Positions 1 to 64,000 of a stretch of DNA of 64,000 bases are shown in pieces. The stretch covers positions 1-64,000 of the forward strand of contig NZ_LYPF02000014.1 of the NCBI RefSeq assembly GCF_001661595.2, read 5' to 3'. Within the stretch, counting starts at the first letter, position 1. Every line of letters begins with the position of its first letter. This DNA comes from Crocinitomix algicola (GTDB taxonomy: Bacteria > Bacteroidota > Bacteroidia > Flavobacteriales_D > Crocinitomicaceae). The position numbers and the translations under genes are program-made. The notes below the pieces were generated by a model, which searched no databases, was not told the DNA's origin, and saw nothing but the letters and a program-made list of their open reading frames with translations.

Positions 1-1280
1 CAGATATTATCACAGCTTGTGATGCTTATACTTGGATTGATGGAATAACCTATACCTCAGATGAATTTGCCGCGACCCATACATTAACCAACGCCGTTGG
101 CTGTGATTCAGTGGTGACGTTAAATTTAACGATTAATGAAAGCACAACAGGGATAGATTTTATTGAAGCATGTGAATCGTATACTTGGATTGATGGGTTA
201 ACATACACCTCGGATGAATTTGCTGCGACATATACACTAGCGACGGTTGATGGTTGTGATTCTGTAGTAACATTAAATTTGACCATTCATCCAGCGCCAT
301 TAGTCGAAGCACTTGCGTCGAGTGGGACAATTTGTTTTGGTGAAACAGTAACGTTAACGGGAGCAGGAGCTGCAACTTATACATGGGATGGTGGCGTGCT
401 AGATGGAGTACCGTTTGAACCAATGACCATCGGAACGAGTACTTTTACAGTTACAGGAACGTCGGCAGCAGGTTGCGAATCTACTGCAAGTATTTCTATT
501 GTGGTAGAAGATTGTAATACGGTTGATCCAGCATTTGAGATTAATGGAGCTTTATGTGTAGGAAACTGTGTTCAAATAAATGATTTAAGTACTGGTGGTC
601 CAATTGCCGGTTATGAATGGAATTTTGGAGCAGAAATAAGTCCTTCAACATCGACGGAACAGAACCCAGAGATTTGCTTGACAAGTCCTGGAGTATATAT
701 CATTGAATTAATTACGACAAACATTAATGGATCGACCTATACAACAACAGAAGAGATAATTGTGCATGACCTTCCAGATTTAGAGGCGAAATACGATACA
801 ATTATAGATTTAGGTGGTTCCGCTATGTTAATCGCCAACTCATCAGAAGAGGGTGATTATTCGTGGTCACCAGATAAAACAGTGGAGTGTTCGGACTGTC
901 CGATAACCACAGGTCATCCGATAGAAGACGAAACGTATACTGTTATTTTCATTGATGAATTTGGTTGTAAGACATCTGATAGCGTTAGTGTGTTGGTTAA
1001 TTTTATTGAAGGCATTGGTGTTCCAACAGCATTCTCACCAAATGAAGATGGTATTAACGACGTACTTTATGTTAAAGGCTATGCTATCACTGCAATGAAT
1101 TTTAAAGTATACAATCGATACGGAGAATTAGTGTTTGAAACAGATCAACAAAACATAGGTTGGGACGGAACATACTTGAACAGAGCTGAAAATCCAGGCG
1201 TATTTACATGGGTTTTAGGTTACCAACTTAATAATGGTAAACGCGGTGTTTTAAAAGGCAATACAACTTTAATGCGATAA
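1..1280 (+). CDS. Giant secreted protein, C-terminal part, with T9SS type B sorting domain (partial)
   Basis: The reading frame is open from the left edge (first full codon at base 3), so the N-terminus lies outside the window. Two copies of a 51-residue (153-base) repeat start at bases 3 and 156, each with the pattern AC-(D/E)-(A/S)-YTWIDG then GCDSVVTLNLTI. A PKD-like domain follows (YEWNFG near base 620), then a gliding-motility-associated C-terminal domain of about 85 residues with FSPNEDGINDVLYVKG, VYNRYGELVF and WDGTY. Known family role: such C-terminal domains send proteins through the type IX secretion system to the surface or medium. The repeats suggest an adhesin-like stalk; that is inference. 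The protein ends in KGNTTLMR, as is usual for type B signals. Confidence 0.9.
   Translation, partial: DIITACDAYTWIDGITYTSDEFAATHTLTNAVGCDSVVTLNLTINESTTGIDFIEACESYTWIDGLTYTSDEFAATYTLATVDGCDSVVTLNLTIHPAPLVEALASSGTICFGETVTLTGAGAATYTWDGGVLDGVPFEPMTIGTSTFTVTGTSAAGCESTASISIVVEDCNTVDPAFEINGALCVGNCVQINDLSTGGPIAGYEWNFGAEISPSTSTEQNPEICLTSPGVYIIELITTNINGSTYTTTEEIIVHDLPDLEAKYDTIIDLGGSAMLIANSSEEGDYSWSPDKTVECSDCPITTGHPIEDETYTVIFIDEFGCKTSDSVSVLVNFIEGIGVPTAFSPNEDGINDVLYVKGYAITAMNFKVYNRYGELVFETDQQNIGWDGTYLNRAENPGVFTWVLGYQLNNGKRGVLKGNTTLMR
3..308 (+). repeat. Two tandem 153-bp coding repeats (51-residue units)
   Basis: Units begin at bases 3 and 156 and are in frame. Both encode YTWIDG, TYTSDEFAAT and CDSVVTLNLTI, with scattered synonymous and non-synonymous differences. 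The array runs off the left edge, so the copy number is unknown. Confidence 0.85.
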
Positions 1281-1545
1281 GAGTTGGATTAAAGGTAGTC
1301 ATTGATTTGTGTCATAATTGAGTTGCAAAACTCTCATACTAGTTTGTTTAAATTTGACTTTTTACTTTGTAGAACACATATAATCATGTTGTTGTTCGAA
1401 CATGCTTGTCTAAATATTGTAGACGTTTCTGTCTAAATTTTGTCTTGTTCGTTAAAAACTGATAAAAATCATCTTTGCGTATAACATTCGCTTTCGGATA
1501 AACTTCCAATAATCTGTCTATTTGTACTAGATAAAAGAAAGAACA

Positions 1546-1716
1546 ATGCAGATTATTGTCATACTTATTTTCGTTAGTCTCGTGCTTGCAGGTCTCTTTT
1601 TGGGAGCTTTTTTGTGGGCAACTAAGTCAGGTCAGTTTGATGATTATCAAAGTCCATCAGTTCGTATTTTATCGGAAGAAGAAACCATAGAAAACGAAAT
1701 CACAAATTATGAGTAG
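1546..1716 (+). CDS. ccoS: CcoS, cbb3 oxidase maturation protein
   Basis: A 56-residue protein: one N-terminal membrane segment (IIVILIFVSLVLAGLFLGAF) followed by WATKSGQFDDYQSPSVRIL, the hallmark stretch of CcoS. The family is needed for cofactor insertion into cbb3-type oxidases. The stop codon overlaps the start of ccoNO by 8 bases (1709-1716), so the two are probably translationally coupled. Opening the oxidase operon with ccoS rather than placing it after ccoI is common in Bacteroidota. No copper P-type ATPase (CcoI) lies inside the window; it would have to be elsewhere. Confidence 0.9.
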   Translation: MQIIVILIFVSLVLAGLFLGAFLWATKSGQFDDYQSPSVRILSEEETIENEITNYE

Positions 1717-3919
1717 TACAAATGTTGCTTCTTTAGAAGCAGAGAAATTTTCTTACGACAATAAGATTGTTTCGAAATTTGCCCACGCAACTGTTATCTG
1801 GGGTGTTGTGGGGATGTTGGTAGGTCTTTTGGCAGCCCTTCAATTGGTATGGCCAAGTTTAAACCTAACCTCTTGGTTAACCTTCGGTAGAATTCGTCCA
1901 CTGCACACTAATGCAGTGATTTTTGCCTTTGTGGGAAATGGAATTTTTACCGGTGTTTATTATTCACTTCAGCGTTTGTTGAAAACAAGAATGTGGAGTG
2001 ATAAGTTGAGTAATATTAACTTTTGGGGCTGGCAAATTATTATTCTTTCTGCGGTTTTAACCTTGCCATTGGGGTATACCACTTCAAAAGAATATGCCGA
2101 ATTAGAATGGCCAATTGATATTGCAATTACTTTGCTTTGGGTGGTTTTTGGATGGAACATGTTTGCAACCATCTTAAAACGACGTGTTAAACATTTGTAT
2201 GTGGCTATTTGGTTTTATATCGCAACATTTGTAACAGTTGCTGTTTTGCATATTGTTAACTCTTTTGAGTTTCCAATTCATTTTATGAAGAGTTACTCAT
2301 GGTATGCTGGTGTTCAAGATGCACTTGTGCAATGGTGGTATGGGCATAACGCTGTAGCCTTTTTCTTGACCACGCCTTATTTAGGGTTAATGTATTATTT
2401 CGTGCCTAAAACGGCAAATCGACCGGTTTATTCGTATCGATTATCCATTATTCACTTCTGGGCACTAATATTCATTTATATCTGGGCTGGTCCTCACCAC
2501 CTTTTATACAATGCGCTACCAGACTGGGCTCAATCCTTAGGTGTTGTATTCTCAATTATGCTAATCGCGCCTTCTTGGGGAGGTATGTTAAATGGTTTAT
2601 TGACATTACGAGGAGCTTGGGATAAAGTTCGGGACAATGTAATTCTCAAATTCATGGTGGTTGCAATTACCTGTTATGGTATGGCAACTTTTGAAGGTCC
2701 AATGTTATCACTTAAATCTGTGAACGTTATTTCGCATTTTACAGATTGGACAATTGCCCACGTGCACGTAGGAGGTTTAGGCTGGAACGGAATGTTGACA
2801 TTTGGAATGTTGTATTATATCATACCAAAAATTTATAAACGTGAATTATATTCTAAAAAATTAGCAAATACACATTTCTGGATCGCAACTTTAGGAATTT
2901 TACTTTACGCAATTCCGATGTATTGGGCTGGATTTACTCAAGGGTTAATGTGGCAAGATTTTAATCCTGATGGAACTTTAGTTAATAAAGACTTCTTGGA
3001 TACGGTGACTAATCTAAGACCTTTCTTTGCGATGCGTTCTGTTGGTGGATTACTGTTCATTGTTGGTGCGGTATTAATGGGATATAACCTATTAAAAACT
3101 GCTCGAGCAGGCTCGTTAATTGCAAATGAAGATTGTGAAGCAGTGAATGGAAATATTGCTGTTGGAAAGGTAAAAGGAGAGTACTGGCATAAAGTAGTGG
3201 AGAGAAAACCTGTTCGTATGTTAATTCTCAGTTTGTTAGTGATTTTGATCGGAGGAATTGTAGAGATCATTCCAACTTTCTTAATCAGTTCAAATGTACC
3301 AACAATTTCGAGTGTTACTCCATACACACCATTGGAGTTGGAAGGTCGTGATATTTATATTAGAGAAGGTTGTAATAACTGCCACTCGCAAATGGTAAGA
3401 CCGTTACGATTTGAAACGGCGCGTTACGGTGAATATTCTAAAGCGGGAGAGTTTGTTTATGATCACCCTTTCCTATGGGGGTCAAAACGTACAGGTCCTG
3501 ATTTGCACAGAGAGGGTATCGGTAATAAACAAAATCGTCCTGATTCATGGCATTACCTGCACATGATTGATCCAGCAAGTATTTCGCCAGGAAGTATAAT
3601 GCCGACTTATGAGTGGATGGTTGAAGATGATATTGATCGAAGTTATACGCTTAAAAAAGTGGATGCAATGCGCTCAATGGGTGTTCCATACCCTGAATTT
3701 ACTGAAGAAGCTTTGAATGATTCAATGGACGTTCAAGCCGTAAAAATTGCCAATAATATTTTGACAGATGTAATTGGCGATGACTATACGCCAGAAGAGG
3801 TTGAGTCTCTAAAGAATAAAGAGATCATTGCTTTAATTGCTTACCTGCAGCGATTAGGATCTGACATTCATAAGAAAGTAGAAACGGAAGAAGTAATTAC
3901 CGAAATCGAAGAAAATTAA
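1709..3919 (+). CDS. ccoNO: cbb3-type cytochrome c oxidase, fused CcoN-CcoO
   Basis: A 736-residue fusion. Residues 1 to about 500 are the CcoN heme-copper catalytic subunit, with many membrane helices and the metal-binding histidines visible: H66 in RPLHTNAV, H213 in WYGHNAV, the H263-H264 pair in WAGPHH, and H351/H353 in HVHVGG. A membrane segment near 505-530 begins the CcoO part, which carries one c-type heme site C555-N-N-C-H559 followed by SQMVRP. It is the terminal oxidase core of a high-affinity oxygen-reducing complex in the inner membrane. The N-O fusion is known in Bacteroidota. The start overlaps ccoS; ccoQ follows after 4 bases. Confidence 0.95.
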   Translation: MSSTNVASLEAEKFSYDNKIVSKFAHATVIWGVVGMLVGLLAALQLVWPSLNLTSWLTFGRIRPLHTNAVIFAFVGNGIFTGVYYSLQRLLKTRMWSDKLSNINFWGWQIIILSAVLTLPLGYTTSKEYAELEWPIDIAITLLWVVFGWNMFATILKRRVKHLYVAIWFYIATFVTVAVLHIVNSFEFPIHFMKSYSWYAGVQDALVQWWYGHNAVAFFLTTPYLGLMYYFVPKTANRPVYSYRLSIIHFWALIFIYIWAGPHHLLYNALPDWAQSLGVVFSIMLIAPSWGGMLNGLLTLRGAWDKVRDNVILKFMVVAITCYGMATFEGPMLSLKSVNVISHFTDWTIAHVHVGGLGWNGMLTFGMLYYIIPKIYKRELYSKKLANTHFWIATLGILLYAIPMYWAGFTQGLMWQDFNPDGTLVNKDFLDTVTNLRPFFAMRSVGGLLFIVGAVLMGYNLLKTARAGSLIANEDCEAVNGNIAVGKVKGEYWHKVVERKPVRMLILSLLVILIGGIVEIIPTFLISSNVPTISSVTPYTPLELEGRDIYIREGCNNCHSQMVRPLRFETARYGEYSKAGEFVYDHPFLWGSKRTGPDLHREGIGNKQNRPDSWHYLHMIDPASISPGSIMPTYEWMVEDDIDRSYTLKKVDAMRSMGVPYPEFTEEALNDSMDVQAVKIANNILTDVIGDDYTPEEVESLKNKEIIALIAYLQRLGSDIHKKVETEEVITEIEEN

Positions 3920-3923
3920 GATT

Positions 3924-4091
3924 ATGCTTAAGTACATTAAAAATCACATGGAAAGTATTGATGGAATCGAAGTGTATCCATTGGTATCTCTAATCATATT
4001 CGTTGCTTTTTTTCTTGGCCTATTTATTTGGGTTGTGAGAATGGATAAGCGGAAATCAAGTGAAATGAGTCAATACCCTTTAAACGATTAA
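3924..4091 (+). CDS. ccoQ: CcoQ, small cbb3 oxidase subunit
   Basis: A 55-residue protein located exactly between ccoNO and ccoP, with 4-base gaps on both sides. It has one membrane segment (VSLIIFVAFFLGLFIWVV) followed by a basic tail (RMDKRKSS). The N-terminus MLKYIKNHMESIDGIEVYP and the size fit the CcoQ/FixQ family of Bacteroidota. Known family role: stabilises the CcoNO-CcoP assembly. Position and membrane topology support the call more than sequence motifs, since the family is poorly conserved. Confidence 0.85.
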   Translation: MLKYIKNHMESIDGIEVYPLVSLIIFVAFFLGLFIWVVRMDKRKSSEMSQYPLND

Positions 4092-4095
4092 TAAG

Positions 4096-5193
4096 ATGGA
4101 ATTTCAAACAATTTTTTGGGCCTTAATAGTTTGTGCAATTTTACAAGCAGTGGCTATTTATATGGTGGGGCAATCAATAAAAACAATTATTAATACAAAA
4201 TCCTTTAGAAAAGGAATTTTAAACCGGGATGAAAAGAAGGATGGAGCAAAAATTATAGGTTTCTTAATACTTGTGTTAGCGGGCGGAATGGGTAATATTG
4301 CATTTGCGCAAGAGTTAGAGCCAGCTGCGGAAGGAGTAGTTGAAGTTGTAGCTGGGCATCCATTTTACAATCGTGTAGCAATAAATATCCTCTTAGTAAT
4401 TAACTTGTTTATGACAGGGGTATTGTTATACATGCGAGGGTTGTTCAAAAATTTCTATAAAATCAGTGCATCTAAAGAATTATTGGCTTCACAAAAGCGT
4501 GTCAAACGTGTACGGGTAAATAAAATCTTAACTGATGCTGTACCATTAACTGAAGAAGAATCCATCTTGCTTAACCACGATTATGATGGTATTATGGAGT
4601 TGGATAATAATCTACCGCCATGGTGGAAATGGGGATTTTATATTTCTATTGTTGCAGGTATTATTTATTTAATGAATTTCCATGTATTAAAAATATCACC
4701 ACTTCAAGCGGAAGAATATGAAATTTCAATGCAAGAAGCAGAAATTGAGGTTGCGGAATACCTTAAGGCTCAAGCTTTAAATGTTGATGAGTATTCGGTT
4801 GTTCCTTTAACCGATATTGGAGACATTAACAGCGGAAAAGAGTTGTTCAATCAATATTGTGTAGCGTGTCATTTAGAGACAGGAGCTGGGGTTGTAGGGC
4901 CAAACTTAACGGATGATTATTGGATTCATGGCGATCAAATCAACGACATATTCAAGACTATTAAGTATGGTGCTGAAAATGGGATGAAGAGTTGGAAAGA
5001 TGAACTAAACCCTGTTCAAATGCAGCAAGTTTCGTCTTATATTTTAACCTTAAGAGGGACAAACCCTCCAAATCCAAAAGAACCTCAGGGAGACTATTAT
5101 CCTCCAGCAGGAGGGGCAGATAGCGTTACAGTAGAATTGGCGATAGATTCGCTTACGAATAATGCAATGAAAGATTCACTCGAAAACGAATAA
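4096..5193 (+). CDS. ccoP: CcoP, monoheme cytochrome c subunit of cbb3 oxidase
   Basis: 365 residues. Membrane segments are seen near 4-27, 52-72, 95-114 and 176-196; the last, preceded by NNLPPWWKWG, is the FixP N-terminal anchor. A single heme c site C255-V-A-C-H259 lies in the periplasmic C-terminal domain. CcoP of proteobacteria is diheme, while the monoheme form with an extended N-terminal membrane part is usual in Bacteroidota. It passes electrons to the CcoO heme. The C-terminal 35 residues (after NPPNPKEPQGDYYPP) are proline- then acid-rich. It lies in the same operon, 8 bases before ccoG. Confidence 0.92.
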   Translation: MEFQTIFWALIVCAILQAVAIYMVGQSIKTIINTKSFRKGILNRDEKKDGAKIIGFLILVLAGGMGNIAFAQELEPAAEGVVEVVAGHPFYNRVAINILLVINLFMTGVLLYMRGLFKNFYKISASKELLASQKRVKRVRVNKILTDAVPLTEEESILLNHDYDGIMELDNNLPPWWKWGFYISIVAGIIYLMNFHVLKISPLQAEEYEISMQEAEIEVAEYLKAQALNVDEYSVVPLTDIGDINSGKELFNQYCVACHLETGAGVVGPNLTDDYWIHGDQINDIFKTIKYGAENGMKSWKDELNPVQMQQVSSYILTLRGTNPPNPKEPQGDYYPPAGGADSVTVELAIDSLTNNAMKDSLENE

Positions 5194-5201
5194 TAAGAAT
5201 C

Positions 5202-6590
5202 ATGTCCGAAGAATTTCGCGATAAAATATCAACAGTAGACGAAAAAGGGAAGCGCGTATGGATTTTCCCTAAAAAGCCAAGTGGTAAGTTTTATGACCGA
5301 CGAAAAATTGTTAGTTATCTTTTACTTGCCTTACTTTTTAGTGGACCGTTTATAAAAATTGACGGCGAACCATTGTTAATGATCAATATTATTGAACGGA
5401 AGTTCAGTATTTTTGGTCAAATTTTTTGGCCACAAGATCTATATATATTCGCGTTGGGGATGATTGTTTTTGTGGTGTTCATTATTCTCTTTACAGTAAT
5501 TTTTGGAAGACTTTTTTGTGGTTGGATATGTCCACAAACCATTTTCATGGAGATGGTTTTCCGCAGAATAGAGTACTGGATAGAAGGTGATCGAAATTAC
5601 CAAAAGAAGCTAAGTCAAATGCCGTGGAATGCGGAAAAGATTCGCAAAAGAGGATTGAAAAATGTAATCTTTTTTATCATATCTTTTTTGATCGCAAATA
5701 TTTTTCTCTCTTACATTATTGGGTATGAAGCGGTATTGGCAATAGCCTTGGATTCTCCCGCCAATCATGTCGGAGGCTTAGTGGCACTCTTACTTTTTAC
5801 ATTTGCATTTTTCATGGTGTTTTTGAAATTGCGAGAACAAGTTTGCACCACTATTTGTCCATATGGTCGTTTACAAGGGGTGCTTCTTGATCGTAATTCG
5901 CTAAATATCATGTATGATTATGTTCGCGGTGAGAAAAGAGGTAAATTTGATAAGCGAAAAGATCGAAAAACGGAAGGTAAAGGAGACTGTATAGACTGTA
6001 ATCAGTGCGTAGTGGTTTGTCCGACTGGTATTGATATTCGGGATGGCGTTCAATTAGAATGTGTCAACTGTACAGCCTGTATAGATGCCTGTGATGCGAT
6101 GATGGACAAGGTTGGATTGGAAAAGGGTTTAATTCGATATGCATCTGAAGCAGGAATTGCTGAAAAGAAAAAGTTTAAATTCAACACTCGTGTCACTGCT
6201 TATTCCATATTGTTAATCTTATTGATGGGCGTATTAGTCAGTTTAATTGCGGTAAGAGAAGATTTTCAAACGACTATTTTAAGGACGAGGGGTACTTTAT
6301 TCGAAAAGCACGAGAATGGTAGAGTCAGTAATATTTATGATGTTACAGTTGTGAACAAAACGAATGATACTATACCAGTAGATTTCCGTTTACTAAACCT
6401 TGAAGGTGAGTTACAATTAATTGGAGATCCAATAATCCTGTATCCACGTTCCAATGCTAAATCAAAGTTTATGATTTATTTAAAGCGGATGGATCTAACA
6501 GGAATGAACACTGAATTGGAGATAGGGGTTTTTAGCGGAGATGAAATGGTAGATGATATAGAAACAACATTTATAGGACCGAAATTATGA
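5202..6590 (+). CDS. ccoG: CcoG/FixG, polyferredoxin for cbb3 oxidase copper supply
   Basis: 462 residues. Several membrane helices are present, with CGWICPQTIFME near residue 106 and TTICPYGRLQG near 218. Two 4Fe-4S ferredoxin-type clusters follow (C263xxC266xxC269xxxCP, then CVNCTACIDACD), then a membrane helix near 330-350 and a periplasmic immunoglobulin-like FixG C-terminal domain. The family reduces copper(II) on the way to the cbb3 active site. The stop overlaps ccoH by 4 bases (ATGA). Confidence 0.93.
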   Translation: MSEEFRDKISTVDEKGKRVWIFPKKPSGKFYDRRKIVSYLLLALLFSGPFIKIDGEPLLMINIIERKFSIFGQIFWPQDLYIFALGMIVFVVFIILFTVIFGRLFCGWICPQTIFMEMVFRRIEYWIEGDRNYQKKLSQMPWNAEKIRKRGLKNVIFFIISFLIANIFLSYIIGYEAVLAIALDSPANHVGGLVALLLFTFAFFMVFLKLREQVCTTICPYGRLQGVLLDRNSLNIMYDYVRGEKRGKFDKRKDRKTEGKGDCIDCNQCVVVCPTGIDIRDGVQLECVNCTACIDACDAMMDKVGLEKGLIRYASEAGIAEKKKFKFNTRVTAYSILLILLMGVLVSLIAVREDFQTTILRTRGTLFEKHENGRVSNIYDVTVVNKTNDTIPVDFRLLNLEGELQLIGDPIILYPRSNAKSKFMIYLKRMDLTGMNTELEIGVFSGDEMVDDIETTFIGPKL

Positions 6591-7027
6591 AGTTTAATTG
6601 GGGAACAGGAATAACAATTTTTTTAGCCTTATTTATGGGCTTTATTTTGACAATGGTTGTAATGGCGCATCAAACTAAAACTGACTTGTATGCAGAGGAT
6701 TATTACCATCAAGAGGTGAATTATCAAGATAAAATTGACGCAAAGGTGAATGGTGAGATATTTATCGAGCAAGTCAATTTTGATGTAACAAGTAATGGTG
6801 ATTTTATGATGTCTTGCCCAGAATCAATTTTGGGGGCAAATGAGGTAGAGATTTATTTTTATAGAGCTAATAATGCGGAAGATGACCGTCGCTTTAGTTT
6901 GAATAAGTTCAAAAAAAGTCCCGTAATTATTCGTAAATCTGACCTTGTTGAAGGGATTTATAAGGTTGAATTGACATGGAAAAATAAGAATAAAACACAC
7001 CTGGTTGAGGGGGAGGTAAACTTATAG
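6587..7027 (+). CDS. ccoH: FixH/CcoH family protein
   Basis: 146 residues. One N-terminal membrane helix (TGITIFLALFMGFILTMVVM) is followed by a periplasmic domain with the typical LYAEDYYHQEVNYQDKID region. FixH family members are needed for stable cbb3 oxidase. Overlap of 4 bases with ccoG and a 2-base gap to the next gene indicate one transcript. Confidence 0.9.
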   Translation: MKFNWGTGITIFLALFMGFILTMVVMAHQTKTDLYAEDYYHQEVNYQDKIDAKVNGEIFIEQVNFDVTSNGDFMMSCPESILGANEVEIYFYRANNAEDDRRFSLNKFKKSPVIIRKSDLVEGIYKVELTWKNKNKTHLVEGEVNL

Positions 7028-7029
7028 TC

Positions 7030-7761
7030 ATGTACTGGTCAGCGTTTTTAATCGGAATTTTGGGGAATTTTCATTGCATTGGAATGTGCGGTCCGATTGC
7101 GCTGAGTTTACCAATTGGCAGGTTGTCAGCTCCAGAGAAGGTTGCACAAGTCTTACTTTACAACCTTGGTAGGGTTATTGCTTACGGGTTTTTAGGTGGT
7201 CTAATTGGCGTCTTTGGTCTTGGTTTGCGTTATGTCGGTATTGTTCAGACGCTTTCCATTATTTCCGGTGGTTTTTTAATCATATTTGGATTTTTCACCC
7301 TTCCTTTTGTAACTATACGATTCAAAGGAAGTTCTTTAGCGATTGGGAAATGGATCAAGAAACAGCTGGGGTATTATATGCAACAACGGAAAGTCAGTAC
7401 ATTATTTTTTGTAGGTTTTTTCAATGGATTATTGCCTTGCGGTTTGGTATATGCAGGTTTAATTGGTTCGCTTACTGCTGAGTCATGGACAGGTGGTGTT
7501 GTTTATATGATGTTGTTTGGATTAGGGACTTTGCCTTTTATGTTGGTTTTGCCGTTTGCAGGTAGCCTCATTTCTATCAGAGTTAGAAATATCATGCGTA
7601 AATCGGTGCCTTTTGCACTTATATTGTTTGGATTGTTATTTGTTGTACGCGGTGCAAATCTAGGTATACCCTATCTCAGTCCAAAAATTGAAATGGCTGA
7701 TGAAGCTTCTCCATCAAATAGCTCGGATAAGGCACAACAACCAGTTATGTATTGTCACTAG
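7030..7761 (+). CDS. TauE/SafE-like (DsbD_2 type) membrane protein of the cbb3 operon
   Basis: 243 residues with about six membrane segments. The N-terminal GNFHCIGMCGPIALSLP and the internal GFFNGLLPCGLVYAGL are the paired C/P motifs of the DsbD_2/UreH-like half-transporter family, annotated as sulfite exporter TauE/SafE. In Bacteroidota this gene regularly closes the ccoNOPGH operon, so a role in oxidase maturation, possibly copper or thiol transfer, is inferred. The last residues (PVMYCH) add a Cys-His end that might bind metal. Its stop codon overlaps the stop of the convergent regulator gene. Confidence 0.8.
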   Translation: MYWSAFLIGILGNFHCIGMCGPIALSLPIGRLSAPEKVAQVLLYNLGRVIAYGFLGGLIGVFGLGLRYVGIVQTLSIISGGFLIIFGFFTLPFVTIRFKGSSLAIGKWIKKQLGYYMQQRKVSTLFFVGFFNGLLPCGLVYAGLIGSLTAESWTGGVVYMMLFGLGTLPFMLVLPFAGSLISIRVRNIMRKSVPFALILFGLLFVVRGANLGIPYLSPKIEMADEASPSNSSDKAQQPVMYCH

Positions 7762-8816
7762 CTTAAAACCAATCCTTCTAATTCCACTAAATTTTCAATT
7801 TCAATCGTTCGACCTGAAATAGAAATTAGACCATCTTTTTTCATTTCTGATAAAATTCGAATAAGTGATTCCTTTGCTGTTCCAGCCATGTTGGCCAAAT
7901 CTTCTCGCATTACGGAAATTGTTTTTAACGAACCATCTTCATTTTTTCCCAGTTTAACTAATATGGCAGCAACTCTTTCTCGAACGGGGGTATAAGCTAA
8001 TTGTAAAAGCTGTTCTTCTTTTTTACGAACATTTCCAGCTAATTTTTTTATAAATTGAACGGCAACATCACGATTGGTTTGCACAAGTTTTTTAAAATCA
8101 TCTTTAGGTATTATAGTGACTTCGGACGATTCCATTGCGATAGCAGACTCACTTTGTTCACCATCTTCTAAAAGCGCGATATAGCCAAAATAACTACTAG
8201 GATAAATCAGTTCCGTTACAAACTCTTTCCCATAATTATCTGTTTTTACGCATTTAATACACCCAGATTTAAGAAAGTACAAGTAATTGGCATAATCTCC
8301 CTCTCTGAAGATCGGCTCTTTCGCACTGTATTTCTTTTCTTTTCGGTCTATGCAAAGGTTGTTTAGTGCTTGTATTGCTTTAGTGTCATTTACAAATTCA
8401 TGTAAATCATTTGAATTGGAGTTAAGTTTCTGAAGCTTTTTGCTACGCTCAAGCCGTACTTCAATCGATTGAATAAGATCAGACTCATCGAATGGTTTTA
8501 TGATGTAATCATCAGCTCCAAGGTTCATTCCCTTTCGAAAATCTGCCCTTTCACTCTTTGCGGTAAGAAAAATGAAGGGAATAGAAGCCGTATCAGGATT
8601 TCGGCTAAGGATATTCAATACACCATAGCCGTCCAGTTCAGGCATCATGATGTCACATATTATTAAGTCTGGACCAAAGGAATCTATCTTTTTAATCCCG
8701 AGTTTTCCATTTTCGGCAACATCTATTTCAAAACCAGCGAGCATTAGAATTTCTGCCGTATTCTCGCGTATTTCAAGATTGTCCTCAATGATGAGAATTT
8801 TCGGCTTTTGCTTCAT
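7758..8816 (-). CDS. Receiver-CRP fusion transcription regulator
   Basis: 352 residues with three domains. Residues 5-125 are a response-regulator receiver with intact acidic pocket (E11, D12), phospho-acceptor D55 in IICDIMMPE, T85 and K107. Residues about 162-250 are a cyclic-nucleotide-binding beta barrel (IFREGDYANYLYFLKSG), and 302-340 a CRP-type winged helix (MREDLANMAGTAKESLIRILSEM). There is no N-terminal FNR-type cysteine cluster; the only nearby cysteines are C186 and C189. It lies convergent to and touching the cbb3 operon, so oxygen or respiration control is a reasonable but unproven guess. The kinase at 9819-11348 on the same strand is a candidate partner. Confidence 0.88.
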   Translation of the reverse strand: MKQKPKILIIEDNLEIRENTAEILMLAGFEIDVAENGKLGIKKIDSFGPDLIICDIMMPELDGYGVLNILSRNPDTASIPFIFLTAKSERADFRKGMNLGADDYIIKPFDESDLIQSIEVRLERSKKLQKLNSNSNDLHEFVNDTKAIQALNNLCIDRKEKKYSAKEPIFREGDYANYLYFLKSGCIKCVKTDNYGKEFVTELIYPSSYFGYIALLEDGEQSESAIAMESSEVTIIPKDDFKKLVQTNRDVAVQFIKKLAGNVRKKEEQLLQLAYTPVRERVAAILVKLGKNEDGSLKTISVMREDLANMAGTAKESLIRILSEMKKDGLISISGRTIEIENLVELEGLVLS

Positions 8817-8931
8817 AACATGTGTTTTAGGTGGTTGTAATTTTTTTTATACTTACGTAAATATAGTAAGCTTCCACCTTAAATTCGGTAAATGAATGCA
8901 AGAAAATCTCGGTAACAAAGGAACTAGAGAG

Positions 8932-9735
8932 TTACTGTGTGATTATCAATAAGATATTTGAATTACGTTTTGTAACATCTCTCGTAACACTGCGCATGAG
9001 CAATTTTGAGAAGAAGTTACGGTTGTGCGTGATCATTGATAAAACTTCTGCTTCGTTCTCGTCCATCCAATCTTCAATTCCAATAGTTACATCTTGGTGT
9101 TCTTTTAGATGAATTGACTGGTCTTCTCCACCGATATGAATTTTCTGATCGTAATATGACAAATCCTTTTCTGATTGATCATTGATGTGAAAAAGTTTTA
9201 TATCAGCCCCAAAATTCGAGGCAATTTTTTCAATTTTAGCAACAGAATCTACATTCATTGGCTCTTTTTGATCTAATCCAACCGCTACCGTGTTAATTTC
9301 TTTGTAAGCAAGTTCGTATGGTACAATCAATAGCGGTTGTTTCAGTTCACCAATAAATTTTAACGTTTGTTTTCGCTCTAAAATTTTATCAATACCATGA
9401 CGCGATTTACTCGTCATAATAACCATATCCGATTTAGTGCGATCCAAAGCACGATTTAAAGCCAATTCAAAATATCCATATGCTAATTCGACATCGATGT
9501 TAATGTTTTGAGTTTTTAACTTTTCCTGATTCTCTTGGATAAATCGATCTAATGCAGATTTTGCTTCATCATAAATGATATCATCTACATTTAAAACTAA
9601 TGTTGCTCCACTTTTCCTAGGCTCAACTGCATGAAAAAGAGTTATGTTGGTTTCATCTCCTTTAAAAAAATTAAATAGTCGCGGTAAAGAGTTTAATGAT
9701 TCTTCAGTTAAGTCTGTCGGTATAAGGATATTCAT
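8932..9735 (-). CDS. Universal stress protein, tandem UspA domains
   Basis: 267 residues, two UspA-like domains. The first (about 1-137) starts with MNILIPTDLTEESL and ends in IVMTSKSRHGIDKI then PLLIVP; the second (about 148-267) contains VAVGLDQKEPMNVDS. The glycine-rich ATP-binding loop of ATP-type Usp proteins (GxxGxxxxxxxxxGS) is not evident. The exact role is unknown; Usp proteins are generally linked to starvation and low-oxygen stress, which fits the neighbours on both sides. Confidence 0.85.
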   Translation of the reverse strand: MNILIPTDLTEESLNSLPRLFNFFKGDETNITLFHAVEPRKSGATLVLNVDDIIYDEAKSALDRFIQENQEKLKTQNINIDVELAYGYFELALNRALDRTKSDMVIMTSKSRHGIDKILERKQTLKFIGELKQPLLIVPYELAYKEINTVAVGLDQKEPMNVDSVAKIEKIASNFGADIKLFHINDQSEKDLSYYDQKIHIGGEDQSIHLKEHQDVTIGIEDWMDENEAEVLSMITHNRNFFSKLLMRSVTRDVTKRNSNILLIITQ

Positions 9736-9751
9736 TACAATAGTTTTTTGT

Positions 9752-9759
9752 CAAATTTA
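9752..9759 (-). promoter_or_regulatory. Bacteroidota -7 element before the Usp gene
   Basis: Minus strand reads TAAATTTG, a match to TAnnTTTG, with TTTC 19 bases upstream and the start codon 16 bases downstream. Confidence 0.5.
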
Positions 9760-9818
9760 CATCAATTAACTTGCTGGTGAAAATGATCAATAACATACCA
9801 AAAGATGATAATTATCAC

Positions 9819-11348
9819 TTATTCAATTGGTTTTAACATATTAGCAATTGGAATACGAATGGTGAAGGTTGTGCCGCTATTTACTTCACTTTCAAATGTT
9901 ATGCTACCGCCCATTAAGTCAACATATCGTTTTACAATATTTAGCCCTAAACCTGTACCTTGTATGTTGGTAACATTTTTCGCCCTAAAAAACCGGGAAA
10001 AAAGTTCTTTCTGTTCGTCCTTTGGAATACCGATACCATAATCTTTTACTTGCGTTAAAAATTCTGTTTTGCTCGTATACATTGTAAAATCAATGAAGTC
10101 ATCATCTTTCGAATATTTGGTAGCATTGGATAGCAGGTTCAAACAACAGTTTTTTAGAATGATTGGATCACAATTTATGGTATCAAATTCAAACTTAAAA
10201 TCAGTGATTAATGTCTGATTTTCTTTTTTAATTGCAGAAAACTCTTCGTTTAATTCTTGGGTAAAATCGTATAGGTTAATAGGTTGATTTTTAAATGTTG
10301 CAGCTCCAGACTCTAACTTGTCCAAGGATAAAAAATCATTTAATATACCAGTCAAGTTAAAAACAGAACGCTTTATTCGCTCAATATGCTTTTCTCTTTG
10401 AGATTGTTGTGTTGCTTCGGGGTATTTCCCTATTATCGTAGCTGACGAAATAATTGTACTTAAAGGCGTTCTAAACTCGTGTGAGGCCATCGAAACAAAT
10501 CTCGACTTCATCTCATTCAGCTCCTTTTCCTTGTTTAAATTGTCCTGCATTTCTAATTCAGCCTTTCTTTGACTAGTAACGTCTAATTCTACCAATAGTG
10601 CCCGTTTATTGGCGTTTAAACTTAAGTCTAAGGGGACGCCGTGAATAGTAAAATGACGGTTTTTATCGGTAAGATCGTAGCGAATAGATTGTCCAGCTAT
10701 TAATTTCTCCAACTCAATTATAATGGCATTTTTATCTTTTTCCGGGAGCCTATTTTTAAAAGATAGTCCTATTAAAGATTGGTCTGTCAAACCCATTTCA
10801 CGAATGAGACTTCCATCTGCCCATTCGATAATGAAGTTATCATTTACAACATAAATATTTCCATTTGGAAAGTTTTCAGCTATTGATCGCAAGAGTTTGT
10901 TTTGGGCATTTATTTCAGCTGTTCTAAATTGTACTTCTCTTTCTAATTCGGTATTTAGTTTTAAAACTTCGGCTTCAATTTTCACACGCTCCGTAATATC
11001 AACAATAAATGCAATGACCTTTAATTCATCATTTTCCTTAAAGTGGCTAAGACTAACCTCTACTGGAAAACTTGAACCATCTTTACGAACTGCACTCAAA
11101 TTTTTTCCAATTCCCATACTTCGCGAAGTAGGGTTTTTGCTGTAGTTATCTCGATGATTAACATGATGTTTCCGTAGCTCATGAGGAATTAGTATTTCGA
11201 TTTTCTGCCCAAGTAATTCTTCTTTTGATTGATATCCAAATAGTTTTACAACTTGAGGATTAACCATTTCTATTGTTCCTGACTTATTAGCGACCAATAG
11301 TCCTTCTTTGCTGTTTTCAAATATTTGTTTGTACTTAGAATCCATCAT
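9819..11348 (-). CDS. PAS-domain sensor histidine kinase
   Basis: 509 residues and no membrane segment, so probably cytosolic. PAS domain at about 5-120 (ending VDITERVKIEAEV), a coiled coil near 121-150, and a second PAS-like domain at 151-262. The dimerisation/phospho-acceptor helix has H290 in SMASHEFRTPLS. The ATPase domain shows LLSNATKYS (N box), DYGIGIPKDEQ (G1), FSRFFRAKN (F box) and GTGLGLNIV (G2), so it looks active. No response regulator is adjacent in an operon sense; the closest receiver is the CRP fusion at 7758-8816. The signal sensed is unknown: no heme- or flavin-binding residue is apparent. Confidence 0.9.
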   Translation of the reverse strand: MMDSKYKQIFENSKEGLLVANKSGTIEMVNPQVVKLFGYQSKEELLGQKIEILIPHELRKHHVNHRDNYSKNPTSRSMGIGKNLSAVRKDGSSFPVEVSLSHFKENDELKVIAFIVDITERVKIEAEVLKLNTELEREVQFRTAEINAQNKLLRSIAENFPNGNIYVVNDNFIIEWADGSLIREMGLTDQSLIGLSFKNRLPEKDKNAIIIELEKLIAGQSIRYDLTDKNRHFTIHGVPLDLSLNANKRALLVELDVTSQRKAELEMQDNLNKEKELNEMKSRFVSMASHEFRTPLSTIISSATIIGKYPEATQQSQREKHIERIKRSVFNLTGILNDFLSLDKLESGAATFKNQPINLYDFTQELNEEFSAIKKENQTLITDFKFEFDTINCDPIILKNCCLNLLSNATKYSKDDDFIDFTMYTSKTEFLTQVKDYGIGIPKDEQKELFSRFFRAKNVTNIQGTGLGLNIVKRYVDLMGGSITFESEVNSGTTFTIRIPIANMLKPIE

Positions 11349-11617
11349 TGTAAATTGAATATGAACAAAGAAAACGATTTTATTGGATGAATAAGGTAAG
11401 AAATGTTAAGGGGATGGATGATTTTTGTTAGTTATACTATTTAGCTTAGCGTTTTTTTAATGGAATGAAAAAATTCACTCGTCTCTAATAAAAACAAGTA
11501 AATCTACTCAAAAGTAATTCTTTTCCTTAGTTCAAACCGACCGTTAATAAAGTTCAGTTTGATTTTCAAATAATTCCAATTCCAAACGGCTAATTTAGTC
11601 CGCAAATTACACATGAA

Positions 11618-12340
11618 ATGATTAAAAATAGTACGCTTATAATTGCGGGACTTGCATTAATTGCTAGTTGCGAATCACAAACAAAAACCGAAGAGCAAAA
11701 AGAAGAATTAATTGAAGTAATTGATTCGACCGAAGAAAATCAAAACAATTTAATTGTTGATGAAAAAGCGGAAGAAAAAAATTTTACAAACTTATTTTTA
11801 GAAGATTATGGCGCTTTTGAAAGTCGAGAAGAATTGGCAGACTATTTTGGTGAAGAAAACATTGAAACAGGGGAGAGCTATTATGATGAAGGGATGTTGA
11901 AATTTGAGCATAGTATTGTAACAAATCCAAAAAATGGACATGTTGTTAAGGTATTATGGGAGGAAGATTATCCTGACAAAGTTAATTCGATAGAGGCAAG
12001 TTATAACCTGTATGATGATGAGTATAACTTGATTGGTAATCAAATTCTAAGTTCCAAAGAGGGTATCTTCTTAGGAATGTCTTTAAAAGATTTAGTAGCG
12101 TGGAATGATAACGAGCCTATCAAGTTTTCTGGTTTTGCCTGGGATTATCATGGAGGGATCTTTCAAAACGACAGCTCTAAAATAAATCAAACCAACTTGG
12201 TGCTAAACCTTGATTATTTTGATGAAGAAGGTATTCCCAACGAATATCTTGGTGATGTAACTTTGTCTTCTTCGGACCAAAACGTAATGGAAGCGCCTAT
12301 TGTTGTGGGTAGAATCACCATTAGATTTGACAAGGAGTAA
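11618..12340 (+). CDS. Lipoprotein of unknown function
   Basis: 240 residues. N-terminus MIKNSTLIIAGLALIASC is a lipoprotein signal peptide with the lipobox cysteine at position 18, followed by an acidic Glu-rich linker (about 20-50). The rest looks like a globular periplasmic or outer-membrane-anchored domain, with FLGMSLKDLVAWN followed by FSGFAWDYHGG, a pattern I recall from uncharacterised Bacteroidota lipoproteins. The gene is isolated: 269 bases separate it from the divergent kinase gene, and it converges on the next gene with a 6-base gap. No function assigned. Confidence 0.7.
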   Translation: MIKNSTLIIAGLALIASCESQTKTEEQKEELIEVIDSTEENQNNLIVDEKAEEKNFTNLFLEDYGAFESREELADYFGEENIETGESYYDEGMLKFEHSIVTNPKNGHVVKVLWEEDYPDKVNSIEASYNLYDDEYNLIGNQILSSKEGIFLGMSLKDLVAWNDNEPIKFSGFAWDYHGGIFQNDSSKINQTNLVLNLDYFDEEGIPNEYLGDVTLSSSDQNVMEAPIVVGRITIRFDKE

Positions 12341-12346
12341 TTCAAC

Positions 12347-14581
12347 CTATTCCCAATAAAGGTTATGACTGGCATCTTTATTCCACTGATTCCAATTAAA
12401 ACTTTTTAACGTTTTAACCATCATAATTACACCGCCAACCGGAAGGTAAATTATACCTTTTTGCGCAATGGGTTGTCCTTCTACATGACCTTGAACAGAA
12501 GTTATGATTGTTTCATTACCCGTGTTCAAGTCGAAAGATTTCACATCCCCGTTTGTATTGGTTAAAATGATTCGTTCATTTGCAACTATAGGAATTTGGT
12601 CAGGTTTACATTTAATACTTTTAGACCACATCAATTTTTCCGTTTGTGCATTAAAGGCGAGCAAACGATCCTTATCGCATAATACGATTATTTCATTTTT
12701 ATAATTTATTGGATGCGAACCATTAAAATTCATTTGATCTGTTAAGTCCTGATTTCGGATTCCTGAAATAGATTCGGCATTAAGATAAGTGGAGAATTTC
12801 TTTTTAATTGCTAGTGTTTTAGGGTCTATGGCGACTAGGTATTCTCTATTTGCGATATTTGCTGAGATATAGATGTTTTCAGTTGTGACGGTTGGAGAAG
12901 AAATGAATTTTAGTTTCGAGGTCATTACTTTCTTTTGACCGTTTTCCTTATTAAAAATATAATATAGGCCGCTTTGCGAAACTACATGTACTTCGTTGTT
13001 TGCAATTACGGGGCAAGCAATAGCTTCATTGTCTATGCGTTGCATCCAGTTAAACTCTCCAGTTTTAAGTTTAAAACTCACTAAAACAGGATACCCCCCA
13101 TGTTGATAAACAACAAAAACATTTTCTTCGTCTGCAGAAGGTGTGGAATAGACATAGCTTGCTAACCACTTACTCCATAGTAGCTCGCCTGTTTTGGCAT
13201 CAATAGCATACAGAGAACAGGATGCTGTATTGATTAATATGATGCCGTTGCTGTAGACTGCAGGTGAAATTCCACCTTCATGGAGCTCGAGTCCCCATTT
13301 AAAACGCCCATTTTGAGCATCTAAGCAAAAATATTTTGTGGAGTAGAGACCGACTTGAGAATACAAATGGTTGTCAATTAAGGTGGGCGTTCCAACATCT
13401 CCCGATTCTTCAAAATCGATTTGTAAACCGTATTTTGTTTGCTTCAGGTAATCCGTTGGTGCGGTCAGTTTTTGTACAGGGGTGCTTTTAAAACTTATTG
13501 GAAAATTCTCATCTCCAGGTTTTGGCCTTAACGCTTCTTCTTTTATTTGCTCTGCAATTGCCTCCATCTCGGCCTTTTGTTCTGCTAACATTTCTTCAAT
13601 TATTGCTGAACCACGATAAGCTCTTGTACAAGCGGCAGTCCGAAAACCCTTTGAGTTTTGAGCTTTTATCAAATGTATTCCGTTTTCATGTTTCAGGTTT
13701 AATACGTAGTTATCACCCTTTTGTACCATGAATTTGCATTGTCCATTATCGTCGGTGAGACCTTCATATACACGGTTGCTGTTTTCGGCTTTGGCATAAA
13801 CAGGTTCACCTTCAAGAGGTTTTCCATTGTAATCATTCAACGTTAAAGAGAATAAGACATGTGAACTTGTGCCAGTTGTTTGGTGAATTTTGGATTGCAG
13901 GATGGTGTCCCCTTTAAACTTTTCGACAATATCTAATTTTTCATAAAAAACAGTTTCTTTCATTTCTATGCCGCGATAGTTTGGGACTTCAAATATTTTG
14001 AATCCGGCCATTTCAGCAACATCTATCTCATATTGTTGCGAAATAGGGAGGTAAAAAAATGCTTCTCCATTGGCATTCGAACGGCCAGTAAATTTTATTT
14101 TTCCGGCTATGGTTACTACTGCTAAATCAACTCCCGAAACTGGCTTTCTATTTTTATCATGAACTAATACCGTAACCTTAGCCATGTTTTCTTTACCTTT
14201 CAAAATTTTACCATCGACAATTTTAAATTGAATTCCATTTCGATCGCCAGCTGGCTTTTCAGCAAAAATTCCTTGTGGATCGTATACAATAGTTCGATTA
14301 GCCTCTCCTTTATAGCCCTCAAGAACTTCATAGGTTGCTGCGTTTTTTACCGTTAGATAATTGAACGTGTACATACCAGCTTCAATCAATTCAAAAACAA
14401 CAGTCCCGCTTTGATCAGTGTTTTGGGAGAGTAGAATAGGTAAAGAAGTGTGTTTTGCTTCTACAAGGGTATTAACAAGAGGTTTTCGTTGTGTGTCTTT
14501 TATGGTTAGAGAAAACGTTATTTGAGAAAATGAAATCTTTGCATTAAGAATTAATAATGAGAAGAGGTAAATATTTTTCAT
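12347..14581 (-). CDS. Secreted PQQ-type beta-propeller protein with N-terminal Ig-like domains
   Basis: 744 residues. Signal peptide at 1-19 (MKNIYLFSLLILNAKISFS). Residues 20 to about 320 contain three carboxypeptidase-regulatory/Ig-like units, each with a PLVNTLVEAKH-, PVSGVDLAVV- or PLEGEPVYAK-type strand and a following D-x-N/D-G turn. A charged helix runs near 330-360. From about 385 on there are repeats of a PQQ-like propeller (AQNGRFKWG, DAKTGELLWS, LKTGEFNWM, NAQTEKLMWS, DLNTGNETII). No T9SS C-terminal domain is seen. Probably a periplasmic or surface-exposed scaffold; the function is unknown, and enzymatic PQQ use is unlikely. Confidence 0.75.
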   Translation of the reverse strand: MKNIYLFSLLILNAKISFSQITFSLTIKDTQRKPLVNTLVEAKHTSLPILLSQNTDQSGTVVFELIEAGMYTFNYLTVKNAATYEVLEGYKGEANRTIVYDPQGIFAEKPAGDRNGIQFKIVDGKILKGKENMAKVTVLVHDKNRKPVSGVDLAVVTIAGKIKFTGRSNANGEAFFYLPISQQYEIDVAEMAGFKIFEVPNYRGIEMKETVFYEKLDIVEKFKGDTILQSKIHQTTGTSSHVLFSLTLNDYNGKPLEGEPVYAKAENSNRVYEGLTDDNGQCKFMVQKGDNYVLNLKHENGIHLIKAQNSKGFRTAACTRAYRGSAIIEEMLAEQKAEMEAIAEQIKEEALRPKPGDENFPISFKSTPVQKLTAPTDYLKQTKYGLQIDFEESGDVGTPTLIDNHLYSQVGLYSTKYFCLDAQNGRFKWGLELHEGGISPAVYSNGIILINTASCSLYAIDAKTGELLWSKWLASYVYSTPSADEENVFVVYQHGGYPVLVSFKLKTGEFNWMQRIDNEAIACPVIANNEVHVVSQSGLYYIFNKENGQKKVMTSKLKFISSPTVTTENIYISANIANREYLVAIDPKTLAIKKKFSTYLNAESISGIRNQDLTDQMNFNGSHPINYKNEIIVLCDKDRLLAFNAQTEKLMWSKSIKCKPDQIPIVANERIILTNTNGDVKSFDLNTGNETIITSVQGHVEGQPIAQKGIIYLPVGGVIMMVKTLKSFNWNQWNKDASHNLYWE

Positions 14582-14665
14582 GTTGAATAGATTTTGATAT
14601 TAAAATAACTAGGGGGGATAAAAATGTTACAGCAGGCTTTCTGGTCCTAATAGTTGTTATTATTC

Positions 14666-14673
14666 TATATTTG
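14666..14673 (+). promoter_or_regulatory. Bacteroidota -7 element before mtfA-like gene
   Basis: TATATTTG matches TAnnTTTG. TTTC lies 24 bases upstream and the start codon only 8 bases downstream, so the mRNA leader would be a few bases long. Confidence 0.5.
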
Positions 14674-14681
14674 ATGAGATT

Positions 14682-15488
14682 ATGGAATTAGTACTAGGTT
14701 TTTTAGTGGCATTTGGATTACTTGGCTTTTTTGGATGGGAGCGGATAAAAAGGGTTAAAAGGAGTGAAGCGATAATGAGAAAAATTCCAGATCGTGATTT
14801 TCCTACGCAATGGGAAGAATTGCTTCGTATTCATGTTCCATTTTATTCACGATTAAATGCCAGTGAACGCCGAAAATTCACGTATGAAGTGCATTGTTTT
14901 TTATTGAATTTTGAGATGATTGGAGTTGATACAAAAGTGACTGATTTGGATCGACTTTTAGTAGCGGCTGGTGGTGTCATCCCAACATTTCGACTGGAAA
15001 AATGGCATTATAAAAATTTGTCTCGTATAATTATTTATCCGGACAAATTTCCTATTCCAGAATCAGATCAATTGGCCAAAGGATTAACAGGGCAAGGTGA
15101 AATGTTTGGGCAAGTATGGTTTTCGAGAAAAGCTATATATGAAGGTTTCGCGATTGATAGTGATGGTAAAAATGTTGTAATCCATGAGTTTATTCATTTG
15201 ATGGATATGCAAGACGGTTTTGCGGATGGTTTAATTGGTGAAGTTATGTCCAATATTGAAAAAGAGGAATGGAAAACAATTGCACGTGATGTTGCAAAAA
15301 AAATTCAAACTGGACAATCATTTATTCGAGAGTATGCAATTGCTAATCCCCTTGAGTTTATTTCAGCGACTAGCGAATATTATTTTGAGACACCAGAAAA
15401 ATTAAGGAGCGAACATCCCAAACTTTATCGCGCATTGGACAAAATTTACACACCTAAAAAGGAACGATCTCGTTTTTCTTATCAATAA
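14682..15488 (+). CDS. MtfA-type zinc peptidase (M90 family)
   Basis: 268 residues. An N-terminal membrane segment (LVLGFLVAFGLLGFFGW) is followed by a metallopeptidase domain with H168-E169-F-I-H172 in VVIHEFIHLMDMQDG, the zincin motif of the M90 (Mlc titration factor A) family. The family name comes from the E. coli protein that binds the repressor Mlc. Here there is no visible phosphotransferase sugar system, so another role is likely. The membrane anchor at the N-terminus differs from the soluble E. coli protein. The gene is convergent with the DoxX-like gene (3-base gap). Confidence 0.8.
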   Translation: MELVLGFLVAFGLLGFFGWERIKRVKRSEAIMRKIPDRDFPTQWEELLRIHVPFYSRLNASERRKFTYEVHCFLLNFEMIGVDTKVTDLDRLLVAAGGVIPTFRLEKWHYKNLSRIIIYPDKFPIPESDQLAKGLTGQGEMFGQVWFSRKAIYEGFAIDSDGKNVVIHEFIHLMDMQDGFADGLIGEVMSNIEKEEWKTIARDVAKKIQTGQSFIREYAIANPLEFISATSEYYFETPEKLRSEHPKLYRALDKIYTPKKERSRFSYQ

Positions 15489-15491
15489 ATT

Positions 15492-15827
15492 CTATACGGG
15501 CAGATTGGTGAACGAAATATAAAGTAGGTATATTAAAACAATCAAGGACATTGAAATAATCCAAGAATCTCCATTTACAAGATGAGCGACAAGTGCCGTT
15601 AACAAAAATAATCCCACACCGGAATATGCAGCAATTTTAATAGTCAACGGAAAGCCAGGGACTAAAAGGATGAAAACAGCAATGACCTTTAAAATGGCAA
15701 GTTGAATTCGAAAAAAATCTGGAAATCCAAGGGCTTGTATTCCAATAATGGTGCTTTTACTGAAGAGGTACGTGGTAGCACTCCAAAGTAAAAACACCAC
15801 AATGGTTATGGTACTGGTCCAATACAT
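15492..15827 (-). CDS. DoxX-like membrane protein
   Basis: 111 residues with four predicted membrane segments and the DoxX_2-like pattern ALGFPDFFRIQLAILKVIAVFILLVPG. The family has no settled biochemical role, though members often sit beside oxidoreductases. It directly follows the SDR gene on the same strand with a 1-base gap, so the two are cotranscribed and share the palindromic operator at 16709-16730. Confidence 0.8.
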   Translation of the reverse strand: MYWTSTITIVVFLLWSATTYLFSKSTIIGIQALGFPDFFRIQLAILKVIAVFILLVPGFPLTIKIAAYSGVGLFLLTALVAHLVNGDSWIISMSLIVLIYLLYISFTNLPV

Positions 15828-15828
15828 G

Positions 15829-16689
15829 TTAGAGCAAGTTAGATGCGATAGTGTTTACAAGCTTTGTGCCATCGGGATCAGCCTGTGTTTTAAGAGCACA
15901 AAATTGCTCTGCCCAAGTTGAGGTTCTAATACGAAGAGGAGGATTCTCTTGTTGAGCAACCTCTAATATTACCGCAGCTACTTCTTTTCCGGTTTGATAT
16001 AAAGGGATATCACTTTTGGATAATCGCTCTTGTGTCCCGGCCATGTATTTTTCAAAGATCGGTTGGTATTCTCCTTCCGCGAATTGACCGTTAACTGATG
16101 TTTTATCAATGGCAGAGTTCATGAATTCCGTTCGAATACCTCCCGGTTCAACGGCTGTAAATTGAATATTGAAATTTGGTCCAACATAGGAGGCTAATCC
16201 TTCTGTAAAACCTTCTACTGCGAATTTTGCCCCGCAGTATAATTCGTTAAAAGGCTGTCCCACTAAACCTCCTACTGATGTGACATTAATAATTCTGCCC
16301 GACTTTGATTCTCGCATGTGTGGAAGTACGGCTTGCGTACAAAATACGGTGCCTAGATAGTTGACTTCTGTTACCCATCGAATTTCATCTTCGGTGGCTT
16401 GTTCTAACGTCTTTGCGAATCCAGCCCCCGCGTTATTGATGAGAATGTCAATCTTTCCATCCTGAGCTATAATCTTATTTACCGCATGTTCAATTGTTGC
16501 GGTCTTTGTAACATCGAGCTCTATTATTTCAATAGGTAGATTGGACGACTTTATTACTTCTCTCAAATTTTTGGCTTTATCTAAATTGCGCATTGTTGCA
16601 TAAACTTTGTAACCTGCCTGCGCAAATAAGAGAGAGGCTTCATAACCAACACCTGTGCTCGTTCCTGTTATTAAAACGTTTTTACTCAT
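15829..16689 (-). CDS. Short-chain dehydrogenase/reductase (SDR)
   Basis: 286 residues, classical SDR. The nucleotide-binding loop TGTSTGVGYEAS is near residue 8, NNAGAG near 86, the catalytic serine in VTSVGG, and the YxxxK pair in YCGAK. It oxidises or reduces an unknown alcohol/carbonyl with NAD(P)H in the cytosol. First gene of a two-gene operon with the DoxX-like protein, with a 22-base palindrome 19 bases before its start. The likely controller is the neighbouring TetR protein. Substrate cannot be read from the sequence. Confidence 0.88.
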   Translation of the reverse strand: MSKNVLITGTSTGVGYEASLLFAQAGYKVYATMRNLDKAKNLREVIKSSNLPIEIIELDVTKTATIEHAVNKIIAQDGKIDILINNAGAGFAKTLEQATEDEIRWVTEVNYLGTVFCTQAVLPHMRESKSGRIINVTSVGGLVGQPFNELYCGAKFAVEGFTEGLASYVGPNFNIQFTAVEPGGIRTEFMNSAIDKTSVNGQFAEGEYQPIFEKYMAGTQERLSKSDIPLYQTGKEVAAVILEVAQQENPPLRIRTSTWAEQFCALKTQADPDGTKLVNTIASNLL

Positions 16690-16708
16690 TATAATTTAAT
16701 TTAATGTT

Positions 16709-16730
16709 TTGGAATGAATGTTCATTCCAA
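16709..16730. promoter_or_regulatory. Palindromic operator upstream of the SDR-DoxX operon
   Basis: Perfect inverted repeat, 10-base arms TTGGAATGAA and TTCATTCCAA with a 2-base centre, 19 bases before the SDR start codon. It shares the GGAATGAAT...ATTCC core with the second palindrome at 17311-17344, next to the TetR gene, which points to the TetR product as ligand. Confidence 0.8.
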
Positions 16731-16748
16731 TTTGGTTTAAAATTTTTT

Positions 16749-17300
16749 TTATTCTTTGATTGCATCCCAAACTAGTTTTAGCTGGTTTGATAATTTTTTT
16801 TCAGTTTTTTCAGGTTGATTGAAGTACCAACGAAGATAAGAGAGCACTGCACCACCCGCAAAAGTCATCAGTTCGCTAGGGTCTATATTTTTAATTATCC
16901 TATTCTTTTGACCGTAATTGATTAATTCGTAGAAAGGTGTCACAGATTTACTGCCTTCCATGCGGCTTTCTTCTGTTATTATAGGAGAGGCCTGTAATTG
17001 TTCAATAATTTTAAAATAGGCTGCGTGACTGATAAAAAAGTCAATAAACGCGGTGAAATAATTTTCAAATTGTGTTTTGACCGGTAAGTTAGGGTCAAAC
17101 GCTTTAAAAATGTCTTTTTCTTGGTTTTTTATATACAAGTATAAGGCGTTAATAAGCTCCTCTTTGTTTGGAAAGTAATTATAGATTGTTCCCATTCCTG
17201 TTCCCGCAGCTTTGGCTATTGCGGACATAGGGGTATTATGAATTCCCTTTTCAGCTAACAGTTTTACTGCAGATTTTAATATGGACTCTTGTTTATTCAC
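16749..17300 (-). CDS. TetR/AcrR family repressor, probable controller of the SDR-DoxX operon
   Basis: 183 residues from the chosen GTG start at 17300. The helix-turn-helix lies at about residues 25-45 (PMSAIAKAAGTGMGTIYNYFPNKEELINALY), with a TetR-type ligand-binding domain after it. An in-frame ATG at 17318 and an in-frame start at 17336 also exist, but they lie in or beyond the promoter and operator. The -7 element at 17305-17312 would begin transcription almost exactly at the GTG, giving a leaderless mRNA. The large palindrome across its promoter suggests autorepression. The inducer is unknown. Confidence 0.82.
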   Translation of the reverse strand: MNKQESILKSAVKLLAEKGIHNTPMSAIAKAAGTGMGTIYNYFPNKEELINALYLYIKNQEKDIFKAFDPNLPVKTQFENYFTAFIDFFISHAAYFKIIEQLQASPIITEESRMEGSKSVTPFYELINYGQKNRIIKNIDPSELMTFAGGAVLSYLRWYFNQPEKTEKKLSNQLKLVWDAIKE

Positions 17301-17304
17301 ATGA

Positions 17305-17337
17305 CAAAGATAAACCATTTGGAATGAATATTCCAAA
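17305..17337 (-). promoter_or_regulatory. Promoter of the TetR gene, embedded in its operator
   Basis: Minus strand has TTTG at 17337-17334, a 21-base spacer, and TATCTTTG at 17312-17305, an excellent match to the Bacteroidota TTTG/TAnnTTTG promoter. The palindrome at 17311-17344 covers the -33 box and spacer and touches the -7 box. Confidence 0.7.
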
Positions 17338-17344
17338 TGGTTTA
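17311..17344. promoter_or_regulatory. Long palindromic operator at the TetR promoter
   Basis: Perfect inverted repeat with 15-base arms (TAAACCATTTGGAAT and its complement) and a 4-base centre, overlapping the TetR promoter. Shares the GGAATGAAT core with the palindrome at 16709-16730. Confidence 0.8.
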
Positions 17345-17359
17345 AACTTTTTTCTATAA

Positions 17360-17833
17360 TTATTTTTTAATGACGAGTTGAATTCGATCACTCCAAATCT
17401 TGATCAATTCAAGTTCATTAGCAATTGCCAATTGTTTTTCAGTGTCAAAAAACTGGAGTTTGGTCAAATTTTTACTGGTTTTATTGGGCACCAATATCAA
17501 TTCTAAACGTTCAATTATAGTGCCTTTTCCTTCAATCTTTCGCCTAACAATATTCTGTTTGCAAGCTTCATATTCTGTCAAGTTAAATACTTGTGGGACC
17601 TCATCTTCTTCATGAATCTTAAAGAGTAGCGTTTTAGACTTGCAATCTAAGCCAATGGCAAAATCCCTTGAGTTTTCAATGAACTCCAATTCGGCATTAT
17701 AACCTGATGCAGTTTTTTTTAATTCAGCAATAATTTTTTGATTTGCTTTCTTTTTACGTATTGCCATAATGACAAAGGGGGTAATGCACAGCAAGATGCA
17801 CACTAATCCCGTAATTAATGTTCCTTGTTCCAT
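17360..17833 (-). CDS. Membrane-anchored protein of unknown function
   Basis: 157 residues. An N-terminal membrane helix (LITGLVCILLCITPFVIMAI) is followed by a basic stretch (RKKKANQK) that puts the rest in the cytosol. The soluble part is a mixed alpha/beta domain with no motif I recognise. The gene stands alone upstream of the TetR gene; the large operator lies in the 59-base gap. No function proposed. Confidence 0.65.
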   Translation of the reverse strand: MEQGTLITGLVCILLCITPFVIMAIRKKKANQKIIAELKKTASGYNAELEFIENSRDFAIGLDCKSKTLLFKIHEEDEVPQVFNLTEYEACKQNIVRRKIEGKGTIIERLELILVPNKTSKNLTKLQFFDTEKQLAIANELELIKIWSDRIQLVIKK

Positions 17834-17905
17834 TTTAAAATATTATTTGATTATTCGACAATGAAATTGCCGTTAAAAGTTGGGTTTAGATTGGAAGTTA
17901 AGGAA

Positions 17906-18274
17906 TTACCAAAAATGGTGATGCGGGTAAATTTCTGCAGTTTTACGGGGTTTAATTAAGTCATTGAGGCAAATAATCCGATTTACTTTAGCACGAACGA
18001 CAGCGAGTTTATTAAGAAAATCCTTGCGACTAATCGTCCAAAAACCATTAAAACTGTTTTTACAAGAGAGGGAATGTTGATTTGAAACTGAAGCCATTAA
18101 TTCGGTTGAATCACATAACGCAGGATCAAGAATATTTGGGATGCTGGCCTTTAAGCTTTCAGTTTTGGATTTATCTTGTGCTTTTTGAGTATATGAGTGA
18201 TTATTGTGAATTAAACCAAAAGAGTAGATTAAAACCAATAAAACAACATTAAAATATTGCTTAAATCCTGTCAT
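17906..18274 (-). CDS. Small exported protein, unknown
   Basis: 122 residues. The N-terminal hydrophobic stretch (YFNVVLLVLIYSFGLIH) looks like a signal peptide or anchor. Three cysteines (C54, C71, C102) and a C-terminal YPHHHFW are the notable features. It follows the antiporter gene on the same strand by 7 bases, so it may share its transcript. I do not recognise the family; the coding call rests on operon position, the signal-like N-terminus and an open frame. Confidence 0.5.
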   Translation of the reverse strand: MTGFKQYFNVVLLVLIYSFGLIHNNHSYTQKAQDKSKTESLKASIPNILDPALCDSTELMASVSNQHSLSCKNSFNGFWTISRKDFLNKLAVVRAKVNRIICLNDLIKPRKTAEIYPHHHFW

Positions 18275-18281
18275 ACAAAAA

Positions 18282-19751
18282 TTAGGTTAATTCGGGTCGC
18301 AATACTAAATCACTAAAATCATTGATACACTCTTCGTTATCAAACAATACCACAAGAGTATCGTCTGCTTGTATCACTGTCGATCCCCCAGGGCGAACAT
18401 ATTTATCATTTCTTTTAATCATGACAACAAAGGCGGTTGAAGGAAATTGTAAATCTACAATCCGTTTTTCAACAGCATGACAATTTGGTGTAACTGTTAT
18501 TTCTTTCATTGCCGTTTTAGGCAGATCTAAATAATATTTTTCAAAATCCTCATTGGGCTTTTCTTCGGGCATTCCAACATTCAACCATTTAGCAACTGTG
18601 GTTAATGTTGTGCCTTGAATCACAATAGAAGTCACAGAAATAAAAAAGACAAGATTAAAAATGATGTTAGCCTTCTCAATTCCTGCTAAAAGCGGGTATG
18701 TAGCAAATACAATTGGTACAGCTCCTCTTAAACCTACCCATGAGATGTATAACCTGCGTCTATTTTTCATTTTAAAGAAGAGGAGGCTGATGAAAACACT
18801 CAGTGGTCTTGCGAATAAAATAAGGAATAGCGAGATTAACAATCCGATACCCATGTATGGAATTATTTGAGTTGGAAAAACTAATAAACCTAAAGTCAAG
18901 AAAAGGATTATTTGCATGAGCCAAGCCAAGCCATCAAACATATTGAGAATGGTTGATTTGTGGATTAAATCCTGGTTTCCTAAATAAACTGCACAAATAT
19001 AAATGGCCAAAAAGCCGTTTCCGCCCATAAAATCAGTTGCTGAGAAAGTTGTAAACATTAATGCGATAGCCAAAACAGGGTACAAACCTTCTACATCTAA
19101 ACGTATATTATTGATGACAATTTTACTGAGTTTTCCAAATAGAAATCCCGCTAAACCACCAATTAACATTTGCTGTAGGAAAAATGGAATAATAGCCAGA
19201 AAGCCTTTATCCGGACTGAGGACAAGAGTCAAGAATGAAATAGTTAATACATAGGCCATTGGGTCATTACTTCCACTTTCCAGCTCTAAAGTAGGACGTA
19301 GGTTCGTCCGCAACGCAAGGTTTTTAGACCGGAGAATTGAAAATACAGCGGCAGCATCCGTAGAAGAAACAATGGCCCCAAGTAATAAGCTTTCGTAAAT
19401 AGTAAAATCGGTAATAAAATAAACAAATCCCCCCAAAATAGTGGCGGTGAGCAATACACCTAATGTCGATAATACAAGTCCTTCTCTCAAAATTGGTTTA
19501 ACGGAATTCCAATTTGTACCAATTCCTCCTGAAAACAATATGAAATTAAGCGAAACAACCCCAATGAATTGAGCAATTTGTGGGTCATTAAATCGTATGC
19601 CTCCTATACCATCAGAGCCAGCTAACATCCCTATACCTAAGAACAATAGGAGAGTGGGTACACCAAATCGATAGGATGTTTTTCCAGCAATTATGCTTAT
19701 TAAAAGCAATAATGACCCAACCAATAATATGTTTTCAATTGATAAACTCAA
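18282..19751 (-). CDS. NhaP2/CvrA-type K+(Na+)/H+ antiporter
   Basis: 489 residues. About 12 membrane helices of the CPA1 family fill residues 1-395, with the conserved FGVPTLLLFLGIGMLAG, SSTDAAAVFSILR (ion-binding Asp) and SWVGLRGAVPIVFA. The tail, residues about 405-485, is a TrkA-C/RCK-C regulatory domain (FPSTAFVVMIKRNDKYVRPGG). The domain order is that of potassium/proton antiporters, which expel K+ under osmotic or alkaline stress; ion choice cannot be settled here. Confidence 0.88.
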   Translation of the reverse strand: MSLSIENILLVGSLLLLISIIAGKTSYRFGVPTLLLFLGIGMLAGSDGIGGIRFNDPQIAQFIGVVSLNFILFSGGIGTNWNSVKPILREGLVLSTLGVLLTATILGGFVYFITDFTIYESLLLGAIVSSTDAAAVFSILRSKNLALRTNLRPTLELESGSNDPMAYVLTISFLTLVLSPDKGFLAIIPFFLQQMLIGGLAGFLFGKLSKIVINNIRLDVEGLYPVLAIALMFTTFSATDFMGGNGFLAIYICAVYLGNQDLIHKSTILNMFDGLAWLMQIILFLTLGLLVFPTQIIPYMGIGLLISLFLILFARPLSVFISLLFFKMKNRRRLYISWVGLRGAVPIVFATYPLLAGIEKANIIFNLVFFISVTSIVIQGTTLTTVAKWLNVGMPEEKPNEDFEKYYLDLPKTAMKEITVTPNCHAVEKRIVDLQFPSTAFVVMIKRNDKYVRPGGSTVIQADDTLVVLFDNEECINDFSDLVLRPELT

Positions 19752-19774
19752 CTATATTAAAAGAATTTCAGGTG

Positions 19775-19782
19775 CAAAATTA
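19775..19782 (-). promoter_or_regulatory. Bacteroidota -7 element before the antiporter gene
   Basis: Minus strand reads TAATTTTG, 23 bases before the start codon. No convincing -33 box was found. Confidence 0.35.
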
Positions 19783-19859
19783 AGATTATTGTAGAACTAT
19801 TAATAGGACCAAGTTCCCATTAATCTTAAATTAATTAAAATTTCATTGCGTTTATTTTC

Positions 19860-19867
19860 TACTTTTG
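19860..19867 (+). promoter_or_regulatory. Bacteroidota -7 element before cysC
   Basis: TACTTTTG matches TAnnTTTG and lies 22 bases before the ATG at 19890. No clear -33 box. Confidence 0.35.
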
Positions 19868-19889
19868 AAATTGAACTTATAATTCGTTG

Positions 19890-20402
19890 ATGAAAAAAGT
19901 AATATGGTTAACCGGATTGTCTGGAGCTGGTAAGACTACCATTGCCACTAATTTAAAGGAGCTTGGGGTTGATGCTGTTTTTTTAGATGGAGATATCTTA
20001 CGAAAAGGATTGTGTAAAGATTTAAAATTTTCGTTAGAAGATCGCTTAGAAAATATCCGGCGAGTGGCTGAAGTTGCTCGTCTATTTATAGAAAACGGCA
20101 AAACCTGTGTATGTTCATTTATTAGTCCAACTAAAGCTAGTCGAGAAATGGCTAAAACTATAATTGGCCATGAAAATTTTGTTGAAGTTTATGTAAACAC
20201 GCCTTTGAGTATTTGTGAGAAAAGAGACCCAAAAGGGTTATACAAACTCGCTAAATCAGGAAAACTTAAAAATTTCACCGGTATAGATTCTGTATATGAA
20301 GCTCCAGAGGCACCTGAATTTGTTTTGGACTGTTACAACGAATCGGTCATTGATAGTTCTCAGGAGTTGTATAACTATCTTGAAAAAATGTTGTATATTT
20401 AG
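19890..20402 (+). CDS. cysC: Adenylyl-sulfate (APS) kinase
   Basis: 170 residues from the ATG at 19890; a TTG one codon earlier is less likely. P-loop GLSGAGKTT is at 9-17, DGDILRKGL at about 34, RLENIRRVAEVARLF, the CSFISPTKASR loop, and KRDPKGLYKLAKSGKLKNFTGID with the acceptor-site motifs of CysC. It phosphorylates adenylyl sulfate to PAPS with ATP. No CysD/CysN, CysH or sulfotransferase gene is near, so the use of PAPS (assimilation or sulfation) cannot be told. Confidence 0.93.
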   Translation: MKKVIWLTGLSGAGKTTIATNLKELGVDAVFLDGDILRKGLCKDLKFSLEDRLENIRRVAEVARLFIENGKTCVCSFISPTKASREMAKTIIGHENFVEVYVNTPLSICEKRDPKGLYKLAKSGKLKNFTGIDSVYEAPEAPEFVLDCYNESVIDSSQELYNYLEKMLYI

Positions 20403-20433
20403 CCAAAATTTTAAGAGTCAATAAACTAATCTT

Positions 20434-20874
20434 ATGAAAAGAGCAACGCAACGCTTGTTATTAGCAGCAGCACTAATTACGGTTTTGAACTTTCAGAGTT
20501 GTAAAAAATATGAAGATGGCCCAGCATTTACTTTAAAAACAAAAAAATCTCGTTTATCTGGAGAATGGGAAGTTGTTAGAGTTTATGATAATAGTGGAGT
20601 TCAAGTATTCCCATATTCTGGGAGTGATTATTCTGTTGAAATAGAATTTGAATTTGAAAAAGATGGTGATTTCGAACAATCATACTTTGTGTCTTACGAT
20701 GGATATTCGTACAGTTCTTCGGCAAAAGGAGAATGGGAATTTTCGTCGGATAAAGAAGAACTAGAAGTTGAAATTGATAACTTCAAGCAAGATTGGGAAA
20801 TTACACGTCTAACTTCAAAAGAATTTAATTTTGAAGATGAAGACGGTTATGAGTGGGAATTAGAAGCAAAATAA
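20434..20874 (+). CDS. Lipocalin-like lipoprotein
   Basis: 146 residues. Lipoprotein signal LLLAAALITVLNFQSC with the modified cysteine at 23. The mature part opens with the LSGEWEVVRVYDNSG pattern of lipocalin-like Bacteroidota proteins and is rich in alternating beta strands and acidic residues. Lies 31 bases after cysC on the same strand and is followed by a strong terminator at 20894-20925. Function unknown. Confidence 0.7.
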   Translation: MKRATQRLLLAAALITVLNFQSCKKYEDGPAFTLKTKKSRLSGEWEVVRVYDNSGVQVFPYSGSDYSVEIEFEFEKDGDFEQSYFVSYDGYSYSSSAKGEWEFSSDKEELEVEIDNFKQDWEITRLTSKEFNFEDEDGYEWELEAK

Positions 20875-20893
20875 CCTTTGTTTATAAAATACT

Positions 20894-20925
20894 AAAAACA
20901 GCAAGTCCTCGGTCTTGCTGTTTTT
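20894..20925 (+). terminator. Rho-independent terminator after the lipoprotein gene
   Basis: Stem AACAGCAAG / CTTGCTGTT with an 8-base loop, followed by seven T residues. Confidence 0.85.
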
Positions 20926-20946
20926 TTATGCTTAAAATTGAATGAT

Positions 20947-22038
20947 ATGATTGAAATGGATGAAAACCTCGAATATAGTAAGTTACAAATTGAATTTACA
21001 CCGAGCATTGCTGAGATTTTGTTTGATTTGGACATCACCATCCTAATAAGTACTTATCAAGCAGGAAGAGTGATAGCACTGGGGAGTCAAGATGGAGCAA
21101 AACTTACACAAATTCCATTCGTCTATAAAAAACCTATGGGAATTGCAATTCAAGACGAAAAACTTGCAATTGCAACTTTGGATGAAGTTCATTTCTTATC
21201 TTCAAAAGGTGACATTCACAAGAGTAAAAAAAGCAACGAGCAAAATTTTGACCGTTTTTATGTGCATCGGTCAACTTATAATACGAACCGATTAGATATT
21301 CATGATATTGAATTTGGAAAGGGTTCTTTATGGGGAATAAATACGGCATTTTCTTGTTTGTGTAAGTTTGATATTAACTATAGTTTTGTTCCAAAATGGA
21401 AACCGAATTATATCACTGAATTAGTTCCGGAAGATCGCTGTCACCTAAATGGGTTAGCAATGGTTGACGATGTTCCCAAATATGTTACCGCACTGAGTCA
21501 AACTAATGTTAAAGAGGGATGGAGAGAAGATATAATGGGGTCAGGAGTATTGATGGAAGTGCCTTCTGGCGATGTATTACTTGAGAATCTTGCTATGCCT
21601 CATTCTCCCAGAATGATAGAAGACGAGCTTTATGTTTTAGAGTCAGGTGCTGGACGTTTGTTAAAAGTTAATCCGGATACTAAAACCGCTGAATTGATTT
21701 ACGATTTTAATCGTTTTATTCGAGGCATGGCTTATAAAGATGGTCTGCTGTTTATTGGAGCTTCTAAAATTAGAGAAACAAGCAAAACATTTAACGGATT
21801 AGCGGTAAAAGAAAATTCTAAACATGCTGGCGTAATTGTTTTTGATTTACGCAGTAGAACCTTGCTTGGAAGTATTGATTATTTAACAACAGTTGACGAA
21901 ATATTTGACGTCCAGTTATTGGAAGGATGTCATAAGCCGGCTTTAATTAATCATAAAGATGATCGGATTAAAGAAGTAATAACGACTCCTTTTGGTGTTT
22001 TTTGGTTGAATAAAAAAACAAAAGAGGAAGCTGAATAA
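20947..22038 (+). CDS. TIGR03032-type protein (DUF4915-like)
   Basis: 363 residues from the ATG at 20947; an in-frame TTG at 20938 and ATG at 20956 are alternatives. Recognised by LISTYQAGRVI near residue 38, a short HDIEFG segment, and CHLNGLAMVDDVPKYVTALSQTN in the middle, typical of TIGR03032 proteins, which probably fold as beta propellers. No signal peptide, so cytosolic. No biochemical role has been established for the family to my knowledge. Some members sit near glycosyl- or sulfotransferases; here cysC is 0.5 kb upstream, which may be coincidence. Confidence 0.75.
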   Translation: MIEMDENLEYSKLQIEFTPSIAEILFDLDITILISTYQAGRVIALGSQDGAKLTQIPFVYKKPMGIAIQDEKLAIATLDEVHFLSSKGDIHKSKKSNEQNFDRFYVHRSTYNTNRLDIHDIEFGKGSLWGINTAFSCLCKFDINYSFVPKWKPNYITELVPEDRCHLNGLAMVDDVPKYVTALSQTNVKEGWREDIMGSGVLMEVPSGDVLLENLAMPHSPRMIEDELYVLESGAGRLLKVNPDTKTAELIYDFNRFIRGMAYKDGLLFIGASKIRETSKTFNGLAVKENSKHAGVIVFDLRSRTLLGSIDYLTTVDEIFDVQLLEGCHKPALINHKDDRIKEVITTPFGVFWLNKKTKEEAE

Positions 22039-22125
22039 GTGCGCCCTCTTTTATATTAAATAATTCTTGCAAGTATGTTTAGTTTAAATAGGTTTGAATT
22101 ATGATGCAAGAATTCAGTAAGCTAA

Positions 22126-23607
22126 TTATTTATTGCTCATTAAAAACGATGTAATCTCTGCTGGTTCTGCCCTGTTTCGATAATCTGCATCTAAAAAAGC
22201 ATACGTAATAGTTCCATCTTGTTCAATAATATAAGTTGCAGCTAAGGGAAGTTCATTGGACGTATTGCCATTATAAGCTTTGAGATTGAAAGAAGCGTTG
22301 TACATTTCTGCCACTTCATCGGTTAGTTTAAATACGATTCCGTATTGTTTGGCGATTTGATTATCCACATCACTTAATACCTCAAATTCTAAATTATTTT
22401 TTTCTGCAGTGGTCATTGAGCTATCCGGTAATTCAGGAGTAAGAGCAAGTAGATTGGCATTATTTGCTTTGAAATTAGGCAGCTCCTCTTGCAATTGATG
22501 TAGTGTTAAGTTGCAATATGGACACCATCCACCTCTATACCAGGTTAAAACAACTTTCCCTTTCTCCAAATAATCATAGAGTGATACGGGTTCTCCAAGG
22601 GCATTTCTAAGTACGAAATCAGGTGCTTTATCGCCCACTTGTAAGGCAGAACTTGTTATTCCTGTTTGGTCAACGGCAGCTATACCTTCTTTATAAACTT
22701 GTTTTTTGTGTTCATCAGCATTTGCTTCAAAATTGGCTTTTTTCTCTTCTAACTTATCTTTTAAAGGTGTTGATTGATCTTGCATATTGTTTTCTTTTAT
22801 AAAATCTTCTTTTACAATTGAAGTGTTGAATTTAATATTGGTCCAGGTCACATTTATCCATGGGTCATTTGAGATTTCCGCATCCCAATTTGATTTCTTG
22901 TACTTCCGTTTTGTGGGAATTTGTATACCGTCTACTTCTTCATATTCAAGCAGCATGATAAAAGGATTGTCAATAACATTATAATCTACTACTGTAAATA
23001 GGAATTGATCAACAAGATGAGTGGATTGATTGATATAAACTTGATAAATATCGGTAGGCAATGAATCGTTTGATTGGAATGAAATTTTAACAATATCGTA
23101 ATTCACATTATTGATTCTTTTTTCTCCAATATATTCGTAGTTCAAGCCCGGGTCCATTAATTTTTGCATCATTGTAAACCAATAAAAATTAGTTGGACGG
23201 TTGAACCGAACTTTTTTGAGCGCCTCTTCATTATCGGAAAGCTCGCCGTTCACTTTTAACCAATATTCTGTGCCGTCATACCCTTGTTCAATTATTCCAG
23301 CTAAATCAGGAAGTGTGCGTTCATGCCGATGGTATTTGCCGTATGAAAGCTCATCATCAAAAATGTACTTTTCAGAAGATATGTCTGTTAAACCGTCAGG
23401 GGTAGTATACGTATATGTGTAGGTTACATTCTCTTTAGATAATAAGTCTTCGTACGTTCCAGTCGCTTCAGTCATTTTATGGATTAATTCATGCCCTTTA
23501 TTCTGGAATGAAGTTTCCGTGTCATTAGTGCTGTTTCCTGCGTCGTTTTGATTACAAGAAAGCATCAGAAAGGTCAACGATATTGTACTTAAAAAATTGA
23601 ATTTCAT
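22126..23607 (-). CDS. Lipoprotein fusing a DUF6503-like domain to a peroxiredoxin-like domain
   Basis: 493 residues. Lipoprotein signal peptide with cysteine at 18 (FLMLSC). Residues about 30-270 resemble DUF6503, a LolA/LppX-like fold (GYDGTEYWLKVNGE, FYWFTMMQKLMDPGLNYEYIG). A charged helix spans 275-310. Residues 320-493 form an AhpC/TSA redoxin with YRGGWCPYC, cysteines C362 and C365, then LTPELPDS and AATYIIEQDGTI. It is probably anchored in the periplasm or outer membrane and reduces peroxides or thiols. The start codon overlaps the stop of the TetR gene by one base, so translation is likely coupled. Confidence 0.8.
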   Translation of the reverse strand: MKFNFLSTISLTFLMLSCNQNDAGNSTNDTETSFQNKGHELIHKMTEATGTYEDLLSKENVTYTYTYTTPDGLTDISSEKYIFDDELSYGKYHRHERTLPDLAGIIEQGYDGTEYWLKVNGELSDNEEALKKVRFNRPTNFYWFTMMQKLMDPGLNYEYIGEKRINNVNYDIVKISFQSNDSLPTDIYQVYINQSTHLVDQFLFTVVDYNVIDNPFIMLLEYEEVDGIQIPTKRKYKKSNWDAEISNDPWINVTWTNIKFNTSIVKEDFIKENNMQDQSTPLKDKLEEKKANFEANADEHKKQVYKEGIAAVDQTGITSSALQVGDKAPDFVLRNALGEPVSLYDYLEKGKVVLTWYRGGWCPYCNLTLHQLQEELPNFKANNANLLALTPELPDSSMTTAEKNNLEFEVLSDVDNQIAKQYGIVFKLTDEVAEMYNASFNLKAYNGNTSNELPLAATYIIEQDGTITYAFLDADYRNRAEPAEITSFLMSNK

Positions 23608-24200
23608 TATTTTATTTCGTTTACGGTGTTGTCTTTGTTAATTGTATTGAACAGGTTTTCAATGTATAGGTGCAATTGTGATTCTGAAAAAATTTTGGTT
23701 GCAGTCGAAAATCCAAACATAGATATAAGAAGGAAGTCTGCCAATTCATCTATTTCTTCATCACTCCCATACTTTTGACTAATGAGTGCTTTTTTAAAAG
23801 CGTTCCTTACATCATTGGTGTAATTTTCTAACTGATTTTGTATGTTTTTAGGAGGATTTCCAGAGAATTCATTCGCCGTGTTTGTGATAAAGCAACCTTT
23901 GCCTAGTTCATTTTCTTTGGAAAATGCTATAAAATGGTAAAAGTATTCTTTTATAGCAGTGATATTGTTACCTCCTTCAACGATTGTGGCTAATAGCTTA
24001 TTTAACCGTTTTTTATAATTTGCTAGACATGCTGAAAGTAATTCGGTTTTACTGCCAAAACTAGCATAAATAGAAAATTTATTGATTCCCATTTCTTTTT
24101 CTAAAACTTGCATGGTTGTTGCCTCAAAACCTTGCCTCCAAAAAACTTGCGTCGCTTTTTCTAAAACTTCTTCTTCGTTATATTTTTTTGATCTTGGCAT
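23607..24200 (-). CDS. TetR/AcrR family regulator
   Basis: 197 residues. HTH at about residues 25-50 (TTMQVLEKEMGINKFSIYASFGSKTELLSACL), then a TetR-C ligand domain with LGKGCFITNTANEF, as in the AcrR subgroup responding to small electrophiles or alcohols. C98 lies in that GCFI stretch and could sense thiol-reactive compounds (inference). It is the promoter-proximal gene of an operon with the peroxiredoxin fusion. Confidence 0.88.
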   Translation of the reverse strand: MPRSKKYNEEEVLEKATQVFWRQGFEATTMQVLEKEMGINKFSIYASFGSKTELLSACLANYKKRLNKLLATIVEGGNNITAIKEYFYHFIAFSKENELGKGCFITNTANEFSGNPPKNIQNQLENYTNDVRNAFKKALISQKYGSDEEIDELADFLLISMFGFSTATKIFSESQLHLYIENLFNTINKDNTVNEIK

Positions 24201-24282
24201 ATTTAATTACAAATCTAACCAATCGTTTAGAAATAAGAGTTGATTTTATCATTTTTCTGTTATTGACTGACTTAAAGTAGGT

Positions 24283-24771
24283 TTAATCCAATTGAAGTAT
24301 GTCAATTAATTGATGATTGGTATTGAGGTTTTTTAAGGGGGAAAAAAATTTGTTCTGCCAAGTTTTTGATTTCTCTGCTTGTGTGCTTGTTGTGTTTACC
24401 CAAGGTGGATAGATTCTAAAAGCCCTTTTTCCTTCTTTGCTGTGCGATTGAAAAATTCCTCTTTTAATTAGTTCGGTTTTTGGGAAAAAATAGAGGCCAC
24501 TATGATTATTGTTTGAAACGTAAACTATACAAATGTGGATGTTATCCTCATCATGAAATGGGGCAATAGGGCCGGCTTCACTTCGCTTCCAGATTGTTAC
24601 AAAGAAACCAACTTTCTTGGGTGTTTGTTTGCCTTCACGGTAAAGCGCTTTTCGATTATTCAGTTTAAATTGAGTTGCGGCATATTCTTTACCTTCTTTA
24701 TCTTCAATTATATCTGAAAATTCGAACTGGTTTAAATACTTGCTTCTTAGAAGGTCAAAAGTTTGATTCAT
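24283..24771 (-). CDS. mepB: MepB family protein
   Basis: 162 residues covering the whole MepB domain: EFSDIIEDKEGKEYAATQF, then TPKKVGFFVTIWKRSEAGPIAPFHDED, LYFFPKTELIKRGI and FRIYPPWVNTTSTQAEKSK...WQ. The family is named from the staphylococcal mepRAB locus, where its role is undefined; a nucleic-acid or nuclease-like role is only speculative. No multidrug pump or MarR regulator is next to it here. Confidence 0.85.
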   Translation of the reverse strand: MNQTFDLLRSKYLNQFEFSDIIEDKEGKEYAATQFKLNNRKALYREGKQTPKKVGFFVTIWKRSEAGPIAPFHDEDNIHICIVYVSNNNHSGLYFFPKTELIKRGIFQSHSKEGKRAFRIYPPWVNTTSTQAEKSKTWQNKFFSPLKNLNTNHQLIDILQLD

Positions 24772-24792
24772 GATTCATATCAATATGTTTGG

Positions 24793-24800
24793 CAAACTTA
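24793..24800 (-). promoter_or_regulatory. Bacteroidota -7 element before mepB
   Basis: Minus strand reads TAAGTTTG, 21 bases before the start codon. No -33 box identified. Confidence 0.35.
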
Positions 24801-24977
24801 ACTATTATGATGATGCTTTAATTTTTTTCGAAGCATAAAAAATAATCAGATATACAAGGTTCAGATTATCAATATTGTGGGTTTGTTTTACTTTTTTTTG
24901 AATGAATTTCTAGGTTTATGGCATCAATTTTGTAAATCCACCATTAACGATATAAAACAAAACAATAACACAAAATT

Positions 24978-25208
24978 ATGAAGTTAAAAAGAATGACGAT
25001 TGCCTTAGGAATCTTAGCTATGACCACTATTTCATGTTCAAAATCATACGATTGTACATGCACGTATACCACCGATAATGGGGCATCAACATCAAGCACT
25101 CAAGATGTCCGCGCAAACACCGAAGCAAAAGCTGCCTCTAAATGTAACGATACTAAATCGGAGTTTTCGATTTCAGACAAGTCGGAAATCATTTGTGAGG
25201 TAAAATAA
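24978..25208 (+). CDS. Small cysteine-rich lipoprotein
   Basis: 76 residues. Lipoprotein signal (ALGILAMTTISC, cysteine at 20), then four further cysteines in a 56-residue mature protein: C26, C28, C56 and C73, likely two disulfides. Thr/Ser-rich middle. Ends 8 bases before a strong bidirectional terminator. Family and function unknown. Confidence 0.75.
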   Translation: MKLKRMTIALGILAMTTISCSKSYDCTCTYTTDNGASTSSTQDVRANTEAKAASKCNDTKSEFSISDKSEIICEVK

Positions 25209-25213
25209 AAAAG

Positions 25214-25246
25214 TTAAAACCTTCTCATTTGAATTGAGAAGGTTTT
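25214..25246. terminator. Bidirectional rho-independent terminator
   Basis: Stem TTAAAACCTTCTCA / TGAGAAGGTTTTTTA with a 7-base loop, between the convergent small lipoprotein and symporter genes. T-rich on either strand. Confidence 0.85.
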
Positions 25247-26575
25247 TTATTTCTTGTAAATCGTATTAAACAGAACACTAGCGGTTAAATCTCCAGTTAC
25301 ATTAACAGTTGTTCTAAACATTCCCAAAATTCGATCAATACCTATAATAATAATCAAACCGTCAACAGGAATACCTGCGCTTTGCAAAACAGATGCTAGA
25401 ATAATTACACCTCCACCTGGAATAGCAGGCGTTCCTATTGATGCAGCAACAACCGTTACTGTTATGAGTACCAAATTTATTAAGGTTAATTCTATACCGT
25501 AAGCCTGCGCCATAAAAACAGTTGTGGCACATTGAAAAAGAGCTGTGCCATCCATGTTTATGGTAGCACCAATAGGAATGACAAAATCACGTATGTGCGG
25601 GGCTATATTTAGTTTTTTATCGGCTGTTTTCATTGAAAGAGGCATTACAGCCGCTGAACTGGCAGTGGAAAAGGCTAATAACTGAGGGTCTTTAATGGCT
25701 TTAAGAAATTTGAAGGGGTTCATTTTTGCTCCAAAGAAAACAATAATTAGATAAAAGACCATTAATAAAAAAAGACCTAGAATTACGACGAGCATGTAAT
25801 AGCCTAGCCCAATAAATACTTCAAGACCAGTTCGAGATAACAAGGCTGCCATTAATCCAAATACGGCAAATGGAATTAAGCGCATCGCCCATGAAACGAC
25901 AATCATACAAATTTTTTGAATGGCTTCCGAAAATCGGATAATAGGTCGTGCCGTATCTTGATTGAGTTGAGTTATAGCGATTCCAATAATAATCGTAAAT
26001 ATTACAACACCTAGCATTTCACCTGAGAGTATTGTTTCAAGGGGATTTGAAGGAATTAAATTTGAGATGGCTTGTGGAATGTTTTCTATCAAATTAGTTG
26101 ATGATGTCGGAATAATTTCATGATTGTTTCCTTGTGGGAATCCACCATGAGTATAAACATAATTTCCTGGGTTAAAAATAGTTGTAATAGCGACTCCAAT
26201 AATTATGGCAACCGCTGTTGTTAGGATAAAATAAATCAATAAACGAACGCCTAATGTTTTCAAGTTTTCCGAGGAATTACTTACGATTCCGGAAATAATT
26301 GAAGTGAATATTAAAGGAATCATGATCATTTGGACTAGTTTCATGAAGATTTGTCCCGGTAAATCTAACCAACTAGCCAAACTTGTACTAAACGATTCTG
26401 AAATTAAGCCGCTAGAAGGATTGAGAATAATACCGAGGCAGGCACCAACGATTAATCCAATAAGTACTTTTAACCAAAGTCGACCTTTGATTAACCGATC
26501 TAGATAAATGGAAAGGTGGAAGAGGGGTCTAAAATCTAATCGACCGTTATTTTGTGTTTCCGTCAGTTTTTCCAT
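25247..26575 (-). CDS. Dicarboxylate/amino acid:cation symporter (DAACS/GltP family)
   Basis: 442 residues with about eight membrane helices and two hairpins. The substrate and sodium sites are visible as SSAAVMPLSMKTA (serine-rich hairpin), ATINMDGTALFQ (NMDGT motif) and IGTPAIPGGGVIILASVL. The family takes up glutamate, aspartate or C4-dicarboxylates with Na+ or H+. Lies 1 base after the PLP decarboxylase gene, so it probably imports that enzyme's substrate. Confidence 0.9.
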   Translation of the reverse strand: MEKLTETQNNGRLDFRPLFHLSIYLDRLIKGRLWLKVLIGLIVGACLGIILNPSSGLISESFSTSLASWLDLPGQIFMKLVQMIMIPLIFTSIISGIVSNSSENLKTLGVRLLIYFILTTAVAIIIGVAITTIFNPGNYVYTHGGFPQGNNHEIIPTSSTNLIENIPQAISNLIPSNPLETILSGEMLGVVIFTIIIGIAITQLNQDTARPIIRFSEAIQKICMIVVSWAMRLIPFAVFGLMAALLSRTGLEVFIGLGYYMLVVILGLFLLMVFYLIIVFFGAKMNPFKFLKAIKDPQLLAFSTASSAAVMPLSMKTADKKLNIAPHIRDFVIPIGATINMDGTALFQCATTVFMAQAYGIELTLINLVLITVTVVAASIGTPAIPGGGVIILASVLQSAGIPVDGLIIIIGIDRILGMFRTTVNVTGDLTASVLFNTIYKK

Positions 26576-26576
26576 T

Positions 26577-27815
26577 TTAGGTCTTTTGTCGCAGTTTTAA
26601 ATCTTCAATCAACAGTGCTAGTTTATCAACTGTAACGTGATCCATAATCACAACTTTGTACCATTTAGGGGTGCTATGATTATCTGGAACAAGGCCATAT
26701 TTTTTGACGATTTCTATGGGTACAAAATTAGCGCGAATAGTAATAATATTTGACATGGGATTTCGGAAAAACGCGATGTCCAGCCTTTCAAGTTCTTGAC
26801 ACAGCCACTCAGCTCTTTTTTGTAAAATAAAGATTTTTTCGTGCCAACCATAAGGTCCATTTTTTGCTAAAATCATCCAGACAGCCACTGCATTCGCACC
26901 AGAACGACTTCCAATGAGGGTGAAATCTTCCCCTTCTACATAACTCGCTTCTTGTGTATTCACATAGCCAATTAATCCTTTTCTAATTAAAAATATACCC
27001 GTTCCGTACGGTGATTGAGCCATTTTGTGCGCATCTAAGGTAAAAGAAGATATTTCAGTATTTTGAAAGGTTAAATCGGTTGACTTGGTTGTAAAAGGGT
27101 AGTAGAAACCACCGTAAGCACCATCAACATGAATTCGATAGGCAACGGCGTGTTTTTTTAAAGCTGTTAAGAGGATGTTGATGTCATCTACAGAACCATA
27201 CATTGTAGTCATCATATTCGCTATGGAAATAAAATACTTTATTCCGTTCGCTTTCGCCTCTTTCAATGTTGCTTCCACGCCTGTTTCAGTTAAAGAACGA
27301 GTATCATCAGTTACTGGAAACTTTAGTATTTTCAAACTTAATAAGTTCGCAGCCTTGTCCATTGAATAGTGACTATCTTCACTGCAAACAATTGCAATTT
27401 CACTTGGATCAGCGTTAAACTCACTTTTAAAATAATTTCGATAAATCCAAATGGCTTGAATGTTTGCTTCCGTTCCACCAGAAGCAACATAACCATCCTG
27501 CTTTTCAGGTTCTCCTTTTAGGATGTCAACAGCACAAATTTCAATCAATTCACGTTCTAGTGCTTGTGTACCTCCAAAAAACGATTCAGATTTCCCTAAT
27601 GTGTGGCACCCAATATGATTGGGATTTTTCACCATAGAGTATAGAAAGGGAGCTTCTTTTAAAAATGCAGCGTCTTGATTAAAAACTTTATCGTCCAAAT
27701 AAGAAGCGGGTACACCTAATACACCTTCTTCATCATAGTTGATGTTTTTATCAAGCGCATCAAAAACTATTCTTTTGATTTCTTCTTCTGATTTTTTTGT
27801 CCAAAATTTCGTCAT
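26577..27815 (-). CDS. Group II PLP-dependent amino acid decarboxylase
   Basis: 412 residues. Cofactor-binding landmarks of group II decarboxylases: GYVASGGTEANIQA near 108, H149 in EDSHYSMDKA (ring stacking), D231 in HVDGAYGGF, and the Schiff-base lysine K264 in LDAHKMAQSPYG. The length suits the smaller glutamate/tyrosine/aspartate decarboxylase-like enzymes. The substrate is not readable from sequence; the adjoining glutamate-type symporter suggests an acidic amino acid. Such pairs may consume protons or make GABA, beta-alanine or amines. Confidence 0.85.
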   Translation of the reverse strand: MTKFWTKKSEEEIKRIVFDALDKNINYDEEGVLGVPASYLDDKVFNQDAAFLKEAPFLYSMVKNPNHIGCHTLGKSESFFGGTQALERELIEICAVDILKGEPEKQDGYVASGGTEANIQAIWIYRNYFKSEFNADPSEIAIVCSEDSHYSMDKAANLLSLKILKFPVTDDTRSLTETGVEATLKEAKANGIKYFISIANMMTTMYGSVDDINILLTALKKHAVAYRIHVDGAYGGFYYPFTTKSTDLTFQNTEISSFTLDAHKMAQSPYGTGIFLIRKGLIGYVNTQEASYVEGEDFTLIGSRSGANAVAVWMILAKNGPYGWHEKIFILQKRAEWLCQELERLDIAFFRNPMSNIITIRANFVPIEIVKKYGLVPDNHSTPKWYKVVIMDHVTVDKLALLIEDLKLRQKT

Positions 27816-27835
27816 TGTTACTGCATTTGTTTTTG

Positions 27836-27843
27836 CAAAAATA
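27836..27843 (-). promoter_or_regulatory. Bacteroidota -7 element before the decarboxylase operon
   Basis: Minus strand reads TATTTTTG, 20 bases before the start codon. No clear -33 box. Confidence 0.4.
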
Positions 27844-27885
27844 ACGAATAAAAAGACTTATTTAAATACCAGTTTTAGGTGAGAA

Positions 27886-28695
27886 TTATTGGTTTTCTTG
27901 TCCCAACTCTACAGCTCTTTCAAATGCCGCGTAAGCCGCTTCTTTAATCTTAGCACTCACATCATTATCTCTCATGCTATCAATTGCAGCTTCGGTTGTG
28001 CCCCCTTTTGATGCAACTTTGTTTATCCATCCAATCGGTGACAGATCAGAATCCTTAAACAACTGCACGGCACCTTCAAATGTGTTGCTAATCAATACCT
28101 TTGAATCATTAGCCGAGAAACCCATTTTTTGTGCAGCCTCAAACATGGATTGCATGAAATAAAATACGTATGCCGGTCCACTGCCCGAAATAGCTGTTGA
28201 TTTATTGATAAAATCTTCGTTTGCTACATGAATGGCGATTCCAGTGCTGTCCAGAAGATTTCGAATCGTGATTTGTTCAATTTTAGATACACCTTTTGTC
28301 TCCGTAAATGCTGTAACTCCTTTTCCTACTTTTGCTGGTAAATTAGGCATGGCTCTAACAATTTTTGAAAGACTTGTTGAGGCTTGCATAAACTCCAATG
28401 TAACTCCAGCCATTAGAGAGACAATAATGTGGTCAGTTTTTAAATGCGGTTTGATTTCTTTAAACAAGTCCTCACTGTGATGAGGTTTAACGGCAATAAA
28501 AATAATATGTGCGGCAACCACAGCTTCGTCTAGATTTTTATACGTGGTAAAACGTTCGTCTTGACCTAATTTTTCTGTTAGCGCAATGTTTTTGTCAAAA
28601 ATTAATAAGTTGCCTTTTTTTATTGTATTCGATGCGATTAAACCTTCAGCAAAAGTAAATCCCATATTCCCCGCTCCGATCATTAATACTTTCAT
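27886..28695 (-). CDS. proC: Pyrroline-5-carboxylate reductase
   Basis: 269 residues from ATG at 28695 (a TTG ten codons upstream is less likely, since the Rossmann strand MKVLMIGAGNMG is normally N-terminal). Further landmarks: FIAVKPHH, VSLMAGVTLEFMQ, VRAMPNLPAKVGKG, and the C-terminal signature NKVASKGGTTEAAIDSM. Last step of proline synthesis, NAD(P)H-dependent, cytosolic. It stands on its own transcript. Confidence 0.95.
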   Translation of the reverse strand: MKVLMIGAGNMGFTFAEGLIASNTIKKGNLLIFDKNIALTEKLGQDERFTTYKNLDEAVVAAHIIFIAVKPHHSEDLFKEIKPHLKTDHIIVSLMAGVTLEFMQASTSLSKIVRAMPNLPAKVGKGVTAFTETKGVSKIEQITIRNLLDSTGIAIHVANEDFINKSTAISGSGPAYVFYFMQSMFEAAQKMGFSANDSKVLISNTFEGAVQLFKDSDLSPIGWINKVASKGGTTEAAIDSMRDNDVSAKIKEAAYAAFERAVELGQENQ

Positions 28696-28773
28696 ATCTG
28701 CTATTTCATTTTTATAAGTTACCAATACAGCAACCCTTGAAATGAATGATTGTTTTAAATTTTAGTGAATTTT

Positions 28774-28781
28774 CAAATTTA
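28774..28781 (-). promoter_or_regulatory. Bacteroidota -7 element before proC
   Basis: Minus strand reads TAAATTTG with TTTC 19 bases upstream. It would give a leader of roughly 75 bases to the ATG at 28695. Confidence 0.4.
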
Positions 28782-28853
28782 GCCATTCTTGAAGGATATG
28801 GAAAGAAATACGTGTTAAGTCTAAAAGAAAGGGCAGTTTTAAGTTTAAAATTA

Positions 28854-28884
28854 AACAGTGATCAACTTTAATTTGATCACTGTT
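28854..28884 (-). terminator. Terminator after the DoxDA gene
   Basis: Perfect 12-base stem AACAGTGATCAA / TTGATCACTGTT with a 7-base loop. On the minus strand it is followed by a T-rich stretch. Confidence 0.75.
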
Positions 28885-28893
28885 CTTTGACTT

Positions 28894-29898
28894 TTAGAAT
28901 TGTTGCGTCCAATTAGCTCCGCTTATGTCTGTTATTTTTACGGCGAAAGGTTTGTTTTTTAACTGAATAAATTCGGGGGAATTGAGAGATAGAGTTGCTT
29001 TAGCACCTAATGGTATTACCAGGCTGTGCGCTCCAGGTGCTACCTGTGCAACATAATGATTTGAGATATTGTCAGGGTTAAAACTAGGCAGCTGATTTTG
29101 TCCTATTCTGTGCACTAACTCGTTTTTTTCATTCATAATTTCTATGGCAATAATCCAGGCGCCATAAACATCAACCCCTTCTGTTCGATAAACGTCAAAT
29201 TTTAAAGTTTCGTTTTCAAGTTTTCCTTCGCTTATTTCGATTTTAGGTTTTACTGATTTATTATGCAATGTACCCCATAATCCTCCGTGAAAAATTTGGT
29301 TGGTAAGTAAGGTGAGTCCAAGAATGCCAAACGACCCCCAAAGTGCAAATCTGTTAAGGGTTTTACCTCTAAAGGGGGAGGAGCCAGAGCCGAGCCATTG
29401 AAACCATTTCTTCTCAGTAAAGGAGTACTTGCGGTTCATAAAGTAATAGTCAATAGAATACTTGCTACTTCCGCTAAGGAATATTAAAAAGCCACTGGCG
29501 ATTCCTAACACACCAATTTGCCATTCATCTAAACAGGTTGTTCCTATCCACCCAGACCCTAAAAGAATACCTAAAGCTAACCCAAAAACTCCTAGACTCA
29601 TTAAGCGAGTGAAAAGTCCTAACATTATAAATAGACCAACAATACCCTCAATAATTGTAAAGGATACCATGCTTACCCAAAGTATATCAGGGTTTTCAAC
29701 TAGGTATTGAATAATTGGTTTAATGCCCAGTGCGTTCGGCAAAAAGTGATTGAATTTTACTCCGATGTAACCGGCTAATTCAGGGTCAAGTTTGTCTGCC
29801 AGAATTGTTCTTCGCCAAAATGCTGAGAAGTAAGTCCATCCTACAACTAGCCTTAATGCAAGGGCGAAAAGACCTGCATTGTAATTTAATGATTTCAT
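28894..29898 (-). CDS. DoxD-DoxA fusion (thiosulfate:quinone oxidoreductase-like)
   Basis: 334 residues. Residues 1-165 match DoxD, the membrane subunit of thiosulfate:quinone oxidoreductase: RLVVGWTYFSAFWRRT, FTIIEGIVGLFIMLGLFTR and GSGWIGTTCLDEWQIG. A membrane helix near 190-207 precedes a DoxA-like domain (about 220-334; SLVIPLGAKATLSL, VKITDISGA). The two are separate genes in Acidianus and fused in a number of bacteria. Thiosulfate oxidation is inferred from homology only; no sox genes are seen. A small exported cysteine protein precedes it by 63 bases. Confidence 0.8.
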   Translation of the reverse strand: MKSLNYNAGLFALALRLVVGWTYFSAFWRRTILADKLDPELAGYIGVKFNHFLPNALGIKPIIQYLVENPDILWVSMVSFTIIEGIVGLFIMLGLFTRLMSLGVFGLALGILLGSGWIGTTCLDEWQIGVLGIASGFLIFLSGSSKYSIDYYFMNRKYSFTEKKWFQWLGSGSSPFRGKTLNRFALWGSFGILGLTLLTNQIFHGGLWGTLHNKSVKPKIEISEGKLENETLKFDVYRTEGVDVYGAWIIAIEIMNEKNELVHRIGQNQLPSFNPDNISNHYVAQVAPGAHSLVIPLGAKATLSLNSPEFIQLKNKPFAVKITDISGANWTQQF

Positions 29899-29961
29899 TG
29901 AATTGATTTAAAAAATTAATATTGAACAAATTGTTCCTTTCTTTCTTTTAAAATCAAGTCT

Positions 29962-30345
29962 TTACGAATAAACTAGCAGTCCCTTCTGAAGAATGTACAG
30001 CGGGTTTTTTGTTGGGTGTTTTAGTGAGCGTGGTTTTACATTTTTGTAAGTGGAGACATTTGTTTTTGACGGAATAAAACATGCGAATCCGTTATGATCT
30101 ACTTTTTGTTTGTGTAGGTTGCTTGAAGTTTTTTTTGCGGATAGATTTTCGTTCGTTAATATCGAACAATCAGATTGAGCAACATTGAAATTGGTTTGAC
30201 TGAGATTTGAAACTTTTGTAATTTCAAGCCCTAATTCTGCTTGAATAAAATTTCTGACTTTGCAAGGAGCTAATAACAACAAAATTCCCAATCCAAAAAT
30301 TGGAACAGTTGAAATTAACGTTTTTATCGTCCTTTTGAGCTTCAT
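29962..30345 (-). CDS. Small exported cysteine-containing protein
   Basis: 127 residues. A hydrophobic N-terminal segment (LISTVPIFGLGILLLLAPC) could be a signal anchor, or a lipobox with C28. The motif APCKVRNFIQAELGLEITKVSN resembles, from memory, small Bacteroidota proteins found near DoxX-like genes. Mature-part cysteines are C60 and C89. It probably shares a transcript with the DoxDA gene. A -7 promoter element lies 5 bases before its start codon. Function unknown. Confidence 0.6.
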   Translation of the reverse strand: MKLKRTIKTLISTVPIFGLGILLLLAPCKVRNFIQAELGLEITKVSNLSQTNFNVAQSDCSILTNENLSAKKTSSNLHKQKVDHNGFACFIPSKTNVSTYKNVKPRSLKHPTKNPLYILQKGLLVYS

Positions 30346-30350
30346 CGATT

Positions 30351-30358
30351 CAAAGTTA
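30351..30358 (-). promoter_or_regulatory. Bacteroidota -7 element, leaderless start
   Basis: Minus strand TAACTTTG ends 5 bases before the ATG at 30345, so transcription should begin at or next to the start codon. Confidence 0.5.
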
Positions 30359-30488
30359 CTCAGACAATTTAGAATGAATTGTTAAGAAAGTCCTAAATTA
30401 AAAATGGAAATAATATAGGCTTAAAATCGGGTCGTTTAAAACTTCATACAAAACTAAGATCAAAAATACCGAATCACACAATCTTTCT

Positions 30489-30496
30489 TAACTTTG
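30489..30496 (+). promoter_or_regulatory. Bacteroidota -7 element before era
   Basis: TAACTTTG ends 7 bases before the era ATG. The expected leader is 0-3 bases. No TTTG seen at -33. Confidence 0.45.
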
Positions 30497-30503
30497 CAGC
30501 ACA

Positions 30504-31379
30504 ATGAGTCATAAATCAGGTTTTGTAAATATCGTAGGTAGTCCAAATGTTGGAAAATCAACCTTAATGAATCAATTAGTGGGGGAAAAACTCTCGATAA
30601 TTACCTCAAAAGCTCAAACTACGAGACATCGTATTTTGGGAATTGTGAATAAAGAAGATTATCAGGTTTGTTTTTCGGACACACCAGGGGTATTAGATCC
30701 GCACTATAAATTGCATGAAAATATGATGCAATTTGTAAATTCAGCCTTAAAAGATGCGGATGTTATTTTGTTTGTAACGGACATTTATGAAACCGGTGTA
30801 AATCACAAAGAAACATTTGAACGATTACAGAAAACCAATATTCCAATATTGCTGTTGATTAATAAAATTGATCAAGGTGATCAAAAAATGATTGAAGAGA
30901 AAATTGGATACTGGCATGAGATGATGCCCAAAGCGGAAATTTTACCCATCTCAGCCTTGGAAGGATTTAATATGCAGCCAATTTGGGATAGAATATTAGA
31001 ACTATTGCCTGAAAGCCCACCGTTTTATGACAAAGAAACCCTAACGGACCGCCCACTGCGTTTCTTCATAAGTGAAATGATTCGTGAAAAGATTTTTTTG
31101 AATTATAAAAAAGAGGTTCCTTATGCCACCCAAGTTGAAGTAGAAGAGTATAAAGAGGATGAGAAAATTGTTCGCATAAGAGCAATTATTTACGTTGAGC
31201 GAAAAACACAGCGCGGTATTATAATTGGGCATCAAGGTGAAAAAATTAAGCAAGTAGGAATTGCGGCCCGAAAAGATATTCAGAAATTTATTGACAAACA
31301 TGTTCACCTTGAGCTGTATGTTAAGGTCGATAAAGATTGGCGAGAGAACGATCGAAAACTAGAAGGTTACGGATATTAA
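30504..31379 (+). CDS. era: GTPase Era
   Basis: 291 residues. GTPase motifs: GSPNVGKST (G1), TTRHR (G2), DTPGV (G3), NKID (G4). C-terminal KH RNA-binding domain with IIGHQGEKIKQVGIAARKDIQKF. Essential GTPase for 30S subunit maturation, binding the 3' end of 16S rRNA. Followed by der, 36 bases later, and then holA. Confidence 0.97.
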   Translation: MSHKSGFVNIVGSPNVGKSTLMNQLVGEKLSIITSKAQTTRHRILGIVNKEDYQVCFSDTPGVLDPHYKLHENMMQFVNSALKDADVILFVTDIYETGVNHKETFERLQKTNIPILLLINKIDQGDQKMIEEKIGYWHEMMPKAEILPISALEGFNMQPIWDRILELLPESPPFYDKETLTDRPLRFFISEMIREKIFLNYKKEVPYATQVEVEEYKEDEKIVRIRAIIYVERKTQRGIIIGHQGEKIKQVGIAARKDIQKFIDKHVHLELYVKVDKDWRENDRKLEGYGY

Positions 31380-31415
31380 TATTCCGCATAGGTAAATAAA
31401 ATTGATTAGAATAAG

Positions 31416-32726
31416 ATGTCGAATATAATTGCAATAGTAGGAAGACCAAATGTAGGGAAGTCTACACTATTTAACCGATTAACTGGAGGTAGATCGGCTA
31501 TTGTTGAAGAGGTAAGTGGGGTAACTCGTGATCGTATTTATGGTACCTCGGAATGGAATGGAGTAGATTTTAGTGTTATTGATACTGGGGGGTATGTTCA
31601 TGGTTCTGATGATATTTTTGAAGAAGAAATCCGCAAACAAGTTGAAATCGCTATTGAAGAAGCAAGTGTTATTCTTTTTGTTGTTGATGTGACAGTAGGA
31701 ATTACTGATTTAGATGAGGCCGTGATGAACCTACTCCGTAAAACAGAAAAACCATACATGCTGGTAGCCAATAAAGTGGATAATGCAGCTCGTATGAATG
31801 ATTCTTATGAGTTTTATTCTCTAGGTGTTGAAAAAATATATACAATCTCTGCAAATAATGGATCCGGAACGGGTGAGTTATTGGATGATTTAGTTTCAAA
31901 CTTCAGTGCCGAAGAGGCGCCAGAAGATGATGCAGATATTCCACGTGTTGCAGTTGTTGGAAAACCAAATGTTGGTAAATCCTCTTTTATAAATGCAATA
32001 ACGGGAGAAGAGCGAAATATTGTTACGCCTATTTCAGGAACAACGCGTGATTCTATAGATACGCGTTACAATATGTTTGGCTTCGATTTTAAACTAATTG
32101 ATACAGCAGGGATTAGAAAAAAGAGTAAAGTTCATGAAGATTTGGAATTCTATTCTGTCATTCGTTCCGTTCGAAGTATTGAATATTCTGATGTCTGCAT
32201 TTTTATGGTGGATGCAACGGAGGGCATCCAAAAACAAGATTTGAATATTTTTTATGTAATAGAGAAAAACAGAAAAGGGGTTGTAGTTTTAATCAATAAG
32301 TGGGATTTAATTGACGATAAAGAAACGATGTCTGCCAAAGAATACGAAGACAAGGTTCGAGAACAATTGGCGCCATTCAAAGATGTTCCAATTCTTTTCA
32401 CGTCGACAGTAACCAAACAACGACTGCATAAAGCGCTTGAAAAAGCAATGGAAGTTTATGAAAATCGTACGCAAAAAATTCCAACATCTGAATTGAATAA
32501 TTTTTGCTTATCTGTGATCGAGAAAAATCCACCACCCGCATTAAAAGGAAAATACATTCGAATTAAGTTTGTTACGCAACTACCAACACATGCACCGGCA
32601 TTTGCATTTTTCTGTAATCTACCTCAGTATATTCCAGATTCGTACAAACGATTCTTGGAAAACAAATTAAGAGCACATTATAATTTTGAAGGAGTTCCTA
32701 TTCGAATTTTCTTCCGAAAAAAATAA
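31416..32726 (+). CDS. der: GTPase Der (EngA)
   Basis: 436 residues. Tandem GTPase domains: GRPNVGKST with DTGG and NKVD in the first, GKPNVGKSS with DTAGI and NKWD in the second, then a C-terminal KH-like domain ([16 protein letters not shown]). Needed for assembly of the large ribosomal subunit. Complete and typical. Confidence 0.97.
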
Positions 32727-32731
32727 GAAAA

Positions 32732-33736
32732 TTGAACTACCCTGATCTCATAAAACAATTCAAAAAAAAAGATTACAAACCTGTTTATTTTTTGCAGGGT
32801 GAGGAACCGTTTTATATTGATCGAATAGTTGAATTAGCAACAACTACAATTTTAGATGAGTCAGAAAGGGACTTTAATCAAACTGTAGTTTATGCTAAAG
32901 ATACGCCAGCAATTGATGTGGTTGATGCCGCAAGTCGTTTGCCAATGATGAGCGAAAGACAAGTGGTTGTTGTAAAAGAAGCACAAGAATATAAAGCAAA
33001 TGCTTGGGAAGTTTTTGAATCGTATATCCAATCACCGGCCAATTCTACCGTTCTGATTTTTGCTCACAAGTATAAAAAGCTCGATAAACGTTCACGGTTT
33101 TATAAATTGCTGAAGAAAAATGCAATTGTTTTTGAGTCGGAACAAGTTAAGGAATATAACCTGGCAGAATGGATTAAAAAGTATATCCGAGAGAAAAATT
33201 ATGAAATCACGGATAAAGGGACAGCTCTGCTGGTAGAGTTTATAGGTAATGACTTGTCGCGAATTGCGAAAGAATTGGAAAAATTATTCATTCTTGTTCC
33301 TGACGGAGGGCAAATAAATGAAAAACATATTGAAGAAAATATTGGCATTAGCAAAGATTACAATGTTTTCGAATTGGTAAATGCAATTCTTGAAAAGAAC
33401 GTGCTTAAAGCCAATAAAATCATAAACTATTTTGCTCGCAATCCAAAAGCTGCCCATCTGATTTTTGTGCTCTCAAATTTACATACGCTCTATCAGCGCT
33501 TATTTAAAGCACATTTTGCAGGAACAGAAGATCCAAGACAATTGGCTTCACTTTTAGGAATGCATCCCTATCCCGCAAAAGAGCTTTTATTAAATAAGCG
33601 AAAACATCCCGCTAAGCAAATATCAAGGAATTTTAGTTTGCTGAGAGAATATGATTTGCGTTTAAAAGGCGTAGGTGATAAAGGTACTGATCAGGGAGAG
33701 CTTTTAAAGGAGTTGGTCTACAAATTATTGCATTAG
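32732..33736 (+). CDS. holA: DNA polymerase III delta subunit
   Basis: 334 residues from a TTG start at 32732, 5 bases after the der stop; no in-frame ATG fits, since the family N-terminus needs the YFLQGEEPFYIDRI strand right after. The clamp-loader delta fold follows (SERQVVVVKEAQ, LDKRSRFYKLLKK, ELEKLFILV). Opens the sliding clamp during replication. Coupled to der. Confidence 0.92.
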   Translation: MNYPDLIKQFKKKDYKPVYFLQGEEPFYIDRIVELATTTILDESERDFNQTVVYAKDTPAIDVVDAASRLPMMSERQVVVVKEAQEYKANAWEVFESYIQSPANSTVLIFAHKYKKLDKRSRFYKLLKKNAIVFESEQVKEYNLAEWIKKYIREKNYEITDKGTALLVEFIGNDLSRIAKELEKLFILVPDGGQINEKHIEENIGISKDYNVFELVNAILEKNVLKANKIINYFARNPKAAHLIFVLSNLHTLYQRLFKAHFAGTEDPRQLASLLGMHPYPAKELLLNKRKHPAKQISRNFSLLREYDLRLKGVGDKGTDQGELLKELVYKLLH

Positions 33737-33812
33737 TTTCCCCAATCATTCTCATTTATATACCGTTAAATCATCCATGTTATGCTTTCTTAAAAAAAGT
33801 TAATAATATCCG

Positions 33813-33820
33813 TATCTTTG
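33813..33820 (+). promoter_or_regulatory. Bacteroidota -7 element before the TonB receptor gene
   Basis: TATCTTTG with TTTC 23 bases upstream, 21 bases before the ATG. Confidence 0.5.
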
Positions 33821-33841
33821 GGGTTTTATTTTTAGATAGAT

Positions 33842-36151
33842 ATGATTAAATCCCTTTTCACAGTTGTACTAGTATCGCTTATGAGTACCGTTTTTGGACA
33901 AGGTACTGTTCGTGGCATCGTAAAAAGTGCCGAGGACGGAAACTCTGTTCCTTTTGCTAAAGTTTTACTTTTAGATACAGATATTTTTGCTTCAACTGAT
34001 GTGGATGGGTTGTTTTCAATGCCTAAAGTTCCTGCGGGTTCTTATACAATTCGAATTTCATCACCACAATTTGAAGTTTACACGCAAGAAATTAGTGTGT
34101 CGACGAATGAAATTACTGAACTTAAAGTCGACCTGGTTGCAGGTAAAACTTTGGAAAAAGTTAATGTTGATTATAAATCCAAAGAAAAGAAAATTGACCC
34201 AGTTGTATCAGTTGTTAAAATTACGCAAAAGGATATTTTAAGAGTTCCGGTTACAGGAGGTGTTTCAGATATTGCAAGTTATTTTCAAACGGTTCCAGGG
34301 GTTGTGAGTACAGGTGATCAAGGAGGTCAAGTTTATGTAAGAGGAGGAACACCAATTCAGAATAAAATTTTATTAGACGGAATGACGATATATAACCCGT
34401 TTCACTCTATTGGATTTTTCTCGGTTTTTGAAACGGATTTAATTAAGTCTGCAGACATATACACAGGAGGATTTAACGCCAAGTATGGAGGTCGAATTTC
34501 TTCAATAATGGATGTGACTTATCGCGATGGAAACAGTAAACGGTTTGGTGGTAAAATTGGTGTATCACCTTTCACTTCAAGTTTATTATTAGAAGGTCCG
34601 TTGTCAAAAGCGAATAATGTTTCATTTGTTTTAGCTGGAAAAGCATCTTTACTTGAGGAAACTTCAAAGGCACTTTATCCTTATATTAATGAAGGAGAAG
34701 GATTGCCATTTAACTTTATGGACTTATATGGAAAGGTTTCAGTAAAAGGTGATGGTTCTAATAAAGTTTCGATGTTTGGGTTTTCTTTCAACGATCAAGT
34801 GACGTATCAAGCGGTTTCTAATTTAAATTGGAACAGTTACGGTGGAGGGGCAAACTTTATTTTTGTTCCTCAAAATTCGGAGCTATTCATGAAAGGCCGC
34901 GTGAATTATTCGAAATATGATATAGCGTTAAAAGAGGAAAACCTTCCTGATAGAACGAGTGGAATTGTCGGAGCGGAAATGGCATTTGATTTCACGTACT
35001 ACCTGCCGGGTAAAAGTAAACTGGATTATGGATTTGGGTTTAATATCTTTAGAACGGAGTTTAAAACATTTAACGAGGTTAATCGCCCTATTGAAGTCAA
35101 TTCAAATACCAATGAGGCGGGTGCATATGTGAGTTATCGCCATGTTTCAAAAAATAGATTGTTTATTCTTGAACCATCAATGCGATTCCAGGCATATTCA
35201 TCTGTTGGTCAAATAACTGCGGAGCCTCGTTTTAGTGGGAAATACAACGTAACGGAAAAGTTTAGACTAAAAGCGGCAGGAGGTTACTTCACTCAAAACT
35301 TTACCAGTACCACTTCAGATCAAGATGTGGTGAATTTATTTTACGGATTCATAACGGCACCAGAAAATATTCCTTCATCTTTAGTGCAACCAGATGGTAA
35401 TGTAAAGGAAATAAGAAACGGATTGCAAAAGGCTTGGCATGCAATTTTTGGAGGAGAGGTTGATCTCTCGCGTAATGTTTCCCTGCAATTTGAGGCCTAT
35501 TATAAATGGTTCACACAAATGACCAATATTAACCGAAATAAAATTTTTGAAGATAATGTTGCAAACTCACAAGAAGATGATATTTATAAAAAGGATTTCA
35601 TTATTGAAAGTGGTCAGGCCTATGGTGGTGATGTGGTTTTAACCTATAACTCGCAAAAATTATACATTTGGGCAGTATACTCTTTAGGGAAAGTAACGCG
35701 TTGGAATGGGTTTAATTATTACTCTCCAGTGTTTGATCGTCGCCATAATATCAATTTAGTGAGCTCGTATACTTTTGGTAAAAAACGTGATTGGGAATTA
35801 ACCGCACGTTGGAACTTAGGATCAGGTTTACCTTTTAGACAAACAATTGGTGTGTACGAAGAACCTGTAGTCACCAACATTAACGATAATTATGTAACGG
35901 GTAACGCTAATGAAATTTCTTTTCTATACGATAGTCAAAATAATGGTCGATTGCCGACTTATCACCGATTTGATTTAAACTTAAAAAAGACATTTGAGGC
36001 GAAAAAATACAAAAACTTAAAGTGGGAGGTAGTAACGGGTGTAACGAACCTGTATAGCCGTGAAAATATTTTTTATGTTAACCGAGTTACTAACGAAAAG
36101 GTTTATCAATTACCAATTATGCCAAGTCTAGCGGTTTCTTTAAAATTTTAG
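33842..36151 (+). CDS. TonB-dependent receptor with carboxypeptidase-like N-terminal domain
   Basis: 769 residues. Signal peptide (LFTVVLVSLMSTVFG). Carboxypeptidase-D regulatory-like domain at about 22-100 (VRGIVKSAEDGNSVPFAKVLL). TonB plug domain from about 125 with QVYVRGGTPIQNKILLDGM and IYTGGFNAKYGGRISS, then a 22-strand-type outer-membrane barrel to the final LAVSLKF. Imports an unknown large ligand using TonB energy. No SusD partner follows, so it is not a typical SusCD glycan locus. Confidence 0.9.
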   Translation: MIKSLFTVVLVSLMSTVFGQGTVRGIVKSAEDGNSVPFAKVLLLDTDIFASTDVDGLFSMPKVPAGSYTIRISSPQFEVYTQEISVSTNEITELKVDLVAGKTLEKVNVDYKSKEKKIDPVVSVVKITQKDILRVPVTGGVSDIASYFQTVPGVVSTGDQGGQVYVRGGTPIQNKILLDGMTIYNPFHSIGFFSVFETDLIKSADIYTGGFNAKYGGRISSIMDVTYRDGNSKRFGGKIGVSPFTSSLLLEGPLSKANNVSFVLAGKASLLEETSKALYPYINEGEGLPFNFMDLYGKVSVKGDGSNKVSMFGFSFNDQVTYQAVSNLNWNSYGGGANFIFVPQNSELFMKGRVNYSKYDIALKEENLPDRTSGIVGAEMAFDFTYYLPGKSKLDYGFGFNIFRTEFKTFNEVNRPIEVNSNTNEAGAYVSYRHVSKNRLFILEPSMRFQAYSSVGQITAEPRFSGKYNVTEKFRLKAAGGYFTQNFTSTTSDQDVVNLFYGFITAPENIPSSLVQPDGNVKEIRNGLQKAWHAIFGGEVDLSRNVSLQFEAYYKWFTQMTNINRNKIFEDNVANSQEDDIYKKDFIIESGQAYGGDVVLTYNSQKLYIWAVYSLGKVTRWNGFNYYSPVFDRRHNINLVSSYTFGKKRDWELTARWNLGSGLPFRQTIGVYEEPVVTNINDNYVTGNANEISFLYDSQNNGRLPTYHRFDLNLKKTFEAKKYKNLKWEVVTGVTNLYSRENIFYVNRVTNEKVYQLPIMPSLAVSLKF

Positions 36152-36207
36152 ACATCTAAAAGATAACCAACGTTACTTTTTGTATTATAAAACAAAGTTT
36201 GCTTACT

Positions 36208-36215
36208 TATATTTG
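36208..36215 (+). promoter_or_regulatory. Bacteroidota -7 element, leaderless start
   Basis: TATATTTG ends 4 bases before the ATG at 36220, with a TTTG 25 bases upstream. A leaderless or one-to-few-base leader mRNA is predicted. Confidence 0.5.
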
Positions 36216-36219
36216 TAAT

Positions 36220-36750
36220 ATGAAACAGGTTTTAGCCTTCATTTTAATTATTATTTCATCCTTTATTTATGCGAATGAATTTCAAGAAATTTTCCCGGAA
36301 AAGGATCGCAAGATTGTATGGAATAGACGTGAAAAATATCCTGCAGCAATCAATTTATATGCACTAGGACCAATTGGATTAATCGGTGTATCATTTGATT
36401 ATTTTATCAATCAAAAACTAAATATCGAAGCTGGAGCAGGTATACGGAGTTTTGAAAATGACCCTGGATTTACGCTGGGTTTAAAGTATAATTTTCTGGG
36501 TAAAACACCGCTCAACTTAACCCCTTACGTAGGTATTTTTAACGGGTTTGAGCCTACTGAAAACAGTATTCGAAATTACAATATTTATATTCCTTTTGGT
36601 TTACATCGTTTAAAAAGAGATCGATTTACATGGAGCGTTGAGGTGGCCTTTCAATATAATGTGTACCGCAAAGACGAATATTTTTTCGGAGGCTTTCGAA
36701 TGGGGTACCGATTCGGATTTAAGAAAAAAGGGTTGTTCAAGAAGAAATAA
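36220..36750 (+). CDS. Probable small outer-membrane beta-barrel protein
   Basis: 176 residues from the ATG at 36220; the upstream in-frame TTG at 36199 falls inside the predicted promoter. Signal peptide (VLAFILIIISSFIYA). The mature protein shows alternating aromatic/glycine strands (YALGPIGLIGVSFDYFI, EAGAGIRSF, FTLGLKYNF, PYVGIFNGF, FFGGFRMGYRFGF), as in 8-strand barrels. Ends in a basic KKKGLFKKK tail, odd for a barrel. Unknown function. Confidence 0.65.
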   Translation: MKQVLAFILIIISSFIYANEFQEIFPEKDRKIVWNRREKYPAAINLYALGPIGLIGVSFDYFINQKLNIEAGAGIRSFENDPGFTLGLKYNFLGKTPLNLTPYVGIFNGFEPTENSIRNYNIYIPFGLHRLKRDRFTWSVEVAFQYNVYRKDEYFFGGFRMGYRFGFKKKGLFKKK

Positions 36751-36798
36751 GCGTTAAAATTTAAACTTAATTTTTTCCATTGCTTGTCTTAGTTTTTT

Positions 36799-36806
36799 TA
36801 TCTTTG
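36799..36806 (+). promoter_or_regulatory. Bacteroidota -7 element before the response regulator
   Basis: TATCTTTG with TTTC 21 bases upstream, 24 bases before the ATG. Confidence 0.55.
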
Positions 36807-36830
36807 TCTTATTAAAAATCATTCTAAATA

Positions 36831-37505
36831 ATGATTAATCTTATACTGGCAGAAGATAATGAATTGGTAAGAATTGGTCTTCGTACGATCTTTAAGGACA
36901 AAGGCGTTCAAATTGTTGGAGAGGCAACGGACTCCGAAGAATTACTCAGCTTAATTAAATCTTTTGATGCGGAAATTGTTTTAATTGACTATACCTCATT
37001 TGGCTTTGAAATAGATGTTATACCTAAAGCTCTTGCTTTACGAAGTAATTTGAAATTCGTTGCTATTACGCCGGTACAATCTGGTCAAACTTTAATTCAT
37101 GCGTTAAAAAGTGGTGTAGTTTCGCACATTAAAAAAGATTGTAGCATTGCAGAAATTGTCGATGCGGTGAACGAAACTGCCAAGGGCAAAAAGTTTTTTT
37201 GCGGTCAGATTCTTGAGACAATCAATAAAGAAGGAATTGATGTTGAAGAATTGGGTGATACAGAATTTTCATGCGAGCCAATAGCTTTATCCCAACGTGA
37301 AATTGAGGTGATAACTTTAATTGCAGAAGGGATGACAAATGTTGAGATTAGCGATAAACTTTTTTTAAGTAAACATACCGTTAACACACACCGAAAGAAT
37401 ATTATGAATAAATTGGGTGTTAAGAATACGGCAGGTATCGTAATGTATGCCGTAAAAGAAAACTTTACAACTCCTAATAAATACCTTTTCTCAACAGACG
37501 AATAA
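36831..37505 (+). CDS. NarL/FixJ-type response regulator
   Basis: 224 residues. Receiver domain 1-125 with E8-D9, phospho-acceptor D53 (VLIDYTS), and K110-region HIKKDC. LuxR-type HTH from about 150 (LSQREIEVITLIAEGMTNVEISDKLFLSKHTVNTHRKNIMNKLGV). Orphan: no kinase gene nearby. It lies alone between outer-membrane and glycosyltransferase genes. Confidence 0.9.
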   Translation: MINLILAEDNELVRIGLRTIFKDKGVQIVGEATDSEELLSLIKSFDAEIVLIDYTSFGFEIDVIPKALALRSNLKFVAITPVQSGQTLIHALKSGVVSHIKKDCSIAEIVDAVNETAKGKKFFCGQILETINKEGIDVEELGDTEFSCEPIALSQREIEVITLIAEGMTNVEISDKLFLSKHTVNTHRKNIMNKLGVKNTAGIVMYAVKENFTTPNKYLFSTDE

Positions 37506-37559
37506 ATTTTTAATCGTTGTTTTTTATTATTTTGGTGCTTTATATAACCCTTCAAAGCA

Positions 37560-38990
37560 TTGATAAATTACCTTAAAAATCCACTGATTAATTATACCTT
37601 ACTAATAGGTTTAATTTTTATATTAATTATTCTTAAAATAGGTAGTTTCCATATGCGTTTATGGGACGAGTCTATATTTGCTGTTAACACATTTGAAATG
37701 TTGGAAAATGGCCAGTATTTTTCATTGTACTATAATGGTTCACCAGATCTATTTAATACGAAACCGCCTCTTCTTAATTGGCTACAAATATTATCCGTTC
37801 AACTTTTAGGTTATAATGAGTTTGCTTTACGATTACCCTCAGGTTTAGCAGCAGGAGGGACTGTATTAGTCTTGTTTACATTTTTAAAACAGTATTTTTC
37901 ACTCCATTACGCTTGGATTGCAGCATTAATTTTACTTTCTGCTCCGGGTTTTATTGGATATCATACGGCACGAACAGGAGATACTGATTCGCTTTTGACC
38001 TTTATGTTAACACTTTCCATTCTTCAATTCCTCTCATTTTTAATGAATCAAAATAAAAGTGCAGTTTATTGGACAATGTTTTTCTTAACCTTGGCGTTCT
38101 TAACAAAATTACATGCAGCATTTTTATTTTTACCCGCTTACTTGTTCATCCTAATCATTCAAAAAAAGCTCAAAACCTTTTTTATGAATGTTCAATTTCT
38201 TCTTGGAATTTTGACTTTTATTGGGGTGTGTGGAACTGTTTTATACATAAGAGAGCTACAAACTCCCGGTTATTTTACTCAAATAATATTCAAAGATGCA
38301 GGCCGATTATTTCATGAGTTCGATACACACGGTGGCCCTTTTTATTTTTATTTAGACAAGCTTTTTAGTCAACGGTATGGTTGGTGGATGATTTGCTTTT
38401 TAGGAGGTTTGCTTTTGACAGTGATGAACAAAAAATGTAAGGAGCGAATTGTACTTATTCCTTTATTGATAATGGTTTTTACCTATTTATTAATTATTAG
38501 TTTTTCCGCCACCAAATTAATTTGGTACGACATGCCTTTGTATCCTTTATTGGCGATTGTATCTGCTTTCCCGATTGTTTATTTCTTAAATCATTTGGGC
38601 ATTCAATCAAGGCAATCATCATTTATTGTTGGAGTGTTTTTTTTCTATCCATTATTTTTAATGTTTAGAACGTCTCAGAATAACTCAATTGAAATTGGTG
38701 ATCGTAGGGTAGAAGCCAATGAAATGTTTTTGTATGAAGCTTTTAAGTTCAATCGAAACATGGATAATGTTAAGGTGCTATATCACGGATGGAATGGCTC
38801 TCTATTATTCTATAAATATAAATTTAGCACCATCAACCAACATATTGAATTGCACACAGATTTGGAAGCCATAAAGAAAGGAGACCGTGTTTTGGTTAAG
38901 GATTTGAAATTAATTGAGCACCTCAGAAGAAATTTTCATTTAACAGAACTTAGTCGAGGAGAATATGCTCGTATGTATAGGTTAGAATAA
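37560..38990 (+). CDS. Glycosyltransferase family 39 / ArnT-like membrane protein
   Basis: 476 residues with about 11-12 membrane helices. Start is a TTG at 37560; an in-frame stop lies just upstream, and the next ATG would remove the first helix. RLWDES near residue 32, NTKPPLLNW and GEYNEFALRLP-like segments are typical of the GT-C PMT/ArnT fold, with the catalytic acidic residue expected in WDES. It transfers a sugar from a polyprenyl carrier on the outer face of the inner membrane; acceptor unknown. Confidence 0.82.
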   Translation: MINYLKNPLINYTLLIGLIFILIILKIGSFHMRLWDESIFAVNTFEMLENGQYFSLYYNGSPDLFNTKPPLLNWLQILSVQLLGYNEFALRLPSGLAAGGTVLVLFTFLKQYFSLHYAWIAALILLSAPGFIGYHTARTGDTDSLLTFMLTLSILQFLSFLMNQNKSAVYWTMFFLTLAFLTKLHAAFLFLPAYLFILIIQKKLKTFFMNVQFLLGILTFIGVCGTVLYIRELQTPGYFTQIIFKDAGRLFHEFDTHGGPFYFYLDKLFSQRYGWWMICFLGGLLLTVMNKKCKERIVLIPLLIMVFTYLLIISFSATKLIWYDMPLYPLLAIVSAFPIVYFLNHLGIQSRQSSFIVGVFFFYPLFLMFRTSQNNSIEIGDRRVEANEMFLYEAFKFNRNMDNVKVLYHGWNGSLLFYKYKFSTINQHIELHTDLEAIKKGDRVLVKDLKLIEHLRRNFHLTELSRGEYARMYRLE

Positions 38991-38994
38991 AAAA

Positions 38995-39018
38995 ACGGGA
39001 GAACAATTGTCCCCCCGT
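38995..39018 (-). terminator. Terminator after gdhA
   Basis: Read on the minus strand: stem ACGGGGGG / TCTCCCGT with wobble pairs, internal ACAATTGT, then a run of eight T residues. May also act weakly on the plus strand. Confidence 0.6.
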
Positions 39019-39048
39019 CTAATTTTGAATTTGAATATTATAGTGTGT

Positions 39049-40425
<1,377 letters not shown>

Positions 40426-40435
40426 TTATAGCTAG

Positions 40436-40443
40436 CAAATTTA
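40436..40443 (-). promoter_or_regulatory. Bacteroidota -7 element before gdhA
   Basis: Minus strand reads TAAATTTG, 28 bases before the start codon. Confidence 0.4.
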
Positions 40444-40648
40444 GATATTTTTTAATAAGAAACAGAACGTCTTTGTTTTATTTTAAGCAAATATTCTTAC
40501 TCTTTCAATTAAAGGTCAGCATAGGCAAGGTATCCCACGTTTATTGTTCCTCAAATGATGGGTTTTTTAGACTCAAAATTCAACCTAAATAGCCAAAATT
40601 ACGTCTCTTTCAAGAAAGATTTGTCCTTAATTTTCTTAAATTGCACTT

Positions 40649-43600
40649 ATGGATTTTTTGCGCGTTTTCATACTCTACTTTATACTTAGTATACCCGTTT
40701 TGGGATTGACGCAAGAAGTGTCAACGCCAAAAGGAAATTTTAAATTTTTTGAAAACAAAGGACAGTGGCCAAACGGTGTATTCTATCGCGCAAAACTTAA
40801 TGCGGGGAATATTTGGTTAGAACAAGGAAGAGTGCTCTATCACTTTATGGATTATTCGAATGTGCAACACCAACATATCGGACACAATCATCATCATAAA
40901 AACGAAGATTTAACTTTTAAACAAGATTTAATCGCAGTAAATTTTGTCGGATCGAATGAAAAAGTAGAAACAAAAACAAAATATCCCACAAAAGAATATC
41001 ATAATTACTTTTTAGGTAATGTTCCAGAGAGGTGGGCTTCTGAGGTTTATGGGTTTCATCATGTAGAATATCAAGAATTGTATCCCGGCATTAACCTTCG
41101 GTTTTTTGAGCAAAATGAGCAATTAAAATACGAGTTTCATCTGGCGCCATTTGCAAATTCATCCTTGATAAAAATGACTTATGATGGCGCGGAAAAAATC
41201 AAAGTAACGAAAGAAGGAAATTTATTAATACAATCTAATATTGGGGTAATTCGTGAAAAAAAACCTTTTGCGTATCAAATAAAAAATGGTCGTATTGTTG
41301 AAGTGAAGTGTCAGTTTAATTTAACAAATAATCAAGTCACCTATGCTTTGGGTGAGTACGATCATAACCTCGAATTAATTATAGATCCCGAGTTAATTTT
41401 CTCTACTTATAGCGGTGCGGATTCTGATAATTTTGGAATGACGGCGACGTATGCATACGATGGGAAAGGGTATAGTGGAGGTACGATTTATGGAAACTCA
41501 TACCCTGCTCCGGCCCCAGGTTGGAATACCTCACCTTATATTGATGTTTTTGACGTGAGCGGAGCCACAACCGATGTTTTTATCTCGAAGTATTCTGCCG
41601 ATGGTACTTCCATGATATGGACGAATTTTATTGGGGGTGGTGACAATACTCAAGGCACAGAAACTGTACATAGTTTAGTTTGCGATAAAGAAAATAATAT
41701 CTTCCTCTATGGCGCTACGTCTAGCACAGATTTTCCAATCGAAGGTGGATTTCAAACTGAGCATGGTGGAGGCAGCTTATTAACGATATCTTCGAATGGT
41801 GCGCGCTTTGGTTCTCAAGGTACAGATATATACGTAGCCAAAATTAGTTCGGACGGTATGAATTTATTGGGCTCTACATATATTGGCGGTAGTGCTAATG
41901 ATGGGGTGAATTATAATATTTCGGGAGGAACATATCCGCCCGCTAATTACGACTCCTTAAGCTATAATTATGGGGATCAATTTAGAGGTGAAATAATGGT
42001 AGATTCGTTAGGATTTGTTTTTGTTACTTCCAGCACATGGTCCGACGACTTTCCAGTTGAAAGCGGATTCCAAATGACGAGTGGAGGTCATCTGGATGCA
42101 GTGATCTTTAAATTGTCTGATGATTTTTCTAGTCTTGTTTGGTCTTCTTATTTTGGAGGGAGTGAAAATGATGCCGGATATTCTGTTAAACTAGATTCTA
42201 GTTATAATGTCGTGTTTGCGGGCGGGACGTCTTCTAGTGATTTATTAGGTACTGCCGGAGGAATTCAACCCACTTATAATGGAGGGATAACGGATGGGTT
42301 TATTTGCAAAATCCCCGAGGAAGGCGATGTTATTCTTCAGTCAAGTTTTATCGGTACAAGTGATTATGATCAAGTATTTTTTGTCGAGATTGATCGTTGG
42401 GACAACGTTTATTTGCTTGGACAAAGTTTAGGGGCAATGCCCGTTAGCGCAGATGTTTATTCAAACCCTGGAAGTTCTCAATTCATATGGAAACTGAATT
42501 CGGATTTAAACTCAATAGAATACTCCACTGTGTTTGGGAATGGCTCTAGTACAACAGACATATCACCTTCCGCTTTTTTAGTCGATGTTTGTGGAAATGT
42601 TTATGTCTCAGGTTGGGGAGGAAATATTTTAACAGGAGTTTCCACCTTAGGCATGCCAACCACTGACGATGCTTTTGACGAGGATCCGGGATTAGGCTTC
42701 AACTTTTATATGATTGTTTTTGAACGGAATCTAGAAGACATTCTTTATGCAACGTATATGGGAGGAGATGAGTCACGTGCACACGTTGATGGAGGCACAT
42801 CTCGTTTTGATAGTTATGGTATTGTTTATCAGTCGGTGTGTGGCGGTTGTGGTGGGTTTAGCGATTTTCCGGCAACGGCGGGAGCTTGGTCTGAAATCAA
42901 TGAAAGTGACCGATGTAATAATGTGCTTTATAAGTTCGATTTTGAAATAGTTCCAGTGGCAAAATTTGAAGTTGATTTATTAGAAGGATGCGCACCGCTT
43001 ACATTAACTTTTGACAATGAAAGTAATGATACTGTCAATTTTAGTTGGGATTTCGGTCCTGGCAGTGAAATTATAGAGGATGGAGTAAATCCAACAGTTC
43101 TTTTTGATGAACCTGGTGTATACGAAGTCGTACTTTCCATAACGGATACCATTTGTAATTTAACCGACACAGCAGTAAAGCTAATTACCGTTTATGACGA
43201 ATTACAACTTGAAATTCCGAATGACACCATTGTTTGTGATGTCTTTGATTTTGAATATGTTGCGAATTCTTATGGCACAGCGATTTCATTCGAATGGTCT
43301 GAGTCACTTGATTTTGGAACATTATTGAACGATCACGATATGGATTCGTCAATCAGTGTAAATCCTGTAGAGTCTACAACCTATTACATTCGAGCATCAA
43401 ATGGTTGGGAATTATGTGATATAATAGATTCAGTAACCGTGTTTTTTGTGGATGGAAGTATTGATGTTTTGGGAGATACAACTATTTGCCTCGGAGATAC
43501 AACGATTTTACAAGCCATAAATTTATTGCCAGAAATTGGAATAGATTTTGACTGGTCACCGAACGAATATATTATTTACGAAGAGGATGGATTGGCATTA

Positions 43601-44218
43601 GCCGTCCCACCAACCTCAATGTACTTCTACCTCACAGCGGTCTCAGAATTAGGATGTACGCTACTTGATTCTGTTTGGGTAGAAGTTCAGAGCATAGACT
43701 TATCAGCGGTTTATGCTACCGCAACTCCAGAAATTGTTCCAGAAGGAGGCACAACGACATTAGAGGCATTTCCAACAGGTTTCGATTATCAATGGTTTCC
43801 TCCAGATGGGCTTTCCAATCCGTATGACCGTATAACGAATGCAGTTGTGAATCAGGACAGGACTTATACAGTGATTATGGATGATGGAGTTTGTGGAGCG
43901 ATGACCACGGTTTCTGTTACGACGTACGAATTTGTTTGTGGTGATGTTTATGTGTTCGTACCATCCGCCTTCTCACCAAATAATGATGGTGAAAATGATA
44001 AACTATTTGTGCGGGGACAAAACTTGGAAAAAATTAATTTAAAGGTTTTTGATCGTTGGGGCGAACTAGTTTTTGAAACCACTGATCAAGGTGTGGGTTG
44101 GGATGGCACGTTTAAAGGTGAAAATGTTGATCCGGATGTTTATGTCTATCATTTACAAGTGATTTGTTTTGATGGTCAAGAAAATTTAATCAAAGGAAAT
44201 GTTACGGTTTTAAGATAA
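40649..44218 (+). CDS. Large T9SS substrate: DUF7948, SBBP-type repeats, PKD, type B sorting domain
   Basis: 1189 residues. Signal peptide (VFILYFILSIPVLGLTQ). N-terminal DUF7948-like domain, about 30-250 (FFENKGQWPNGVFYRA, YPGINLRFFEQN). Then 250-770 holds beta-propeller-like SBBP repeats, each with (V/L)-x-K-x-S-x-DG and Y-x-GG-S/N-x-x-D segments. A PKD domain lies near 775-850 (FSWDFG), two further Ig-like units follow, and the C-terminal 85 residues are a gliding-motility type B domain (FVPSAFSPNNDGENDKLFV, VFDRWGELVF, GWDGTF, KGNVTVLR). Predicted to be exported by the type IX system. SprF follows by 4 bases, as is typical for type B substrates. Confidence 0.9.
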   Translation: MDFLRVFILYFILSIPVLGLTQEVSTPKGNFKFFENKGQWPNGVFYRAKLNAGNIWLEQGRVLYHFMDYSNVQHQHIGHNHHHKNEDLTFKQDLIAVNFVGSNEKVETKTKYPTKEYHNYFLGNVPERWASEVYGFHHVEYQELYPGINLRFFEQNEQLKYEFHLAPFANSSLIKMTYDGAEKIKVTKEGNLLIQSNIGVIREKKPFAYQIKNGRIVEVKCQFNLTNNQVTYALGEYDHNLELIIDPELIFSTYSGADSDNFGMTATYAYDGKGYSGGTIYGNSYPAPAPGWNTSPYIDVFDVSGATTDVFISKYSADGTSMIWTNFIGGGDNTQGTETVHSLVCDKENNIFLYGATSSTDFPIEGGFQTEHGGGSLLTISSNGARFGSQGTDIYVAKISSDGMNLLGSTYIGGSANDGVNYNISGGTYPPANYDSLSYNYGDQFRGEIMVDSLGFVFVTSSTWSDDFPVESGFQMTSGGHLDAVIFKLSDDFSSLVWSSYFGGSENDAGYSVKLDSSYNVVFAGGTSSSDLLGTAGGIQPTYNGGITDGFICKIPEEGDVILQSSFIGTSDYDQVFFVEIDRWDNVYLLGQSLGAMPVSADVYSNPGSSQFIWKLNSDLNSIEYSTVFGNGSSTTDISPSAFLVDVCGNVYVSGWGGNILTGVSTLGMPTTDDAFDEDPGLGFNFYMIVFERNLEDILYATYMGGDESRAHVDGGTSRFDSYGIVYQSVCGGCGGFSDFPATAGAWSEINESDRCNNVLYKFDFEIVPVAKFEVDLLEGCAPLTLTFDNESNDTVNFSWDFGPGSEIIEDGVNPTVLFDEPGVYEVVLSITDTICNLTDTAVKLITVYDELQLEIPNDTIVCDVFDFEYVANSYGTAISFEWSESLDFGTLLNDHDMDSSISVNPVESTTYYIRASNGWELCDIIDSVTVFFVDGSIDVLGDTTICLGDTTILQAINLLPEIGIDFDWSPNEYIIYEEDGLALAVPPTSMYFYLTAVSELGCTLLDSVWVEVQSIDLSAVYATATPEIVPEGGTTTLEAFPTGFDYQWFPPDGLSNPYDRITNAVVNQDRTYTVIMDDGVCGAMTTVSVTTYEFVCGDVYVFVPSAFSPNNDGENDKLFVRGQNLEKINLKVFDRWGELVFETTDQGVGWDGTFKGENVDPDVYVYHLQVICFDGQENLIKGNVTVLR

Positions 44219-44222
44219 GTTT

Positions 44223-45227
44223 TTGGAGAAGTTTTTTTGCATATTACTAACGGTGTTAAGCTTGTCTTTGAGAGCTCAGGATATCCATTTTTCGCAATTT
44301 TACAGTAGTCCTGTGCAGTTAAATCCTGCTCTTACGGGAAATTTTGAAGGAGATTGGCGATTTTCTGGAAACCAACGGAGTCAATGGCGCTCAGTCAGTC
44401 GACCTTTTAACACCTTTGGGTTTTCGGCGGAAAATAGAGAAGGACGGGTAATTCCAGGACTTCTTTTTGGGGCTAATTTTTTTCATGATGCTGCCGGTGA
44501 TGGGAATTATAGAACTTTTGAATTGAATGTTACAAGTAGCTATGAATATTTTCTCCCCGGTGATTCTGCCCATAAAATAACGCCAGGAATTCAGGTCGGT
44601 TTTAATCACAGGAGAATTGATTTTTCTCAATTGAGTTTTGATAACCAATTCAACGGATTTTATTACGATGCTTCTTTGCCAACAAACGAGAATTTATTAA
44701 CGAATAATCGAACAGGGTTAAATTTAGCTTTGGGCGTAATATACAGTTATCAAGTCGATAAAAGGAATCAGTTCACAGCTGGAATTGGGTGGTTTAACTT
44801 ATCTAAAAAAGGACAAAGTTTTTATGAAGATCAAACCATTGTAAGAGATAAAAGAGTCGTGCTGCATGGTAAAGGAATTTATGAGTTGAACTTTGAATGG
44901 GATTTGCAACCTGGTTTTATGATGCAGTTTCAAGGGAAATTTAATGAAGTCGTTTTGGGATCAAACATCCGCTATATTTATAAAGATAAAAGAGGGGAAT
45001 ATTTTGCCCCTTATGCTGGCATGTGGTTCAGAAATAAAGATGCGGTCAATTTGGTAGTCGGAGCGTATTATAATCAGTGGATTGCAGGAGTAAGTTATGA
45101 TGTAAACTTCTCACAATTGGCTCCAGCAAGCAGGGTAAGAGGGGGCTTAGAGTTTTCTTTGCAATATATACTGCATATCTTCAGGCCTAAAGTGATTCAG
45201 CACCGTGTTTGTCCTGATTATTTATAG
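44223..45227 (+). CDS. PorP/SprF family T9SS outer-membrane protein
   Basis: 334 residues from a TTG start at 44223, 4 bases after the stop of the giant protein. Signal peptide ILLTVLSLSLRAQD followed by IHFSQFYSSPVQLNPALTGNF, the N-terminal signature of the family, then a predicted barrel. SprF-like proteins work with the type IX system to place type B substrates, and each is often encoded next to its own substrate, as here. Confidence 0.92.
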   Translation: MEKFFCILLTVLSLSLRAQDIHFSQFYSSPVQLNPALTGNFEGDWRFSGNQRSQWRSVSRPFNTFGFSAENREGRVIPGLLFGANFFHDAAGDGNYRTFELNVTSSYEYFLPGDSAHKITPGIQVGFNHRRIDFSQLSFDNQFNGFYYDASLPTNENLLTNNRTGLNLALGVIYSYQVDKRNQFTAGIGWFNLSKKGQSFYEDQTIVRDKRVVLHGKGIYELNFEWDLQPGFMMQFQGKFNEVVLGSNIRYIYKDKRGEYFAPYAGMWFRNKDAVNLVVGAYYNQWIAGVSYDVNFSQLAPASRVRGGLEFSLQYILHIFRPKVIQHRVCPDYL

Positions 45228-45231
45228 TACA

Positions 45232-47487
45232 ATGTTAAATTTTTTGTTTTCATATCGTTCTTTTTTAATGCTAATTTTTCTTGGTTGGCAAGTAAATGTT
45301 TTAGGACAGTCTTTTACTCAAATGATGGACTTTGCGGACGAAAAAGTAGCCGAAGGAGATTATTTCTACGCAATAAAATATTACCGTAAAGCAATGGAAA
45401 TAGATTCAAATTCTGTCATGGTTTTGTGGAAGTTTGCAGAGGCTCAACGGCGTTATAAAGACTATGAGAAAGCCGAGTTTTATTATCGTAAAGTATACAA
45501 TAAGGAAAATGGTTTAATCTATCCGATGAGTGTTTTTTGGTTAGCATCGATGGAAATGCAAAATGGCAAATATGCAGAGGCAATAAAGCATTGGAAATTG
45601 GCCAAAAAAACGTTTAAAAGAGAGCGAGAAGGGTATGCGTATAAAAAATCTCAGCAAGCATTTATAGCATGTTTGTGGGCGCAAAAGGCAATTGAAGATA
45701 CAAGTGGTTACATCGTTAATCCTTTACCGCAGCCGGTTAATTCTATAGATGCAGAACTCGCACCGATGATTTATGAAAATCAAATTTGGTTTACATCCCT
45801 TAAGGCAGATTCGATTAATTCTCGAGAAGAGGTTCATTCTGAGGATTATTCTCTCCAAATTTATTCCGCTGAATTGGAGGGAGATAGTTTTAATAACCTG
45901 AATGCAGTTAAAGGTGTTCAAGAAAAAGGAAAAAACTCAGCGAATGGTTCTGTTAGTCCAGATGGAAAACGTTTTTACTTTTCTCGTTGCAACGAAAATT
46001 TTGCGTGTAAAATATACGTCGGAAAATTAGTGGATGGTAAAGTCAAAGACCTCGATAGCCTAGGGGAAATTATCAATCAACCTGAAAAAATAACCACAAT
46101 GCCCCATAGCACCATTATTAATGGAGTGGAATATTTATTTTTTGTTTCAAATCGTGATAAGTCATTTGGTGGTTTAGATATCTGGTATAGCCAAGTTAAA
46201 AACGGCAATCAATACGGTACTCCAGTTAACTTAGGGAAGCGAATAAATTCTTTAGATGATGAGGTGTCACCATTCTTTGATACCCTAAATCAGAAACTTT
46301 ATTTTAGTTCGAGCTGGTGGGAAGGCTTCGGAGGAATGGATATATTTGAATCAAATTACAAGGATGGAAACTTCGAAAATCCAAAGAACCTAGGAATTCC
46401 TATAAACTCTTCACAAAATGATACTTACTTTATCATTGATCAAAAAAAAGGTGAATTTTATTATTCTTCAAATCGAGTAGGAGTTAAGTATGTAAAAAAC
46501 CCAACCTGTTGCAATGATATTTTTAAGGCAAGTAAAAAGATTCTACCACCGCCAACTCGCTTTGAAACACTGACAGAATTAAATAGTAAATTACCAGTAA
46601 CATTATTCTTTCATAATGACGAACCCAATCCAAAAACAAGAGATACATCAACTCATTTAACGTATATCGAAACATATGAAAGTTATATCGGATTAGAGAA
46701 TAAGTATAAAAGAGAGTATGCAAAAGGATTGTCGAGCGATGAAGCGGAAGATGCAAAGGAAGATATTGATGATTTTTTTACAGAATTTGTAGCACAAGGG
46801 GTACGAGATTTAGAAGAGTTTATTCGATTGCTTGTAGTTGAACTAGAACGAGGATATCAAATTGAAGTGACTGTAAAAGGATTTGCCAGCCCATTAGCAA
46901 AGACGGACTATAACGTTAACTTAACGAAAAGAAGAATTGCGAGTCTTATCAATTATCTTGAAGTCTATGAGGATGGAAAAATTAAGCCGTACCTGAATAA
47001 TAATGCAGAAAATGGAGGTTCTCTTTCCTTTGTTCAAATACCCTTTGGAGAGTATACTGCTGATGCACTGGTCAGTGATAATGTCAACGATCAAAAAAAT
47101 TCAGTTTACAGCAGAAAAGCAGCGTTGGAACGAAAAATTGAAATTCAAAGTGTGAGCTTTATAAATCAAGATTCTTCTTATGCTAAATTGACCTTTGATA
47201 ATCAAATTCATGACTTTGGTAAAGTAAACCAAGGCGAGAAATTGAGGCATCAATTTTCTTTCACTAATTCAGGTGAGGAATGGTTGTTAATTGAATCCTT
47301 AGAAGCAGATTGTAGTTGCATTACTTATTCCCTAAGCCAAAATAAATTAGCACCGGGTGAAACTGCTTCCATCATCGTTTCATGGGATACGAATGGTTTG
47401 AACGGAAAACAAATCCGTCAAATAAAAATCATTGCCAATGTCGAAAATAAAGGGAAAGAAATTGCAGTAACAGCTGAGGTTGAGTAA
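45232..47487 (+). CDS. TPR-PD40-OmpA-like-DUF1573 outer-membrane protein
   Basis: 751 residues from the ATG at 45232; a GTG nine codons earlier overlaps sprF and is less likely. Signal peptide (LIFLGWQVNVLGQ). TPR repeats at about 25-150 (DYFYAIKYYRKAMEID, DYEKAEFYYRKVYN). WD40-like PD40 repeats at 175-400 (SPDGKRFYFSR, NGVEYLFFVSNRD). A divergent OmpA-type domain near 530-590 (YQIEVTVKGFASPLAKTDYNVNLTKRRI). C-terminal DUF1573 Ig-like domain at 645-751 (HDFGKVNQGEKLRHQFSFTNSG, EADCSC). Combines peptidoglycan-binding and PorE-like architecture; operon partner of sprF. Confidence 0.82.
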   Translation: MLNFLFSYRSFLMLIFLGWQVNVLGQSFTQMMDFADEKVAEGDYFYAIKYYRKAMEIDSNSVMVLWKFAEAQRRYKDYEKAEFYYRKVYNKENGLIYPMSVFWLASMEMQNGKYAEAIKHWKLAKKTFKREREGYAYKKSQQAFIACLWAQKAIEDTSGYIVNPLPQPVNSIDAELAPMIYENQIWFTSLKADSINSREEVHSEDYSLQIYSAELEGDSFNNLNAVKGVQEKGKNSANGSVSPDGKRFYFSRCNENFACKIYVGKLVDGKVKDLDSLGEIINQPEKITTMPHSTIINGVEYLFFVSNRDKSFGGLDIWYSQVKNGNQYGTPVNLGKRINSLDDEVSPFFDTLNQKLYFSSSWWEGFGGMDIFESNYKDGNFENPKNLGIPINSSQNDTYFIIDQKKGEFYYSSNRVGVKYVKNPTCCNDIFKASKKILPPPTRFETLTELNSKLPVTLFFHNDEPNPKTRDTSTHLTYIETYESYIGLENKYKREYAKGLSSDEAEDAKEDIDDFFTEFVAQGVRDLEEFIRLLVVELERGYQIEVTVKGFASPLAKTDYNVNLTKRRIASLINYLEVYEDGKIKPYLNNNAENGGSLSFVQIPFGEYTADALVSDNVNDQKNSVYSRKAALERKIEIQSVSFINQDSSYAKLTFDNQIHDFGKVNQGEKLRHQFSFTNSGEEWLLIESLEADCSCITYSLSQNKLAPGETASIIVSWDTNGLNGKQIRQIKIIANVENKGKEIAVTAEVE

Positions 47488-47490
47488 TTT

Positions 47491-47910
47491 TTAAAACTCT
47501 TCAGTTCCCTTAATCACAATAGATTCATCAGAGTTCATCAAGACGGTTCGAATCTTATAGCCTTCTGGTCGTTCAACTAGAACAATACGCTCGTAAACTT
47601 TCCCAATCTCAGGAATATCGAATGTATAACTGAAACGAACGCGTTCAATACCGTTGTCTATTTTTTTATTAAACCCTGATTCTTTTACTCGGTTAGTTTG
47701 AGGTCCCCAGCCATCAACAATTGAAAGAAATCCATGCCATTCATCTTTTGTAACATCTTCCAAATCGGCTAAATTGTTAACGATATAATCATAGTCTCTT
47801 TCATCTAATTTTTGATGAAATTCATCCGCAACTTTTTCTGCTTGCTCCGTCGAACAACTAAAAGTGATAACGCTAAGGGCTATAAACCCTAGAAGTTTAA
47901 TAGTTTTCAT
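47491..47910 (-). CDS. DUF4019-like lipoprotein
   Basis: 139 residues. Lipoprotein signal (LLGFIALSVITFSC, cysteine at 19). The mature part (DEFHQKLDERDYDYIVNNLADL, WHGFLSIVDGWGPQTNRV) resembles DUF4019 proteins. Convergent with the OmpA-like gene (3-base gap). A -7 element is 26 bases upstream. Function unknown. Confidence 0.65.
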   Translation of the reverse strand: MKTIKLLGFIALSVITFSCSTEQAEKVADEFHQKLDERDYDYIVNNLADLEDVTKDEWHGFLSIVDGWGPQTNRVKESGFNKKIDNGIERVRFSYTFDIPEIGKVYERIVLVERPEGYKIRTVLMNSDESIVIKGTEEF

Positions 47911-47935
47911 GTTTCTTTTTTTGGTTATTGTAAGT

Positions 47936-47943
47936 CAAATCTA
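47936..47943 (-). promoter_or_regulatory. Bacteroidota -7 element before the DUF4019-like gene
   Basis: Minus strand reads TAGATTTG, 25 bases before the start codon. Confidence 0.4.
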
Positions 47944-48052
47944 AATATTTTTTAATTCGATTTACAACTTTCGGCGGAAAGAAACCTTGATAATCAAGAT
48001 GTACACTTGTTAATTAATTGTGAAATGAACCTTTCTATTGAAAGATTGTATT

Positions 48053-48060
48053 TATTTTTG
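48053..48060 (+). promoter_or_regulatory. Bacteroidota -7 element of the sigma-redoxin operon
   Basis: TATTTTTG ends one base before the ATG at 48062 and 4 bases before a second ATG at 48065; TTTC lies 17 bases upstream. A leaderless mRNA beginning at the 48065 codon would fit best. Confidence 0.45.
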
Positions 48061-48061
48061 A

Positions 48062-49099
48062 ATGATGCATATTCAAAATAAATATTTGAAGGTATACCTA
48101 GTGATTTTCGGGCTATTCGTATTGAGCTTTAATTCCGTTTTTGGCCAAGGGGGGAGTTTGACACCTTTTGATTTAAAAGAGGCTTATTTGGAGAGACGGG
48201 CCTATTTTGAACGTGATGGAACCAAAGAATTTAACCCTTCGCAAAAAGCAGAATTGGAGGGTATGGTTAAACGGTTGGAATTGAATGCGCCAAATTCTTA
48301 TGAGTATCATTTTGTAAAATATATTCACGCGAACTATAGTGGGCCTGGAATGGAAAGCTTATTAAGGGCGTACGAACTTAAACCGGATGAAAAAGAGGTC
48401 AAAATTGCTTTATTTGGATATTATGAATTAACGAATCAAGCCAGTAAATCTAAAGCTTTTGCTGCAGCGGTTTTAAATCGAATTTCTCCACTTCAACGTA
48501 AATATTATCAAGATGTTCTCCGCTTTACAAATCAAAAGTATCTCGTAATGAGTGGTGAGGATGATGCTTTGGTGGCCTTAGCTTTGATACGTTCGGGACA
48601 GGTTAATCAAAACGTTCAGATTATTAACCTGGATTTTTTGGTGAATGACAAGTATAAAAATCAAATTTTACAACAGATGGGCCTTCCATCAGTTCCGTTT
48701 AAAGGAAATGAAAGTAATTTTCTAGCTACAGTTTTGAAATCGAATAAAGAAAAAATAGCCGTTTCTACAACTGTAAGCCAAAAGTATTTGTCAAAAATGG
48801 CGGAACACATTTTTATTACCGGTTTATCCTACCAATATAATGCTAGCGGACAATTAGAGATTTTGCAGCACTTTTGGTCTGAGAATCAAAACTATTTGGA
48901 AAAGATTCAATTGTCGTCAAAGCAAGATAAAAGATTGTATCAAAATTACTTACCACCATTATTGACCTTGTATAAAATAGAGTTATTGAATGGCAATGAA
49001 CATAAAAAGTTAAAAAAGGCAATTGTATTATTTGCAGAAAAAGTAGGTAAACTATCTGCGGTTGAAGAAGTGTTAAAGGCGTACGAACAAATTGAATGA
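48062..49099 (+). CDS. Exported helical repeat protein, first gene of the sigma-factor operon
   Basis: 345 residues, or 344 if the second of two adjacent ATG codons is used. Signal peptide (VYLVIFGLFVLSFNSVFGQ). The rest is almost all alpha-helical with TPR-like spacing (SLLRAYELKPDEKEVKIALFGYYEL) but no canonical TPR consensus over its length. Its last 4 bases overlap the sigma-factor start (ATGA), so expression is coupled. A periplasmic sensor or cargo role is only a guess. Confidence 0.75.
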   Translation: MMHIQNKYLKVYLVIFGLFVLSFNSVFGQGGSLTPFDLKEAYLERRAYFERDGTKEFNPSQKAELEGMVKRLELNAPNSYEYHFVKYIHANYSGPGMESLLRAYELKPDEKEVKIALFGYYELTNQASKSKAFAAAVLNRISPLQRKYYQDVLRFTNQKYLVMSGEDDALVALALIRSGQVNQNVQIINLDFLVNDKYKNQILQQMGLPSVPFKGNESNFLATVLKSNKEKIAVSTTVSQKYLSKMAEHIFITGLSYQYNASGQLEILQHFWSENQNYLEKIQLSSKQDKRLYQNYLPPLLTLYKIELLNGNEHKKLKKAIVLFAEKVGKLSAVEEVLKAYEQIE

Positions 49100-49683
49100 A
49101 GCTCTTTAAAAAAGACTATAAAGCATACAGTGACGAGGATTTGATGCGCTTTTTTTTAAAGGGTGATAGGAAAGCTTTTGAGCAAATTTATGACAGGTAC
49201 GAAAAGTATATGATCAACTTTTTTTACCGAAAATTATGGAGTGATAGAGAAAAAGCTAGTGATTTTACACACGATTTATTTACAAAATTAATTGATAATC
49301 CAAAAGCTTTTGATCCAAGTAGATCATTCAAAACATGGTTGTTTTCACTGGCAAACAACATGTGTAAAAATGAATATAAAAAACAAGAGATAAGAAAACC
49401 AACATCCTATGATATTCCAGAAGGAGTGGATCCAAAATCAGGAACTGTACTTCCAGATAGTCAGGTGGATAAAAATAATTTTAACGAACAATTAAAAACA
49501 GAATTAGATAAATTAAATGAAAAACACCGTCAAGTTTTTATGTTGAGGCACTTTGAAGGATTGTCTTTGAAAGAAATTGCTGAAATATTGGAAATCAATA
49601 ATGGTACAGTGAAATCAAGGTTGCATTTTGCCACAAAAACGCTAGCATCAAAACTTGAAGTTTACAGAAAAACCTTGACCTAA
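49096..49683 (+). CDS. ECF-type RNA polymerase sigma factor
   Basis: 195 residues. Sigma region 2 at about 10-85 (FLKGDRKAFEQIYDRYEKYM, FTHDLFTKLIDNP, FKTWLFSLANNMCKNEYK) and region 4 at about 135-190 (LNEKHRQVFMLRHFEGLSLKEIAEILEINNGTVKSRLHFA). Directs transcription of a stress or envelope regulon. Coupled upstream to the exported protein and followed 12 bases later by a membrane anti-sigma-like protein. Confidence 0.93.
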   Translation: MKLFKKDYKAYSDEDLMRFFLKGDRKAFEQIYDRYEKYMINFFYRKLWSDREKASDFTHDLFTKLIDNPKAFDPSRSFKTWLFSLANNMCKNEYKKQEIRKPTSYDIPEGVDPKSGTVLPDSQVDKNNFNEQLKTELDKLNEKHRQVFMLRHFEGLSLKEIAEILEINNGTVKSRLHFATKTLASKLEVYRKTLT

Positions 49684-49694
49684 GGGATTAAAAA

Positions 49695-50660
49695 ATGAAT
49701 GCGATGACGAAAGAAGTTGAAGATATCATCCGAGAAAAAGCCTTTTTTGAACTGACTCCAGAAGAGCTTATTTTGATTAAGGAGTTCGCTCAAGATGAGG
49801 AGGAATATGCCAATATGAAATGGTTTCTCGATGAAACCAAAGCAACCTTTGATGCTGATAAGATTGAAGCGCCTAAAGTGTTGAAAGGAAAGGTGATGTC
49901 TCACCTAACTTCTACCCTTAAAAAGAAAGGATATTGGCTCAATAGTGTTGGGGTGTTTTTAATGCCTGAAGGTAAGCCGATGTTAAAAAAGCCGGCATTT
50001 CAACTTGGAATCGCAGCGGTGGCAATTCTTGGATTTCTTTTCCTTTATGATAATTCAAATGAGCTTTACCAAGAAACAATGGTACAAAATGTGGTTGAAG
50101 AAAAAAATGCTGAACAACCACATGTTCCTGCAGGAAAAGAGGAAAATTTTGAGGAAGTTGAAAATGAAAGAGATCAACAAGAGATGGCAATAAAGGAAGA
50201 AGTAGATGATGAGCAACTCGAAATTGTTGACGATTTATCAAAAGCTTCCAACGAAAAAATAGTACGTGATGAACCAATTTTACAAGAAGAATTGGTTGTA
50301 GAAACAGAAGAAGATGAAGTGCAAGAAGTCGTAGCCGATGAGGTGAACATGAACCGAATGGATTATAGTTTTGATTCACCCCAGACCGATGATATTTATG
50401 TCCCTGAAAAAGAACTTAGCCCAAGTGTAATGGATTCGAATAGTGTTATTGCCAATACATACGCTCAACCAACAACAACTTTATCAAGTACGTATAATAC
50501 AGTTCCTGAAAATGCAGACCTTTCTTTTTCAGAAGTTACTGCGGTAAGAGCCAAAAAAAGTATGAACGCTGAGGCTAAGGCGAGCGAAGAAATCTTACCA
50601 AAAAGCCTACATATTAATGCTACAAAAGAACTTAACCTTTTATTTTTTACTGAAAAATGA
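49695..50660 (+). CDS. Membrane anti-sigma-like protein
   Basis: 321 residues. Cytosolic part at 1-100 (ELTPEELILIKEFAQDEEEYANMKW) in the position and size expected for a sigma-binding domain, one membrane helix at 101-118 (AFQLGIAAVAILGFLFLY), then a 200-residue, strongly acidic and probably disordered outer domain. No zinc-binding HxxxCxxC motif is seen. The call as anti-sigma factor rests on the gene order after an ECF sigma and on topology. Its stop overlaps the next start by 4 bases. Confidence 0.7.
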   Translation: MNAMTKEVEDIIREKAFFELTPEELILIKEFAQDEEEYANMKWFLDETKATFDADKIEAPKVLKGKVMSHLTSTLKKKGYWLNSVGVFLMPEGKPMLKKPAFQLGIAAVAILGFLFLYDNSNELYQETMVQNVVEEKNAEQPHVPAGKEENFEEVENERDQQEMAIKEEVDDEQLEIVDDLSKASNEKIVRDEPILQEELVVETEEDEVQEVVADEVNMNRMDYSFDSPQTDDIYVPEKELSPSVMDSNSVIANTYAQPTTTLSSTYNTVPENADLSFSEVTAVRAKKSMNAEAKASEEILPKSLHINATKELNLLFFTEK

Positions 50661-51229
50661 TACAAACTAAATTGATAATTTCCGTCTTTCTTTCAAGCTT
50701 ATTGACATTAAGTTGCTCAACTAATGAAAATAAAAAAGCGAATAATCCTAAAGATTCAGAAACTGAGGTAACATCATTTGAACGAAATCCGAAAGATATT
50801 GTAACCGTTGATGATGTAAAGCTAGAGGTCTATGATTTTGAAAATTTTGAACCGTTCACAAAGCAAATGGACAACAAAATTCACATCATCAATTTTTGGG
50901 CCACTTGGTGTATTCCTTGTGTTAAGGAATTGCCTTACTTCGAACAATTATCGGAAAAGTATCCGACAGTTGAAATTTTACTAGTGAGTATGGATTTTTC
51001 AACAAAAATTGAATCAGATTTAATCCCTTTTATCCAAAAAAACAAGTTAAAATCAGAAGTAATAATGTTGCATGAGCCAGACGGTAATTCTTGGATTCCA
51101 AAGATTGACCCTAACTGGTCAGGGGCAATACCAGCAACTATAATTTATAAGAATGAAAAGGTGAAATTCTACGAGCAATCTTTTACCTTTGAGGAATTAG
51201 AAACCGAATACTTAAAATTTACAAAATGA
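50657..51229 (+). CDS. TlpA/ResA-like thiol redoxin, lipoprotein
   Basis: 190 residues. Lipoprotein signal (VFLSSLLTLSC) then a thioredoxin fold with INFWATWCIPCVKELPYF (CxxC redox pair) and a cis-proline region GAIPATIIY. Acts as a periplasmic or outer-membrane-tethered thiol-disulfide oxidoreductase. Overlaps both neighbours by 4 bases (ATGA), so it is firmly part of the operon. Confidence 0.88.
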   Translation: MIQTKLIISVFLSSLLTLSCSTNENKKANNPKDSETEVTSFERNPKDIVTVDDVKLEVYDFENFEPFTKQMDNKIHIINFWATWCIPCVKELPYFEQLSEKYPTVEILLVSMDFSTKIESDLIPFIQKNKLKSEVIMLHEPDGNSWIPKIDPNWSGAIPATIIYKNEKVKFYEQSFTFEELETEYLKFTK

Positions 51230-51909
51230 AACAAATTAAATATTTAGCATTTGCTTTGCCATTCACATTCTTCGCTTGTGGAAGCGGTGAAAATACAGAA
51301 ACGTCAACCGAAGAGGTAGATACAGTAGCGGTTACCGAAGAAGTTGAAGAAGAGATAGAAGAAGAAGTCGTGTCAGGGTACTCAGTTGGAGACATGGCGA
51401 CAGATTTCTCATTAATGAATATTGACGATGAGATGGTATCTTTAGCGGATTTTCCTGAGGCAAAAGGTTATATCGTTACCTTTACTTGTAATCACTGTCC
51501 ATATGCCATCGCTTATGAAGACCGCATTATTGCACTGGACAAAAAGTATAAAGAACTTGGATACCCAGTGATCGCAATCAATCCGAATAATCCTGAAATT
51601 GCAGAAGATGATAGCTTTGATAAGATGAAAGTTAGAGCACAGGAAAAAGGCTTCACCTTTCCATATTTGTTTGATGAAGGACAAAAAATCTACCCTCAGT
51701 ATGGAGCAACAAAAACGCCGCACATGTTTGTATTGGAAAAAACTGAGGAAGGAAATCGTGTAGCTTACATCGGAACGATAGATGATAATTATGAAGATGA
51801 GTCAGCAGTTACAGAACGTTACGTTGAGGATGCTGTGGATGCTTTGCTGAAAGGTGAACAACCAGCGGTAACAGAAACAAAAGCTATTGGATGCTCTATT
51901 AAGGCATAG
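51226..51909 (+). CDS. AhpC/TSA-type thioredoxin-like lipoprotein
   Basis: 227 residues. Lipoprotein signal (FALPFTFFAC) followed by an acidic linker of about 30 residues rich in Glu, and a redoxin domain with VTFTCNHCPYAIAYEDRI (CxxC), FPYLFDEG and GATKTPHMFVLE. Resembles the periplasmic/secreted thioredoxin family that carries CNHCPY. It is the last gene of the operon and is followed by a clear terminator. Confidence 0.85.
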   Translation: MKQIKYLAFALPFTFFACGSGENTETSTEEVDTVAVTEEVEEEIEEEVVSGYSVGDMATDFSLMNIDDEMVSLADFPEAKGYIVTFTCNHCPYAIAYEDRIIALDKKYKELGYPVIAINPNNPEIAEDDSFDKMKVRAQEKGFTFPYLFDEGQKIYPQYGATKTPHMFVLEKTEEGNRVAYIGTIDDNYEDESAVTERYVEDAVDALLKGEQPAVTETKAIGCSIKA

Positions 51910-51930
51910 ATAATTAAGACACTAAATGGA

Positions 51931-51960
51931 ACCCGATACCTAATGGTGTCGGGTTTTTTA
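51931..51960 (+). terminator. Terminator of the sigma-redoxin operon
   Basis: Stem ACCCGATACC / GGTGTCGGGT (one G-T pair), loop TAAT, then six T residues. Confidence 0.85.
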
Positions 51961-52032
51961 TTGGATAAAGACAGGAGATTAGAAGAATTGCCTATCTTTA
52001 AATTTTCATTGACTAATAAAAATCAGTTCAGC

Positions 52033-53271
52033 ATGCAAGACAAAATTAAATGCCCAAATTGTGGGCATCAGTTTGATGTAGAGGAAGCTTTATCCGGTAA
52101 AATAGAAGAACAATACCGCAAAGAGTTTGAGGAAAAGGTAGCTGCCAATGCCCAAAAATTTAAATTGGAAAAAGAGAAGTTAGCGCTTGAACGAGAGAAA
52201 TTTCTGAAAGCGAAAGAAAGGGAGAATGAACTGTTTCAGGAAAAATTGAATGAAAAGATAAAAGAAGAAGCGAAAAAGATTGAAAAGAGCACCTTGGAAT
52301 CGTATGAGGAAAAATTAAAATCACTTGCAGAAGAGAATGAAAAAAAGAAGGCGGAAAATCGTCTTCTACGAGAAAAAGAAGTCGCCCTTTTGAAAAAAGA
52401 AAATGAACTCAAGGAAAAGACAGAGGAACTTACGTTGAATATCGAAAAACAATTACTTGAAAAACAACAAGAAATTGAGAATAAGGCGAGAGCGAAGGAA
52501 AGAGAAAACTTTGAATTGGAAAAAGTTAAACTCTTAAAACAAATTGAGGATAATAAAAAGCTAGCTGAAGAAATGAAGCGGAAGGCTGAACAAGGTTCCA
52601 TGCAATTGCAAGGAGAGGTACAAGAGTTAGCGCTAGAAGAGTTGTTAAGAACGACATATCCTTTTGATCAAATTACGGAAGTACCTAAAGGAGTTAGAGG
52701 TGCGGATTCAATTCAAACAGTTGTTAACTCAAGGCAAGAAGTATGTGGTTCAATTGTATACGAAAGCAAAAGAACAAAACATTTCGCCAATGATTGGATT
52801 GATAAACTAAAACAGGATCAAATTCAATGTAAAGCAGATATTGCTGTTATTGTAACAGAGACCTTTCCCTCAGATATGGACCGTTTCGGTGAAAAAAATG
52901 GGGTATGGATTTGTGGATATCATGAAGTTAAAAGCCTTTCTTTTGTTTTACGAGAAATGTTGCTTAAAATGCATTCTGTAAAATCCGCAGAGGATAACAA
53001 AGGGGATAAAATGGAATTACTTTACAATTATTTAACAAGTAACGAGTTTGTCCAAAACATTAACCGAATAGTGGAGAATTATGACGGAATGGTGCAACAA
53101 CTTAACAGTGAAAAGAAAGCAATGCACAAAATATGGAAAATGAGAGAGAAACAAATCTGGGCCGTTCAGGAAAATGTTTCTGCTTTATTTGGTTCGATAA
53201 AAGGGATTGCTGGAAACGCATTAACGACAGCAGCTTCGCTCGAATTACCGGATTCAGAAATAGAAGATTAA
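52033..53271 (+). CDS. DUF2130 protein: zinc-ribbon-like start, long coiled coil, nuclease-like end
   Basis: 412 residues from the ATG at 52033; an earlier in-frame ATG at 51943 lies inside the terminator and is rejected. Residues 1-15 have a CPNCGH knuckle. Residues 20-200 are a highly charged Glu/Lys coiled coil. From about 205 on comes the DUF2130 domain (ALEELLRTTYPFDQI, GADSIQTVVN, IVYESKRTKHFANDWIDKLKQDQ). The ESK in that strand fits the E-x-K of a PD-(D/E)xK nuclease fold (inference). Role unknown; it would act in the cytosol. Confidence 0.8.
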   Translation: MQDKIKCPNCGHQFDVEEALSGKIEEQYRKEFEEKVAANAQKFKLEKEKLALEREKFLKAKERENELFQEKLNEKIKEEAKKIEKSTLESYEEKLKSLAEENEKKKAENRLLREKEVALLKKENELKEKTEELTLNIEKQLLEKQQEIENKARAKERENFELEKVKLLKQIEDNKKLAEEMKRKAEQGSMQLQGEVQELALEELLRTTYPFDQITEVPKGVRGADSIQTVVNSRQEVCGSIVYESKRTKHFANDWIDKLKQDQIQCKADIAVIVTETFPSDMDRFGEKNGVWICGYHEVKSLSFVLREMLLKMHSVKSAEDNKGDKMELLYNYLTSNEFVQNINRIVENYDGMVQQLNSEKKAMHKIWKMREKQIWAVQENVSALFGSIKGIAGNALTTAASLELPDSEIED

Positions 53272-53379
53272 GATTGCGTATCAAATAAAATATTCTATAA
53301 AATGTTGTTCTTAAACTATTCTATGTTTTCATAACAGATTGGTAACGTTCTGTTTTCAATAAGAAAACACCTTTGCTTG

Positions 53380-53387
53380 TAAATTTG
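53380..53387 (+). promoter_or_regulatory. Bacteroidota -7 element before the GH3 gene
   Basis: TAAATTTG with TTTC 22 bases upstream, 22 bases before the ATG. Confidence 0.5.
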
Positions 53388-53409
53388 TCATACACTAATA
53401 TATTCAGCT

Positions 53410-54972
53410 ATGGCATTGCGAGGTACGGTAATTAAGAATGCAACAAGATATGCTTCAAAATGGACTGAAACCATTCCTTCTGAAAGCATTAAGCAACAAG
53501 AAAAACAATTAAAAAAATTGTTGAATAAAGCGAAGTCAACCGAATTCGGTAAAAAATATGGCTTCTCTAAGGTTTTAAAGGCCGAAAACATTGAAAAGGC
53601 TTATCGTGATGCAGTACCCGTCTATGACTACAACCTCATGTTTAATCAATTTTGGCATAAAACGTTAAGCGGTGTTGCTGATGTTTCATGGCCTGGAAAA
53701 ATTGAAAATTTCGCACTTACTTCTGGTACAACAGGATCGGCGAGTAAAAGAATTCCAGTGTCTAAGCAGATGATTCAGACCATTAAAAAGGTAAGTGTTA
53801 AACAAATATTAGGGCTTTCAAAATTGAATCTACCAGCCGATTTTTATGAGAAACAAATTTTGTTCTTAGGCGGAAGTACAACATTGGATCAAATCAATGA
53901 TCAATTTGAGGGAGATTTGAGTGGTATTGTTACAGGGAAAGTACCAAATTGGATCGCCCCTTTTTCGAAACCAGAAAAAGAAATTAGAGCTTTACGCGAT
54001 TGGGGACAAAAAATTGATGAAATAGTTAAAAAAGCGCCTGAATGGGATTTAGGGATAATTTGTGGTGTGCCTTCTTGGATGCAAATTTTAATTGAAAAAA
54101 TTATTGATCACTATGGGTTAAAATCAATTCACCAAATGTGGCCTAATTTAAGAATCTATGTTCATGGTGGTGTCAACTTTGACCCTTATATGACAAAGTT
54201 CAATGAGTTATTTAATTCTCAAGTGGTTTATTTGGATACTTATTTATGTTCAGAAGGTTTTTTTGCGTTTCAACCCGTAGATTCTGATGGAATGTATTTA
54301 TTAACGAAATCAAATGTTTATTTCGAATTTATTCCTTTTGACAAAGAACATTTTAACGCTGATGGGGAATTAATTAAAGATGAGAGTCTTACCTTGGCAG
54401 ATGTTAAAAAAGATGTGGATTATGCTGTTCTTGTTTCAACCTGTGCAGGAGCTTGGCGATACTTAATCGGTGACACCATTAAGTTTACAAATACTGAAAC
54501 TTATCGAATCAAGATTACCGGTCGTACGAAACACTATTTGAGTTTATGTGGTGAGCATCTTTCTGTTGATAATATGACTGATGCGCTCACCAAAGTAGCG
54601 TATAGAAATAAAGTAGAAGTAAGAGAATTTGCTGTTATTGGCTCTCAAACGAGGTCGGGTAATTTTAAGCATCAATGGTACTTAGGTTGTGATACACCTC
54701 CTTCTAAGGTAAAAGCTTTTAAAGATGAATTAGACTATGAACTTTCAATGTTGAATACCGATTATTTAATTGAGCGTAATTTTGCATTAGAAGAAATGGA
54801 TTTGGAAATTGTGCCAACACGTGTTTTTTATGATTTTATGAAGATTAAAAACAAGTACGGTGCACAGCATAAGTTTCCAAGGGTTTTAAAAGGTAAAATG
54901 GCTACAGACTGGTGCAGTTACTTAGCTTATACGAAAGAAGTTGGAGAGAATAAAAAACGGGCTATAATTTGA
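53410..54972 (+). CDS. GH3 family acyl-adenylate enzyme
   Basis: 520 residues. ATP/AMP-binding landmarks of the GH3 branch of acyl-adenylate enzymes: LTSGTTGSASKRIPVS near residue 98, VDYAVLVSTCAGAWRYLIGDTIKF near 335-360, and RTKHYLSLCGEHLSVDNM near 375. In plants GH3 enzymes join amino acids to jasmonate or auxin; in Bacteroidota the substrate is unknown. No adjacent acyl carrier or peptide ligase partner. Complete; the next gene follows 89 bases downstream. Confidence 0.9.
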   Translation: MALRGTVIKNATRYASKWTETIPSESIKQQEKQLKKLLNKAKSTEFGKKYGFSKVLKAENIEKAYRDAVPVYDYNLMFNQFWHKTLSGVADVSWPGKIENFALTSGTTGSASKRIPVSKQMIQTIKKVSVKQILGLSKLNLPADFYEKQILFLGGSTTLDQINDQFEGDLSGIVTGKVPNWIAPFSKPEKEIRALRDWGQKIDEIVKKAPEWDLGIICGVPSWMQILIEKIIDHYGLKSIHQMWPNLRIYVHGGVNFDPYMTKFNELFNSQVVYLDTYLCSEGFFAFQPVDSDGMYLLTKSNVYFEFIPFDKEHFNADGELIKDESLTLADVKKDVDYAVLVSTCAGAWRYLIGDTIKFTNTETYRIKITGRTKHYLSLCGEHLSVDNMTDALTKVAYRNKVEVREFAVIGSQTRSGNFKHQWYLGCDTPPSKVKAFKDELDYELSMLNTDYLIERNFALEEMDLEIVPTRVFYDFMKIKNKYGAQHKFPRVLKGKMATDWCSYLAYTKEVGENKKRAII

Positions 54973-55004
54973 AACATCTAAATACTTGCTTTAATTCTAA
55001 AAGT

Positions 55005-55037
55005 TTTGATGTTGGATATGATTATTTCGTATATTTG
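55005..55037 (+). promoter_or_regulatory. Bacteroidota promoter before the lipocalin-like lipoprotein
   Basis: TTTG at 55005-55008, a 21-base spacer, and TATATTTG at 55030-55037, 24 bases before the ATG at 55062. One of the best consensus matches in the window. Confidence 0.65.
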
Positions 55038-55061
55038 ATTTGTAAACTTAATTTTTTAAAA

Positions 55062-55523
55062 ATGAAAAAAGTATTGATGATTGCAATGCTTGCGTTAGTA
55101 GCAGTGGCTTGTAATAAAGATCAAAAAGCAGTAAAAAAGTTGGATGGAACTTGGGAACAAACTTCATTTAAGATTTTCTACGGTGGTGCGTCGTTCGAAT
55201 TAGTGGGTACGGAAGGGTTTCCAACAACAACTTACACTTTTAATAAATGTAAATTAAAAGATGAAGAGTTTTGTGAAGGATCAATCACGAATTCATATGA
55301 AGGAACTTCAGTAACTGAAAACATCTTGTATCGTGTAACAGGCGATGGTACTAAACTTGAATATAAAGAAGATACTTCGTCGGAAACAATTACGCAAATA
55401 ACCATTGATGAGTTAACTAAAGAGGAAGCTACTTTAGAAGTAGATACTGAGTTCGTAGTAGGAGAAGGTGAGGATGCTGAGGTGATTGAAATTGTTGCGA
55501 CAGTGAAGTTAGAGAAAAAGTAA
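55062..55523 (+). CDS. Lipocalin-like lipoprotein
   Basis: 153 residues from the ATG at 55062; a TTG much further upstream (54969) overlaps the previous gene and gives a non-signal N-terminus. Lipoprotein signal (IAMLALVAVAC), then KKLDGTWEQTSFKI, the opening strand of lipocalin-like Bacteroidota lipoproteins, and an acidic, strand-rich body. Second such small lipoprotein in the window (the other at 20434-20874). Function unknown. Confidence 0.75.
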   Translation: MKKVLMIAMLALVAVACNKDQKAVKKLDGTWEQTSFKIFYGGASFELVGTEGFPTTTYTFNKCKLKDEEFCEGSITNSYEGTSVTENILYRVTGDGTKLEYKEDTSSETITQITIDELTKEEATLEVDTEFVVGEGEDAEVIEIVATVKLEKK

Positions 55524-55545
55524 ACAGACGTTTATATAAAATGAA

Positions 55546-55574
55546 AAGCCTGATTTTCGAATCAGGCTTTTTTG
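55546..55574. terminator. Bidirectional terminator with UUCG tetraloop
   Basis: Perfect 10-base stem AAGCCTGATT / AATCAGGCTT closed by TTCG, T-run on the right, A-run on the left. Sits between convergent genes. Confidence 0.92.
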
Positions 55575-55577
55575 TAT

Positions 55578-57263
55578 CTAAAAGTTTTTATAAATCTGTT
55601 TTAATTCTTTTAATCGTCTTTGTTTACCTGGGTTTCGAACGTTGTTTGCCGAATTGGTATAATAAACATGTGTTTGTTCCAGGTAGATTATTTGTTGACT
55701 AATTCTCTCCTTCTCAGTCAGTGGTGTTCCATAAAGAGCAAGTTCGTCAAATAGATTTTTTGCAGTCACATGATAATCGATACGACCAAGGTAATCTAGA
55801 TCTGCATCACACATTATTTTTTCCAAAAGTGTTTTTGGTTTTGCACCATGTTGGGTCGCATAAATAATAGTTTCTATTTCGTTCATGTCTGCTTCACTAT
55901 AACCAAACCTTGGTGCAACATGTCGAAATAAATCAACACCTAACTTTTCATTGTCCTCATATCTAAAAATAAAACCGGAATCATGAAATAACGCTGCTGT
56001 ACGGACTAAAAATAATTCATGCGACGATAAATTCTCTAATTCTCCGTACTTTATAACTGCAGCCTCAACTCGTTCGGTATGTTCCCATGAATGATATAAA
56101 AGTTTTGGGTCAAGTTCGGCTTTTAACTTTGTCAAAATGTAGGTTCTCAAGCCTTCAAAATCTGCCGGGGGTAATTGTAAAGCTTTTCTCAAAGCTGCAT
56201 TTGGTATTCGGCCTTCGTTATATAAAGAATACTCTTTTTTAATTTCATCTAAAAAATACATCTCAATTTCTCCGGCATTTTTAACGGAAATTTTACCACG
56301 TGCGGTACAATTAAAATAGTCGGAAATATGCTGATAATAAGTACTGGAAATATTGATTTTGTTGGCGTGTGAATTTTGCTCACAACGCGCGGCGATATTC
56401 ACTGGATCACCCCACACATCAAAACTAAATTTATGCGTCCCAACAACACCCGCAACAATATCACCTGAATGAATCCCTATTCTAATTTCCCAATAATCCC
56501 TTCCTAATGCTTTCTCTGTTTCAATTTCTGTAATTACAAAATTTCGCATTTCAATTGCCGCTAATGCTGTTCTCAAGATCGGATTAGGTGATTTTTCAGT
56601 TACACCACCCACCGCCATATAAGCATCGCCAATCGTCTTTATTTTTTCAAGTTGATATTTTTGAATAATGGTGTCGAAACGTGAAAAATAGTCATCCAGT
56701 TTTTTAACCAATTCATCAGGTCGCATGTTTTTCGTTTTCTGCGTAAAATTCACGAAATCAGTAAATAGAATGGCTGTATTCGTTTTCTTTTTTGGGCTGG
56801 ATTTACCGTAAATGCTATATTCTTCAATTATTTGAGTTGGCAAAATACTTTCTAATAAATGACTAACTCGTTGGTGCTTAAAATAGAGGCGACGAAACAA
56901 TTGGACTTTTGACTTAACAATAGCAGGTTGAAAGGGCTTTTTTAAATAATCTGTTCCCGAATAAGGATGTTTAGGATCAATACCTTCTACTATTAAATCG
57001 TAATTCGATGACGTCACAATGATAGCAGCATCTTTTGTCTTTAACCCTTCTTTAACCTTTTTTAGAATAAATTCAGAAGAAAAGTCAAAATCCAAAGAGC
57101 AAATAACAAAGACAAATTCTTTTGTTTTTAATAGTTGACTGGCCTCATCAACGGAATTTGCAATAAAAATATTATGACCTGGATTTTCGATGTATGAAAG
57201 CAAAGCAGCTAATTGCTGCACATCATTTTCAACGATAAGAATATTAATAATTCGATCAAACAT
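55578..57263 (-). CDS. Pseudo-receiver, class III nucleotide cyclase and HD domain protein
   Basis: 561 residues, three domains. Residues 5-125 are receiver-like, but the phospho-acceptor position carries serine (S56 in FVICSLDF) and the acidic pocket is altered (IVENDV), so phosphorylation is doubtful. Residues about 150-320 form a class III adenylate/guanylate cyclase domain (AILFTDFVNFTQ and IKTIGDAYMAVGG with metal-binding aspartates; FDVWGDPVNIAARCEQ). Residues 385-540 form an HD phosphohydrolase domain (YHSWEHTERVEAAV, AALFHDSGF). Cytosolic, no membrane segment. Synthesis and breakdown of a cyclic nucleotide in one chain is possible but unproven. Confidence 0.88.
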   Translation of the reverse strand: MFDRIINILIVENDVQQLAALLSYIENPGHNIFIANSVDEASQLLKTKEFVFVICSLDFDFSSEFILKKVKEGLKTKDAAIIVTSSNYDLIVEGIDPKHPYSGTDYLKKPFQPAIVKSKVQLFRRLYFKHQRVSHLLESILPTQIIEEYSIYGKSSPKKKTNTAILFTDFVNFTQKTKNMRPDELVKKLDDYFSRFDTIIQKYQLEKIKTIGDAYMAVGGVTEKSPNPILRTALAAIEMRNFVITEIETEKALGRDYWEIRIGIHSGDIVAGVVGTHKFSFDVWGDPVNIAARCEQNSHANKINISSTYYQHISDYFNCTARGKISVKNAGEIEMYFLDEIKKEYSLYNEGRIPNAALRKALQLPPADFEGLRTYILTKLKAELDPKLLYHSWEHTERVEAAVIKYGELENLSSHELFLVRTAALFHDSGFIFRYEDNEKLGVDLFRHVAPRFGYSEADMNEIETIIYATQHGAKPKTLLEKIMCDADLDYLGRIDYHVTAKNLFDELALYGTPLTEKERISQQIIYLEQTHVYYTNSANNVRNPGKQRRLKELKQIYKNF

Positions 57264-57454
57264 CTGAGAGCTGTTACCTAAAGGTAGTAAAAAAACGATT
57301 CACTCAGGAAGTTTTTAAGTGTGTTTTGACAACGAAAACCTAAAGATGTTTATGTATAGTAATTACTAATAGAGTGGGAATTAGTTATTGATTTTACTTA
57401 TATATATATAGATAAATATGATTGAAATTTCATGGTTTTATCAATGCTCTGAAG

Positions 57455-57462
57455 TAATTTTG
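57455..57462 (+). promoter_or_regulatory. Bacteroidota -7 element before the peroxiredoxin operon
   Basis: TAATTTTG with TTTC 23 bases upstream and the ATG 33 bases downstream. Confidence 0.45.
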
Positions 57463-57495
57463 TAGAAATAATTTTAACCAAAAAAAGAAATTAAT

Positions 57496-58131
57496 ATGTC
57501 AGTAGTAGGAAAAAAATTCCCGAATATTACAGTAAACGCCATGAATGAAATGGGCGATACATTTGAATTAAATGTTTTAGAAGAAGCAGTAAAAAACAAG
57601 AAAAAAGTATTGTTATTCTGGTATCCGAAAGATTTTACATTTGTTTGTCCAACAGAATTGCACGCTTTTCAAGCAGCATTGCCAGAGTTCGAAAAAAGAA
57701 ACACAATTGTAATTGGTGCTTCATGTGATACCGCTGAGGTACATTTTGCTTGGTTAAATACAGCAAAAGATCAAGGAGGAATTGAAGGTGTAACGTATCC
57801 ATTAATTGCAGATACCAATAGAAATTTATCTTCTGCTTTGGATATCTTAGACGGAATTGAGCAATACGATCCTGAAACTGATGAATTTTCTATTGAAGGA
57901 GATCATGTTTCTTTCCGAGCGACTTACATCATTGATGAAGAGGGGACAGTATTTCATGAGAGTGTAAACCATATGCCATTAGGAAGAAATGTAAATGAGT
58001 ATTTGAGATTAATTGACGCTTTAGCACACGTTCAAGAGCATGGTGAAGTTTGTCCTGCAAACTGGGAAGAAGGTAAAGATGCAATGAACGCTAACCGAGA
58101 TGGTGTAGCTTCATATCTCGCTAATCACTAA
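57496..58131 (+). CDS. 2-Cys peroxiredoxin (AhpC/Prx1 type)
   Basis: 211 residues. Peroxidatic cysteine C51 in DFTFVCPTELHAF and resolving cysteine C186 in EVCPANWEEGKDAM, as in typical 2-Cys enzymes. Reduces hydrogen peroxide and organic hydroperoxides in the cytosol. No AhpF is adjacent; the thioredoxin-like protein 11 bases downstream is the likely reductant. Confidence 0.95.
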   Translation: MSVVGKKFPNITVNAMNEMGDTFELNVLEEAVKNKKKVLLFWYPKDFTFVCPTELHAFQAALPEFEKRNTIVIGASCDTAEVHFAWLNTAKDQGGIEGVTYPLIADTNRNLSSALDILDGIEQYDPETDEFSIEGDHVSFRATYIIDEEGTVFHESVNHMPLGRNVNEYLRLIDALAHVQEHGEVCPANWEEGKDAMNANRDGVASYLANH

Positions 58132-58142
58132 AAATCAATAAG

Positions 58143-58457
58143 ATGTTAAAAGAATTAGATCAAGATAATTTATCAGAATTAGTTGGCCAAAACGAACTGG
58201 TTCATGTGCAATTTTCTGCAGGATGGTGTGGAAATTGTCGAATCATGAAACCGAAATTTAAGAAGTTTGCAAGCGAAAAAGAATCGGCTCTTTTTGCATT
58301 AGTAGATGCGGAAAAATTTCCTGAGTCTCGAAAACTTGCAAAAGTAGATAACTTACCAACCTTTGCAACTTTCAAAAATGGAGAACTAGTTGACCAAATT
58401 CAAACCAATAAGGTTGATGTTTTAAAATCATTTTTAGATGAAACTTCCAATAATTAA
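58143..58457 (+). CDS. Thioredoxin-like protein (CGNC active site)
   Basis: 104 residues. Thioredoxin fold with VQFSAGWCGNCRIMKPKF (C29, C32; the usual WCGPC has become WCGNC) and the cis-proline stretch NLPTFATFKNGE. Probably donates electrons to the peroxiredoxin encoded before it. Overlaps the next gene by 20 bases. Confidence 0.9.
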   Translation: MLKELDQDNLSELVGQNELVHVQFSAGWCGNCRIMKPKFKKFASEKESALFALVDAEKFPESRKLAKVDNLPTFATFKNGELVDQIQTNKVDVLKSFLDETSNN

Positions 58458-58695
58458 AAAATTAACCAATTTCATTGAAGAGAAAGATGCGGATTTTGTT
58501 CATGAAACAATTGAAACACTTGAAATGCTCTCTGAAATTCCTTCGTTAAAAGATGAGGAATTAGATGTTATTGGCGAATTAATTTCAAACATGTACGGAG
58601 CAATTGAAGTACAAAAGCTAATCGATGAAGGTACACCTCAGAAGGACGCTTTAAATCAATTTATGCAACGTGTAATGGGAAGTATTGATAAATAA
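58438..58695 (+). CDS. Small DUF6952-like protein
   Basis: 85 residues, all-helical and acidic (IIKKLTNFIEEKDADFVHETIETLEMLSE, then GELISNMYGAIEVQKLIDEG). The first 20 bases overlap the thioredoxin gene in another frame. In Bacteroidota a protein of this type regularly follows the peroxiredoxin-thioredoxin pair, from recollection. No cysteine and no known function; perhaps an adaptor. Confidence 0.75.
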   Translation: MKLPIIKKLTNFIEEKDADFVHETIETLEMLSEIPSLKDEELDVIGELISNMYGAIEVQKLIDEGTPQKDALNQFMQRVMGSIDK

Positions 58696-58725
58696 TAGTC
58701 AGGATCTGATTCTAAACGAATTTTT

Positions 58726-58754
58726 AGGCGAACTACGGTTCGCCTTTTTTTTTT
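58726..58754 (+). terminator. Terminator of the peroxiredoxin operon
   Basis: Perfect 8-base stem AGGCGAAC / GTTCGCCT, loop TACG, then about ten T residues. Confidence 0.9.
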
Positions 58755-58764
58755 CATTGAAACT

Positions 58765-59505
58765 TTAGATTTCCCAAATTCCATCCTTTAAAACCCAGCC
58801 CGTGTTTCCGTTCACCTCAATTTCCACCCAGTTATCGTTAGAACGCTTAAGGGTTACTTTTGTGCCTTCAAAAATCTGGAAAGCGGTCGGAGCTGTTTCC
58901 GAAGGTGAGGGTTTAATGTCGACATAATCGGCAACGATAACTGCGTAATTTCTCTTAAGAATATAGGCTTTATGTTTAGCACCTAAAAATATTGTAAAAC
59001 AAAATAATCCCATTAAGATTAAGGTAGACGAGAGGGCTATGTTTTTCCGTTTTTGAAGTCTGGTAGTTCGATATATATAGAAACTAACTGCCAATAATAT
59101 ACTTGCGACAATACTCAATATTGCCCAGAAATTTATTGAAAAATTATAAAAATTTATTGCTAACCAATTCCCAATACCAACAGAGGTTTGATCTAATTTT
59201 TCAATCGTTTTAGCGTTGGCCAACTCGAGATTTTTTAGGGCATTTTTATTTCCGGGATTGATTTTCAAAACCTTTTCGTAGGCCCAAATCGCTTCGCCAA
59301 TTTCATCAAGTTTATAGTACGTATTTCCAAGGTTATAAAATAATGCAGCCGACTGTTTTTCAGCTCCTATAATTTTATTGTATTGTTTTAGCGCCTTTTC
59401 ATAATCACCATTGGCATAGGCTTCATTACCTGCAACAAAACTGCTATCTTGTCCATGAGCAAGTGATAAAAATAAACCAAACACAAATAATAATCGGTAT
59501 TTCAT
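58765..59505 (-). CDS. batE: BatE, TPR and SH3 protein of the aerotolerance operon
   Basis: 246 residues. Signal peptide (LLFVFGLFLSLAHGQ), TPR repeats at about 25-100 (AALFYNLGNTYYKLDEIGEAIWAYEKVLKINP), two membrane helices at about 125-175, and a bacterial SH3 domain at the end (IFEGTKVTLKRSNDNWVEIEVNGNTGWVL). Last gene of the Bat operon, 1 base after batD. In Bacteroides the operon helps cells survive oxygen; the molecular role is open. Confidence 0.88.
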   Translation of the reverse strand: MKYRLLFVFGLFLSLAHGQDSSFVAGNEAYANGDYEKALKQYNKIIGAEKQSAALFYNLGNTYYKLDEIGEAIWAYEKVLKINPGNKNALKNLELANAKTIEKLDQTSVGIGNWLAINFYNFSINFWAILSIVASILLAVSFYIYRTTRLQKRKNIALSSTLILMGLFCFTIFLGAKHKAYILKRNYAVIVADYVDIKPSPSETAPTAFQIFEGTKVTLKRSNDNWVEIEVNGNTGWVLKDGIWEI

Positions 59506-59506
59506 T

Positions 59507-61216
59507 TTAAATCAAATTATCAAGTTTGTGAATTAATTCTTCCGATGCCACAATCAGCGCCGCAATATTTTTTTGCTCTATCGGGGCAAATTGGCCAAAC
59601 TCAATTGCGTTCCAGATTCTTGTAAATTCAGCAATGGTATCTTCTTCTACATTTCTTTTGTTGAGTTGATTATCAATTTCCTTCTTGGTTAAATCCGATA
59701 AATTGACATTGAATTTAAGTTTAAAATACTGGATGTATACTTGTTGTAACGATCTTAACGTCTCTTTAGTGGCTAATTGTTCGTTTGAATGTTGTTTTAA
59801 AGGTTTTAGCGCAATAATGGCTTGCTTCAATGCATTTTTTTGTTGGATTTTAATTCGGCCTTCCTCTGAAAGATGATTTTTCTTTCGCCATACAATCAAA
59901 AAGAGGAGGGATAGGGCTAAAGGAGTTAAAATACCTCCATAATACGTCCAAGTACCAAAGAGAAAGTCGTCCGCTTCAAAAAAAGGTTTTGTTTTTTCTT
60001 CGATGTACTGTATTTCGTTTGCTATGGCGTTTTCATTTGTTTTAGGAATGATAGGTGTCGTAACACCTTCACCACGATTAACCTTGAGCGAATAGCCGTC
60101 CATAATAATTGGTTGTAACCTGCCTCTCTTAAGATCAAAATAATAGAGGGTATCGGCTGGAATTTCAAATTTGCCTGTTCCGGTAGGAACGACAGTGAAA
60201 GAATAAGTGATTTTACCTTTCATACCAGCTCGCGTAGCAGAAATAGATTCTGAAATTTCAGGATCATAACTGTTAAAAGAAACCGGAAATTTTGGGTTTA
60301 TCTTTACAAGCGATTGATCAATATTTCCCGTTCCTTCAATTGTTATTTTTAAGTCTACTGCTTCACCAATTTCAATTTCATCCCGATTGATTTCACTACG
60401 AATAGAGAAATCACCAACTAAGCCGTGAAAATTTTTACGATTAGAGCTATTTATTCCTTTAACTTTAATCTCTAAAGGATTGGAATAACTTTCCTTACGA
60501 AAACGATTAAAGAAATTTTGTTGAAACACTAGTGCAGCCCGGTAGGGTTCTAGTCTAACGGTTCCTTTTCGGTTGGCAAAACATAATTCCTCATATAATT
60601 TAATGGTAAAATAATTTACCCCATTGATTCGCTCTATTTCTGTTTGAAATTTAGTCTTGTTTGGATCTAAATTATGGCGTGTTATTCCTACACCGTCACC
60701 TAAATCAATACCCTCGAGAGTTTCAGGCCGAGCCCTTGAATAGTATTTAAGAGTTGCAATAAAAGGTTCTCCTTCGTATACTTCACTTTTGTTTGAGGTT
60801 AACCTCAAAAAATAGTCTTTGTTTTCAGATGGAGCCTGACCTTTACCTACTGCAATTGTAATTGGTTCGGAGGTTTTAGAGCCATCTTCACAACGCATCG
60901 TTACACCTTTTATAGTGTATTCGCCTTCTTTTTTAGCACGTAAAGTATAAACCCATTTAAACTCTTCTACTTTCGTGTATTTCCCGTTGATGTAGCTCGA
61001 GTAATTGGATTGATATGGATTAGGGCCATTTAATACCTCCAATCCACCAAAGTCGGGTTGAACAATTTCACAATCAAAATTATTCATAATCACTTCAAAT
61101 TGGAAGGGTTCATAAGCAGCAACAGAAGATTTGCTTACAGCTGTTTCAACGGTGTATTGTCCCCAAATAAATGGACTAATTAACGTGCAAACTAATATGA
61201 ATAATAGGTGTTTCAT
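59507..61216 (-). CDS. batD: BatD, periplasmic multi-Ig membrane protein
   Basis: 569 residues. Signal peptide (HLLFILVCTLISPFIWGQ), several Ig-like beta-sandwich units up to about 400 (YTVETAVSKSSVAAYEPFQFEV, FSIRSEINRDEIEIGEAVDLKITIEGTGN), one membrane helix near 430-448, and a cytosolic helical tail to 569. Typical BatD (oxygen tolerance) size and order. Adjacent on both sides in the operon. Confidence 0.9.
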   Translation of the reverse strand: MKHLLFILVCTLISPFIWGQYTVETAVSKSSVAAYEPFQFEVIMNNFDCEIVQPDFGGLEVLNGPNPYQSNYSSYINGKYTKVEEFKWVYTLRAKKEGEYTIKGVTMRCEDGSKTSEPITIAVGKGQAPSENKDYFLRLTSNKSEVYEGEPFIATLKYYSRARPETLEGIDLGDGVGITRHNLDPNKTKFQTEIERINGVNYFTIKLYEELCFANRKGTVRLEPYRAALVFQQNFFNRFRKESYSNPLEIKVKGINSSNRKNFHGLVGDFSIRSEINRDEIEIGEAVDLKITIEGTGNIDQSLVKINPKFPVSFNSYDPEISESISATRAGMKGKITYSFTVVPTGTGKFEIPADTLYYFDLKRGRLQPIIMDGYSLKVNRGEGVTTPIIPKTNENAIANEIQYIEEKTKPFFEADDFLFGTWTYYGGILTPLALSLLFLIVWRKKNHLSEEGRIKIQQKNALKQAIIALKPLKQHSNEQLATKETLRSLQQVYIQYFKLKFNVNLSDLTKKEIDNQLNKRNVEEDTIAEFTRIWNAIEFGQFAPIEQKNIAALIVASEELIHKLDNLI

Positions 61217-61218
61217 AA

Positions 61219-62022
61219 TTACCAGTCTATCTCTTCGGATTTGCCAGTTCCGACAACTTTTTCTTTGTCTAACTCTTTCTGTACTTGTTTTTCTTTTCTA
61301 CCAGCAGCTTCTAAAATTCTTCTGGCTTCTTCTTTTGTTATAGGTTGATTTTTAGGTTGACCATTTTGTTCCTGTTTTTCATCTCCCTTATCCTTATTAT
61401 TCTGGTCATCTTTGTTGTCTCCTTCTCCTTGATCTGTTTCTTTCCCGTCTTCACCTGGGTCATTTTTATTTTCTTCTTTTTTGTTTTGATCTTGTTTATT
61501 TTGATCGTTTTGATCTTCTTTATTGTCTGAGTTTTTGTTCTTGTCGTCTTTATTATCTTGATTTTTTTGGTTTTCTTGATTTTGTTTATCCTGTTCTTGT
61601 TTTAATAATTGGGCGTAGGCTAAGTTATAGCGCGTTTCTTCATCTTTTGGATTCGCTCTCAAAGCATTTTTATAAGCCGCAATTGCATCATCTAATTTTT
61701 GATGTTTAAAATAAGCGTTACCCAAATTATGATAAGCCCATGATTGATCGATCGGTGCCGGTGCTATTTCAGCAATTTTTTCATACTGTTCAATCGCCTT
61801 TTCAAAATCTTCTAACCGAACATTGGCATTTCCTAAATTATAATTCGCTTTAAAGTTTAAAGGGGAATCTTCAACTGCTTTTTGATAATAATAGACGGCA
61901 TCTTCAAATTCTCCATTTTCATAAAACACATTGCCTTTGTACCAGTTTTTTTTAAGTTCATTTTGTCCGAAAGAAAGTCCTGCACAATGACACATAATAA
62001 ATATGACCAAAAGTTTTTTCAT
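61219..62022 (-). CDS. batC: BatC, TPR protein with polar low-complexity tail
   Basis: 267 residues. Signal peptide (LLVIFIMCHCAGLSFGQ). Three TPR units at about 25-140 (NELKKNWYKGNVFYENGEFEDAVYYYQKAVEDSP, NYNLGNANVRLEDFEKAIEQYEKI, AYHNLGNAYFKHQKLDDAIAAYKNALRANP). Residues 148-225 are a striking Asn/Gln/Lys/Asp/Glu run; the end is helical (EEARRILEAAGRKEKQVQKEL). Overlaps batB by 4 bases (ATGA). Confidence 0.9.
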   Translation of the reverse strand: MKKLLVIFIMCHCAGLSFGQNELKKNWYKGNVFYENGEFEDAVYYYQKAVEDSPLNFKANYNLGNANVRLEDFEKAIEQYEKIAEIAPAPIDQSWAYHNLGNAYFKHQKLDDAIAAYKNALRANPKDEETRYNLAYAQLLKQEQDKQNQENQKNQDNKDDKNKNSDNKEDQNDQNKQDQNKKEENKNDPGEDGKETDQGEGDNKDDQNNKDKGDEKQEQNGQPKNQPITKEEARRILEAAGRKEKQVQKELDKEKVVGTGKSEEIDW

Positions 62023-63170
62023 ATTTTTTGAAGTTTATGAATTAGACCTGAGCGTTTTTCACTCACTAATATTTCTAAAATTAGACAGATCAAACCTAAA
62101 GCTAAAAACCATTGAAAATGATCTTTATAGTCCGTATAAAGTTTCGAATCCATTTCAGTTTTATCAATTCCTCTAACACTGGATAAAATTCCCCTTAGAT
62201 CAACATATGCCCCTTGAGCGGCGGTATACACCCCACCACCAGCTTTAGCAATATCTAAAAGCATTTTTTCGTTCAACTTGGTCGTCACTGTATTGCCTTG
62301 TGAATCTTTTTTTAATCCAACCATACGACCATTTTTGTAATCTGGAAATGGCGTTCCTACAGGTTTACCCATTCCTACGGTATTTATTACTACTCCCTGC
62401 TCTTGCGCACTCTTAGCTTGACTGAGGGCATTGCCTTGATGGTCTTCTCCGTCTGAGATTATAATGATTGATTTATTCACGCCATTGTCAAAATCAAAAG
62501 ATTTCATGGAAGTTTCAATAGCCATACCTACAGCTGTCCCTTGGTTGCTAATCATTTCAGGTTGAACAGTAGCAAGGAATAATTTTGCAGCACCATAATC
62601 TATTGTTAAGGGCAAATGGACAAAAGCATCACCTGCAAAAAGGACTAATCCAACCTTGTCACCGTGAAGCTCATTCAAGAGTTGTTCTATCGCCATTTTC
62701 GCTACACGTAATCGATCTCTTTTTGGATCTAAATCTAATGCTCGCATAGAATTTGAAATATCCAAAGCAATCATTATTTCAATTCCTTCTGATACAGCTT
62801 TTTGGCTGCCTTTTCCGTATTGTGGATTTGCTAAAGCCAAGATTAAAAAAGCGAGTGCATTCCTAAAGAAAAAGAACTTCCAAAAGGATTTCACGGAGGA
62901 AACGGGTAAGGTTAAATAGGGAAGAAGTCTTTGATCAGCAAGTTTCTTCATCACCTTATTTTTCCAACCTATTCGTAATAAATAGCCCAATATGTAGATC
63001 GGGATAATCAATAATAACCACAAAAATTCGCGGTGTTCTATACGAAAAGCCTCTACTTGTTCTATCAAGTAATAGTAAAGGCCAAAAAAGGTTAGCCAGA
63101 ACAAAACCTCCCAAATTATTATGGAAAAGAGGATTGTTCTCACATTGTATCTATGTAAATGCTCTTCCAT
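62019..63170 (-). CDS. batB: BatB, membrane von Willebrand A protein
   Basis: 383 residues. Membrane segments near 12-35 and 48-65, a further one near 90-105, a VWA domain at about 130-330 with the metal-ion-dependent adhesion motif DISNS and IIISDGEDHQGNAL, and a C-terminal membrane helix (FLALGLICLILEILV). It differs from BatA by the extra N-terminal helices. Directly follows batA without a gap; overlaps batC. Confidence 0.92.
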   Translation of the reverse strand: MEEHLHRYNVRTILFSIIIWEVLFWLTFFGLYYYLIEQVEAFRIEHREFLWLLLIIPIYILGYLLRIGWKNKVMKKLADQRLLPYLTLPVSSVKSFWKFFFFRNALAFLILALANPQYGKGSQKAVSEGIEIMIALDISNSMRALDLDPKRDRLRVAKMAIEQLLNELHGDKVGLVLFAGDAFVHLPLTIDYGAAKLFLATVQPEMISNQGTAVGMAIETSMKSFDFDNGVNKSIIIISDGEDHQGNALSQAKSAQEQGVVINTVGMGKPVGTPFPDYKNGRMVGLKKDSQGNTVTTKLNEKMLLDIAKAGGGVYTAAQGAYVDLRGILSSVRGIDKTEMDSKLYTDYKDHFQWFLALGLICLILEILVSEKRSGLIHKLQKI

Positions 63171-64000
63171 TTATGGTATACTTTTTAAAGCGGTATTTGC
63201 GATGATTTTGTGGAGCCCAATTAGAATTAATCCCCAAATCAATAAAGCGTAAAACTTTTCAGGTGGGTCTGTTTTAAATTCTAAAACCCTAACTTTTGAT
63301 TTTTCAAGGACATCAATTTCCTCATAAATTTCTTTCAGTTCGTCTTGATTTTGCGCTCTAAAATATTTTGTTCCTGTAATCTCAGCTATATTTTCTAAAA
63401 GTGCTTCATCTATGTTTACTTCAATATTTTGCATTACCGTTCCAAAAACAGATTGAACTGGATATGGAGCTAGTCCTTCTTTGCCAATGCCAATAGTATA
63501 AACCCGAATGCCATATTCTTTAGCTATTTGAGCGGCTGTAATAGGGTCAACCTCACCAGAATTATTCACTCCATCTGTAAGTAGAATTATGACTTTACTT
63601 TTAGCATCACTATTTTGTAATCTGTTAATTGCAGTAACTAATCCAGTGCCAATAGCAGTCCCTTGTGCTACCATGCCTGTTTCCACTTCTTCCAAGGCGT
63701 GTTTTAATAAATTATGGTCCGTGGTTAAAGGTATTTTTGTATAGGCCTCTCCTTCGTACAACACCAAACCTATTCGGTCAGAAGGGCGTTCTTCTATAAA
63801 ATCTGCCGCCACTTTTTTAGCAGATTCTAATCGGTTAGGTTTAAAGTCTTCAGCCAACATACTTCCCGAAACATCCATTGCTAAAACAATATCGATTCCT
63901 TCAATATTTTTTTTCTTGTACTCTTCAATATCTTTTTCATCATGAGGTCGAGCTAGAGCAAGAATAACAAATCCAATTCCGACTAAAAACAGTGTAAAGT
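63171..64000 (-). CDS. batA: BatA, membrane von Willebrand A protein (partial)
   Basis: The start lies beyond the right edge; the frame stays open to base 64000 with FVILALARPHDEKDIEE preceding the VWA domain. Visible: DVSGSMLAEDFKPNRL (DxSxS metal site), LTDGVNNSGEVDPITA, and a C-terminal membrane helix (FYALLIWGLILIGL). The internal ATG at 63878 is not the true start, since the upstream hydrophobic segment and KNIEGIDIVLAMDVSGS strand belong to the protein. A MoxR ATPase gene is expected upstream, outside the window. Confidence 0.92.
   Translation of the reverse strand, partial: FTLFLVGIGFVILALARPHDEKDIEEYKKKNIEGIDIVLAMDVSGSMLAEDFKPNRLESAKKVAADFIEERPSDRIGLVLYEGEAYTKIPLTTDHNLLKHALEEVETGMVAQGTAIGTGLVTAINRLQNSDAKSKVIILLTDGVNNSGEVDPITAAQIAKEYGIRVYTIGIGKEGLAPYPVQSVFGTVMQNIEVNIDEALLENIAEITGTKYFRAQNQDELKEIYEEIDVLEKSKVRVLEFKTDPPEKFYALLIWGLILIGLHKIIANTALKSIP

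Follow-up and report, generated by a model that had tools for sequence, protein, structure and literature searches.

ECF sigma factors are usually autoregulated. In the RseA/RseB-sigma E system, sigma is released from a membrane anti-sigma factor by proteolysis, and the operon is autoregulated. The sigma V regulon counters the lysozyme attack that triggers RsiV. This anti-sigma factor is a lysozyme receptor that binds lysozyme directly (PMC4183432, PMC5014341). The class I anti-sigma domain consists of a three-helix bundle plus a fourth helix that binds sigma, and few ECF factors of Bacteroidota have recognised anti-sigma partners, 6% of them with class I domains (PMC7406223). The known system closest to the one reported here is that of the Dma anti-sigma factors, whose own operon is among the most induced genes upon loss of the anti-sigma factor (PMC13088901).

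The window, which is the whole 64 kb stretch of DNA analysed, carries five open reading frames on one strand (+, 48062-51909), as the initial annotation described. These genes and their flanking signals are listed below.

48026-48050, + strand: ECF-type promoter TGAACC-N15-TGTA (-35 at 48026-48031, -10 at 48047-48050)
48062-49099, + strand: gene A, exported 345-aa protein (no Pfam or NCBIfam family matched in profile searches)
49096-49683, + strand: gene B, ECF sigma factor of 195 aa (profile matches)
49695-50660, + strand: gene C, putative membrane anti-sigma factor of 321 aa (position 3' of sigma, predicted model)
50657-51229, + strand: gene D, thioredoxin-like lipoprotein with WCIPC (profile matches, locus survey)
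51226-51909, + strand: gene E, AhpC-TSA/Redoxin-type lipoprotein with TCNHC (profile matches, locus survey)
51928-51957, + strand: intrinsic terminator hairpin with U tract (folding against shuffles)

Overlaps of 4 bases are present at three of the four junctions (A/B, C/D and D/E), and the gap between B and C is 11 bases (49684-49694) rather than the 12 given earlier. The terminator is as strong as had been proposed: at -22.1 kcal/mol, the 62-nt stretch with the hairpin lies far below its shuffles (mean -9.7; z -4.96; 0 of 200 as good). This hairpin was not picked up by a simple consensus terminator scan. Gene B encodes an ECF sigma factor (sigma-70 group 4), with regions 2 and 4 present (PF04542 and PF08281, both above cut-off) and an ECF profile match (TIGR02937, 118.8 bits; cut-off 42.9).

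The unit that counts here comprises genes A, B and C. A scan with a sigma alignment, itself drawn from loci found via gene A, gave 255 confirmed loci, the best 80 of which were read for neighbours. A lies directly 5' of sigma in 78 of these 80 and C directly 3' in 79; all loci missing either neighbour are contig ends, and junctions of -4 to +2 bases are commonest. When loci are anchored on A, sigma is adjacent in 30 of the 30 read (37 places listed). Judged from gene order, the arrangement of the trio is beyond chance because it is kept in the 80 sigma-anchored loci apart from contig ends. The A-B-C order is conserved well outside close relatives; therefore, the objection that the gene order might be confined to close relatives fails for the first three genes. 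Redoxins D and E are found in 7 of the 80 loci. The proposal that a sigma factor, an anti-sigma-like protein and an exported partner share a single predicted operon is supported. The module is found in one family of bacteria from marine and fresh waters, and the window's own genome holds a paralogous trio (L053).

The predicted promoter ends 11 bases 5' of the first ATG of A, and TGAACY-N15-TGTA has this one match only in the 64 kb window (0.23 expected). The ECF-type motif was derived from k-mer counts in upstream regions. TGAAC-N16-TGTA stands 5' of A in 76 of 76 such regions (75 loci with a complete A start, plus the window); 73 showed it at first, and the last three sites, which lay inside over-called ORF starts, were seen once the region was widened. 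Before A, spacers of N13-N15 and N17-N19 give no matches, N12 gives two and N20 one, while shuffles average 0.15 (maximum 3) and the reversed pattern gives none. A scan for sigma-70-type promoters found no excess (16 against 15.7 expected), and the Bacteroidota -7 box TAnnTTTG showed little (12 of 75 against 8.3 in shuffles). A fuller form, TGAACCTTT-N12-TGTA, has 39 sites in nine genomes of the genus against 5 for the reversed pattern, and an extended form has 19 against 1 in 60 genomes of the family. The shorter TGAACY-N15-TGTA is not enriched across the window's own genome (24 sites against 22 reversed), so most of its single sites there are probably due to chance. The motif is absent from four of 20 order-level loci, namely L061, L062, L064 (a fusion) and the paralogous L053, where no promoter of the TGAAC-N16-TGTA type was found. 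Outside the order, it precedes relatives of A in two genomes (L155, L156) and is absent before two others (L157, L158). Sigma factor B would be the one to read TGAAC-N16-TGTA, given that ECF factors usually regulate themselves, though a different one could do so.

The same motif stands before 13 of 17 alpha-2-macroglobulin relatives that are first genes and before 4 of 5 complete serpin genes, own genome included, with a reversed control of 0 for both. Leaving out the window's genome, in which these targets were picked by the motif, gives 12 of 16 and 3 of 4. Every one of the 17 genomes with that alpha-2-macroglobulin relative also carries C (E 1e-13 or better); the relative is thus present in 17 of 31 genomes with C against 0 of 9 without it (Fisher p 0.005, uncorrected for relatedness). 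Further genes that follow the promoter code for T9SS-sorted, TonB and DUF4139 proteins, and an MsrA gene of the own genome has a weaker match. Among the 47 promoter sites listed, 9 lack a usable ORF downstream and another 9 precede genes that turn up only once. On sequence evidence, the candidate targets under this common promoter are protease inhibitors and, in relatives, other envelope proteins.

In C, the model and alignment give the following order of parts.

49695-49961, + strand: C residues 1-89, predicted helices, presumed sigma-binding part (model)
49992-50054, + strand: C residues 100-120, transmembrane helix (model)
50055-50627, + strand: C residues 121-311, acidic tether, predicted disordered (pLDDT, composition)
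50628-50657, + strand: C residues 312-321, conserved C-terminal tip of ten residues (alignment)

The AlphaFold model places helices at residues 3-14, 22-28, 35-54, 61-77 and 81-89 (mean pLDDT per ten residues 80-97 for 1-70 and 63-70 for 71-90), and this order fits the three-helix bundle plus fourth helix of a class I anti-sigma domain. A hydrophobic, transmembrane-like window of 19 residues is found in 78 of 78 C sequences. Beyond it, about 180-190 residues are predicted to be disordered ahead of the short tip (mean pLDDT per ten residues 41-62 for 121-300 and 66 for 301-310), and no beta-strand is predicted in this low-confidence region. An acidic outer domain of 200 residues and the lack of a zinc motif had both been noted, correctly: the 200 residues past residue 121 hold 49 D+E against 16 K+R, and HxxxCxxC is absent from the window's C. 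The tip (consensus E-[LVI]-[LI]-D-L-[LFI]-[TF]-[ATV]-x-[FYK]) carries 19.5 bits over 10 columns in 61 non-redundant sequences, against a mean of 3.2 and a maximum of 6.5 bits for 20 windows placed elsewhere, 15-75 residues before the C-terminus. Profile searches matched C to no Pfam or NCBIfam family above cut-off, fold comparison (53 chains aligned) found no anti-sigma structure and nothing beyond a Z of 2.9, although C may still have an anti-sigma fold, and a C profile against solved structures gave nothing convincing. A calnexin match (E 0.0005) to the transmembrane and acidic stretch looks compositional. Twelve of the loci (e.g. L115) hold other sigma genes, and the ORFs next to these were inspected for barrel-type relatives of C; one of the 12 is a weak match (E 0.0012), but no sequence among those listed resembles C.

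The presumed signal peptide of A ends before an invariant Q29 and is followed in the model by TPR-like helices (residues ~30-150) and an alpha/beta domain (~155-345). The earlier description of A as an exported helical protein holds for its signal-like N-terminus and mostly helical content, but omits the combination of TPR-like repeats with an alpha/beta domain. TPR chains dominate its fold-search list; residues 31-141 align with 7ntf_B (Z 11.2, 2.7 A, 100 residues), although a repeat match with Z below 13 may reflect a common arrangement. TPR profiles weakly match 7 of 76 A proteins at best, and a profile of A against solved structures gave nothing convincing.

With moderate confidence, we regard A-B-C as an autoregulated sigma/anti-sigma envelope-stress module of Flavobacteriales that has protease inhibitors among its outputs. 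The module apparently drives its own production together with that of protease inhibitors, and is therefore probably an alarm for cell-surface damage rather than a thiol sensor. The helices of C would hold sigma at the inner membrane, and the tether would reach into the periplasm, where a fixed partner (most likely A) would hold its tip. Upon envelope damage this hold would be lost, proteases would cut C and sigma would be freed. Free sigma would then transcribe its own operon and the protease inhibitors and, in the Crocinitomix clade, two lipoprotein redoxins as outputs rather than sensors. A more specific version, which we consider unlikely, makes C a proteolysis trip-wire: proteases entering the envelope would cut the tip-anchored tether, and sigma would then produce alpha-2-macroglobulin and serpin to neutralise them. 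Here the conserved tip, through A, would secure the distal end of the acidic tether. If true, the defence would be of the same kind as the attack, as with lysozyme and RsiV.

It is possible, if doubtful, that the tip of C docks directly at the outer membrane or an envelope machine and that A is an output or feedback protein. Dma anti-sigma factors are described with this order of parts and terminate in a beta-barrel (PMC13088901), a separate copy of the promoter precedes A at L156, where A and sigma diverge, and the T9SS-sorted, TonB and DUF4139 proteins are encoded behind that promoter. However, the model of C shows no barrel after the predicted disordered residues, just the short tip, and no exported protein besides A stays next to sigma in this way (78 of the best 80 loci). 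We find it quite improbable that A is an envelope protein with a TMEM260-like module that shares the operon by happenstance and plays no part in signalling. The motif region of A is common to large proteins in nearly all Bacteroidota sampled, and the four checked are TMEM260-like (PF11028); one stretch of such proteins matches this region, but A itself lacks the PF11028 domain (0 of 76 A proteins at E 0.01). A literature search on any two of TMEM260, Bacteroidetes and DUF2723 found nothing. Against happenstance stand the 78 of 80 sigma-anchored loci and 30 of 30 A-anchored loci in which A and sigma adjoin, and relatives outside the order (L155, L156, L157) lie beside, divergent from or near ECF sigma genes.

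Both redoxins are lipoprotein-like and carry the annotated CxxC motifs; above Pfam cut-offs, D matches Thioredoxin and AhpC-TSA, and E matches AhpC-TSA and Redoxin. They follow C in 7 of the best 80 loci, all labelled Crocinitomix, and are in the predicted operon in 8 of 9 genomes of the genus set (G008 lacks them); by this distribution, D and E are late, local additions to the module. Of the roles first offered for them, that of outputs may stand, as they share the predicted operon, and that of sensors is unsupported. The window's A and C have no cysteines, HxxxCxxC occurs in 0 of 79 C proteins, and C orthologues have no cysteine in 40 of 79 cases, one in 35 and two in 4. Of 78 A proteins, 67 contain one or more cysteines beyond residue 45; the single cysteine conserved in sigma (C90) would lie in the cytoplasm. 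A thiol-redox relay, in which the redoxins sense or pass a signal across the inner membrane via C to sigma, is rejected as the main reading and very improbable overall, since these cysteine counts, the scarcity of D and E and the protease inhibitors among conserved predicted targets outweigh the shared operon, the A and sigma cysteines, the weakly matched MsrA gene and the other thioredoxin-fold genes after C in two Taishania loci (L092, L093).

For a Bacteroidota ECF factor, the proposed envelope-stress module offers a candidate anti-sigma partner, an exact promoter, predicted target genes and, in the tip of C, a short peptide that can be tested directly for binding to a single exported protein. 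If the proposal is true, expression of bacterial alpha-2-macroglobulin and serpin is tied to a dedicated stress switch. In the literature searched on ECF/anti-sigma in Bacteroidetes, macroglobulin, and Crocinitomi or Fluviicola, no description of the module was found; the earlier claim that no named system has this exact composition stands to that extent, although the architecture of C is close to Dma. The SM6 regulon of Flavobacterium psychrophilum has a CGT box in its -10 region, where TGTA is found here (PMC9723704). PorXY-SigP likewise ties a Bacteroidota ECF sigma to cell-surface proteins, but SigP is run by a two-component system (PMC7712824). RsiV is a precedent for an anti-sigma factor triggered by attack; C instead has a disordered tether and no known ligand. 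Systems of the RseA/RseB-sigma E type share the membrane anti-sigma factor, presumed proteolytic release and autoregulated operon, but A differs as a TPR-like plus alpha/beta protein 5' of sigma with no family match. The Dma factors share with C a sigma-adjacent position, an N-terminal domain, a transmembrane helix and a long disordered tether; the available part of their account makes no mention of an A-like upstream exported partner, TGAAC-N16-TGTA or alpha-2-macroglobulin/serpin targets (PMC13088901). New here are the anatomy of C, the model of A, the promoter of A and its occurrence before alpha-2-macroglobulin and serpin genes. C also differs from Dma in closing with the conserved 10-residue tip in place of a beta-barrel (PMC13088901).

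The unit of this system is A-B-C. In the window, A-B-C is followed by two redoxin genes in a predicted operon; three of its junctions overlap by 4 bases, and B and C are separated by an 11-base spacer:

48062-49099, + strand: ORF A, exported protein
49096-49683, + strand: ORF B, ECF sigma factor
49695-50660, + strand: ORF C, putative membrane anti-sigma
50657-51229, + strand: ORF D, thioredoxin-fold lipoprotein-like redoxin, different in kind from E
51226-51909, + strand: ORF E, thioredoxin-fold lipoprotein-like redoxin, different in kind from D
51928-51957: strong terminator, 3' of the A-E operon

Neither A nor C matches a Pfam or NCBIfam family above the cut-off. Their orthologues show scattered weak Pfam matches, to seven families for A (most commonly a TPR domain, 7/76 members) and to five families, one member apiece, for C. 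A small lipoprotein-like gene (47491-47910, - strand), whose product has no Pfam or NCBIfam family above the cut-off, is divergent from A; of the 15 nearest loci (L073-L087), 12 retain it next to A. The genes upstream of A at 40649-47487 have the look of a T9SS-type neighbourhood: partly by Pfam matches, they resemble genes for a large surface protein and for proteins of the PorP/SprF and OmpA/PD40 types.

Single-sequence searches of 40 relatives' genomes found A in 28 and C in 22. A C profile matched 36 of these genomes at an E-value of 0.01, 31 of them at 1e-13 or better; the matches weaker than 1e-13 do not resemble C. Of the 37 places listed for A, 30 were read, and the sigma gene adjoins A in every one of them. 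As a stronger linkage test, the GTDB genome collection was scanned with a sigma alignment alone, itself taken from loci first found by A. Of 255 confirmed loci the best 80 were kept, by title mostly Crocinitomicaceae and Flavobacteriales. Among the best 80 of the 255, sigma is immediately preceded by A in 78 and immediately followed by C in 79; each of the three missing neighbours falls at a contig end. In seven of the best 80 loci (L073-L076, L080, L082 and L084), C is followed by D and E, which are present in 8/9 genomes of the window's genus set; genus genome G008 has another exported protein in their place. The redoxins, which the initial annotation cast as sensors or outputs of a thiol-redox signal, therefore look like a late addition within one clade. 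In a Taishania locus (L092:7528-8573) and its close relative L093, C is followed on its own strand by thioredoxin and rhodanese-thioredoxin-like genes that do not resemble D and E; this may be an independent, second link between thiol proteins and the module.

Of 198 phylum genomes searched for A, 196 gave some match, and full-length relatives are rare outside the order. Matches at an E-value of 2.1e-56 or better came from the own genome, G032 (same order), G062, G143 and G147. In loci L154-L157 from these genomes, sigma adjoins A in L154 and L155, is divergent from A in L156 and is two ORFs off in L157. The own genome also has a paralogous trio (L053 on C8, 4897-7337; A-like protein of 387 aa, sigma of 188 aa, third gene product of 245 aa), which has no TGAAC-N16-TGTA promoter. 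The module also occurs in records titled Glaciecola amylolytica (L145), Polynucleobacter meluiroseus (L101) and Chitinophaga pinensis (L102), titles that may be misassigned.

By k-mer counts, TGAACC is found upstream of A in 56/75 regions (2.5 in shuffles). The two-part element TGAAC-N16-TGTA is found in 73/76 regions (shuffle mean: 0.15, reversed pattern: 0), with no matches at N13-N15 or N17-N19, two at N12 and one at N20. In a wider region, the remaining three have the element past an over-called ORF start and before an internal Met. Five of the 80 loci, in which the A start is incomplete, were left out of this count. The sole match in the window is at 48026-48050. Its -10 element is only 11 bases ahead of the first ATG of A (48047-48062), as in six of the nearest loci, so either the mRNA leader is very short or A starts further in.

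In the own genome, TGAACY-N15-TGTA occurs at background level (24 sites versus 22 reversed). Six sites lie outside long ORFs and shortly 5' of an ORF: the A operon, an alpha-2-macroglobulin (2045 residues; PF00207, PF01835, PF17973), a serpin (PF00079), a "Cys protein" (T9SS sorting tail plus cysteines), MsrA and a DUF4175-like ORF (match below the cut-off). Conservation across relatives was examined for two of these predicted targets: the motif precedes alpha-2-macroglobulin relatives in 12/16 other genomes and serpins in 3/4, leaving out two serpin fragments and three second-in-tandem alpha-2-macroglobulin copies that are without the motif. The fuller form TGAACCTTT-N12-TGTA has 39 sites in nine genus genomes (5 reversed), and the extended promoter form has 19 in 60 family genomes (1 reversed), 50 of which have none. 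Forty-six new loci were read (27/39 genus sites and 19/19 family sites), and three more genus sites had been read earlier. An ORF lies downstream of 38 of the 47 sites listed: the A operon at 8 sites, alpha-2-macroglobulin at 5, Cys protein and DUF4139/DUF4140 at 6 each (three and four of these, respectively, recognised by sequence start only), TonB and WD40 at 2 each (one of the WD40 cases likewise) and genes seen once at 9. The nine sites without a downstream ORF are mostly within other ORFs. An alpha-2-macroglobulin relative is present in 17/31 genomes with C versus 0/9 without it (p 0.005, uncorrected for relatedness), and every genome with such a relative also has C.

The AlphaFold model of A (mean pLDDT: 93) has a signal-like helix followed by TPR-like repeats, plus an alpha/beta part, and residues 31-141 align to TPR chains by fold comparison. 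Among the matches listed, A-profile region 162-221 is shared with large proteins, most of them 880-1200 residues long, from almost all of the sampled Bacteroidota; the four checked carry PF11028 (TMEM260-like). One A relative (L064:7051-9069) is fused to an FGE-sulfatase domain and has its own sigma gene after it, and that of L155 has a T9SS sorting-tail match just under the Pfam cut-off (25.4 versus 27 bits).

C was modelled by AlphaFold using 78 sequences (mean pLDDT: 64). Helices are predicted at 3-14, 22-28, 35-54, 61-77 and 81-89, with a TM helix at 100-120; past the latter, pLDDT is 41-62 per ten residues, climbing to 66-70 at 301-320. The helix order in the model is compatible with a class I anti-sigma domain, described in PMC7406223 as a three-helix bundle plus a fourth helix, and fold comparison, with no match above Z 2.9, decided neither way. 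HxxxCxxC is found in 0/79 C proteins. The window A and C have no cysteines, and at least one is present in 39/79 C orthologues and, beyond residue 45, in 67/78 A orthologues. All 78 C sequences have a TM-like window, beyond which the tail (106-283 residues) is hydrophilic on average. The C-terminal ten residues form a conserved tip, scoring 19.5 bits across 61 sequences that share less than 60% identity. By comparison, 20 windows lying 15-75 residues before the C-terminus have a mean of 3.2 and a maximum of 6.5 bits, and 2000 random window sets do not exceed 3.2 bits. The consensus of this tip is E-[LVI]-[LI]-D-L-[LFI]-[TF]-[ATV]-x-[FYK], and the final residue is F or Y in 41/61 sequences and K in 12/61. 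A conserved tip on a tether implies a fixed partner, for which A is the obvious candidate.

The sequences show the A-B-C linkage, the promoter, the conserved predicted targets and the anatomy; the mechanism proposed here is inferred. Sigma B would read the TGAAC-N16-TGTA promoter, as autoregulation is usual for ECF factors. C would restrain sigma, its tip being anchored, most likely by A, until envelope damage frees sigma. Because the predicted outputs include protease inhibitors and the tether could be cut, the idea that C is a proteolysis trip-wire is attractive but unproven.

No description of this module was found in the literature searched on it; sigma B may have a group number in the main ECF classification. 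The nearest published family to C is Dma, which, as described in PMC13088901, adjoins an ECF21 sigma and consists of an N-terminal domain, a TM helix, a disordered tether and a C-terminal beta-barrel. C shares the first three parts but lacks the barrel and so is not filed as a Dma, although it may work like one.
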